Assembly: GCA_012729725.1 (NCBI GenBank)
Contig: JAAYCO010000205.1
Location: forward strand, 1 to 39,468
Origin: Planctomycetota bacterium
GTDB taxonomy: Bacteria; Planctomycetota; Phycisphaerae; SM23-33
DNA: 39,468 nucleotides
Direction of reading: 5' to 3'
The notes beneath the pieces are model-generated. The model made no database searches. It saw only the letters and a program-made list of their open reading frames with translations, and was not told the DNA's origin. This document shows positions 1-39,468 of this stretch, piece by piece. Each line of letters starts with the position of its first letter. Positions within the stretch are counted from its first letter, which is position 1. The translations under genes were made by a program, and so were the position numbers.

Positions 1-915
1 CGGCTTGCCGTTAAGCGCGATGATGATGTCCTTTGGCTCGAGGCCGGCCCGGGCGGCGGGGCCTTCGGGATCGATCTTCACCGCCATAACCGCCGGCTGC
101 TTGAGATTCAGCGCGTCAAGAAGATCCTTGGGCGCGGGGGCGTATTCCAGAACGCCGATCCAGGGCAGCCGCTTGCCGGGCGCGGGCGGGTCTTGAAGAA
201 CCTCAATGAATTCCTCAACGGGCACGAAATACCGCGACTCGTGCATCGACCGAACCGCGATGTTTCTGGGCTGGTCGCCGCTGACGATCTGCTGGATCAT
301 CGGCAGCTGCTGCTGAACTATGCCAATGGCCCTGCCTTGCTGGTTGAACACGGGCGAGCCCACATTGGTGAGGCTGCCGCCCGTGACAAACGCGGTTCTG
401 CCGGGAATCTGAAGGATGCTTGAAACATAGCCCACGCCGTAGAACGGCTCGTAACCCAGATTGGCGTCAAGCAGGGCAGCCGATGCGACCAGCTTGCCGG
501 CACTAAGGTCGGCGGTGGGTTCGAACTGGATGGCGTTCCACTTGAAAGGCCCCTCAACGTCGATGAAGGCAATGCCCGAAACAGGGTCCGCCGAGCGGAA
601 CTTGCCCTTGAGCGTTCCATCGAAACCGGGCACTACCACGTCAATCGCCGAAATAGTCTGCGAATTTATTCTCGGATCGAGCGCAAGGGTAATCAGCAAC
701 GCCTTCTCGCCGTCGGCTGCGACGCAAAAGCCCAGGCCCTCGACGTTGCCCGTCATCATCTCGTCGTGAAGTCGCACGCGAATCAGTGCAAGGGCATTGG
801 CGGATTTCGCGGCCACGGTCGCCACGATCGATTCGGTCGAAGCTGTGTTCTGGGCGCTCAGCGGCGCCGCCGACAGTGTTACCGCCAACAGAAACGTGCA
901 AAGGCGCAATGTCAT
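1..915 (-). CDS. Secreted HtrA-like PDZ protein with degenerate protease domain (partial, 3' end missing)
   Basis: The reading frame stays open from the ATG at 915 to the window edge, giving 305 residues of an unfinished protein. Residues 1-22 form a signal peptide ending near SAQ. Residues 23-225 resemble the double beta-barrel of HtrA/DegP trypsin-like proteases, and residues about 250-305 begin a PDZ domain (GPAARAGLEPKDIIIALNG). The usual N-terminal histidine motif of HtrA is not visible: the aligned stretch reads ADGEKALLITLAL. The usual GNSGGP serine loop has become NVGSPVFN. I infer a periplasmic scaffold or inactive protease rather than an active DegP. It is the last visible gene of the folK-lgt run and starts 4 bp after the lgt stop codon, so it is probably co-transcribed. 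Family call fairly firm; loss of activity is inferred. Confidence 0.75.
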   Translation of the reverse strand, partial: MTLRLCTFLLAVTLSAAPLSAQNTASTESIVATVAAKSANALALIRVRLHDEMMTGNVEGLGFCVAADGEKALLITLALDPRINSQTISAIDVVVPGFDGTLKGKFRSADPVSGIAFIDVEGPFKWNAIQFEPTADLSAGKLVASAALLDANLGYEPFYGVGYVSSILQIPGRTAFVTGGSLTNVGSPVFNQQGRAIGIVQQQLPMIQQIVSGDQPRNIAVRSMHESRYFVPVEEFIEVLQDPPAPGKRLPWIGVLEYAPAPKDLLDALNLKQPAVMAVKIDPEGPAARAGLEPKDIIIALNGKP

Positions 916-919
916 GACA

Positions 920-2308
920 TTATCCTTTTGTTGGGGACTTCTCTCTGGATCGACGCGCCGTCGCCGGTTCACGCACAGGTTCAGGCGCGGGCGGCGCCAT
1001 TCTTGCCGCGATCATCCAGAACGCCACGCCGCCGATAAGAATCAGCATCGAGCTTACCTGATTGTGCGTGAAAACCAGTTGAGAGAGGCTGTGGGCGTTG
1101 TCATCTCGCACAATCTCAAGGGCGAAACGAGTGATCGACTTGAGCACCATCATGGCCGCGAAGACCTGCCCGGCCTTTGGCCCGAGCCGGCTGTAGTACA
1201 ACAGCAACGCCGCTATCAGAAGCGCGTTGATTATGCCCAGCGGCTGGGCGGGCTTCACCGGCAGCGATTTCTGATCGGCGGCTATTCGCCACAGGTCGGC
1301 GCGGAGCCAGTCATTCGCAGCCGCTTTCTCGGTGTCGTCGAGCTTGGCGTCGTCATTCGTGTCGAACCGGCGAACGATGTCCGCGCGACGATCCTGGGAA
1401 TATGAGTAGAATTCATCGAAGGTCAGACTTCTGCTTCGCGTTTTGGCGAACGCCTCAGCCCTGGGCCAGGCCTCGCCGGAAACGATCGGGCCGTCCGACA
1501 AGCTCAGGCCCCGGCGCCAGTCGGCCTCGGTCATCAGCGCCCTGCCGCCGGTGAGCTTCAGAAACATCTCGTGCAACTGATCCTTGGACAGAAACGCGGT
1601 TCGCAACTGGTCGTCGCCTGCGTCCAGCTTGCCGTGCAGGTGCCGCGGGGGCATTGGCAATCCGCCGGCCAGCAGCCTGGGGTCTATGTCCGCTGCGGTA
1701 AGGCGTCCGGTGGCGAGCTGGTGCGCGAACACCGGGGAAGGGCTGTCCATGGCCGACGAAAACGGCCCTGGCGAGCCGTCGAGTTTCAGCAGAGGCCGGG
1801 AGAACATCGGAAACCGGATGGCAAACGGCGATGACTCGTCAGCCGGGCCCCCGAAGCAGCACCCGTTAAGGAAGCAGCCCGTCCGCCCGAACGCCAGGCC
1901 GATCATCAGGCAGGGGGCCAATATGTCGAGATACCGGCGGATCGAAAGCTTCTTCACCAGCAGGTAGCCCAGAGCCAGCAGCACCGCCAGCGCCACGCCG
2001 CCGTAGTAAATCAGCCCGCCGCTGGTGATGTTAAGAACCTCAACAAGCGGATTAGGATGATCGGAGAACGACCGCCAGTTCTCTATGACGAAGGCCAGCC
2101 GCGCGCCAAGAATGCCGCCGATGAGCCCCATCATGGCAAGGGCAGAGACGACCTGCTCGCTCGCGCCCGTCCTGGCGGCCCGCCGCTGCGCCAACCACAG
2201 GCTGGTGATGAAACCCAACACCATCATCAGCCCGTAACCGAAGATGCGGAGCGGAAACTCGCGTCCAAAGACGGTCAACGCGCCGAAGTCGATGATGATC
2301 TGATTCAT
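920..2308 (-). CDS. lgt: Prolipoprotein diacylglyceryl transferase with EF-hand-containing insert
   Basis: Lgt transfers diacylglycerol from phosphatidylglycerol to the cysteine of prolipoproteins in the inner membrane. The 462-residue product has the family core: an N-terminal membrane segment, SGGLIYYGG (residues 96-104), the signature GRTGCFLNG (141-149), and C-terminal membrane segments. Lgt is normally about 260-300 residues. The excess lies at roughly 199-355, between an AHQL motif (195-198), which matches the usual HPTQL, and the next membrane helix at 357-371. The insert carries an EF-hand-like loop, DTNDDAKLDDTE (316-327), with D316, N318, D320 and E327 in calcium-ligand positions, following an amphipathic helix. 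It should lie outside the membrane core, probably on the periplasmic side. The ATG lies 6 bp after the panD stop. Identity confident; calcium binding by the insert is inference. Confidence 0.9.
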   Translation of the reverse strand: MNQIIIDFGALTVFGREFPLRIFGYGLMMVLGFITSLWLAQRRAARTGASEQVVSALAMMGLIGGILGARLAFVIENWRSFSDHPNPLVEVLNITSGGLIYYGGVALAVLLALGYLLVKKLSIRRYLDILAPCLMIGLAFGRTGCFLNGCCFGGPADESSPFAIRFPMFSRPLLKLDGSPGPFSSAMDSPSPVFAHQLATGRLTAADIDPRLLAGGLPMPPRHLHGKLDAGDDQLRTAFLSKDQLHEMFLKLTGGRALMTEADWRRGLSLSDGPIVSGEAWPRAEAFAKTRSRSLTFDEFYSYSQDRRADIVRRFDTNDDAKLDDTEKAAANDWLRADLWRIAADQKSLPVKPAQPLGIINALLIAALLLYYSRLGPKAGQVFAAMMVLKSITRFALEIVRDDNAHSLSQLVFTHNQVSSMLILIGGVAFWMIAARMAPPAPEPVREPATARRSREKSPTKG

Positions 2309-2314
2309 TCGGGC

Positions 2315-2671
2315 CTAGAGCCTCCGCACGATGTGATTCTCTGAGTTCACCAGCACTACCGTTGGCGACATGGCCTTGGCCTCTTCCGGTGAAACATAAG
2401 CGCTGGCCATAACAATAACTCGGTCCCGCACGTGAACCAGTCTTGCGGCTGCGCCGTTAATGCAAACCATTCCGCTGCCTCTTGGTCCGCTAAGCACGTA
2501 AGTCTCGAACCGCTCGCCGTTATCGATGTCGGCGACGAGCACGAACTCGCCTTCATACACTCCGACGGCGTCGAGCAGATCCTGGTCTATCGTGATGGAT
2601 CCTATGTAGTCCAGGTCGGCGTCCGTAATGGTCGCCCGGTGGATCTTCGATCTTAACACCTTGATCAGCAT
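2315..2671 (-). CDS. panD: Aspartate 1-decarboxylase proenzyme
   Basis: PanD decarboxylates L-aspartate to beta-alanine, the substrate of PanC in pantothenate synthesis. The product is 118 residues, the usual size. The self-cleavage site G24-S25 lies in YIGSITID; cleavage creates the pyruvoyl cofactor. K9, Y22 and the RFETYVLSGPRGSG stretch, which supplies the conserved Arg54 and Tyr58, are all present. I chose the ATG at 2671 over an in-frame start 14 codons upstream because it begins the family-typical MLIKVLRSKIHRA and is preceded by a GGAAGG ribosome binding site. It follows panC by 52 bp and precedes lgt by 6 bp, so panC and panD form a cassette. Confidence 0.96.
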   Translation of the reverse strand: MLIKVLRSKIHRATITDADLDYIGSITIDQDLLDAVGVYEGEFVLVADIDNGERFETYVLSGPRGSGMVCINGAAARLVHVRDRVIVMASAYVSPEEAKAMSPTVVLVNSENHIVRRL

Positions 2672-2723
2672 TTTGTTGCGCCTTCCTTCCGTCTGGGGCC
2701 AGGACCCCTGCAAGTCATACAGA

Positions 2724-3590
2724 TTAGGAAGCCTTTGCGGCAGCGTCCACCAGAATGTTGTCTATAAGCCTCGCGCCCTGGAAACGAACCGCCAGCGCCA
2801 CAAGAACAGGTCCGTCGGGAACTTGTACGTCTTTGAGGGTGTCGGGGTGCACAACTTTGACATAATCGATCGCCCCGCCCGGCGCCTGTGCGGCGATCTT
2901 CGCCGCAATTGCCTCGATAATCGCACGCGAATCACGCACTCCCTCCAGGATCATTTCCCTGGCCAGTTCGAGCGACGCGTGCAGTGCAGGCGCCTGTGCG
3001 CGGTCTTCTTTGCTCAGTTTCGAGTTCCTGCTGGACATCGCCAGGCCGTCCGGCTCGCGCACGGTGGGGCAGGGCACTATCTCGATCGGAAAGTTCAGGT
3101 CGTCCACCATCCGCCGGATGATCGTAAGCTGCTGGAAGTCCTTCATGCCGAAGAACGCCTTGTCGCACCGGACGATGTTGAACAGCTTGGACACAACAGT
3201 GCAAACGCCGGTGAAGTGGCCGCTCCTGCTTGCTCCGCAGAGATTATCGCCCAGCGAGGCAATGCTGACGGTGGCCAAGGTCTGGCCGCGGGGATACATT
3301 TCTTCGACGCTGGGCATGAAAACGGCAGCAGCGCCGCCGGCCTGGCATCCTGCCAGGTCCTGCTCGGGCGTGCGCGGATACGTGGCGTAATCCTCGTTGG
3401 GGCCGAACTGCGTGGGGTTGACGAAGACGCTAACCACAACGCAACCGCACTCCTTCGCTGCCGCACGAATCAGACTGTAGTGGCCTTCATGCAGGTTGCC
3501 CATCGTTGGAACCAGGCCCACGCTCAATTGCCTCGCTCGGGCGGCCTGCACAAAATCCCGCACCTGCTGAATAGTCGTAAGAACCTTCAT
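2724..3590 (-). CDS. panC: Pantoate--beta-alanine ligase (pantothenate synthetase)
   Basis: PanC condenses pantoate and beta-alanine, using ATP via a pantoyl-adenylate, to form pantothenate in the cytoplasm. The 288-residue protein is full length. It shows the ATP-binding HIGH-type motif HEGH (34-37) in PTMGNLHEGH, the FFGMKDFQQ segment (147-154), which is strongly conserved in the family, and the KMSKS-like MSSRNSKLS (185-193). It starts 3 bp after the stop of the kinase gene and is followed by panD, which makes its beta-alanine substrate. panB is not in the window. Confidence 0.97.
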   Translation of the reverse strand: MKVLTTIQQVRDFVQAARARQLSVGLVPTMGNLHEGHYSLIRAAAKECGCVVVSVFVNPTQFGPNEDYATYPRTPEQDLAGCQAGGAAAVFMPSVEEMYPRGQTLATVSIASLGDNLCGASRSGHFTGVCTVVSKLFNIVRCDKAFFGMKDFQQLTIIRRMVDDLNFPIEIVPCPTVREPDGLAMSSRNSKLSKEDRAQAPALHASLELAREMILEGVRDSRAIIEAIAAKIAAQAPGGAIDYVKVVHPDTLKDVQVPDGPVLVALAVRFQGARLIDNILVDAAAKAS

Positions 3591-3593
3591 TCA

Positions 3594-4196
3594 TCATCCT
3601 GTCTTTTGCGGCAGGGCCGCACGAATCCGCTGAACAATTTCGCTGCACGCCGTCGGGCGGCGGAGATCCAGCTTCGTCGAATCCACCGAGATTACCGGGC
3701 ATTTCGCCTCAGCCGCCACCTTGGCGTACGAGGCTCGCATGCTGCACAGGAACGACTCGTCCATCGAGCGCTCAAAATCTCTGCCTCGCATCACCAGTCG
3801 ATTGAGCAGCGTGCTGTTGTCCGCCTCAAGGTGCACCAACACGTCCGGCGCGCGAACGAGCCCTGCCATTCGCATTGCTATGGGTTCATAAAACCGGTAA
3901 TCGTCGCAACTGAGCCGCAGGCGGGCGAAAATGAGATCCTGAGCCCACCCGTAATCGCTCACCAGTATGCCGCCGTCCGCCTTTGCGTGGGAGAGTTGAC
4001 TGACCCTCGAAACCAGAAAGTAAAGCTGCGCGGGCAGCCTGGCTGCGTCGCTGCCGACATATGAATCAGCCAGAAACGGATTATTCACATAATCCTCGCG
4101 AGCAAGATTTGCCGGCAGCAGGTTGCACAGGTTCTCGGCGAGCGTGGTTTTTCCCGCAGCCGGGGGCCCGATAATGCTTACCAGCGCGCCGTTCAC
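3594..4196 (-). CDS. Deoxynucleoside kinase family protein
   Basis: Members of this family phosphorylate deoxynucleosides to 5'-monophosphates in the salvage pathway. With a GTG start at 4196 the product is 200 residues. It has a P-loop GPPAAGKTT (10-18), then an acidic residue followed by NNPFLADSY and AQLYFLVSR, matching the family pattern E..NPFL..FY..LQ..FL..R. Near the C terminus is LLNRLVMRGRDFE, which matches the RGR..E lid. The usual DRS motif reads DYG (81-83), so activity or substrate choice may differ. The GTG overlaps the folK stop as GTGA, indicating translational coupling; a longer ATG start at 4256 would lie inside folK. Kinases of this family next to folK are known in other bacteria. 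Confidence 0.82.
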   Translation of the reverse strand: MNGALVSIIGPPAAGKTTLAENLCNLLPANLAREDYVNNPFLADSYVGSDAARLPAQLYFLVSRVSQLSHAKADGGILVSDYGWAQDLIFARLRLSCDDYRFYEPIAMRMAGLVRAPDVLVHLEADNSTLLNRLVMRGRDFERSMDESFLCSMRASYAKVAAEAKCPVISVDSTKLDLRRPTACSEIVQRIRAALPQKTG

Positions 4197-4666
4197 TTTC
4201 TCGCCTCCAGCCGGGCAAGCAGTTCGCTTGCCGTCGCTTCGAGCACCGGGTGCCATGCATGCGGGGCTATCATGACCAGCGGGGCAAGCACAAAACGCCT
4301 CTGGTGCATGAGCGGATGCGGGATAATCAGTTCGGGAGTATCAACCACCATGTCGCCCATCAGGAGTATATCCAGATCGCACGTTCTAGGCCCCCAGCGC
4401 GGTTCAAGTTCACGATTCCTGCCGAGGCTTCTTTCTATGTCGTGCAGGCTCTCAAGCAGCCGGGCGGGCGCAAGCGATGTTCGAATTTCCATCGCGGCGT
4501 TGAGATATGCATCCTGAGAGGCCGGGCCGCCGACCGGGGCCGTCTCGATTGCCTCGGATACCTTGATCACGCTTGCGCGCTCCAGGGCGTCGAGGCGGGC
4601 GAGGGCCGATTTCATCGTCGAATGCCGGTCTCCGACGTTGCTTCCAAACGCTATGTATGCCGTCAC
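4193..4666 (-). CDS. folK: 2-amino-4-hydroxy-6-hydroxymethyldihydropteridine pyrophosphokinase
   Basis: FolK (HPPK) transfers pyrophosphate from ATP to hydroxymethyldihydropterin in folate synthesis. The 157-residue product starts at a GTG with the family-typical YIAFGSNVGDR. It has the PRTCDLDILL motif, in which D97 and D99 bind magnesium, and IPHPLMHQRRFVLAPL (116-131). The frame stays open far upstream opposite rpsA, but that part has no family similarity, so the GTG at 4666 is the sensible start. It is the first gene of the minus-strand run and its stop overlaps the kinase start by 4 nt. A good promoter match lies immediately upstream. Confidence 0.93.
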   Translation of the reverse strand: MTAYIAFGSNVGDRHSTMKSALARLDALERASVIKVSEAIETAPVGGPASQDAYLNAAMEIRTSLAPARLLESLHDIERSLGRNRELEPRWGPRTCDLDILLMGDMVVDTPELIIPHPLMHQRRFVLAPLVMIAPHAWHPVLEATASELLARLEARK

Positions 4667-4678
4667 TTCCACCAGAAG

Positions 4679-4707
4679 ATTAAACCATGGTCCGCATCTG
4701 ATGACAA
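4679..4707 (-). promoter_or_regulatory. Candidate sigma70-type promoter of the folK operon
   Basis: Read on the minus strand, a -35 box TTGTCA (4707-4702, five of six consensus bases) and a -10 box TTTAAT (4684-4679, five of six) are separated by 17 bp. The expected transcription start near 4672 is only about six bases before the folK GTG at 4666, so the transcript would be nearly leaderless. No experimental support is possible from sequence alone. Confidence 0.5.
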
Positions 4708-4748
4708 ACGCATTGTGCCGCCTGAAACACCGCGGGGAGTTTCTTGCA

Positions 4749-4777
4749 TTGTCGTCGGCGATTAGTTGGGTTAAGAT
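4749..4777 (+). promoter_or_regulatory. Candidate promoter of rpsA
   Basis: TTGTCG (4749-4754) and TAAGAT (4772-4777) are separated by 17 bp, each matching four of six consensus bases. The start would fall near 4784, giving a leader of about 45 nt before the rpsA ATG. It is divergent from the folK promoter, with about 40 bp between the two -35 boxes. Confidence 0.4.
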
Positions 4778-4828
4778 TGTGGGATCGTTTATTGTTACGA
4801 CACGTGATGATGAGCAAAGGTTTTTCGA

Positions 4829-6307
4829 ATGGCTGACAACGGTAAGAAGAAAGAGATCTTTCATCCCGGTTCCAACCTTGACCCCGAGCTTCAGCGCGAG
4901 CTGGACGAGGCGCTGGAAGGCATGAGTCTTGAGGATGTGCTTGCCGCCGAAGAAGAAAAGGAACGCACGCCGGCGGGGGCGGGCAAGGGCGTCAAGCGCG
5001 GAGTAGTCGCCGGCATTCAGGGCGACTTCATCTTCGTGGACATGGGCGGCAAGAGCCAGGGCCTTCTGCCGGCAACACAGTATGGCGACGATGAGCCGCT
5101 GCCCGCCGTCGGCGACTCGATCGAGGTGACCATTCAAGGCTTCGACAGGGCAGAGGGCCTGCTGATGCTGTCGCGCAAGGGCGCCATCCTCGCCGCGACC
5201 TGGGAAAACCTCTCCGAAGGCCAGGTTGTCGAGGCCCGCGTTACCGACCACAACAAGGGCGGGCTTGAACTGTCGATTCAGGGCATCCGCGCGTTCATGC
5301 CCATCAGCCAGATAGAAATGTTCCGCATCGACGACCTCGCGCCGTATGTCGGAAGAACGCTTCAGTGCCAGGTGACGGAACTGAGCGAAGAAGACGACCG
5401 CGTTATTGTCTCGCGCCGCGCCATTCTCGAAATCGAGGCCGAGCAGGCTCGCGAAAAGGCATGGCAGGAAATCGCCGAAGGCCAGATCGTCTCCGGCGTT
5501 GTTCGCAGCATCATGCCCTACGGCGCGTTTGTCGACATCGGCGGCCTCGACGGCCTGCTGCACGTCGGCGACATGAGCTTCGCCCGCGTGGAAGATCCGC
5601 AAACCATCGTCACCGAAGGCCAGAAGATTCAGGTGAAGGTGCTCAAGGTCGACCGTGAGGCAAGGCGCATATCGCTGGGCCTCAAGCAGACCATGCCCGA
5701 CCCGTGGAGCATGGCGCCAACAAAGTACCATCTCGAAGAAGTTATCACCGGCAAAGTGACCCGGCTGGCGGATTTCGGCGCTTTTGTTGAACTCGAACCC
5801 GGCATTGAGGGCCTTGTGCCCATTGGCGAGATGACCTACGAACGCCGGCTCAAGCACCCAAGCGAAGTCCTTAAGGCAGGCGACATGGTGCGGGCCAAGA
5901 TCATGAGCATCACGCCCGAGACAAAGCGAATCAGCCTGTCGCTTAAGCGGGTTGGCGCCGACCCGTGGATGGGCGCATCGGCCCGCTGGCCTTCCGGAAG
6001 CATCGTGCAGGGCGTGGTGAAACGAATTGCCGATTTCGGCGCGTTCGTCGAACTCACCGGCGGCGTCGAAGGTCTGGTTCACATCAGCGAACTGTCCGGC
6101 GAGCGAGTCCGCGCGGTGTCGGATGTGGCCCGCGAAGGCCAGCTTGTCACCGTCAAGGTTCTGGAGGTTGACGAGGAAAAGCACCGCATTTCTTTGTCCA
6201 TCAAGCAGGCTGCGGGGCAGACCGAAGAAGCCGCCGTTCAGGAAGAACAGGCCCAGCCCGCCCCGGTCAGGAAACGCAAGAAACCGCTCAAGGGCGGCCT
6301 TGACTGA
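4829..6307 (+). CDS. rpsA: 30S ribosomal protein S1-like RNA-binding protein, five S1 domains
   Basis: S1 binds mRNA and helps place it on the 30S subunit. The 492-residue product contains five S1 (OB-fold) repeats at about 53-116, 131-198, 217-287, 304-374 and 389-459. The last three are the best preserved, with the GAFVDIGG/GAFVEL and RISLSLK signatures. Enterobacterial S1 has six domains; shorter forms are common in other phyla. Residues 1-50 are acidic and probably flexible, and the C terminus is basic (RKRKKPLKGG). The ATG follows a weak AAAGG site. It stands alone: a terminator hairpin follows at 6363 and folK is divergent. A paralogous S1-domain protein cannot be fully excluded. Confidence 0.9.
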   Translation: MADNGKKKEIFHPGSNLDPELQRELDEALEGMSLEDVLAAEEEKERTPAGAGKGVKRGVVAGIQGDFIFVDMGGKSQGLLPATQYGDDEPLPAVGDSIEVTIQGFDRAEGLLMLSRKGAILAATWENLSEGQVVEARVTDHNKGGLELSIQGIRAFMPISQIEMFRIDDLAPYVGRTLQCQVTELSEEDDRVIVSRRAILEIEAEQAREKAWQEIAEGQIVSGVVRSIMPYGAFVDIGGLDGLLHVGDMSFARVEDPQTIVTEGQKIQVKVLKVDREARRISLGLKQTMPDPWSMAPTKYHLEEVITGKVTRLADFGAFVELEPGIEGLVPIGEMTYERRLKHPSEVLKAGDMVRAKIMSITPETKRISLSLKRVGADPWMGASARWPSGSIVQGVVKRIADFGAFVELTGGVEGLVHISELSGERVRAVSDVAREGQLVTVKVLEVDEEKHRISLSIKQAAGQTEEAAVQEEQAQPAPVRKRKKPLKGGLD

Positions 6308-6362
6308 CAGAGCTCACGCAATCCGCTGACAAATTGCCCATCCAAACGCGACGCGAGAAACT

Positions 6363-6386
6363 CCGCATTGCCATGCGGCGCTTTTT
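6363..6386 (+). terminator. Rho-independent terminator after rpsA
   Basis: A perfect 6-bp stem CCGCAT/ATGCGG (6363-6368 with 6373-6378) closes a TGCC loop and is followed by CGCTTTTTG. It lies 55 bp downstream of the rpsA stop codon. Confidence 0.65.
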
Positions 6387-6465
6387 GCGTCGTGCTGGTT
6401 TGGTCGTTGGATGTGTTCCGTGCCGATTCCTGAGATTAGTCTTGCCATCACGCACGTCTTCTGAG

Positions 6466-6493
6466 TTGCTTATAATTGCTACCGAACTATAAT
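6466..6493 (+). promoter_or_regulatory. Candidate promoter of the MFS-HEAT gene
   Basis: A perfect -10 box TATAAT (6488-6493) is preceded at 16 bp by TTGCTT (6466-6471). The surrounding 6460-6505 stretch is clearly AT-rich for this genome. The start would lie near 6500, leaving about 100 nt of leader before the GTG at 6600. Confidence 0.5.
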
Positions 6494-6599
6494 ATAAACT
6501 AATAGGGCCGCCAGGCCAAAAGGGCATGTATTTGCAGGGACGGTTTCTTTCGTCAACAAGCATGCGATCCGGGCGAGCGGCGGTTCGTAGAACAGAATC

Positions 6600-8846
6600 G
6601 TGCAAGCAGAACAAACAACGCAGATTTCCGCCCCGCGGGGCCTGAGCGACGATCAGAAGGCCGTGGGGCGCAGAAAGCTCTTCGCCACGTCATCGGCGGG
6701 GATGTTCGCGAACCTGGTATGCACCGATCGGGTGCTGGATTCGCTGCTGCTGTTCCTTGGATGGGGCGCCGACAAGATCGGCCTTCTGTATGTCGCCATC
6801 ACGCTGACGAGTTTCACTCCGCTGCTCATTGGTCCGCTGGTCGCGCGGGTGGGCAAGCTTCGCATTCTGCGGGTTTCGTTCGCACTGACGGCAGCGCCGG
6901 TGGCGGTGCTGACAGTGGGGGCGATGATCGGCAACGACGTCCTTAGCGAGCTGATGTTTCCGATGCTCGTGTTCTACTGGATGATGTCGTTCGCGATGAA
7001 CGCATCCTGGTGGTCTGTCAGCCAGGACGTAACAGACAACGACAATCGGGGCCGATTCTTTGGCTACCTGCGAACAAGCTGGTCTTCGGTGCTGCTGGTG
7101 CTGTCGCTGTTCGCGGCAGTGTGGTTGAACGTCGATGCTGAGGCCCGCCTTGGTCGATTCATGTGGCTGTTCGTGGCGGCGACCATTGGTTCGGTGGTTC
7201 GGGCGGCGATGATATGGCGGATGCCGACGGTAGAGGATTCCACTCAGCTTGTGCCGCCGCTGAAGATGATAGGCGGCTCGTTCAAGCTGCTTGCGACTCA
7301 CCCCTCGATTCGCAGAGTGGTTTTGCTTAGCGTGCTGCTGGGTTTCGCCGGCGGCGCAACAACGCCGTTCTACGGCGTATTCTTCCGTTTTTCGCTGGGC
7401 ATGTCCGCAACGGCGGTTGCGTTCACGCAGGTGTTTTTCGCGTTGGGCAGCCCTCTGTCGCATTTATTCTGGGGTTTCGCAGCCGACAGGTTCGGCAACC
7501 GCCCGCTATTCAGGCTTTCGGCAGCGGGCGGGGCGATTATCTGTCTGGCGATGGCGATGCTGTGTTCCGCCGACGGCGCGCAGGGCTTGATTCTGTTCAT
7601 TGCGTGCGTGTTGATGTCCAGCATTCTGGCGGCTCACAGCATGGCCTACACTCGCGCGCTTCTGAACGCCACCGATGAGAAGTACACGCCGTTCATCCTT
7701 CCGTTCACGGGCGTTATCAGCAGCATGTCGGTGCTGGCGGCGACGACGGCGTGTGCGGCCCTGCTTGGCGCGCCGGCAGTGGCGCAGTGGCGAGTGCCCA
7801 TAGCCTTCACGCACCTGGACATCTACAAGACGTTCCTGCTTTTCTCGGCCGGGTGTTATCTGGTGGTTCTGCTTGCCAGCAGGGGCCTGCCCGAGCGGCA
7901 TTCCTACGGAGCGGTTGACGTGTTGGGCCCGCTGTGGGCCCGTCCGCTGCGGGTGCTGTGGCACATGTACCAGTCTCGAATGCCGCTGGGGGAAGACCAG
8001 CGGGCTGCCCTCACCCGCAAGCTTGGCAACAGCGAATCGCCGCTGGCCGAGAACACCTTGATCAAAGCGCTGTTCGATCCCTCTTACGAGGTGCGCAAGA
8101 CGGCCGTCTCGGCGCTGGCGACAATGGAACCCACGCCCAAGGTTGTTGCGGCGCTGATATCGGCTGCAAGAACCAAGGGGCTGGGCATAAGCCCCGAGGC
8201 CGTTCACACGCTTGGCCTGATCGGTGCGCAAGACGCCGCCGAGTTTCTGGCGAATGAATCGCTTGCCATCTCCAGCCACATGGTGCGAGGCAACGCCGCA
8301 AGGGCGCTGGGCCGGCTGAACGACATGCGAGCCGTCGACAGAATGTACGAAATGCTGTGCGACGTCAAAGAGCACATCTTCGTGCGCATGAGCTGCGCGT
8401 GGGCGCTTTCGCGATTGGGATTCGTCGAGGCCGCCGACGAAATGCACAGCTTCTATCTTCAGGTTCCGCCCGGCCACCTGCGAAGGGAATTGCTTATCGA
8501 CATGGGCAACCTGATAGGCCAGCCGAAGTTCTACTACACGCTGCGCCTCAACGCCCCGGAGGATATGGGAGAATTCGAACGCTGGCTTGCTCACCTGCAT
8601 CAGAAACGCGCCGTCACGCGCTCGGGGCACAAAATGCTGCTGCGCCTATTGCACATGATCGCCGCCGGAAGTCATGAAGAAGTGCTTGCTGAAATACGCA
8701 GCGAGTTCGGCAGCCTGCCATCGCCCTGCGGCGACAGCACCGCAAACCGGTTGCTATGCACGCTCTTCACCGATGAGAATCCCTCGCTCGACGAAAGCCT
8801 GCTGGCGCTCTACATCATGGCGTGGCGATTGGCCAACCCGCCATAG
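6600..8846 (+). CDS. Major facilitator superfamily transporter fused to C-terminal HEAT repeats
   Basis: The 748-residue protein begins at a GTG (first residues QAEQTTQISAPRG). Residues about 30-440 have the make-up of an MFS permease: about twelve hydrophobic stretches, a loop RGRFFGYLRTSW after the first transmembrane group, and a central loop of 30-40 polar residues. After the last membrane segment (FLLFSAGCYLVVLLA) comes a linker. Residues about 460-620 form alpha-helical HEAT-like repeats with the pattern DPSYEVRKTAVSAL, SHMVRGNAARALGRL and HIFVRMSCAWALSRLG. The remaining 130 residues are helical with no family I recognise. Substrate unknown. The fusion suggests a cytoplasmic protein-binding or regulatory arm on the transporter. 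The gene stands alone, convergent with the glycosidase gene. Confidence 0.82.
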   Translation: MQAEQTTQISAPRGLSDDQKAVGRRKLFATSSAGMFANLVCTDRVLDSLLLFLGWGADKIGLLYVAITLTSFTPLLIGPLVARVGKLRILRVSFALTAAPVAVLTVGAMIGNDVLSELMFPMLVFYWMMSFAMNASWWSVSQDVTDNDNRGRFFGYLRTSWSSVLLVLSLFAAVWLNVDAEARLGRFMWLFVAATIGSVVRAAMIWRMPTVEDSTQLVPPLKMIGGSFKLLATHPSIRRVVLLSVLLGFAGGATTPFYGVFFRFSLGMSATAVAFTQVFFALGSPLSHLFWGFAADRFGNRPLFRLSAAGGAIICLAMAMLCSADGAQGLILFIACVLMSSILAAHSMAYTRALLNATDEKYTPFILPFTGVISSMSVLAATTACAALLGAPAVAQWRVPIAFTHLDIYKTFLLFSAGCYLVVLLASRGLPERHSYGAVDVLGPLWARPLRVLWHMYQSRMPLGEDQRAALTRKLGNSESPLAENTLIKALFDPSYEVRKTAVSALATMEPTPKVVAALISAARTKGLGISPEAVHTLGLIGAQDAAEFLANESLAISSHMVRGNAARALGRLNDMRAVDRMYEMLCDVKEHIFVRMSCAWALSRLGFVEAADEMHSFYLQVPPGHLRRELLIDMGNLIGQPKFYYTLRLNAPEDMGEFERWLAHLHQKRAVTRSGHKMLLRLLHMIAAGSHEEVLAEIRSEFGSLPSPCGDSTANRLLCTLFTDENPSLDESLLALYIMAWRLANPP

Positions 8847-8856
8847 CTCCGGCGGG
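8837..8856. terminator. Possible bidirectional terminator hairpin between convergent genes
   Basis: CCCGCC (8837-8842) and GGCGGG (8851-8856) form a 6-bp stem with an 8-nt loop across the 13-bp gap between the MFS-HEAT and glycosidase stop codons. No strong T-run follows on either strand, so intrinsic termination is uncertain. Confidence 0.3.
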
Positions 8857-8859
8857 CGT

Positions 8860-9978
8860 TCATTTGCTGCTTCCGTCGGCAGCCAGGTCGCTTGGGCGGC
8901 GGAAGTACTGAAGAATCACGTCCATTGCCGGCTTGCCCTTGGGAATGTAGCCCGTGTAGTCGCGGTCCTGCGGATTCTCAGGCCGCTGAGCCGGATCGTA
9001 CTTCCACTCCCAGACGATCGTGCCGGCGACGGCGGGCTCGTCATGCCATGTATCGAAGAAAGCCTTGAAGCATGCCGCCTGGAGGGCGGTGTCGGGCTCC
9101 TTGGGCGATCGCGTGTAGTCCCACGGATACTTGGCGCACGTCACCTGGTTGGGCCAGCCGGCCTCGGTGAACAGGATAGGCTTGTTAATCGTCGCCTGCC
9201 ATTTGAGGATGTTGTCCTTGATGGGTTTCCACGCATTCGTGATGGTTTCAAGTGTCGGCGTGCCGGCGCCGGCGAGATCGTAATACGTGGTCATGCCGAT
9301 CATGTCGAGGTCGTCCCAGAACTGCACGGGCTGGTAGTGGTCCCAATTGGCCGAGTAGCTCAGGCGGCCTTTGAAAACCTTCCGCACCTCCGAAATAAGC
9401 GTTCGCCAGCGGTCTGTCTGGTTTTCCATCAGCACCAATTCCGAGCCGATGATCAGCACCTCTGCGCCTGCGTCCTGTGCGATGCCCGCATAGTGCAGTA
9501 TGTACCTGTTGTAATTATCCCACCATGCGTCGGCGTTGTCGGGCTTGATCTTGCCTCGCCACTCGCCGGCGCGCGGGCTGTCCAGCAGGATGATGGGCAT
9601 AAGCATGGGCGCCAGGCCCCTTGACCTGGAGTACCGCACGATTTGTGCGATGCGTTCGGGCGGGGGCGATTTTCGCACGTCGATGAAGATGCTGGATGAT
9701 CCCGCATTCTCCTGCCACCCTATGGGCACGAACAGTATGCTGTTGGAGCCGGTGTTCTCCAGCTCGTCTATGGCCTTTTCGTAAGGATGCTGGTGGCTGC
9801 TGCCGTGCAGCGTGATGGCGAAGCCGCGATAGTCCGCCACACGCGCCCGCGGGGAGCGTGGTATGGGCGTATGCGTCGCCATGGGGGCAGCCTGGTGGCC
9901 GTCCAGAGCCTTCAAGGTCATCGCAGCAGCGATGACGATGAAAATAACGCCAAGAATCGCCAGCCTCTGTGCTTTCAT
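8860..9978 (-). CDS. GH113-like glycoside hydrolase (TIM barrel), membrane-anchored or secreted
   Basis: The 372-residue protein starts with a basic N terminus and a hydrophobic segment (residues 6-21), so it is exported or anchored. The rest reads as a beta/alpha barrel like glycoside hydrolase family 113 (beta-mannanases and relatives). The barrel starts with GFAITLHGSS, the acid/base candidate is E180 in IIGSELVL, and the nucleophile candidate is E272 in LFTEAGWPN, each at the end of a strand as expected. YSANWDHY and DMIGMTTYYDL mark strands between them. The substrate is probably a beta-linked polysaccharide, but this is inference. It is divergent from the 116-aa unknown gene. Confidence 0.78.
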   Translation of the reverse strand: MKAQRLAILGVIFIVIAAAMTLKALDGHQAAPMATHTPIPRSPRARVADYRGFAITLHGSSHQHPYEKAIDELENTGSNSILFVPIGWQENAGSSSIFIDVRKSPPPERIAQIVRYSRSRGLAPMLMPIILLDSPRAGEWRGKIKPDNADAWWDNYNRYILHYAGIAQDAGAEVLIIGSELVLMENQTDRWRTLISEVRKVFKGRLSYSANWDHYQPVQFWDDLDMIGMTTYYDLAGAGTPTLETITNAWKPIKDNILKWQATINKPILFTEAGWPNQVTCAKYPWDYTRSPKEPDTALQAACFKAFFDTWHDEPAVAGTIVWEWKYDPAQRPENPQDRDYTGYIPKGKPAMDVILQYFRRPSDLAADGSSK

Positions 9979-10010
9979 TTTCCGCCTGAGTATTCTTTGC
10001 CTTTCTTGTG

Positions 10011-10028
10011 CTTCACATCCTTGTGAAG
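10011..10028. promoter_or_regulatory. Palindromic candidate operator CTTCACA-N4-TGTGAAG
   Basis: Two perfect 7-bp arms (10011-10017 and 10022-10028) flank TCCT. The right arm covers the -35 box (10021-10026) of the promoter for the downstream gene, and the site lies 32 bp upstream of the divergent glycosidase start. The geometry suits a dimeric repressor; the regulator is unknown. Confidence 0.45.
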
Positions 10029-10049
10029 CGCTCGACGGGGTATTATAAT
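10021..10049 (+). promoter_or_regulatory. Promoter of the 116-aa unknown gene
   Basis: TTGTGA (10021-10026) and a perfect TATAAT (10044-10049) are 17 bp apart, one of the best sigma70-type matches in the window. The start would fall near 10056, giving a leader of about 42 nt containing the AGGAG site of the next gene. Confidence 0.65.
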
Positions 10050-10097
10050 CAAAACAGACACTTCTACGAGAACCGTTGGAAAAATAGGAGACACTTC

Positions 10098-10448
10098 ATG
10101 AACAATGCTCCGATCGAAGAACCCATCTCGTTGGCTGCGGATGAGCCCCTTGGCCTGGTCGAATCCGACGACACCCATGCGGTAAGCATGCGCGCATTCG
10201 GCGCCACCGCCGGGTTTTCAAAGACAGTCGATAAGTTCAAACGCCCGCTCAACGTGAACGGAACAGGCGCAACGCGGTGCCGGATATTCTATTCCAAGAT
10301 CGCCGCGACTTCGCTCGAATACATGCAGAACCAGATTAACGAGTGGATCGACTCTGACAAGATCGAGGTCAAGCATGTAACGGAAGTGGTGGGCACAATG
10401 GAAGGCAAGATCGCCGTGCCCAGCATTATCGTCACGATCTGGTACTGA
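10098..10448 (+). CDS. Conserved-looking protein of unknown function, 116 aa
   Basis: The ATG at 10098 follows an AGGAG ribosome binding site (10086-10090) at 7-nt spacing, which is why I prefer it to upstream in-frame starts. Residues 1-55 are polar. The C-terminal half from about 56 (RCRIFYSKIAATSLEYMQNQINEWIDS) to the end (IIVTIWY) looks like a compact alpha/beta domain with strand-helix-strand-strand order. No signal peptide or membrane segment is seen, so it is probably cytoplasmic. I recall similar short proteins annotated as hypothetical in planctomycetes but cannot name a family. It has a strong promoter overlapped by a palindrome, so it may be highly expressed and regulated. It is apparently monocistronic, though the lipoprotein gene follows 140 bp later. 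Confidence 0.75.
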   Translation: MNNAPIEEPISLAADEPLGLVESDDTHAVSMRAFGATAGFSKTVDKFKRPLNVNGTGATRCRIFYSKIAATSLEYMQNQINEWIDSDKIEVKHVTEVVGTMEGKIAVPSIIVTIWY

Positions 10449-10588
10449 CAGGCTGAGCACGGCCTGCTATGCCGGTGTTCTAACGTGTGCTTCGGCTGAG
10501 CGCGGAGGACGCGCGCAGCCGCTTTTCTAATTGGCCCCTGCCGTATTTGACGCTAACATACCGCACCAGTACTCAATGGGAGAGAACC

Positions 10589-11377
10589 ATGCTCCGTTTT
10601 GGAATCCTTTCGATGGTGCTTGCGTTGGTCGTCGGCTGCGGCGGCGGATACGTGATGACAGTGCCCGACCAGGTCGTCCCGGCAGGTCGGCAGGCGGCGC
10701 TGATCGCCATGCTTCAGCATTACGAGGTCTACAAATGGGCCCGGCCTGAAGAAGGCTCGGTGCTGCGGTTCTCGATTGATGACGGCCCCATGCTCGCCGC
10801 CTATACCGACAAGCTCGGCTACGCCGGCGTCACCATGCCGGCGCCATCCGTGGACGGCGTTTACCGCATCAGCGTTCACCACATGGACCCTGACGGCGAT
10901 GAAGCTCGCGGCTATGGCTCGCTGTTCGTGTGGGATCCGCGTCGGGCAGTGACGGCGGTGGATCTTGACGCCGTCGGCGAAGAGGATTCCTCCGCAACCG
11001 AGGCGCTGGTCCGCGTGGCGCAAGATTCGAACATAATCTATCTGACCAGCGATCCCGGCTGGCACGACATGAAAGCCCGCCGAAGGCTTGAGCGGCAGAT
11101 GCTTCCCAATGGGCCGATTCTTCTGTGGCAGCGGGAGAAATGGCGTCTGACGCAGGATGACCGCCTGCGGACGCCCAAGCTTGTCATCGACACTCGCATG
11201 GTCAGCCCGCTGGAGCAGCTTCGGGAGCAGTTCTCGACCCTGTGCCGGGGCATAACTGCTTCTCAAGACTCCGCCGACGCATTCGCCGCCGCCGGCCTGA
11301 CGCCTGTGGTGATCGATTCGCCGAAAGTCAAAGGCGAAGTTGAGCACTTGACAAGCTGGGCGCAACTGGCGCAATAG
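10589..11377 (+). CDS. Lipoprotein with Ig-like and HAD-like (LNS2/App1-type) domains
   Basis: The ATG at 10589 follows GGGAGAG and starts a 262-residue product; the upstream in-frame extension has no signal-like features. The signal ends in a lipobox, LVVGC (C17). Residues about 22-115 look like a secreted beta-sandwich: QVVPAGRQAAL, then a TDKLGYAGVTM stretch that resembles the TD..G.A turn of bacterial Ig-like domains. Residues 116-255 look like a HAD-type phosphatase core: VTAVDLDAV (D125, D127) as motif I, IIYLTSDP (T153/S154) as motif II, and NGPILLWQ. This pattern is seen in LNS2/App1 phosphatidate phosphatase-like proteins. Domain calls are made by eye and the function is unproven. 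Confidence 0.65.
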   Translation: MLRFGILSMVLALVVGCGGGYVMTVPDQVVPAGRQAALIAMLQHYEVYKWARPEEGSVLRFSIDDGPMLAAYTDKLGYAGVTMPAPSVDGVYRISVHHMDPDGDEARGYGSLFVWDPRRAVTAVDLDAVGEEDSSATEALVRVAQDSNIIYLTSDPGWHDMKARRRLERQMLPNGPILLWQREKWRLTQDDRLRTPKLVIDTRMVSPLEQLREQFSTLCRGITASQDSADAFAAAGLTPVVIDSPKVKGEVEHLTSWAQLAQ

Positions 11378-11434
11378 CGAGCCGCTGGCTTCGCTCGCAC
11401 CACATGCAGCGGCATAGAGCATCCGTGAAAGCTA

Positions 11435-11462
11435 TTGAATCCGTCGGCAGGCTACGTATGAT
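11435..11462 (+). promoter_or_regulatory. Candidate promoter of eno
   Basis: TTGAAT (11435-11440) and TATGAT (11457-11462, five of six) are separated by 16 bp. The start near 11469 gives a leader of about 70 nt before the enolase ATG. Confidence 0.5.
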
Positions 11463-11494
11463 GTCTGGACAGAGGGCGGGCGGTAAAAGATTGA

Positions 11495-13328
<1,834 letters not shown>

Positions 13329-13366
13329 CGCGCCGCACTCAAATCGCCTTGGCGTCCTGACCGGGA

Positions 13367-13909
13367 CTATCTGCGCTTGCCCGTGCCGCTGCCCGTTGGT
13401 GGAGGAGCAGGAGGAGGGGTTACAACAGCCCCGCCTGAATTGCTGGAACTGTCCAGCGCTCCCTGTTTTGAATTGGGATGAACCGAGCCGTCGGTCAGAC
13501 TCACATACCATCCGGTTGAACCGTCTCTTGGGGCTGATAGCGCCTCGCCGAACTTGATGCTCTTCGCCACGCTGTCCGAGCAGAACGGATTCGCCGGCCA
13601 GTCGTCAACATAAGGCCCAAGCTTGCCCTGCGGGTTAATCTTTCCGCTCGGGTCGGTCTTGCCTTTAAGGCGGTTGGCGTAGTTGGAGGTGTCAAGGGCG
13701 CCGGCCTCGCTGTACTCCGGCCCTTTGCCAAGGTGGTGAGCCCTGTAGATCTCAATCTGCGACCTCAGCGACTGCAAGTCGCTGAGCAGCGCCGATTCTT
13801 TCGCGTCGTTTGATGCCGTCATGTACTTGGGAACGACCATCATGGCGAGGATGGACATCGCCATGACCACGATCAGCAGTTCGACGGTAGTAAATGCGGT
13901 CCTGGACAT
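13367..13909 (-). CDS. Type II secretion/type IV pilus pseudopilin-like protein
   Basis: The product starts MSRTAFTTVELLIVV: a short leader, a predicted prepilin peptidase cut before F6, E at mature position 5 (TVE), and a hydrophobic helix through MMVVPKYM. Residue -1 is alanine rather than the usual glycine. The following helix (KESALLSDLQSLRSQIEIYRAHH) and the WYVSLTDGSV end match the GspG-type major pseudopilin fold. The C-terminal 40 residues are rich in proline, glycine and serine (TPPPAPPPTGSG) and are probably disordered. An in-frame start ten codons earlier is possible; neither start has a clear ribosome binding site. No secretion ATPase or secretin gene is nearby, which is common for scattered pseudopilins in planctomycetes. 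Confidence 0.82.
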   Translation of the reverse strand: MSRTAFTTVELLIVVMAMSILAMMVVPKYMTASNDAKESALLSDLQSLRSQIEIYRAHHLGKGPEYSEAGALDTSNYANRLKGKTDPSGKINPQGKLGPYVDDWPANPFCSDSVAKSIKFGEALSAPRDGSTGWYVSLTDGSVHPNSKQGALDSSSNSGGAVVTPPPAPPPTGSGTGKRR

Positions 13910-13993
13910 AGTAATCAATGTGGAGGGATAACCCGCCATTATTGATTTCGGTCAAGGATGCCTGAGGCTTGACTACAAAAATGCCGCTTTTGG

Positions 13994-14767
13994 CTACTTG
14001 TCCAGTGGAACCACCTCGATCTGCCAGCCTCGGGGCGGCGTGATCGAGAACAGGCCGGTGTCCACCGCGGCGCCGGTTCTGGTGTTGCTGAAGGTGACTG
14101 TCACGATATTCTTGCTGGCGGTTTCCTCGCAGCGGATCTTCGTTGGCAGGCCGCTGTCGCGGTCCACCCACATTTCCATCCAGACGAAGTTGATGTTGTC
14201 CTTGTGCTGTGGCTTGGTGAGGAGCTTCAGGAAGTCGGTATCCGCCGGATCGCCAGGCGCGCTTGGGCGGGTTGAAACGTCGAAATGCTCGAGCATGTCT
14301 TCGCTCTTCTGGCCGAACGGCAGGGGGAACGGGCCCTTGCCGAGGCGAAGCGGTTCGATCTGCTGGCCCTGGCGGGCGACCTGGTATCTGGTGACCTTCT
14401 TGAGCCGATGCTTGATCTCCGTCAGCCACATGCCGCCGTCAAAGGCGTATTCGACCTTGTCTTCCAGCCGCCGCCCGGCGCCCTGCTGAAGCGTGTCAAA
14501 ACGGATGTAAAATCGCGACGGATTCTCGGGCGTCTGACGCTGGTATGCAACGCGTCCCTGGCGCACCTCGCGATCGCCCGAGAGGCGCATAAACACGTCG
14601 TGCAGCACGTCCGCTTCTATCGTCGGATGCTTTTCTCCGGCCTGTTCGAGCTTGTCCAGGATGCGCATCGATTGCTCGTCAGGCTGCGTCTGTGCAGGCT
14701 GGGTTTGCGCCACAGCCGGTATGATCACCGCAAGCAGAAGTATCGCCGTCAGGATTTTTCTGGTCAT
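13994..14767 (-). CDS. LolA-like periplasmic protein
   Basis: The 257-residue product starts at the ATG 8 nt after GAGG; an in-frame GTG lies three codons earlier. A signal peptide (residues 1-20, ending PAVAQ) indicates export. The remainder resembles the LolA/LppX half-barrel: a helix (SMRILDKLEQAGEKHPTIEADV), strands with RQGRVAYQRQTPENPSRFYIRFD and YAFDGGMWLTEI, then WMEMWVDRDSGLPTKIRCEE and a closing strand near FSNTRTGAAVDTGLFSITPP. This strand order matches outer-membrane lipoprotein carrier proteins. It lies downstream of a LolD-like ATPase and FtsX-type permease on the same strand, so a role in lipoprotein or lipid transport is plausible but inferred. Confidence 0.68.
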   Translation of the reverse strand: MTRKILTAILLLAVIIPAVAQTQPAQTQPDEQSMRILDKLEQAGEKHPTIEADVLHDVFMRLSGDREVRQGRVAYQRQTPENPSRFYIRFDTLQQGAGRRLEDKVEYAFDGGMWLTEIKHRLKKVTRYQVARQGQQIEPLRLGKGPFPLPFGQKSEDMLEHFDVSTRPSAPGDPADTDFLKLLTKPQHKDNINFVWMEMWVDRDSGLPTKIRCEETASKNIVTVTFSNTRTGAAVDTGLFSITPPRGWQIEVVPLDK

Positions 14768-14835
14768 GTCAAACACCTCGTGAGTCTGATTCTATACGTA
14801 TCGACACCCCGGCCGGCACAAGGATTGTGCGAACA

Positions 14836-15633
14836 TCAGGATATTTGATCGTCCGATGCAGTCTGGGCGGCCGGGCAGCGGCGGCGATATAACATTGCGG
14901 TCGTCTTGGCGAACACGATTACAAAGCCAAGGCCAAGGAAGACCAGCGGGGCGACCCAGTCTTTGTCGTGCAGCATCAGGGTTACGCCGGCAATCACCGC
15001 GTAACGCACGAATCGCCCCAGGAAGTTCGAAACCGCGAACCACCGCCGCGGATACCCATGCACAGCCGAGACCATCCGAGACACGTCAATCGGCAACTGG
15101 ATGACGTTGAACATGAACAGCGTTGCGAACGGCCCGCGAGCGAACCATTTTTGCGCCCATGCGCAGGCCCTGGTGCGGCGAATCCTGGCGATTCGCTCGC
15201 TTCGCAACATCCACGTGAAGATGTGGTAATCGTTCAGGTTGGCCAGCGTTGAACCCGCTGCCGCCAGAGCGGAGACCGTCACGATCATGACCCACATGCT
15301 CTGTGCGACGCCCGCTCCCCGCGTCGCCGCAAGCGAGACAATCGGCGCGGACGGCAACGGCAGAAAAGTCGTGCAGATCGAAAGATACATCACCATGAAC
15401 AGCAGGATGATATCCCGCCCCGCCATCCTTAGAGCTTCAAGCAGGGCGCTGCCGTCAAGCTGCCACAGGGCCTGGCCAATCGCCGCGCGGAACGCGCCAG
15501 GCGGCAGGTGACGCTGGGCAAGCATGAACGTCATCAACGCTATGCCGCCCGCCATCAACAGTCCGTACAGGGCGAACCATCGCAATAGCGACACCCGGCG
15601 GCAAACGGCGTATTGTTCATCCGGTTCAGTCAA
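14836..15633 (-). CDS. VTT/DedA (SNARE-associated) family membrane protein
   Basis: The 265-residue integral membrane protein has a first membrane helix at about 17-38, a re-entrant-like hydrophobic segment (TTFLPLPSAPIVSLAATRGAG), and further helices at about 120-135, 170-190 and 210-245. The combination LPLPSAPI, then KWFARGPFATLFMFNVIQLPIDVSRMVSAV and WFAVSNFLGRFVRY, matches the VTT domain of DedA proteins, which are lipid scramblase or carrier-related. Its start overlaps the end of the ABC ATPase gene by 8 nt, indicating coupling. Substrate unknown. Confidence 0.72.
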   Translation of the reverse strand: MTEPDEQYAVCRRVSLLRWFALYGLLMAGGIALMTFMLAQRHLPPGAFRAAIGQALWQLDGSALLEALRMAGRDIILLFMVMYLSICTTFLPLPSAPIVSLAATRGAGVAQSMWVMIVTVSALAAAGSTLANLNDYHIFTWMLRSERIARIRRTRACAWAQKWFARGPFATLFMFNVIQLPIDVSRMVSAVHGYPRRWFAVSNFLGRFVRYAVIAGVTLMLHDKDWVAPLVFLGLGFVIVFAKTTAMLYRRRCPAAQTASDDQIS

Positions 15634-16312
15634 GAAGCCTGCCGTCCTTCATTCTGACGGTCCTGCCGGCGATCGCGGCAGCGTCGGCCGAATGCGTTAT
15701 CATGATGATGGTTTGCCTTTGCTCGCGGTTGAGGCGAGCGAACATCTCAAGCAGGTTCTGCGTGTTCTTTGAGTCCAGGCTGCCCGTAGGCTCATCCGCC
15801 AGCAGAAGCCTTGGCTGATGGGCCATGGCCCGCACTACCGCGATTCGCTGCTGCTCGCCGATGGACATCCGCGACGGTTTTCTGCCCTTGAGATGAGCTA
15901 CGCCAAGTTTCTCGAACAGCTCGTCCACAAGCCCGGTCTTGCGCAGGCCCCGGACCTGAAGCGATATTTCCACGTTGTCCATCGCCGAAAGTTCCGGCAG
16001 CAGGTTGAACCGCTGAAGGATTATGCCGATCCGTCGCCGCCGCACCGCGGTTCGGGTGCGCGGGCAGTGATCCACCCTGGAATTTTCAAGATGAATCTCG
16101 CCCTTGTCGGGGGCGGTCATCAGGCCCAGCAGATGAAGAAGCGTGCTTTTACCGCAGCCGCTGGGGCCCATGATCGCGACGAACTCGCCCTCCTCGACTC
16201 GCAGGTCAAGGCCCGTGAGCACTTGCACAGCCGAGCTTCCCCTGCCGTACGACTTGTGCAGGTCGTAAGCCTGAAGCATTGCGTCTCGTGTTGTTGTTGT
16301 ATGCTGGAGCAT
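15626..16312 (-). CDS. LolD/MacB-type ABC transporter ATP-binding protein
   Basis: This 228-residue ATPase belongs to the family that powers LolCDE and MacB mechanotransmission exporters. Walker A is GPSGCGKST (49-57), the Q-loop is Q100, Walker B is RLLLADEP (168-175) with E174, the D-loop is SLD, and the switch is H207. The signature reads MSIGEQ (149-154) instead of LSGGQ. The ATG at 16312 overlaps the permease stop in TAATG, so I kept it; a second ATG at 16279 is equally close to the usual family start. With the permease it forms one transporter. Confidence 0.9.
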   Translation of the reverse strand: MLQHTTTTRDAMLQAYDLHKSYGRGSSAVQVLTGLDLRVEEGEFVAIMGPSGCGKSTLLHLLGLMTAPDKGEIHLENSRVDHCPRTRTAVRRRRIGIILQRFNLLPELSAMDNVEISLQVRGLRKTGLVDELFEKLGVAHLKGRKPSRMSIGEQQRIAVVRAMAHQPRLLLADEPTGSLDSKNTQNLLEMFARLNREQRQTIIMITHSADAAAIAGRTVRMKDGRLLD

Positions 16313-17517
16313 TATTCCATCGTCAAGGCTTCAACCATGTCTATCTTCATCGCCCTCCAGGCCGGATAACAGGCGCTGATTACAGCGCCGGCGAAGGCGG
16401 CTGCGATGGCGATCGCTATCCAATGCGGGCCGATGGTTACCGTGTAAAGAGTCACCTGCTCTATCGCCCAACCGGCGGCGTAGCTTACCCCAATGCCGAT
16501 GGCACAGCCGGCGAATGTCATCAACAGCGATTCCGCCAGAACCTGGCGGATGACAAACGCCGACGATGCGCCGAACGATTTGAGCAGGGCGATTTCGCGG
16601 GTTCGTTGCAGCACCATCGTGTACAACATGACCGCGATGAAGAGAAACGCGATTATCAGCGCGACCACGTTAACGGCGTCCACGTAGGTGTACATCACGC
16701 CCCATTTCTGCTGAAGCATGTTGCGATACTGGCTGACCTGCACAACCTCCTGTCGCGTATCGTTGCGTATGTCCCGCGAAGCCTGTTCGACGCCTTCGTC
16801 GTCAACGAGATCCACGAATATGACCGTGCTCTTGGTTATCGACCCGCTGCCGAAGAGGAACTGCGCGGTCCTTCGCGGCAGGTAGACCCGCGCGAGACCG
16901 CCTTCGGGCACTACGCCAACGATTTTCCAGTTGTGGTTGGAAATATGCACGTCGTCGCCGACTTTCAGGCTGGCCTTCTTGGCAAGCCTGCTGTCGATTA
17001 CAAGCTCAAGCGCTCCGCGAGAGGCAAGATCCGCGTCGGTTATAGATGCAAGATCGTCGCCGGAGGCTTCCTCCAGCAACTGCTTTTCCAGCCAATGGGC
17101 GAAGCTCATGTCCGGGTCGAACAGCCTTCCGCCCGAGAGCTTCTTCCCGCCGGCGAGCATGTCCCACTGTCCGGGGTCAACGCCGGCAGCAAGATGATCC
17201 TGCCCGCCGACCTTCATCGGCCAGAGAAACACGGGAACCGCCCGCGCAACCTTTCCTGGGTTCTGCTGTTCTATGCGCTGGGCGAAGCGGTCGCTGAGGC
17301 CCACGCCGCTGAGCGTTGGCGTGCTTTCGCCCCAACCGGCAGGGTACACGAGAAGTTGGGCGTTGACCGCGTCCCAGCGGTCTGCTATTTCGCCAAGGCT
17401 TCCTCGTGAGAGCCCGCTGAGCGTAAGCAGCATGCAGATGCCAATGCCGATTCCAAGGGCGTTCAGCAGGCTTCTTAGTTTATGATGCAGTATGTTCGCA
17501 AGCGGAAGATAAGCCAC
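16312..17517 (-). CDS. FtsX/MacB-type ABC transporter permease
   Basis: The 401-residue protein starts at a GTG. One membrane helix (about 18-38) is followed by a periplasmic domain of about 230 residues (the MacB_PCD-like region) and three C-terminal helices forming the FtsX domain. That domain begins VNVVALIIAFLFIAVMLYTM, continues with RTREIALLKSFGASS, and ends YPAWRAMKIDMVEALTM, all family hallmarks. It pairs with the overlapping ATPase. LolCDE needs two such subunits in enterobacteria, but only one gene is here, so a homodimer as in MacB or LolF systems is likely. Cargo unknown. Confidence 0.87.
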   Translation of the reverse strand: MAYLPLANILHHKLRSLLNALGIGIGICMLLTLSGLSRGSLGEIADRWDAVNAQLLVYPAGWGESTPTLSGVGLSDRFAQRIEQQNPGKVARAVPVFLWPMKVGGQDHLAAGVDPGQWDMLAGGKKLSGGRLFDPDMSFAHWLEKQLLEEASGDDLASITDADLASRGALELVIDSRLAKKASLKVGDDVHISNHNWKIVGVVPEGGLARVYLPRRTAQFLFGSGSITKSTVIFVDLVDDEGVEQASRDIRNDTRQEVVQVSQYRNMLQQKWGVMYTYVDAVNVVALIIAFLFIAVMLYTMVLQRTREIALLKSFGASSAFVIRQVLAESLLMTFAGCAIGIGVSYAAGWAIEQVTLYTVTIGPHWIAIAIAAAFAGAVISACYPAWRAMKIDMVEALTME

Positions 17518-17595
17518 TGTCGGCTGCTCCGTCTGGTTCAGTGCGTAATCAAGGGCGGCGCGGGCAGGTGATCACTGCGAAACCGGCCCGCCCGC

Positions 17596-17637
17596 AAGCG
17601 GTTACAAAAGTAGCGGTGAGTGTACCCCGTAAGCGGT
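17596..17637. repeat. Three short direct repeats (A/T)AGCGGT in a divergent intergenic region
   Basis: AAGCGGT at 17596-17602, TAGCGGT at 17611-17617 and AAGCGGT at 17631-17637 lie in the 147-bp gap between the permease and the PA14/PKD gene. The spacings are 15 and 20 bp. They may be binding sites for a regulator of one or both genes; chance is possible for such short units. Confidence 0.3.
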
Positions 17638-17664
17638 CCCGTGTGCCACATAATCAGGTTCATC

Positions 17665-19746
17665 ATGAAAACTATCCTGACGTTCAAAAATCGCCCGTCG
17701 CAAGCGTTATTCCTGCTTGCCCTTGTGCTGTTATCCTGCCCCAGCGCCCACGCCTGGTGGAACAACAACTGGACCTGCCGCCGGGCGGTGACTGTAGAAT
17801 CATATAAACCCACCGGGCTTGAAGGCGCGGATATCGCCACCGTGACGTTCCACACCGGCGGGCTGTGCCGCGCGGACGGCGCCGATATACGCGTAACAAC
17901 GGCCAACGACGTCCTTGTTCCCAGCCGGGTCATAATTGCAGGCCCGGGCGATACCGCCACCGTGGCTTTCGCACTGCAAGAAGGCATAAAGGACTATCAC
18001 GTCTACTACGGCAACGATAAAGCGTCGGCCGAGCAAAGTGCCGCTTTGGATATTCGCCGCGGGCTGCTGCTGGAGATGTGGGAATGGAACGGCGGGCAGA
18101 TGAACACGCTGGCCGACGTGCAGGCCGCTTTGAAAAACTCCCGCAAGCTCATTGGCAGGGCCTTCCGTGACAGGATATGGCAGCGGCACAACCCGCTGGG
18201 CCCGCAAGACCGCTTCGCCGCCGTGTACACAGGCTGGCTGGAGGTACGCAACGGCGGCGAGTTTGTCTTCGCATGCTCAAGCCAGAACGCGTCATTCATC
18301 CTGATCGACGACAAGGTGATTATTTCCAACGGCGGCAGGCACGGCTACCAGAGAGATGCGTCCAAGCAGGCGAAGATCGATCTGGCGCCGGGCCTTCACA
18401 AGGTCACGTTCTATCACGTCACGTCGGGGGGCGAACCGATGGCGGTTCTTGCATGGCGCCCGCACTGGGAGGCGAACAGGCGGAACTTCATGTTCGTTCC
18501 GCCGGCTGCGTTTGCGCAGGTCTTCAACGCAAAGGCCGCTGCCCTTGAGAAATACGGCCCCAAGGTCGCGGTGGACATTTCAGTTGCGAGGCTTGGCGAA
18601 ACTTTCATGTCCGACCGCTACTACCAGCGGTATTCATTCTCAGCCGGCATTTCCACGGACCGCAAGGACGTCAAATGGACCTGGAAGTTTGGCGACGGTC
18701 TTGCGGGCGAGGGCAGCGGGGTCGAGCACGTCTATCTTCTGGCGGGCGAATACACGGTCGAGGCGGCGGCGAGTTTTGAAGGCGTTCACTTCACCGCCCG
18801 GCAGCGTGTGCATGTTGACCGCGACTGGGACAGGGTTTTCGATACAAACATCGACCCCGTTCAACTGCACGGCAACATCGTGCGGGAATACGACTTTGCG
18901 AAGCTGTCTTCCGACCTTCTGGCGGAGGCGGTGCTGCTGATGGATCGCTTGGGCGACGAGAAGGCTTTGTGGGCCTCCGCAGATGCGTTTCTGGCAAAGG
19001 ACAGCGCCAGGGCATCTTCGATACGCGAGGTTATGGAAGTGCTGACGCCTCGCTACATTGCGGCAGCCCAGGCGCGAAAGGCCTGCGACGCCTTGTGCAA
19101 GGCGGCTGAAATGACCAAAGACCCCGCCGTGCGATCGGCCATGTGGAATCAGGCGGGCAACACGGCGTTGTATCGGCTTGGCGCCGTCGACGAGGCAGGC
19201 AATCTATTCGACAAGTCCGCTGCCCAGATGAAGGCGTCACCCAGGTCGTCGCAGCACCGCGTTGCCAGGATTGGTCAGGCCGACGTTCTTCGCCATCGCG
19301 GGCAAAGCAGCGCGGCGATGGAAATCTACAACCAGCTTGCCGCCGAGCAGACGCCCGTGGGCGGCGAATCGCTCGCCCGCGGCAATTTCGCCCGCCATGT
19401 TGAGGAATACATCCGGACCAGGGACCACGACGCCGCCGAGCAGTGCCTTGATGAATGGGCGCAGACTCTGCCCGCCGACAAGCTTCACGGCTATTGGTCG
19501 CTGTTGCGCGCGAGATTGCTCATAGCCCGGTCGCTCTATGGCGAGGCGGTAATGGAGGTTCGCGTGCTGCTTGCCGCCAACGACGCATCCCCATACGCAC
19601 CGGAGTTGCTGATGGAAGCGGCGATCGCGCACAAATCCCTCAACCAGCCCGATCAGACTCGCGCCATCCTCGAAAGGATCGTGAAGGAATATAGCGAGTC
19701 GCAGACGGCCAGGCAGGCGCAGGAGATGCTCAAGGCCGGGCGGTAG
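17665..19746 (+). CDS. Secreted multidomain protein: DUF2341-like, PA14-like, PKD and TPR domains
   Basis: The ATG at 17665 gives 693 residues starting with a signal peptide cut after AHA (30). The mature N terminus, WWNNNWTCRRAVTV, matches the start of DUF2341 domains. Residues about 165-270 look like a PA14 beta-barrel: FRDRIW, YTGWLEVRNGGEFVFACSS, FILIDDKVI and GLHKVTFYH. Residues 320-385 form a PKD domain with WKFGDG, VEHVYLLAGEYTVE. Residues about 395-690 are helical TPR-like repeats (AMWNQAGNTALYRLGAVDEAG, ARIGQADVLRHRGQSSAAMEIYNQLA). PA14 and PKD modules often bind glycans or proteins, so this may be a surface or periplasmic scaffold. No enzyme domain is seen. An in-frame start 15 codons upstream lacks signal character. 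Confidence 0.82.
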   Translation: MKTILTFKNRPSQALFLLALVLLSCPSAHAWWNNNWTCRRAVTVESYKPTGLEGADIATVTFHTGGLCRADGADIRVTTANDVLVPSRVIIAGPGDTATVAFALQEGIKDYHVYYGNDKASAEQSAALDIRRGLLLEMWEWNGGQMNTLADVQAALKNSRKLIGRAFRDRIWQRHNPLGPQDRFAAVYTGWLEVRNGGEFVFACSSQNASFILIDDKVIISNGGRHGYQRDASKQAKIDLAPGLHKVTFYHVTSGGEPMAVLAWRPHWEANRRNFMFVPPAAFAQVFNAKAAALEKYGPKVAVDISVARLGETFMSDRYYQRYSFSAGISTDRKDVKWTWKFGDGLAGEGSGVEHVYLLAGEYTVEAAASFEGVHFTARQRVHVDRDWDRVFDTNIDPVQLHGNIVREYDFAKLSSDLLAEAVLLMDRLGDEKALWASADAFLAKDSARASSIREVMEVLTPRYIAAAQARKACDALCKAAEMTKDPAVRSAMWNQAGNTALYRLGAVDEAGNLFDKSAAQMKASPRSSQHRVARIGQADVLRHRGQSSAAMEIYNQLAAEQTPVGGESLARGNFARHVEEYIRTRDHDAAEQCLDEWAQTLPADKLHGYWSLLRARLLIARSLYGEAVMEVRVLLAANDASPYAPELLMEAAIAHKSLNQPDQTRAILERIVKEYSESQTARQAQEMLKAGR

Positions 19747-19772
19747 CTTGAATGCCGGGCGGCGGCGAAATG

Positions 19773-21428
19773 CTACTGCACGGTCGTGTCCTGGTTCTCG
19801 TCTATGTTCTGTGAATCAGCAGGCGGCGGCTCGACGGGCAGGGTGGCGGTGTTCACCACCGTGGTGCGGGCGAACATGTCGCCCAGCCGCTGGCGGTTTC
19901 TGTTGAGCAGCGGCAGAAGCAGAAGGAACGGCAGGCCCACGGGCGGCCACGACAGCTCGACTATTTTCACCAGGTTTCGCAGCAGCACTTGCGCCGCAAG
20001 CGGTTTCTTGCCGCCGTCGGTGGTTATGCGGATCTTCATCGCCATCTTGCCGATGGTTGCGCCGTACTTGGCCTCCATCACGAAACAATACGCGGCGTAT
20101 ATCGACAGGACGAACACGATGAACCACGCCATGACGTTGGGAAGATTGCCCTGCTGCGAAACCTGCTGAATCTCCTCCAATGTCATCAGGGGTATTTCCC
20201 CGAACACGCCGGTGACGAAGACGAAGCTGCTGATGAACACAATCGGCAGAAGGTCAATCGCAGTCGCCACGGCCCGCCGCAGAAGCGGGGCGGGGATATG
20301 GTTGGCCGGAAGACTGAACGGGCCGCGGGCTTCAACGCGGGATCGCAGGCCGAATGTGATCATCAGCGACGCCGTGAAGACCAGAATCACGAACATGCTG
20401 AGTATTTCTTCGCCGTGCCCGACGAGCACGGGCTTATCAAGCACGTCGATCTGCTGAGGCTCGGAGAGCTTGCCCGCCAGGTCCATCGATGCGAGCATGA
20501 GCTTGTCGGCGCTAGTCCAGGCAAGCGAGATTCTGTCATTTGCGGCAGCAATGGCGCGGGGCTCGACCGCTGGAAGCGACGCAATCTCCTGAGGCAGGCG
20601 CACGGGGACGATTGAATAGTCGCCGCCGGTCGGGCTGACAATCACCAGCACAAGCGCCGCCTGGCCGTCCTGGGTTGTCTGCTGAACGATTACAGGCTGG
20701 TTCTGCACGGACAGCATAGCCAGATTTCTGCCTTGGGGCAGGGGGGGCAGTTTGATCCATTCATCCGCTTCCCGCACGACAAGCTCGCCGCTTGTCTGAT
20801 TGGCGGCGTGCAGAACGTACAGCCTGCCCGCGTTAACAACCATCAGGATGTCTTGCTGTTGGGGCAGTTCGCCGTTGAGATCGAACAGATGCGTCCACCT
20901 GCCGTTTGCGTTCTGAAAGAAGCCGATGGTCTGTTGTGGCGCCGGCAGTAATTGGGCGGCCTGGGGCTGCGTTTGGGTGGTCGGGGCAGCGCCGCCTGAG
21001 GGCCTGGGAACAGCCGCCAGAAAACTCGGGTTCGAATCAGCTCCGAAGCTGACGGATTCAGCAACGGCGACGGGCATGGCGCCCGCGGGCCAGCGAGGAT
21101 CCTGCGGATTAATGCCGACAACGCTTCTGCCGTCGGGCCTGTAGATGGTGTAGACCATGGGGTGGCCGGCAAGCACATGCATGCGGCTGCCGACGGCCTG
21201 GATGGCGGCCGGTCTGCCCGGCGCTTCTCGATCGACAACATCCCACTTTCCCGACGCCTGCCGAACCGCAACATCGTAGTCGCCGCCGTCGTTCACCCGC
21301 ACCAGCCAAAGCAGATCGTCGCTGCCGGAGAGGGCATTTTGGCGGGCCTCAAGATCGCCGGCAAGCACAAGAACTACCGCCGCGGCGAGCACCCCGACGG
21401 ATAGCGAAAAACGCCTCGAAAAACTCAC
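19773..21428 (-). CDS. RDD-family membrane protein with large extracytoplasmic propeller-like domain
   Basis: The 551-residue protein has a signal-like N terminus (residues 6-24). The next 310 residues of short beta-rich segments (LLWLVRVNDGGDYDVAVR, GRLYVLHAANQT, EWIKLPPLPQGRNLAMLSV) read like an irregular beta-propeller. A membrane helix lies at about 342-360. Residues 385-525 form an RDD domain: RAVATAIDLLPIVF, two membrane helices, YGATIGKMAMKIRI and LGDMFARTTVV. RDD proteins are poorly understood; some act in ion or compatible-solute transport. The ATG overlaps the stop of the upstream lipoprotein gene (ATGA), so the pair is probably made together. Confidence 0.75.
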   Translation of the reverse strand: MSFSRRFSLSVGVLAAAVVLVLAGDLEARQNALSGSDDLLWLVRVNDGGDYDVAVRQASGKWDVVDREAPGRPAAIQAVGSRMHVLAGHPMVYTIYRPDGRSVVGINPQDPRWPAGAMPVAVAESVSFGADSNPSFLAAVPRPSGGAAPTTQTQPQAAQLLPAPQQTIGFFQNANGRWTHLFDLNGELPQQQDILMVVNAGRLYVLHAANQTSGELVVREADEWIKLPPLPQGRNLAMLSVQNQPVIVQQTTQDGQAALVLVIVSPTGGDYSIVPVRLPQEIASLPAVEPRAIAAANDRISLAWTSADKLMLASMDLAGKLSEPQQIDVLDKPVLVGHGEEILSMFVILVFTASLMITFGLRSRVEARGPFSLPANHIPAPLLRRAVATAIDLLPIVFISSFVFVTGVFGEIPLMTLEEIQQVSQQGNLPNVMAWFIVFVLSIYAAYCFVMEAKYGATIGKMAMKIRITTDGGKKPLAAQVLLRNLVKIVELSWPPVGLPFLLLLPLLNRNRQRLGDMFARTTVVNTATLPVEPPPADSQNIDENQDTTVQ

Positions 21429-22375
21429 GGGGCCTCCTCGACTCTCACCAGCTCTTCATCCACCGGAACGATTCTTTGCCGGACGGTTGAGGGCATTCTC
21501 TCCCAGAACAGAAACAGTTCCGGCAACGCGCGGTCGGCGGTTGTCATCTCGCTGAGCGACAGGCGGATGCTGCTGTTTTGCCTGGGCCACTCGATGCGGA
21601 TCTCCGTTGGCATGATCGGCGGCTGGGCCGGAGGATTATCAACGTCCTCCACCTCGATGGGCCTCCAGTCGCTAAGAGAGGCCTCGATAATGCGCCTGCC
21701 GCTTTCGTCAAAAAACCTGATGAGATACGGGCGAGGAGGCACGCCGTCCTGCCAGTTGAACAGCATTTCGCGCCTGGCGTAAATGCGCCGGGAGACCGGC
21801 TGGCGATTGATGTATGTAAGCACGTATGAGCAATCGTCGGACATTTGCCTGTCGTTCAGGGTCAGAATGACGGCCGGTATGTCGGTGAAATCCGCCGGCA
21901 GCATGGTTATCGCCAGCACTTCGGCCAGTTGATGCGGGTCGAAAGGCAGATCTCTTACCCCGGGCGCCCCGGCAAAATCGTTTCGCCCGAAGCTGCCGCC
22001 TGAATAGTCGGCGAAGTTGTACCAGAAGTAATAGACATCATCGACGGTGCTGCTGCCCAGCCGGAATATCTCGCTGCCCGCCTCCTGCCCGATGAGCACA
22101 AGGTCGTGAGGCCCTCCCGACTCGTTCTTGTGCATTATCAACAGGGCGTTGGGCGAAAGGGCGGCCCAGCCCCAGTTGATCCTCCTGCCGTTGGACGTGA
22201 ACGACGCCGACATCCGCGCACGCGACCATAAACGCGGAACCTTCGCGGCGTTCTGGTTGTACGTCGCCACAAGATCCTCGCGCGACATCGACGTTTCAGG
22301 GCAAATCGGCTTGCAGCCGGGAAACACAACGCCCGCGGCGATCAACAGGCCAAGCCCAAGGGAGCGAAAGCTCAT
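21425..22375 (-). CDS. Lipoprotein of unknown function
   Basis: The 316-residue product has a lipoprotein signal with lipobox FPGC (C21). The body is beta-rich with many aromatic residues (INWGWAALSPNALLIMHKN, VYYFWYNF). The region about 40-120 could be a LolA/LolB-like half-barrel, as in other outer-membrane lipoproteins, but I cannot assign it with confidence. It overlaps the zinc-ribbon gene upstream and the RDD gene downstream by 4 nt each (ATGA), which argues that the three proteins act together or are needed in fixed ratio. Confidence 0.72.
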   Translation of the reverse strand: MSFRSLGLGLLIAAGVVFPGCKPICPETSMSREDLVATYNQNAAKVPRLWSRARMSASFTSNGRRINWGWAALSPNALLIMHKNESGGPHDLVLIGQEAGSEIFRLGSSTVDDVYYFWYNFADYSGGSFGRNDFAGAPGVRDLPFDPHQLAEVLAITMLPADFTDIPAVILTLNDRQMSDDCSYVLTYINRQPVSRRIYARREMLFNWQDGVPPRPYLIRFFDESGRRIIEASLSDWRPIEVEDVDNPPAQPPIMPTEIRIEWPRQNSSIRLSLSEMTTADRALPELFLFWERMPSTVRQRIVPVDEELVRVEEAP

Positions 22376-22875
22376 TCCAGTTCTCCCTCCAGGATTTCGC
22401 CCAGCCGCCGGCTTACGTCGGCGATCTTCTCGTCGTCCATGTGCGGGTTCTCGACGGAATTCGCCGCCTCAGCGCCCCGCAGGCGCATGTTCCACATCTC
22501 CCGACCGTCGGGCGTCCTGGTCATTCCATCGTAGCTCAGCAGGCGTTTGCGCATCAGAACCAGCGCCAGAACAAACCGAAGATTAATGCGCGACGGATCA
22601 TCTGCGCCTTCAAGCCGAGTGAACAGATTCACCAGCAGATCGTCATCGACGAACAGGCGCTTCTTTTCCTGCTTGGGCGGTATTTTGCTGTGCCAGACTC
22701 CGAGCACGTCCGGGCCTTCAGGCGGATTCTTCCAGCAGGACATGCAGTAATCGTTCCGGCTGAGTTCGTCGTCGGCGTCCTTGACAACCGTCACGAACTC
22801 ATCGCCCACCTGAAGCTGTTTTCCGCACTCGCCGCACGTGCCCGCGGGGCGAGAGATGTTGTATTCCTTTGCCAC
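22372..22875 (-). CDS. Small zinc-ribbon protein of unknown function
   Basis: The 167-residue cytoplasmic protein has two CxxC knuckles, CGEC (14-17) and CMSC (44-47), spaced as in a treble-clef or zinc ribbon. The rest (about 60-167) is helical: LFVDDDLLVNLFTRLEGADDPSRINLRFVLALVLMRKRLL, then an acidic tail. No DNA-binding or catalytic motif is recognised. It sits between the cyclodeaminase gene (48 bp upstream) and the lipoprotein gene, whose start overlaps its stop. Confidence 0.75.
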   Translation of the reverse strand: MAKEYNISRPAGTCGECGKQLQVGDEFVTVVKDADDELSRNDYCMSCWKNPPEGPDVLGVWHSKIPPKQEKKRLFVDDDLLVNLFTRLEGADDPSRINLRFVLALVLMRKRLLSYDGMTRTPDGREMWNMRLRGAEAANSVENPHMDDEKIADVSRRLGEILEGELE

Positions 22876-22923
22876 GATCCTTCTTTCCGATTCGCCTGCC
22901 AGGGGGCCATGTGCCGCCAGGGC

Positions 22924-23553
22924 TCAAGGCATGATGCCGGCAATCGCCAGTTCCAGCATTTCGAGCATTCTCGACGCCCGCCTGACATCTTCCCTTGATG
23001 CTTGATTGATTTCAACCGCCGCCCTGCGGTCGCTCAGGTGCGGAGTGTTCACTCGCACGTTGTAGTCGCACAGCCTGACGCATGCGGCCGCCAGAGCACC
23101 GGCTGCGGCAAGGTCGCTGATCAGCATTTGCGAGCATCTGCCGGCGAAGGATTCCAGGTCTTCCAACAGCGCCAATGCCGTCTTGGCCAATTCGCGGGGC
23201 ACGTCGATCGCCGCAGCCGTTGCAATGGCCACTGCCTGGTCCTTTTCCGGACCGTCGGCTAGCCTTGTGCTTTGCTGGTAGAGCGTGTAGGCGGCAACGT
23301 CGTCATGCACCAGTTGCTCGAACATCTTCCTGGCCCGCTCAAGCCGTGGCAGGAGGTGCGAGTAATACTGCTCGTGCTCGGCGAACTTCTTTTTGCCCTG
23401 TGTGAACTTGAGCGACATTTCCGCAAGGGCTGCCGCCATTGCGGCCACAACGCCCGCGACGCTTCCGCCGCCCGGCGTCGGTGTGCGATCAGCGGTTGCC
23501 GATGCGAAATCACGCACGCTCAGCGCGAGCAGATCCTTTTCCTCGTTCGCCAC
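22924..23553 (-). CDS. Cyclodeaminase/cyclohydrolase (FTCD C-terminal domain) family protein
   Basis: The 209-residue protein corresponds to the stand-alone form of the formiminotransferase-cyclodeaminase C-terminal domain, which acts on formimino- or methenyl-tetrahydrofolate. The hallmark PTPGGGSVAGVVAAMAAAL is followed by a helical bundle with conserved EMSLKFTQGKKKF, VHDDVAAY and the CSQMLISDLAAAGALAAA stretch. I chose the GTG at 23553 because an AGGAG site lies 6 nt upstream; a longer TTG start would overlap the peptidase gene. No histidine-degradation genes are nearby, so methenyl-THF cyclohydrolase activity in one-carbon metabolism is more likely than histidine breakdown. Confidence 0.88.
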   Translation of the reverse strand: MANEEKDLLALSVRDFASATADRTPTPGGGSVAGVVAAMAAALAEMSLKFTQGKKKFAEHEQYYSHLLPRLERARKMFEQLVHDDVAAYTLYQQSTRLADGPEKDQAVAIATAAAIDVPRELAKTALALLEDLESFAGRCSQMLISDLAAAGALAAACVRLCDYNVRVNTPHLSDRRAAVEINQASREDVRRASRMLEMLELAIAGIMP

Positions 23554-23584
23554 GACTATCTCCTTTTTGTCGCAAAAACGGCGA

Positions 23585-26278
23585 TTATTCGCCAAACACG
23601 GCAGGCTGATTCGTTGTCACTACCACAAAATACCCGCCGCCCAGGTACTTTTCTCCAACCCGCCGCACTTCCTGGGGCGTTACCTTGCCGTAAATCTCGT
23701 TCATGCGGTCAAGATAGTTATAACCCCTGCCGACAAGTTCGGACAGGGCGGAGTTCAGGGCCAACTCGCTCATCGACTGGCTGTCGAGAATGTCGGCAGT
23801 GAGGATGGTGTTCACCGCCCGATCCACCTCCTCTTGCGTCGGCGTGTACTGGGCGGCTTCTTCGAGCGATTTGGTGATAATATCCACCACCTGCGGCGCG
23901 TTTTCGGGCTGACATGCGGCATAGGCCATAAAAGCGCCCGGCGCAAGCCCGGCCCAGTTGGCGGCATGAACCACGTACACGAGCTCGCGTCCCCTGAGCC
24001 GATTGTGCAGCCATCCCGACGGAAGCCTATAACCGCTTATAATTGTGTCAAGAACGTCGATTGCGGCGCAATCTTCGAGGTTGTCCAGCGTTGTTCCGGG
24101 GGCGTAGACGACGACGGCAGAGCCCACGTTGGATGTTGTCACCACTTGCGGCTGCCGGCTGAAGTCGCCCACCGGCGCCAGGGACGGCAGAGTGTTTTTG
24201 CCCTCGGGCATCGCGCCGAAAAGCTCGACGATTCGCTTCTCCACCGCCTGGTCGTCGAAGTTGCCCCAGATGGAAAGAACGCTCGATCCCGCTCGCACAT
24301 GATCGGCGTGCCACTTGCGAAGATCCTCAGTCTTCAGCGAGGCGACCACCGTTTCGTCGCCCGCTGAATGCATGCGGTAGGGCGAGTCGTTGAAGAACAA
24401 TCTCCGGGCGTGCTTGAAGGCCTCGGGGATGAGTTCCTGATCGACGCGCCGTATGGCTTGCACCAGGTTTGGCCGCAGTATCTCCAGTTCGGAATCATCG
24501 AAGGTTGGTTTGAGAATGACGTCGGCGAAGATATCGAGCGCCTCGTCGAACTGGTCGCCCAGCACCGTCGATTGCCAGACGAACGAGTTGTTGCCGTTTA
24601 TGCCCGAGATGCCGCCGCCGGCATGGTCGAAGAACTCTGCGATCTGCAGGGCGTTTCGCTTTCCGGCGCCCTTTGTGGTCATGGCGGCCATGGCGGCGCC
24701 GATGCCGTTGGTCTTGTCGTTCTCGATCATCAATCCGCCTTCGGTGACCATCGCCATGGACACCAGTTCGACGGCGCTGGTGCTCTTAAGGATTACGCGC
24801 AGGCCGTTAGGCAGGGTGATCATGCGGGCGGGCTGCTCCGGCGACTGAGACGTCTGCGCGTTGCCGGTCGCAGCGGCCTGCTCGGCGGGCGTCATGCGCG
24901 TTATCACCATCGCGTCGGGCGTAAGATATTTGCGAGCCACGGCGAGGACATCCTCGGCAGAGACCTGCTGTATGCGCTTGGTGTAGTTGGACGAAAATTC
25001 CGCATCGCCCGTCGATATGAAGTCCATTCCGATTACATCCGCGATGGACTGCGCCGATTGCTGCGAGTAAACGTGATCGGCAACCTTCTGCCGCTTGGCC
25101 CGGAGAAGTTCCTGATCCGTTATGCCGTCGGCGAGCACCTTGGCGATTTCGTCCATCAGGGCTTGTTCGGCGAGGTCGGCCTTGTCCGGCGCGGTCTTGA
25201 ACGTGAACGTAAAGAGGCCTTTGCCCCAATTGGGCGTCCATGAGCTTGACGATATGGACGTCACCAGCATCTGTCGTTCAAGCCTTTCGACCAGCCGGCT
25301 GGACCTGCCGTTAGTAAGGGCGTAGCTCAGAACATCCAGCGCGTAGAGATCTTCGTGAACCAGGGGAATGGTCTGGAAACTGGTGTATTGCGTGGTTTCC
25401 TTCACCTTCGCGTTGGGCAGGATCAGCCGGCGAACACCGGCGAATGGCTCGACTGTCGGCAGCACGCGGCTGGGCGTTCGACCCTGGCGCTGCGGGCCGA
25501 TCGCCTTGATGACGCGATTGACCGCGAAATCGGCCTCAACGTTGCCCACGATGACAATAACCATATTCTGCGGCACGTATGACGCGGCATGATACTGGCG
25601 AACGTCGTCGTAAGTCAGTTCGGCAAGCGGTTTGGCGTAGCCGATCACAGGCACTGCGGCCGGGTGGCTGCCGAAGGCGTTCGACGCGTGCGCCTGCCAC
25701 AGCATTCTGCCCGGCGAGTCTTTGCCAAGCTCCAGTTCGCGCTGCACAACGCCGTGCTCGCGGGTGAAGTCGGCTTCGGTGAACGTCGGGCGGGCCATCC
25801 ACTCGCAGATCAGGTCGATGCACTCGCCCGCCTTGGTGCTCAGGGCGGAGATGTAGTACGTCGTGTAATCCAGTGACGTTCCGGCGTTGGACTGCCCGCC
25901 GATCCTGCTGATGCGATCGTCCCTTTGAGCCTTGGCCTCGTCATCTTTGGCGGCCGAGCCGTCGCGATCATGTTCGGCGCCCATGGCCACAAGATGCTCG
26001 GTAAGGTGCGAGATCCCCGCGCCCAGCCACTGAGACTCGTAGATTCCGCCGGTTTTCACGTAGCTCTGGACGTGGACGGTGGATGTTGTTCGCAGCGGGC
26101 GGACTATTACCGTCATGTCGTTGCTCAGGCGGACGACGGTGAGTGAAGGCTTGGATACAAGAATCTGGTCAACGGACGCGGCTGACGTTTCGCTTTTGGG
26201 TTCAGCCGGGGCTTGGGCAAACGTGGCGACGGCGCTCGCCAACAGGACGGTCAGCAGCGATAACACCCGCTTGTTCAT
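23585..26278 (-). CDS. M16-family zinc metallopeptidase, periplasmic, two-half single chain
   Basis: The ATG at 26278 has an AGGAG site at 7 nt and starts a signal peptide cut near FAQAPA, giving an 897-residue precursor. The N-terminal half has the inverted zinc motif HLTEH (91-95) and the distal glutamate in REHGVVQREL (E181). The loop between them is enlarged by a charged stretch (EHDRDGSAAKDDEAKAQRDD). The second half, from about residue 475 (ITLPNGLRVILK), has the M16 fold but NGIGAAMAA where a zinc motif would be, so it is the inactive half, as in pitrilysin-type and processing peptidases. It probably degrades peptides in the periplasm. Confidence 0.9.
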   Translation of the reverse strand: MNKRVLSLLTVLLASAVATFAQAPAEPKSETSAASVDQILVSKPSLTVVRLSNDMTVIVRPLRTTSTVHVQSYVKTGGIYESQWLGAGISHLTEHLVAMGAEHDRDGSAAKDDEAKAQRDDRISRIGGQSNAGTSLDYTTYYISALSTKAGECIDLICEWMARPTFTEADFTREHGVVQRELELGKDSPGRMLWQAHASNAFGSHPAAVPVIGYAKPLAELTYDDVRQYHAASYVPQNMVIVIVGNVEADFAVNRVIKAIGPQRQGRTPSRVLPTVEPFAGVRRLILPNAKVKETTQYTSFQTIPLVHEDLYALDVLSYALTNGRSSRLVERLERQMLVTSISSSSWTPNWGKGLFTFTFKTAPDKADLAEQALMDEIAKVLADGITDQELLRAKRQKVADHVYSQQSAQSIADVIGMDFISTGDAEFSSNYTKRIQQVSAEDVLAVARKYLTPDAMVITRMTPAEQAAATGNAQTSQSPEQPARMITLPNGLRVILKSTSAVELVSMAMVTEGGLMIENDKTNGIGAAMAAMTTKGAGKRNALQIAEFFDHAGGGISGINGNNSFVWQSTVLGDQFDEALDIFADVILKPTFDDSELEILRPNLVQAIRRVDQELIPEAFKHARRLFFNDSPYRMHSAGDETVVASLKTEDLRKWHADHVRAGSSVLSIWGNFDDQAVEKRIVELFGAMPEGKNTLPSLAPVGDFSRQPQVVTTSNVGSAVVVYAPGTTLDNLEDCAAIDVLDTIISGYRLPSGWLHNRLRGRELVYVVHAANWAGLAPGAFMAYAACQPENAPQVVDIITKSLEEAAQYTPTQEEVDRAVNTILTADILDSQSMSELALNSALSELVGRGYNYLDRMNEIYGKVTPQEVRRVGEKYLGGGYFVVVTTNQPAVFGE

Positions 26279-26395
26279 CAAAACGCTCCTGGTAATAGGA
26301 ATCAGTTGCATTAGTTCAACAACGCCCCTGTTTCCCCCGGCGTTGGATTTACTACCGCCCGCGGGGCCAAAAAAGTTCGGCCCTTCAGGATGCTG

Positions 26396-26884
26396 CTACT
26401 GCTTGGCGGCGTCGCTTTCGGGCTTGGCTTCAACGCTGTTGAGATACGCCAGAGTGCGGTCAAGCTCGTTGCGAAGGTGACGGACCCTCAGCAGGCTGCG
26501 GACGCGAGTCAGAAGCTCCAGCCGGTTGACGGGCTTGCTGATGAAGTCGTCGGTTCCGCTTTCCACCCCGCGCTCGATGTCGGAAAGCTCGTTGAGGGCG
26601 GTGACCATTATGATCGGAATTTCTCGCGTTCGCGGGTCGCTCTTGAGTTTGCGGCAGACCTCGAAACCGCTCATGCGGGGCATCATCACGTCAAGCAGAA
26701 TGAGATCGGGCGTGAGCGTCTGCATCTTCTCCAACGCGTCGACGCCGTCGCAGGCGGTCACAACCTGGCATTCCAGGGCATCAAGATACGCAACCAGAAG
26801 CTCAAGATTCTGCGGGTTGTCGTCGACGACCAGCACGGTGCTGTTGGCGAAGGATGTCTCTTCGGTTACCTGATCTTCCGACAT
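26396..26884 (-). CDS. Single-domain response regulator
   Basis: The 162-residue protein is a receiver domain: acidic pair D21/D22, phosphoacceptor D65 in LILLDVMMP, T95 and K117 in FISKPVN. The PleD-type segment RVRSLLRVRHLRNELDRT follows. There is no output domain; the C-terminal helix and polar tail (about 130-162) may serve protein contacts. The ATG has an AGGAG site at 7 nt. The cognate histidine kinase is not in the window. Confidence 0.94.
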   Translation of the reverse strand: MSEDQVTEETSFANSTVLVVDDNPQNLELLVAYLDALECQVVTACDGVDALEKMQTLTPDLILLDVMMPRMSGFEVCRKLKSDPRTREIPIIMVTALNELSDIERGVESGTDDFISKPVNRLELLTRVRSLLRVRHLRNELDRTLAYLNSVEAKPESDAAKQ

Positions 26885-26961
26885 TCAGTGTCTCCTGTGC
26901 TTGACCTGGTTAAGCACATAGCGTAGCCCGTCGCGGCCCTAATCGCAATGCTCCTGCACCG

Positions 26962-28140
26962 CTATTTGAAAGACGCCGCCTCATGGATGATATCCGCCAG
27001 AACCGAGTTGCTCAGAAAAAAGGCGTCCGGCGAGAGCCTGAGCCGATCGTCAACAATCAGCAGGCCCATCCCGGCGTACTTGCCGATGCTCTGCGGAAAC
27101 GTCTCGAGGGGGTCGGCGCCGAAGCGCTCGATCATCGAGCGTCGTTCGACGCCGTCGCAGAGTCTCAAAGACAGCATCAGCGTCTCGGCCATGTTCATCG
27201 GCCAGTCCAGCGTCTCGCTGTCGCATGGGCAGGGTTGGCGATTTTGGACGGCGTTAAGCCAACTGTGAATGTCCCGGCGGTTCGTCCGCCGCACGCCCGC
27301 GATGTAGCTCGCTGCCGACGGGCCGACGCCCAGATAAGGCATGTTCCGCCAGTACGTCATATTGTGAACGCAACGAGCGCCGTCGACGCAGAAGTTCGAT
27401 ATTTCGTAACGTTCCAGCCCGGCGGCGGCGAGCATTTCCACAGCCGAGCCGTAGCACGCCTGTTGCAGGTCGTCAGGCATCTCTTCAACACGTCCCGCGT
27501 GAAGATCGTCATGCAGTGCAGTTCCGTCCTCGAAGCTCAGCGCGTAGCAACTGACGTGTCGCGGGGCAAGATCGATCGTTGCCCCCAGCGTGCGCCGCCA
27601 GGAATCAAGCGACTGGCCCGGAATGCCGTAGATGAGATCCAGACTGAAGTTCGCCAGCCCATTTGCCCGCAACAGATGCACTGCCGTTTCGACCTGTGCG
27701 GCGTTGTGCAGCCTGCCCAGAGCGGCAAGTTCGTCGTCCGCCAGCGATTGCACGCCAACGCTGACGCGATTCACGCCGGCGGATGCAAGAACAGCAGCGA
27801 CTTCTTCCGTCAGGGAATCAGGATTCGCCTCAACGGTGAACTCCGTCCGCGGCCCGGCGAGGCGCGCTACGCCTTCGAGCAGGCGGCGAAGGTTGTCGGC
27901 TTCGAGAATGGTGGGGGTTCCGCCGCCGACGAATATGCTGTTGACGGGGGATTCCAGCACATTTTCGTGAATCTGCAGTTCCCCAAGCAGGGCGTCAACA
28001 ACCCTTGCGGGTGGGGTATTGCCGGAATCGCATGAGAAGAAGTCGCAATAGCGGCACTTTCGGCGGCACAGCGGCACGTGAACGTAAAGCGCGCCGGCGC
28101 GAGCGGGAATGCGATTTTTCTTCAAGGTTTGGCGTGACAT
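26962..28140 (-). CDS. hemW: Heme chaperone HemW (radical SAM, coproporphyrinogen oxidase-like)
   Basis: The 392-residue product starts at the ATG at 28140; the longer open frame upstream is antisense to the FHA gene. The radical-SAM cluster motif is CRRKCRYC (25-32, CxxxCxxC) followed by DFFSC, then IFVGGGTPT (GGGTP), TVEANPDS, GVNRVSVGVQS and LIYGIPGQ. The C-terminal HemN-like domain (YEISNFC, HNMTYWRNMPYLGVGPSA) is complete. HemW lacks the extra N-terminal region of HemN and is now seen as a heme-delivery protein rather than an oxidase. Confidence 0.93.
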   Translation of the reverse strand: MSRQTLKKNRIPARAGALYVHVPLCRRKCRYCDFFSCDSGNTPPARVVDALLGELQIHENVLESPVNSIFVGGGTPTILEADNLRRLLEGVARLAGPRTEFTVEANPDSLTEEVAAVLASAGVNRVSVGVQSLADDELAALGRLHNAAQVETAVHLLRANGLANFSLDLIYGIPGQSLDSWRRTLGATIDLAPRHVSCYALSFEDGTALHDDLHAGRVEEMPDDLQQACYGSAVEMLAAAGLERYEISNFCVDGARCVHNMTYWRNMPYLGVGPSAASYIAGVRRTNRRDIHSWLNAVQNRQPCPCDSETLDWPMNMAETLMLSLRLCDGVERRSMIERFGADPLETFPQSIGKYAGMGLLIVDDRLRLSPDAFFLSNSVLADIIHEAASFK

Positions 28141-28221
28141 TTTAACCGGAAATACAATATCATAATGCTGTTGTCCTCTGCTACAGTCATGCAGGTAATG
28201 TGTTGAGTAAGGGTAAATGCC

Positions 28222-28725
28222 ATGGACGTTAAACTGGTGATGTTCAAGACAAACGGCCAGCGAAAGGAATTCCCTGTCACAAATCCCCGAACGGTGATTG
28301 GCAGGGGGGAGGACTGCGACCTGCGAATCCCGCTGGTAAGCGTATCCCGGCATCATTGCCACATAGACTGCAGCGCCGAATCGTTCAGAATCAAGGATCT
28401 TGGTTCTTCCAACGGCACGTACGTCAACAACACCAGGATTACGGAAGTCTCGATCAAGGCGGGCGACCGCCTGGCTGTCGGGCCGGTTGTTCTTACGCTT
28501 CAGGTGGACGGCAAGCCCGAGCAAATACACCCCGCGCCCGCGGCCGCCAAGAGCGACCATGCGTCCGAGGAACCGGATATCGATTTCGAATCTGAGATTC
28601 CCGCCCGGCCAAAGGCAAGCAAGGCCAAAGCCAAACCCCAACCTGTCATCGAAGGCGATATGGACGCGATTGCCGCGCTTGAATCGCTGGCGTTGGATAA
28701 AGATGACGAAGACGCCAAGTCCTGA
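28222..28725 (+). CDS. FHA-domain protein
   Basis: The 167-residue protein begins with a forkhead-associated domain (about 1-95), which binds phosphothreonine peptides. All the classical residues are present: G27/R28 (VIGRG), S42-R43-H44 (VSRHH) and N64-G65-T66 (GSSNGTYVN). The tail (100-167) alternates acidic and lysine/alanine-rich stretches and looks disordered. It is divergent from hemW. No Ser/Thr kinase gene is present here, so its partner must lie elsewhere. Confidence 0.92.
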   Translation: MDVKLVMFKTNGQRKEFPVTNPRTVIGRGEDCDLRIPLVSVSRHHCHIDCSAESFRIKDLGSSNGTYVNNTRITEVSIKAGDRLAVGPVVLTLQVDGKPEQIHPAPAAAKSDHASEEPDIDFESEIPARPKASKAKAKPQPVIEGDMDAIAALESLALDKDDEDAKS

Positions 28726-28772
28726 CGTCGCCCCCGCGTGAATCTCTGGCAGTGAACCTGCAAAACTGCGCG

Positions 28773-28804
28773 CAAAAGCCTGTGCGCATTATGCGACGCA
28801 GGCT
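28773..28804 (-). terminator. Intrinsic terminator of the 42-aa basic protein gene
   Basis: The segment 28777-28804 folds into a long hairpin with outer arms AGCCTGTG and CGCAGGCT (8 bp including one G-T), an inner stem CGC/GCG, and one unpaired A on one side. On the minus strand it is followed at once by TTTT (28776-28773). It starts 14 nt after the stop codon at 28819. Confidence 0.55.
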
Positions 28805-28818
28805 GTGGATGATTTCTA

Positions 28819-28947
28819 TCAGCTATTTGCTTTGGCGGCCCGTGCAGCTTCCTTGCGAGCACGCTCTTTTCGCTTCCGCGGCGCGTTCCTCTCGCGAGAT
28901 GCCTTCTGATCCGCCATCCGCACGACCCAACGTTCTTTCCGACGCAT
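28819..28947 (-). CDS. Small, highly basic protein, 42 aa, unknown function
   Basis: The frame starts MRRKERWVVRMADQ and ends RKEAARAAKANS. Nearly half of its residues are K, R or H, and it contains no cysteine. The ATG has a GGGAG site at 8 nt spacing. A -10/-35 pair lies upstream (29001-29029) and a hairpin plus T-run lies just downstream, so all parts of a small gene are present. The composition suggests RNA or ribosome binding, but I see no match to a known ribosomal protein family. Alternatively the transcript could be a small RNA with an incidental frame. Confidence 0.6.
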   Translation of the reverse strand: MRRKERWVVRMADQKASRERNAPRKRKERARKEAARAAKANS

Positions 28948-29000
28948 TTTGCTGACTCCCGAGTAATCAGGTTATCTTAATGCTCAACAACAAGCGAGGC

Positions 29001-29029
29001 ATTGTAACCCCCTCAGCCTCAAGTTGCAA
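29001..29029 (-). promoter_or_regulatory. Candidate promoter of the 42-aa basic protein gene
   Basis: On the minus strand, TTGCAA (29029-29024) and TACAAT (29006-29001, five of six) are 17 bp apart. The start near 28994 gives a leader of about 47 nt with the GGGAG site. It lies 110 bp from the divergent hisS promoter. Confidence 0.45.
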
Positions 29030-29139
29030 CGGACTCTGCACAAGGTTTGCCCAGAAAGTGTGGCAAGGCCGGCGCCACGACAGATTGATAATCATCCGCC
29101 TTGGCGTTATCTTATCCATCGGCATCGGTCCGGCAGGCG

Positions 29140-29169
29140 TTGGCGTAACAAGCCGGCGTGCTCTATAAT
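29140..29169 (+). promoter_or_regulatory. Candidate promoter of hisS
   Basis: TTGGCG (29140-29145) and a perfect TATAAT (29164-29169) are separated by 18 bp. The start near 29176 leaves a leader of about 25 nt containing GGAAGG (29186-29191). A TCCGCC/GGCGGA dyad (29169-29174 with 29183-29188) overlaps the start region and ribosome binding site, but most of its left arm would be upstream of the transcript. Confidence 0.55.
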
Positions 29170-29199
29170 CCGCCTTTGCATTGGCGGAAGGATGATGAA

Positions 29200-30510
29200 A
29201 TGAGTTTCAAGGCTGTCAAGGGCACGCGGGACTTCTACCCTGAGATCATGCGCGTGCGGAATTACATATTCGACGCATGGCGGCGGGTGTCGCTGCGAAA
29301 CGGGTTCGAGGAATTCGATTCGCCGATCTTCGAGTATCTCGAATTGTTCACCGCCAAGAGCGGCCAGGAGATTGCGTCGCAGTTGTTCAACTTCACCGAC
29401 CGCGGCGGAAGGTCGCTGGCTATCAGGCCCGAGATAACCCCGTCGCTGGCGAGGATGGTCAACGCGAAAATCAACTCTCTGGCCCGCCCGATCAAGTGGT
29501 TCTCAATGCCCCGGCTGTGCAGGGCAGAGAACCCCCAGAAGGGCCGGCTGAGGGAGTTCTTCCAGTGGAACGTGGACATTATCGGCGAAACCTCGGAACT
29601 GGCCGACGCCGAGTGCGTCTTTGTGTGCATTGACGCACTGCGTGAACTGGGGCTTTCGCCAGGCGACGTCGCGCTGCGATACAGCAGCAGGGCGTTGCTT
29701 TCGGCGGTGCTCAAGGCGTTGAACACAGCGGAGGATCGCATTCCGGCAGTGACGGCCGCCCTGGACAAGCGCAACAAGGTTCCGCCCGAGGCGTTTGACG
29801 CGATGCTCAAAGAGGCAGCGGGCGACGAGCGCATTGTCGCCGGCGTGGCGAAGTTCGCGGCAATGGAAGAGGGCTGCCTTGAGGCGTCGAAGATATGCCA
29901 GGAGCTGAATATTGGCCAGACGCCCGAAATCGCGGCTGCGTGCCAGTCGCTTGCGTCGTTCCGGGCGGCGCTGGACAGGTTCGGCATTGGCCAATGGTGC
30001 AGGTACGATGCCGGCGTGGTCCGCGGCCTGGCGTACTACACGGGCATCGTCTACGAGGTATTCGACGCGGGCCAGTCGCTGCGCGCCGTCGCCGGCGGGG
30101 GCAGGTACGACAACCTGCTTGAAGTTCTCGGCGGGCCAAAGGTAACCGCAACGGGATTCGGCATGGGCGACGTGGTGCTGGGCATTCTGCTTGAGGAAAA
30201 GGGCAAGTTGCCGCCGCTGCAGGCTCAGGTTGACTGCTTCGTGATCGACGCCGAGGAATCGGCCTTTGATGCGGTGCTTGGGACGGTGTCTCGGCTTAGG
30301 CAGGGCGGCGTCAGCGCGGAATACAGCTACAAGCGGCAGCACATCGGCAAGCAGCTCAAGGAAGCGAACCGTCGCGGCGCCCGCAAGGCGTTGATCGTCA
30401 AGTCCGCCCAGGAGGCGGGTTTGAAGGATCTTGTCACCGGCGACCAGGCCGACATGAGCATGGATGAAGCGGTTGCGGATTTGCTACGGGCATTTGGCGT
30501 CGCCGGCTGA
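29200..30510 (+). CDS. hisS: Histidine--tRNA ligase
   Basis: HisRS attaches histidine to its tRNA. The 436-residue product starts at the ATG after GGAAGG and has the class II aminoacyl-tRNA synthetase motifs. The N terminus is KAVKGTRDFYPE, motif 2 lies around RLCRAENPQKGRLREFFQWNVDIIGE, and the histidine-specific motif is VVRGLAYYTGIVYEVFD. Motif 3 follows in GFGMGDVVL, and a C-terminal anticodon-binding domain spans about 345-436. An in-frame start 14 codons upstream is less likely. It is convergent, with a 2-bp gap, with the methyltransferase gene. Confidence 0.96.
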   Translation: MSFKAVKGTRDFYPEIMRVRNYIFDAWRRVSLRNGFEEFDSPIFEYLELFTAKSGQEIASQLFNFTDRGGRSLAIRPEITPSLARMVNAKINSLARPIKWFSMPRLCRAENPQKGRLREFFQWNVDIIGETSELADAECVFVCIDALRELGLSPGDVALRYSSRALLSAVLKALNTAEDRIPAVTAALDKRNKVPPEAFDAMLKEAAGDERIVAGVAKFAAMEEGCLEASKICQELNIGQTPEIAAACQSLASFRAALDRFGIGQWCRYDAGVVRGLAYYTGIVYEVFDAGQSLRAVAGGGRYDNLLEVLGGPKVTATGFGMGDVVLGILLEEKGKLPPLQAQVDCFVIDAEESAFDAVLGTVSRLRQGGVSAEYSYKRQHIGKQLKEANRRGARKALIVKSAQEAGLKDLVTGDQADMSMDEAVADLLRAFGVAG

Positions 30511-30512
30511 GA

Positions 30513-31082
30513 TTAACTTCTCTTGCGCAACAGCAGCAGGAACTCGGCGTTGCCGCCCTTGCCGATGAGGGGCGATTCGGCAACGGCCTGCAAATCATGA
30601 TGCTCGGCGAGTTTTTCGCAGACGGCCAGGACGGTTGCGGTTGTTTCCGGCCGGCCCAGGGCCTCGTGCGGCTTGCGAGAGCGAAGCTTCGAAGCTTCAT
30701 AGTGCGGCTTGAGCAAAGAGATGATCCTTCCGCCGGGCTTGAGCCACGTCATTGCCGCGGGGACAACCAGTTCCTGCGGGGTCCATGCCACGTCGATAGT
30801 AACAAGGTCAACGTGTTGGGGCGGTGGGGCGTGCAGGGCGTTGGTGCGTTCCATAACCACCACGCGGGGATCTTTGCGAAGCTTCCACGCCAGCTCGCCG
30901 TAGCCGGTGTCAACGGCAAACACCTTGACGGCGCCGCGTTGCAGAAGGCAGTCTGTGAATCCGCCGACATTGCAGCCGAAGTCGGCGCATACAAAATCGC
31001 GGACATCCAACTCGAATGCGTCGAGTGCCCGCGATAGTTTCAAACCGGCCCTGCTGACAAAGCCGGAAGATTCGCTTGTCAT
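30513..31082 (-). CDS. TlyA-like FtsJ/RrmJ-type rRNA methyltransferase lacking the S4 domain
   Basis: The 189-residue protein matches the methyltransferase half of TlyA, a 2'-O-methyltransferase of 16S and 23S rRNA in mycobacteria. FVSRAGLKLSRAL is followed by the SAM-binding loop DFGCNVGGFTDCLLQRGA (34-51), AVDTGYGELAWKLR, DPRVVVMERTNA, TIDVAW (D97) and LLKPHYEA. The SAM loop has NV where TlyA has ST. TlyA is normally about 270 residues with an N-terminal S4 RNA-binding domain, which is absent; no frame upstream supplies it. It follows rpsT by 15 bp, so it is probably expressed with a ribosomal protein. Confidence 0.85.
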   Translation of the reverse strand: MTSESSGFVSRAGLKLSRALDAFELDVRDFVCADFGCNVGGFTDCLLQRGAVKVFAVDTGYGELAWKLRKDPRVVVMERTNALHAPPPQHVDLVTIDVAWTPQELVVPAAMTWLKPGGRIISLLKPHYEASKLRSRKPHEALGRPETTATVLAVCEKLAEHHDLQAVAESPLIGKGGNAEFLLLLRKRS

Positions 31083-31097
31083 AGCAGCTTGGCGGCT

Positions 31098-31361
31098 TTA
31101 CGCCAGCTTGGCCAGCCTTTTGGACAGGCGAGCCTTCTGGCGAGAGGCGGCGTTCTTGTGAATCGTGTTCTTCGAGGCGACTTTGTCGAGCGTGCTGAAG
31201 ACTGCCTTAAGCTGCTCAGTTGCCTTGGCCTTGTCGTTGGCCTTCACGGCATCGTCAAACTCGCGCACGACCTGCTTGATCTGGTCTTTGCGCCAACGAT
31301 TCCTTGCCCGGGCCTTGGTATTCTGGCGAATACGTTTCTTAGCTGATAGCGAGTGTGCCAC
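31098..31361 (-). CDS. rpsT: 30S ribosomal protein S20
   Basis: The 87-residue basic protein starts with AHSLSAKKRIRQN and continues KARARNRWRKDQIKQVVREFDDAV to KNTIHKNAASRQKARLSKRLAKL, the three-helix S20 pattern. The start is a GTG with a GGAG site at 6 nt. It is first in a two-gene unit with the TlyA-like gene. Confidence 0.97.
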   Translation of the reverse strand: MAHSLSAKKRIRQNTKARARNRWRKDQIKQVVREFDDAVKANDKAKATEQLKAVFSTLDKVASKNTIHKNAASRQKARLSKRLAKLA

Positions 31362-31665
31362 TCAATTCTCCAACGTTAGTACTGTCTGTGGTCCAAAGAA
31401 GTGTAGGATTATAACCTTCCGCCGACACAGAACAAGTCTTTTTATCAGTTGACATTAAGCTGTTTTGGGGTAATCTCAGTACATGTGAGTTGGATGATGC
31501 GCCCACGCTCATGGTTCATCTTCCGCAGGCTCATCGCTCTTTGCCTTGGCCGCCCGTTTTGGGCGGCGACAGGAGGCGAGGGATGGACCGTTTAGTGGCC
31601 GCCGTTCCGAGGGGAACGCAGGCCGGTGGCATTCCGGCGGCGACCATCTGAGCGGTCCTGTTTAT
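31362..31665. other. Intergenic region between rpsT and the CPBP protease gene
   Basis: This 304-bp gap holds the rpsT promoter at its left end. It also has a perfect -35-like TTGACA on the plus strand (31449-31454) without a good -10, and a perfect 7-bp hairpin GCCGCCC-GTTTT-GGGCGGC (31549-31567) without a T-run. The hairpin lies 98 bp after the CPBP stop codon and might end that transcript. A 22-codon plus-strand frame (31583-31651) with a GGAGG-like site is too short to call. Confidence 0.4.
31408..31435 (-). promoter_or_regulatory. Promoter of rpsT
   Basis: On the minus strand, TTGTTC (31435-31430) and a perfect TATAAT (31413-31408) are separated by 16 bp. The start near 31401 gives a leader of about 40 nt. 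Confidence 0.6.
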
Positions 31666-32517
31666 TTATCCATTTCCGCTCATCAAGGCCGCCGAGACTG
31701 AAACCCCGTTGAAAACCATGTGCAGCAGAATTGGCGTTAAAAGCCGGCCAGTGTTTTCGTACGCCCACCCCAAAGCTGCCCCGAACAGCATAAGCGGTAT
31801 CACGCTGTCGGGAACACTCAGGTGAATCAGGCCGAACACCACGCTGGTGACGATGATCGCCGGCCAGGGCGCCATGTGCTTTCTGAGCATCGACTGCAAC
31901 AGGCCCCGAAAAAAGATTTCCTCCGCCAGCGGAGCGGCGACGACTGCCGAAAACGCAATCGCCACTTTCCACGCAACGGGTTGGAGAACAATCTGGCGAA
32001 GCATCTCGTGGATTTCGAGATTGGGAACCAGCCATCTTATTGTCATTGACAGAAGTGTCACCACCGGGGCGGCCAGGAAGTAAAGAAGGACCGCCTTCAG
32101 CGTGTCCTTTGCGGGTTTGCGGGCGTCCAAGCCCATGCCTTGCCTGACGCCAAGGTCGAAGGTCTTGGCCCCAAGCCACACGGCCGAGGCGATGAGCAAG
32201 ACCTGCCCCACAATGCCCGCGGCGATACTCGCTTGCGCGTTGCCCAGGAACATCAGGCTCTGAGCAACAAGCACCGTCGATCCCTGCCACAGCGCGAATA
32301 CCACCAGCAGATGCATCGGCGTTAGGGTGCTGCCTCGCATCGGGGCGGCGTTGATCCTGTGATCGCGCCTTGTCAGGCGGTGCAGCAACCACAGCGACGG
32401 CAGCGCCAGGGCCACCGAGACAGCCAGCATGTGAAGCACATCCGCCGCCTGAACCGTCTCGCCGCTTCCGGAGGTTGGAGCGGTCTGGGCCAGCGTCAAC
32501 AATGCGTTTGACAGCAT
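31666..32517 (-). CDS. CPBP-family intramembrane glutamic endopeptidase
   Basis: CPBP (Abi/Rce1-like) proteins are membrane proteases with about eight helices. From the ATG at 32517 the product has 283 residues and carries all family motifs: EEIFFRG (199-205), FGLIH (H232) and HMVFN (266-270). I chose this start because the protein then begins just before the first membrane segments. ATGs at 32571 and 32568 are also possible and have a slightly better AGGA site; earlier starts overlap trpC. Substrate unknown. Confidence 0.88.
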   Translation of the reverse strand: MLSNALLTLAQTAPTSGSGETVQAADVLHMLAVSVALALPSLWLLHRLTRRDHRINAAPMRGSTLTPMHLLVVFALWQGSTVLVAQSLMFLGNAQASIAAGIVGQVLLIASAVWLGAKTFDLGVRQGMGLDARKPAKDTLKAVLLYFLAAPVVTLLSMTIRWLVPNLEIHEMLRQIVLQPVAWKVAIAFSAVVAAPLAEEIFFRGLLQSMLRKHMAPWPAIIVTSVVFGLIHLSVPDSVIPLMLFGAALGWAYENTGRLLTPILLHMVFNGVSVSAALMSGNG

Positions 32518-32535
32518 GCTTGGCGGCACTATAAG

Positions 32536-32564
32536 TTGGCCTCTCTTATCAGGCGAAGTACAAT
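32536..32564 (+). promoter_or_regulatory. Promoter of the trpC operon
   Basis: TTGGCC (32536-32541) and TACAAT (32559-32564, five of six) are 17 bp apart, with a start expected near 32571, about 50 nt before the trpC ATG. The site lies between the divergent trpC and CPBP starts. Confidence 0.55.
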
Positions 32565-32621
32565 GCATCATCCGGCGCGGATCCTGACGGGTGTGGATTT
32601 CGGCGCGCCGACCGGTGGAAA

Positions 32622-33452
32622 ATGCCACAGAATATATTAGACGCCATTCTCGAAACCAAGCGCAAAGAGGTCGAGCAGCTGCGCGCTGCGGCCGGCCTGG
32701 ACGATCTCAAGGCAGCAGCCGCCGATGCGCCTCCCGCGCGGAACTTCTTCTCGGCGGTGACGCGAAAGCCTTCGCGACTGGTGAACCTGATCGCGGAAGT
32801 GAAGAAGGCTTCTCCGTCGGCGGGGGTGATACGCGAGGATTTCGATCCCGTTGACATCGCCCTTCAATACGCATCCGCCGGCGCAAACGCGCTGAGCGTG
32901 CTGACCGATGAACAGTATTTCAAGGGCAGCCTGAACTACCTTCGCATGATTCGCCGGGAGGTTTCGCTGCCGCTGCTGCGGAAGGATTTCATAATCGATC
33001 CGCTTCAGGTTTATCAAAGCAGGGCTGCCGGGGCGGACGCAATTCTGCTTATCGCCGCTGCCCTTCCACCGGCGCGCCTGCTGGACCTGATGATCCTTTC
33101 GACCGAACTGCGAATGACCGTGCTGCTTGAGGTTCACGAGGCCGACGAACTGCTGTCGGTGCGATCATCGGTGGGCTTTCCGCACGCGTCCTATGGTCTG
33201 CTGGGAATCAACAATCGCGACCTCCACACGTTCAACGTGGACATCAACACGACCATCCGCCTTGCCGACCTTGCCGGGGAAGACACGCCCATCGTCAGCG
33301 AGTCGGGCATAAAAACCCGGCGAGACGTGGAGCGGCTCAAGGCGGTCGGGGTAAAGGCGGTGCTTGTGGGCGAAACCCTCATGCGATCGGGCGACATCTC
33401 GGCCGCCATCGACGAACTGCTTGGAAAACCGCAAGAACAGGAATCGCGATGA
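32622..33452 (+). CDS. trpC: Indole-3-glycerol phosphate synthase
   Basis: TrpC closes the indole ring in tryptophan synthesis, converting CdRP to indole-3-glycerol phosphate. The 276-residue TIM barrel is full length. It has the N-terminal ILDAILETKRKEV helix, LIAEVKKASPSAGVIREDFDP with the catalytic lysine, SVLTDEQYFKGS, LLRKDFIIDPLQV, LEVHEADEL, LLGINNRDLHTF and VSESGIKTRRDVERL. No other trp gene is in the window. It overlaps the next gene by 4 nt (ATGA). Confidence 0.98.
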   Translation: MPQNILDAILETKRKEVEQLRAAAGLDDLKAAAADAPPARNFFSAVTRKPSRLVNLIAEVKKASPSAGVIREDFDPVDIALQYASAGANALSVLTDEQYFKGSLNYLRMIRREVSLPLLRKDFIIDPLQVYQSRAAGADAILLIAAALPPARLLDLMILSTELRMTVLLEVHEADELLSVRSSVGFPHASYGLLGINNRDLHTFNVDINTTIRLADLAGEDTPIVSESGIKTRRDVERLKAVGVKAVLVGETLMRSGDISAAIDELLGKPQEQESR

Positions 33453-34567
33453 GCCATCCTTCCTCCACAAGCCCGCATGCCAAGTCGCCCATGCCAGTCG
33501 TGCTTGTCTGCGTGATCGCGCTGCTTGTGGGTCTGACTTTCTATGTGGCTTTTCGGCCCTCGCCGGTGGTGGATGCTCCGCCCCAGCCCGTGCTCAGCGA
33601 AGAGCAACGAGTGTTGCAGGCGGTGGATGGCGTGATGTCGGCAGCGTCGGCCCGAAGCCTTGACGCATCCGCAACCAAAATGGCCGCCGCGAGGATGATC
33701 GACCTGATGCGAAGCTACATCAAGGCCAACCCGCGCGACTACAAGGTGCGCCTCAAGCTTATCGACGTGCTGATGCTCAGCGGCGCGAATGCCGACGCCA
33801 TAAAAATTGCCGAGGACATCCTGGCGATTTACCCCGCTTCAAGCGAGGCGCTTTGGCGCAAGGGCGAGTTGCTCCGCATGGATGGCAAGGGCGGCGAGGA
33901 GTTTTTCGAGAAAGCGGCCACCAGCCCGGACGCATCGCCGGACATATGGTCGCGTTACGGCTGCCATCTGATGTCGCTGGGCGAAAAGGCCCAGGCGGCC
34001 CCCTGGCTTGAGAAGGGCTTCGCCGCCGGAAGCCAAAACGGGTGGGGCCTGATGGGTCTTGGCGAGCTGGCCATCGCGGATAGGAAATTCGAGCAGGCGC
34101 ACGACTTCTTCGCGCAGGCGGTAAAGGATCCGCAAGTGGGGCTGAGGGCCTGGTTGCTGCTGGCCGAGACGCGGAAGTATCTTGGCAGGCTCGATGAGGC
34201 TGCCGACGCCATAACCGAGTGTTTCGAATCTCACCGACGCCCCGACGCGTCGCGCATCGAGTACGGCGAGATGCAGTTGATGCTGGGCCAGATTCGCCGG
34301 TTGCAGCGGCGCTACGACGAGGCTTCTGGCGCGTTCATCGCCGCGGGCCGGTTCGAGCCCCTTCGACTGGAGGCGTATGTGGGCGCCGCCCAGTGCCTCT
34401 ACACAACCGGCGGCTACGCACAGGCCATGAAATACATCGACCTTGCATACAACCTTTCGCCATCGGACCAGACCATCGCCAACCTCCGCCGCAAGATCGA
34501 GGACAGCCGGTTCCCGCGCAAGCCCCTGGAGGGCGTTGTTCAACCATTTGTGCCGGTGGGCGAATGA
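33449..34567 (+). CDS. Membrane-anchored TPR protein
   Basis: The 372-residue protein has a single N-terminal membrane anchor (about 16-35, VVLVCVIALLVGLTFYVAF), a linker, then about 300 residues of TPR helices facing the periplasm. Typical repeats are AIKIAEDILAIYPASSEALWRKGELL, KAQAAPWLEKGFAAGSQNGWGLMGLGELA, RAWLLLAETRKYLGRLDEAADAI and AQAMKYIDLAYNLSPSD. It is probably a scaffold for other envelope proteins. Both flanking genes overlap it by ATGA, although trpC and the sugar nucleotidyltransferase have no obvious functional link to it. Confidence 0.85.
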   Translation: MSHPSSTSPHAKSPMPVVLVCVIALLVGLTFYVAFRPSPVVDAPPQPVLSEEQRVLQAVDGVMSAASARSLDASATKMAAARMIDLMRSYIKANPRDYKVRLKLIDVLMLSGANADAIKIAEDILAIYPASSEALWRKGELLRMDGKGGEEFFEKAATSPDASPDIWSRYGCHLMSLGEKAQAAPWLEKGFAAGSQNGWGLMGLGELAIADRKFEQAHDFFAQAVKDPQVGLRAWLLLAETRKYLGRLDEAADAITECFESHRRPDASRIEYGEMQLMLGQIRRLQRRYDEASGAFIAAGRFEPLRLEAYVGAAQCLYTTGGYAQAMKYIDLAYNLSPSDQTIANLRRKIEDSRFPRKPLEGVVQPFVPVGE

Positions 34568-35403
34568 TAACAAATGCGGTCATTCCGGTTGCGGGCGTGG
34601 GTTCGCGCATGGCCCCGATAACCGCTGCCGTGCCCAAGGCGCTGCTGCCCTTGCCCCGCGAGGATGGATCATGGTTGGCGGTGCTGCATCACATCCTTAT
34701 AGAGGCTTCATCGGCGGGTGTTTCTTCGGCAGGGGTGGTTGTTTCGCCGGGGCACAGGCCGATGATCGAGGAGTACCTGCAAGCCGCCAGTGCTTCGGGG
34801 CCTCGCCTGCCCGCAATTGAGTTGATCATCCAGGACAAGCCCGCGGGATTCGGCGATGCCGTGCTTCTGTCGCGCGACTACGTTAAAGGTCGGCCGTTTC
34901 TGCTGATGCTTGGCGATCACGTCTACTGCACCCAAGCGGGGCAAAAGTCACCCGCGGCCCAGGTTGCGCAGGCATTCGAGCGGACCTCTCCGGAGGCCAT
35001 GATCGGCGTTCAACCGGTCGGGGCCAATCAGCTTGATCTTGTCGGCGTGTGCGCCGGCGAGCCTGTTCGCGACGACGTGTTCGCCTGCACCGCGTTTGTC
35101 GAAAAGCCCGGCCTGGCTGCCGCCCAAAGGCTTACAACGCCTGGACTGGCAGTCGGGCGGTGGCTGGCGCATTGCGGGATTTATGCGTTCGCCCCGAGTA
35201 TCTTCGACGTTCTGGGCGAACTGAAATCGGCAGCATCTGCCAAAGAGCTTGCCCTGTCGGATGCTCAATCGCTGCTTCTTTCGCGCAGGCCCGAATCGTA
35301 CCGGCTTTGCCGCATTCACGGCGCTGCATACGACACAGGCTCGCCGCAATCATACGCAGCCGCCATGCGGGCGATGCTGGACAGGATTGCGCCCCAATCA
35401 TGA
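34564..35403 (+). CDS. GalU-like UTP--sugar-1-phosphate nucleotidyltransferase
   Basis: The 279-residue protein starts at an ATG overlapping the TPR stop codon; a longer in-frame extension is antisense-like and has no similarity. It has the nucleotidyltransferase signature IPVAGVGSRMAPITAAVPKALLPL (G-x-G-S-R and PK), the nucleotide-binding segment IIQDKPAGFGDAVLL, LMLGDHV, FVEKP and CGIYAFAP. The order matches GalU (UTP--glucose-1-phosphate uridylyltransferase). The pattern is looser than in typical GalU, so another sugar-phosphate substrate is possible. Confidence 0.8.
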   Translation: MITNAVIPVAGVGSRMAPITAAVPKALLPLPREDGSWLAVLHHILIEASSAGVSSAGVVVSPGHRPMIEEYLQAASASGPRLPAIELIIQDKPAGFGDAVLLSRDYVKGRPFLLMLGDHVYCTQAGQKSPAAQVAQAFERTSPEAMIGVQPVGANQLDLVGVCAGEPVRDDVFACTAFVEKPGLAAAQRLTTPGLAVGRWLAHCGIYAFAPSIFDVLGELKSAASAKELALSDAQSLLLSRRPESYRLCRIHGAAYDTGSPQSYAAAMRAMLDRIAPQS

Positions 35404-35428
35404 CCGCGGCGGCGGGGCGTCTGTTGCT

Positions 35429-35944
35429 TTAGATTCCCATATCCTGCCGCGTGAGCAGCGACTCGAACTTGTAGCCGGCCGCCTCGATATTCTCTCGAGC
35501 GCCTTCCATCCGGTCGATTACGGCGACGATGCGAACGACCTTCGCGCCGGCGGCAGTCAGGTCTTTCGCAGCTTCGAGAACCTGCCCGCCGGTTGTGGCG
35601 ATGTCTTCGACAAGCAGCACGCGGGCGGCGGGGGGCAATTTGCCTTCGAGCAGCTTGCCCGTGCCGTAGTCCTTCTTGGAATTGCGAACGATGATAAACG
35701 GCTTGCCGCAGGCCAGCGAAGCGGCCGCAGCCAATGCAATGCCGCCAAGTTCCGCCCCGGCGATGATGTCGGCGTCGCCGGCGTGCTGGGCGAACAACCT
35801 GCCCAACTCGCCCAGGATCTCCGGCTGGGTTTCGAACAGGTATTTGTCCAGGTAGTACTTGCTTCTCTTGCCGCTTCTGAGCAGAAAATCGCCTTCCAGA
35901 TAGGCAGCAGCCTTAACCTTCGCCGCAAGATCAGATTTATTCAT
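35429..35944 (-). CDS. pyrE: Orotate phosphoribosyltransferase
   Basis: PyrE joins orotate and PRPP to give OMP in pyrimidine synthesis. The 171-residue product starts at the ATG 5 nt after GGAG and has FLLRSGKRSKYYLDKY, the loop region FIIVRNSKKDYGTGKLLEG, and the PRPP motif VLLVEDIATTGGQ (109-121). It is slightly short for the family but shows all key segments. It is divergent from lepB and convergent with the GalU-like gene. Confidence 0.95.
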   Translation of the reverse strand: MNKSDLAAKVKAAAYLEGDFLLRSGKRSKYYLDKYLFETQPEILGELGRLFAQHAGDADIIAGAELGGIALAAAASLACGKPFIIVRNSKKDYGTGKLLEGKLPPAARVLLVEDIATTGGQVLEAAKDLTAAGAKVVRIVAVIDRMEGARENIEAAGYKFESLLTRQDMGI

Positions 35945-36082
35945 GATTTCTCCATGCCCCCGGCATGGGTGGAATATGGCATGACCTGCTCGAAAGATCA
36001 AGGCCAGAAGGCCCGTCCCCGCCCGATGGGCGCATCTTTCTTCTTGGCTTAAGCCTCGCGGGCCGATAATGTGTCAGGACTA

Positions 36083-37771
36083 ATGTCCAAGACTGACGAC
36101 ACAAAACGCAACGACCTGGCCGCGTATCGCGACACCGCGCAGAGCATCTGGGTGTCGATCATACTGGCGTTTGTGCTGCGCGCGTTCGTCGTCGAGGCGT
36201 TCGTCATACCAACCGGTTCGATGGCGCCGACGCTTCTGGGCGAGCACTGGTCGCTGACGTGTCCGACGTGCGGCTACCAATTTGCGTTCGGAGGAGCGCG
36301 GGAAGTCGTCCTTGCAGGCAGCGACCCAAGACTGCAACAGACGCCGCCGGTGAATTCCAGATGCCCCAACTGCCGCTACCCGTATCCCGCCGACGCGCAG
36401 AGAAAGTATCTCGACAACGGCGACAGGGTGCTGGTGCTGAAATACCTCTACGAATTCGCCGAGCCCCAGCCCTGGGACGTGGTGGTGTTCAAGAACCCGC
36501 AGGACAACCGCCAGAACTACATCAAGAGGCTCATCGGCCTGCCCGGCGAGATTATTGAGATCGTGCATGGCGACGTCTTCGTCGCCAAGGCCCCGCCGCT
36601 GGACCAGGCCTCCACGCCCATAAGCGAGATGAACCTCGACTGGCGAATCCGCCGAAAGCCGCACCGCGTTCAGCAGGAGATGTGGCAGGTGGTGTTCGAC
36701 AACGACTATCAGCCTTCCGCCACATGGGCGGCCGCCGCCCAGTCGCCCACCTGGAAGCCCTTGGGCGAATGGACGACCACCAACTTCGAGAGGGAATTTC
36801 ATTACCGTGGCCCCGATAGCGGCACGCTGGAATTCAACGCGCCCGCGGAGGCGTTCCGCCCGGAGTATGGCTACAACAGCGATCAGCTTGTTCTTGATGA
36901 CGTAGTTGGCGATCTTCGCCTTGCCTGCGTGTTTGAGCCGCGGGAAAAGTCTAGCCAGGTTACGCTGCAAATGGCGACGATGGGATTTGACTTCCGCGCC
37001 ATGGTGGACGCATCGGGCAAGGTGTCGTTGTCATGCGTTTCACAAGAGCTGCCCGACGGTCAATGGCAGGTTGACGGAACGATCGCGCCGCTGGGCGGCC
37101 AGCACAGCATCGAGCTTACTTACGTGGACTTCCTGGCAACGCTGTGGATCGACGGCGAGGCAGTGCTCACCAGCGAGGGGGCCAACAGCCCGCCCAATCC
37201 GTATGAGTGGATCAAGCGCCGGCTGAAAGAGTCGAGCATCCCCACGCCGAAGCTTTCGATTCTTGCCGCCAACGGGCAGTGCGTAGTGAAGCACGTGCAG
37301 GTCTGCCGCGACGTCTTCTACACGACGCACAAGCTGAGCTTCCAATCCCCCAGCGCGCTGGACCGCTATGCACGAGCGATCGACGCCGCCCACAGCAACG
37401 ACCCGGCTCGCACCAGGCGGCTGGACGAGAACAACCCGTTCTTCCGCCCGGTTCAAGGCAGCGGGTGGGGCAACATGGGCAAGCCGATCTGGCTGAGAAA
37501 ATATGACCGCTCGCGGGCGGAGCTTGACGAGTTCTTCGTCCTTGGCGACAACAGCCCCCAAAGCCTCGACAGCAGGGGGTGGGTGCAGGCCTCCCCGACG
37601 CTGCGGCTCTACGACGCCAACGGCGACTTTCTCTACCAGCTTGGAACCGTTCCACGCTACAACATGATCGGCAGGGCGTTCTTCGTTTATTGGCCCGCAG
37701 GCTTCAGAATCCCCGGCGTGCCGAGGTTGCCGCTTGTGCCAAATGTCGGTAAGATGCGCCTGATACGTTAG
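36083..37771 (+). CDS. lepB: Signal peptidase I with zinc-ribbon and large beta-sandwich insert
   Basis: LepB cuts signal peptides on the outer face of the inner membrane. From the ATG at 36083 the protein has 562 residues, far above the usual 200-330. A membrane anchor (about 22-41) is followed by the catalytic serine in IPTGSMAPT (S46), the lysine in YIKRLIGLPGE (K148), and the closing box LGDNSPQSLDSRGW (487-500). Between the serine and lysine boxes lie two CxxC knuckles (C60/C63 and C94/C97) that could bind zinc. Between the lysine and closing boxes lies an extra region of about 270 residues (170-440), beta-rich with FRAMVDASGKVSLSC and IELTYVDFLATLWIDGEAV. It resembles a concanavalin-like sandwich. 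A GTG four codons upstream is an alternative start. Confidence 0.92.
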   Translation: MSKTDDTKRNDLAAYRDTAQSIWVSIILAFVLRAFVVEAFVIPTGSMAPTLLGEHWSLTCPTCGYQFAFGGAREVVLAGSDPRLQQTPPVNSRCPNCRYPYPADAQRKYLDNGDRVLVLKYLYEFAEPQPWDVVVFKNPQDNRQNYIKRLIGLPGEIIEIVHGDVFVAKAPPLDQASTPISEMNLDWRIRRKPHRVQQEMWQVVFDNDYQPSATWAAAAQSPTWKPLGEWTTTNFEREFHYRGPDSGTLEFNAPAEAFRPEYGYNSDQLVLDDVVGDLRLACVFEPREKSSQVTLQMATMGFDFRAMVDASGKVSLSCVSQELPDGQWQVDGTIAPLGGQHSIELTYVDFLATLWIDGEAVLTSEGANSPPNPYEWIKRRLKESSIPTPKLSILAANGQCVVKHVQVCRDVFYTTHKLSFQSPSALDRYARAIDAAHSNDPARTRRLDENNPFFRPVQGSGWGNMGKPIWLRKYDRSRAELDEFFVLGDNSPQSLDSRGWVQASPTLRLYDANGDFLYQLGTVPRYNMIGRAFFVYWPAGFRIPGVPRLPLVPNVGKMRLIR

Positions 37772-37775
37772 AGAG

Positions 37776-37784
37776 TTATCCACA
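37776..37784 (+). promoter_or_regulatory. DnaA box TTATCCACA
   Basis: A perfect match to the consensus DnaA-binding 9-mer, five bases after the lepB stop codon. A second perfect copy in the same orientation is 272 bp downstream. Confidence 0.55.
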
Positions 37785-37902
37785 CGGACGTGCCGTGGCC
37801 CCGGATGCCGGTTTTGCCTGCATGAACACGGGGCAAAAGATGAAGAAATCCGCGGCCATCGCGGTCAATGCCTGGACCAAGTGGATGAGTTAAGATGCAA
37901 GT

Positions 37903-37930
37903 ACTTGTCGCTAAAGCACTTGCGGCTAAA
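37903..37930 (+). repeat. Tandem 13-mer repeat
   Basis: ACTTGTCGCTAAA (37903-37915) and ACTTGCGGCTAAA (37918-37930) match at 11 of 13 positions with a period of 15 bp. They lie between the two DnaA boxes; the first overlaps the palindrome CAAGTACTTG. Confidence 0.5.
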
Positions 37931-38047
37931 AACAGAGTCTGATGCCGGCTCAAAAAGCGGTAAGTTGCTGGTTTTGGCCGGGTTTAGAGCCTGGCCCGTG
38001 CGACTCGGGCCGGCCCGGCCCAAGGCCGGCGGATGGTTTTCAACAGT

Positions 38048-38056
38048 TTATCCACA
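38048..38056 (+). promoter_or_regulatory. DnaA box TTATCCACA (second copy)
   Basis: A perfect consensus 9-mer, same orientation as the first, 16 bp before the lptB ATG. Bound protein here would cover the lptB translation or promoter region. Confidence 0.55.
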
Positions 38057-38072
38057 CATGAGAGAATAATAG

Positions 38073-38810
38073 ATGATCCTGCTTGAAGCACGAAATCTGG
38101 TCAAACGCTACGGCGGCAGGGCGGTTGTTGACAATGTCAGCATCACCGTCAAGCAGGGCGAGATTGTTGGCCTTCTGGGCAGGAACGGCGCGGGCAAGAC
38201 GACCTCCTTCAGGATGACAATCGGCATGGTCACGCCCGACAGCGGAACCGTTGTCTTTGACGGCGTGGAGGTTACGAGAATGCCCATGTTCAAGCGCGCC
38301 AGGCGCGGAATGGGATATCTCTCGCAGGAGCCCAGCATCTTTCACCGCCTGAGCGTCGCGCAGAACCTGCTGGCCGTGCTGGAAACAATGCGCATCTGCC
38401 GAAAAAGCCGGCTTGAGAAGTGCGAGCAGCTTTTGGGCCAGTTCGGGCTGTCTCACGTGCGAAACCAGCTTGCACGGACATTGTCCGGCGGCGAGCGGCG
38501 CAAACTTGAAATCGCCAGGGCGCTGGTCACCAACCCCACGATGATCCTGCTTGATGAGCCTTTCAGCGGAGTTGACCCCATTGCGGTGGAAGATCTTCAA
38601 CGAGAAATCCGGGGCCTCAAGGACAGGGGCATCAGCATCCTGCTGACCGACCACAACGTGCGCGAGACACTGACCGTCACCGACAGGTCGTACATTATCG
38701 ACAGCGGGAAGGTGCTTCGCGAAGGCCAGCCGAGAGATCTTGTCTCCGACGAGCTGGTCAGGAAGACCTATCTGGGCAGAACCTTTAGGACCGATGAGTT
38801 TGATGTATAA
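38073..38810 (+). CDS. lptB: LPS export ABC transporter ATP-binding protein
   Basis: LptB is the ATPase of the LptB2FG complex that extracts lipopolysaccharide from the inner membrane. The 245-residue protein has Walker A GRNGAGKTT (36-44), Q85 in YLSQEPSIF, signature LSGGE (137-141) in TLSGGERRKLEIARAL, Walker B MILLDE (157-162), and GVDPIAVEDL. The SQEPSIF and GVDP segments are LptB-like rather than LivF/G-like. lptA, lptC and the permease genes are not adjacent here. A weak GAGAG site lies 8 nt before the ATG. Confidence 0.88.
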   Translation: MILLEARNLVKRYGGRAVVDNVSITVKQGEIVGLLGRNGAGKTTSFRMTIGMVTPDSGTVVFDGVEVTRMPMFKRARRGMGYLSQEPSIFHRLSVAQNLLAVLETMRICRKSRLEKCEQLLGQFGLSHVRNQLARTLSGGERRKLEIARALVTNPTMILLDEPFSGVDPIAVEDLQREIRGLKDRGISILLTDHNVRETLTVTDRSYIIDSGKVLREGQPRDLVSDELVRKTYLGRTFRTDEFDV

Positions 38811-38882
38811 GTCCAAGGGCCCCAGGATGGCCGGCGATTCGCCCGGCGGCATCCGCCCCAGGCCCGATTACGGGAGTTAACG

Positions 38883-39167
38883 GTGGTTCAGAAGCGAAAC
38901 AAGTCCAAGCTTATCGGCGTAGGGCTTGACGGCGATTCCGAAGAGCTGCGAATAACCAGGTCTGAAGATTTCCTTCTTGTCGGCGGCTCGAAGGATACGC
39001 ACGAGCAGATGCAGGAAAAGTGCATCAAGTTCACGGAAAAGGTGCGCCAGACCGGCAAGACCATGGAGGGCCTGGACCGCCGCGAGTTTCTGGATATTGC
39101 GGAACAGTGCGACATGCGCGTCGTCGAGATAAAGCCCAAGGGCGGTCGCGCCGGCGGCGAGAAATGA
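38883..39167 (+). CDS. Small protein of unknown function, 94 aa
   Basis: The GTG start at 38883 has a GGGAG site at 6 nt. The cytoplasmic product is highly charged: an N-terminal beta-like part (KLIGVGLDGDSEELRITRSEDFLLVGGSKDTH), then helices (EQMQEKCIKFTEKVRQ, LDRREFLDIAEQC) and a closing strand (MRVVEIKPKG). I do not recognise a family. It follows lptB by 72 bp and overlaps the next gene by ATGA, so it is coupled to the ATP-pyrophosphatase. Confidence 0.75.
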   Translation: MVQKRNKSKLIGVGLDGDSEELRITRSEDFLLVGGSKDTHEQMQEKCIKFTEKVRQTGKTMEGLDRREFLDIAEQCDMRVVEIKPKGGRAGGEK

Positions 39168-39468
39168 GCTGCACCGCGGTGCTGTGGACCGGCGGCAAAA
39201 ACTGCGCGCTTGCAATGCGCCGGTCAATCCTTTCAGGCAAACGCGTGGCGCATCTGGTCACCTTCGGTCCAAGGCGCAAGGAATTCCTGGCGCATCCGCT
39301 GGAAGTTCTGTCGCAGCAGGCTGCCGCCATCGGACTGCCGCACCACGTCATTACCATTGATGAACCTTACGACCAGTCCTACCGCCGCGCGATTGAGCAT
39401 CTTCGAGACAGCCTGGGCATAGTCGAGCTTGTGACGGGCGACATAGATCTTGTGGATGGATTGCCCAA
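39164..39468 (+). CDS. Diphthine--ammonia ligase-like ATP-pyrophosphatase (partial, 3' end missing)
   Basis: The frame runs off the window end after 101 codons. It starts like the DUF71/diphthine-ammonia ligase family of N-type ATP pyrophosphatases: a strand, the PP-loop TGGKNC (9-14), LVTFGP, LSQQAAAIGLPHHVI, and VTGDID. The family PP-loop is normally SGGKDS, so both the aspartate and serine are replaced here. Bacteria have no diphthamide, so bacterial members must act on another substrate. The ATG overlaps the stop of the 94-aa gene. Confidence 0.75.
   Translation, partial: MSCTAVLWTGGKNCALAMRRSILSGKRVAHLVTFGPRRKEFLAHPLEVLSQQAAAIGLPHHVITIDEPYDQSYRRAIEHLRDSLGIVELVTGDIDLVDGLP

Follow-up and report, generated by a model that had tools for sequence, protein, structure and literature searches.

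The 42-codon frame on the minus strand of the window (the whole stretch of 39,468 nucleotides that was analysed) is a real gene under purifying selection, which occurs in single copy and possesses a conserved promoter and ribosome-binding site. We regard it as an even prospect that this self-standing gene encodes a small basic protein acting as an RNA-binding helix, whose partner would most likely be ribosomal RNA in the role of a ribosomal protein or assembly factor. The protein family itself is not described in the libraries searched (Pfam, NCBIfam, PHROG and PDB).

Read along the minus strand, the gene is laid out in the order TTGCAA, TACAAT, GGGAG, ATG, 42 codons, TGA, hairpin and TTTT. 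The promoter (29001..29029) consists of TTGCAA (29029-29024) and TACAAT (29006-29001) with a 17-nt spacer, the ribosome-binding site GGGAG (28956..28960) is separated by 8 nt from the ATG at 28947, and the 42-aa basic protein MRRKERWVVRMADQKASRERNAPRKRKERARKEAARAAKANS is encoded at 28819..28947, a range that counts the TGA stop codon (28819). Following the upstream stop, this ATG is the single in-frame start of any kind (ATG, GTG or TTG). The hairpin (28804-28777) and four T (28777-28774) form a possible weak terminator (28774..28804, minus strand). Both neighbours lie on the plus strand and outside the unit: a gene for an FHA-domain protein (28222..28725; PF00498, 2e-20) is convergent with the small gene, and hisS, encoding histidyl-tRNA synthetase (29200..30510; PF13393, 1.1e-47), is divergent from it. 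The initial annotation had described the promoter pair, the GGGAG site and a K/R-rich frame of 42 codons on the minus strand of this FHA-hisS interval, all of which are present as described, and conservation in relatives also bears out its reading as a true small gene served by a promoter and a ribosome-binding site of its own. No Rfam match to a structured RNA was found in the small-gene region.

Frames of this size are frequent by chance in the GC-rich sequence of the window, and the 42-aa frame alone is therefore no evidence for a gene. A translated search of the 42 residues against 60 related genomes returned same-family matches with E values of 4e-5 to 2e-4 as well as weaker ones, and profile searches for homologues reached E values down to 5e-20. 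In each of fourteen same-family relatives from the first search, inspection of the DNA showed a frame of similar size whose start and stop were kept at the same places; four first-search loci (L011, L016, L018 and L019) were left out of the homologue count, and a further one, L014, is the place later recovered whole as the long form L041. A profile of the first-search relatives identified homologues in 21 of 35 same-family genomes (own genome included) with one copy each, while a second profile, run across the class, identified them in 83 of 397 genomes. A scan of genome contigs with a six-sequence profile yielded a single named record, JAAAOJ010000015.1, from a same-family Planctomycetota MAG; a wider profile contained no stretch of sufficient conservation for such a scan. 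The window protein shares 43–60% identity with the short f1 (same-family) members of alignment A1 (alignments A1/A2), and the profile match to its own, unnamed family, with the pattern MGxRRDRLxxR...TRxxNxxRKxKERxR, spans the whole 42-aa frame.

Sequence changes among the nine closest pairs were mostly synonymous, with pN/pS values of 0.07–0.33, as expected of coding constraint. These included L004/L007 (0.07), L036/L043 (0.15), L036/L037 (0.19), L044/L082 (0.23), L079/L080 (0.33) and L009/L013 (0.31, from just four changes). Values for the window copy against its six closest f1 homologues were 0.34–0.47 with synonymous sites saturated, and its Arg codons showed no obvious bias. The comparison with relatives that the initial annotation had proposed (a conserved frame, start and stop with low Ka/Ks) thus gave a positive answer. 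Among 40 loci no neighbours were conserved across families, local synteny being found solely within f10, g11 and g25, and the small gene consequently looks like a one-gene unit; there was no ribosomal operon around it.

The stand-alone promoter and ribosome-binding site that characterize the family are both found in the window copy. Its promoter scored 9/12 in the promoter scan, which recovered four sites in 521 bases where approximately 0.2 were expected by chance, and one of the four contains TATAAT and could be the promoter of hisS. That site, TTGGCG-18-TATAAT (10/12; 29140..29169, plus strand), lies upstream of hisS and is divergent from the promoter of the small gene, the two genes having a common divergent intergenic region of 0.25 kb. 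At a similar upstream place in same-family members (f1), TTG-N16/17-TANNNT was found at 7/12 or better in 18 of 21 cases and at 9/12 or better in 9 of 21, against 0.26 expected from shuffles. The corresponding count was 12 of 15 against 0.82 expected in long-form relatives, and 0 of 9 in short-form families outside f1. The ribosome-binding site in nearly all short-form relatives is GAAAGGA or a close variant, mostly 6–8 nt before the ATG. With respect to the hairpin and T-run that had been reported at the end of the gene, the hairpin is real, whereas the T-run amounts to just four T, and neither terminator scan called an intrinsic terminator there. The hairpin alone folds at -14.6 kcal/mol (z -2.6, for a hand-picked segment) and with its flanks at -15.1 kcal/mol (z -1.9). 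The terminator of the small gene is weak in the window genome and good in several relatives, as clear intrinsic terminators occur at L017, L077, L080 and L089.

The window protein, at 42 aa, contains 40% K+R and has a pI of 11.9, in comparison to 33–52% K+R and a pI of 11.4–12.0 in the other short forms, and all 45 members checked were basic (pI 9.9–12.0). An AlphaFold2 model (two sequences) consists of a single helix over residues 3–41 with a pLDDT of 92.5. Column conservation was most strongly periodic at 100 degrees per residue, the value of an alpha-helix, both in the short forms (permutation p 0.0056) and in the N-terminal part of the long forms (permutation p 0.0003), indicating that the conserved positions tend to one helix face. 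These positions are R4, R11, Q15, T18, R19, N22, K26, R30 and R32 in a numbering that includes Gly2, a residue missing from the window copy. The protein is accordingly small, basic and helical, as a lineage-specific ribosomal protein should be.

The family exists in two length forms. The short form, of 39–59 aa, occurs in families f1, f17 and f21. The long form measures about 80 aa and was found within the class in f7, f10 and f15 and also in f35, elsewhere in the phylum outside the class, where homologues of about 80 aa were found by a phylum search with the long form (long-form loci L039, L040, L041, L044, L075, L081, L082, L085-L088, L090-L093 and L095-L113). In f7, f10 and f15 the N-terminal 40 residues resemble the short form and precede a further stretch of about 37 with the pattern PYTPxVMSWLSxKLxKxASxITxxDIxxL, in which the Trp is invariant among class members. 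Profiles of the two forms align over columns 1–40 (hhalign probability 98.3%, E 2e-14). The long C-terminal segment had no Pfam or PDB match, and eS24, glucose dehydrogenase and other chains considered for it gave no significant match. Since the long form occurs within the class as well as beyond it, the simpler history would be that f1, f17 and f21 have lost the C-terminal segment, and window-type proteins would then be the version without it.

Distribution of the gene is patchy. Good-quality genomes of the same family possessed it in 13 of 19 cases and lacked it in 6, and it was absent from all four genomes of genus g9 (G008, G028, G032 and G034, three of them good-quality) although bS21 was present, which indicates that the gene can be lost. 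A relaxed search of apparent non-carriers produced weak matches, and each of those inspected proved either out of frame or non-homologous. Presence throughout the lineage, which would mark a lineage-specific ribosomal protein, was therefore not found. A genuine bS21 gene was identified in the own genome and in 52 of the 60 genomes searched. The patchy presence of the small gene, set against near-universal bS21 in the same genomes, argues that the small protein is not a core ribosomal protein; since an entire genus and 6 of the 19 good-quality genomes do without it, its role may be an accessory one in the ribosome or in ribosome assembly, or else DNA binding. Replacement of bS21 by the small protein was rejected, bS21 having a gene of its own in the own genome and in those 52.

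No family member had a meaningful sequence match in Pfam, NCBIfam, PHROGs or PDB chains, and in particular the Pfam, NCBIfam and PDB searches linked them to no ribosomal family, no ribosomal chain in the PDB being matched significantly. Literature searches on planctomycete small or ribosomal proteins returned nothing on this family, and they turned up no planctomycete ribosome structure. Unannotated small basic helical ribosomal proteins limited to some bacterial lineages are nevertheless a known kind (PMC5876184, PMC10618245). The actinobacterial ribosomal protein bL37, of 24 aa, was described together with the position of bS22 in Mycobacterium (PMC5876184), and Borrelia has an unannotated bS22 with 61% K/R in addition to bL38 (PMC10618245). 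Like the small protein, bL37 is very short, helical and confined to a single bacterial group, and it went unannotated until seen in a structure (PMC5876184), but the small protein is a putative ribosome binder that has no PDB sequence match and measures 39–59 aa, or about 80 aa in the long form. Members of the bS22/AURKAIP1-COX24/mS38 group similarly are short, very basic helices with lineage-dependent presence (PMC10618245); the small protein differs in having another sequence pattern and no Pfam or PDB match. It resembles bS21 (Ribosomal_S21, PF01165) in being small and basic, but does not match the PF01165 profile. A weak likeness (RxKNxxRxARERxxKA) to the bL20 N-terminus, as in plant mitochondrial bL20m, was not significant (E 2.8) and is probably due to composition.

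A single alpha-helix is the predicted fold of the product, and the conserved Arg/Lys/Gln/Thr/Asn face of this helix may dock on structured RNA; RNA binding is the easiest reading of so short and basic a helix that has one conserved face and is expressed from a promoter of its own. The leading candidate partner is ribosomal RNA, since lineage-limited small helical ribosomal proteins are known in bacteria (bL37, bS22 and bL38), and by analogy to bL37 and bS22 the most likely role would be that of a ribosomal protein or assembly factor peculiar to its lineage. Weighing against a ribosomal role are the patchy distribution, a locus outside any ribosomal operon and without conserved neighbours, Arg codons of no obvious bias in the window copy and the lack of a significant match among ribosomal chains in the PDB. 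The lineage of the window has no counterpart of the C-terminal long-form segment, and there the helix would appear to be sufficient by itself. We propose only tentatively the fuller account in which a previously undescribed Planctomycetota ribosomal protein or ribosome-assembly factor, ancestrally of about 80 aa, shrank to an RNA-binding helix of 42 aa in some families and disappeared from others. Should the product reside in the ribosome, it would be a further ribosomal protein restricted to one lineage, and its history would illustrate how such a protein can shorten step by step; the ribosomes and small proteome of this phylum seem to have received little attention. Whatever its role, the 42-codon frame, of a size that is readily overlooked, is a member of a family present in two or more deep groups of the phylum, and it offers a concrete target of one gene, one promoter and one predicted helix.

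Other explanations of the gene were weighed against this reading. A small DNA-binding, nucleoid-associated peptide, in which the basic helix coats or bends DNA and has no specific RNA, would suit a stand-alone gene without conserved neighbours and a strongly basic composition rich in Ala, Lys and Arg, which also occurs in histone-like tails. Such tails are of low complexity, unlike the nine conserved positions (R4 to R32) of the family that are kept with a helical period, and we consider this explanation unlikely. Somewhat less probable again is that the helix partners a protein, as a chaperone-like or regulatory small protein whose charge suits an acidic protein surface. Its single helix with one conserved face and the hydrophobic segment with invariant Trp that the long form adds would agree with such a partner, but a net charge of +10 to +20 over the 39–59 residues of the short forms is more usual of nucleic-acid binders.

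Two further explanations were considered. The position of a short frame adjoining a tRNA synthetase gene could be interpreted as that of a leader peptide or regulatory frame controlling a downstream gene, yet hisS lies divergently on the other strand, the next downstream gene is on the opposite strand as well, the 40 loci share no conserved neighbours and amino acids are conserved through the whole frame, so that strand and synteny refute this interpretation and leave it very little probability. The slightest probability of all attaches to a chance open frame with a chance promoter; the abundance of such frames in GC-rich sequence and the weak terminator would allow for it, and conservation refutes it, given homologues in dozens of genomes with matching start, stop and regulatory sites, low pN/pS and helical periodicity of conservation. 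The reading as an RNA-binding helix, with ribosomal RNA as its candidate partner, is the one that we prefer.

Two other frames of the window were observed on the minus strand. The N-terminus of a 190-aa frame at 13367..13939 is type IV prepilin-like (TTVELLIVVMAMSILAMM), and this frame had no Pfam match at 1e-3. The second, at 30513..31082, encodes an FtsJ-type methyltransferase of 189 aa (PF01728, 2e-28) that is TlyA-like, although its frame opens directly with the methyltransferase domain and encodes no S4 RNA-binding domain.
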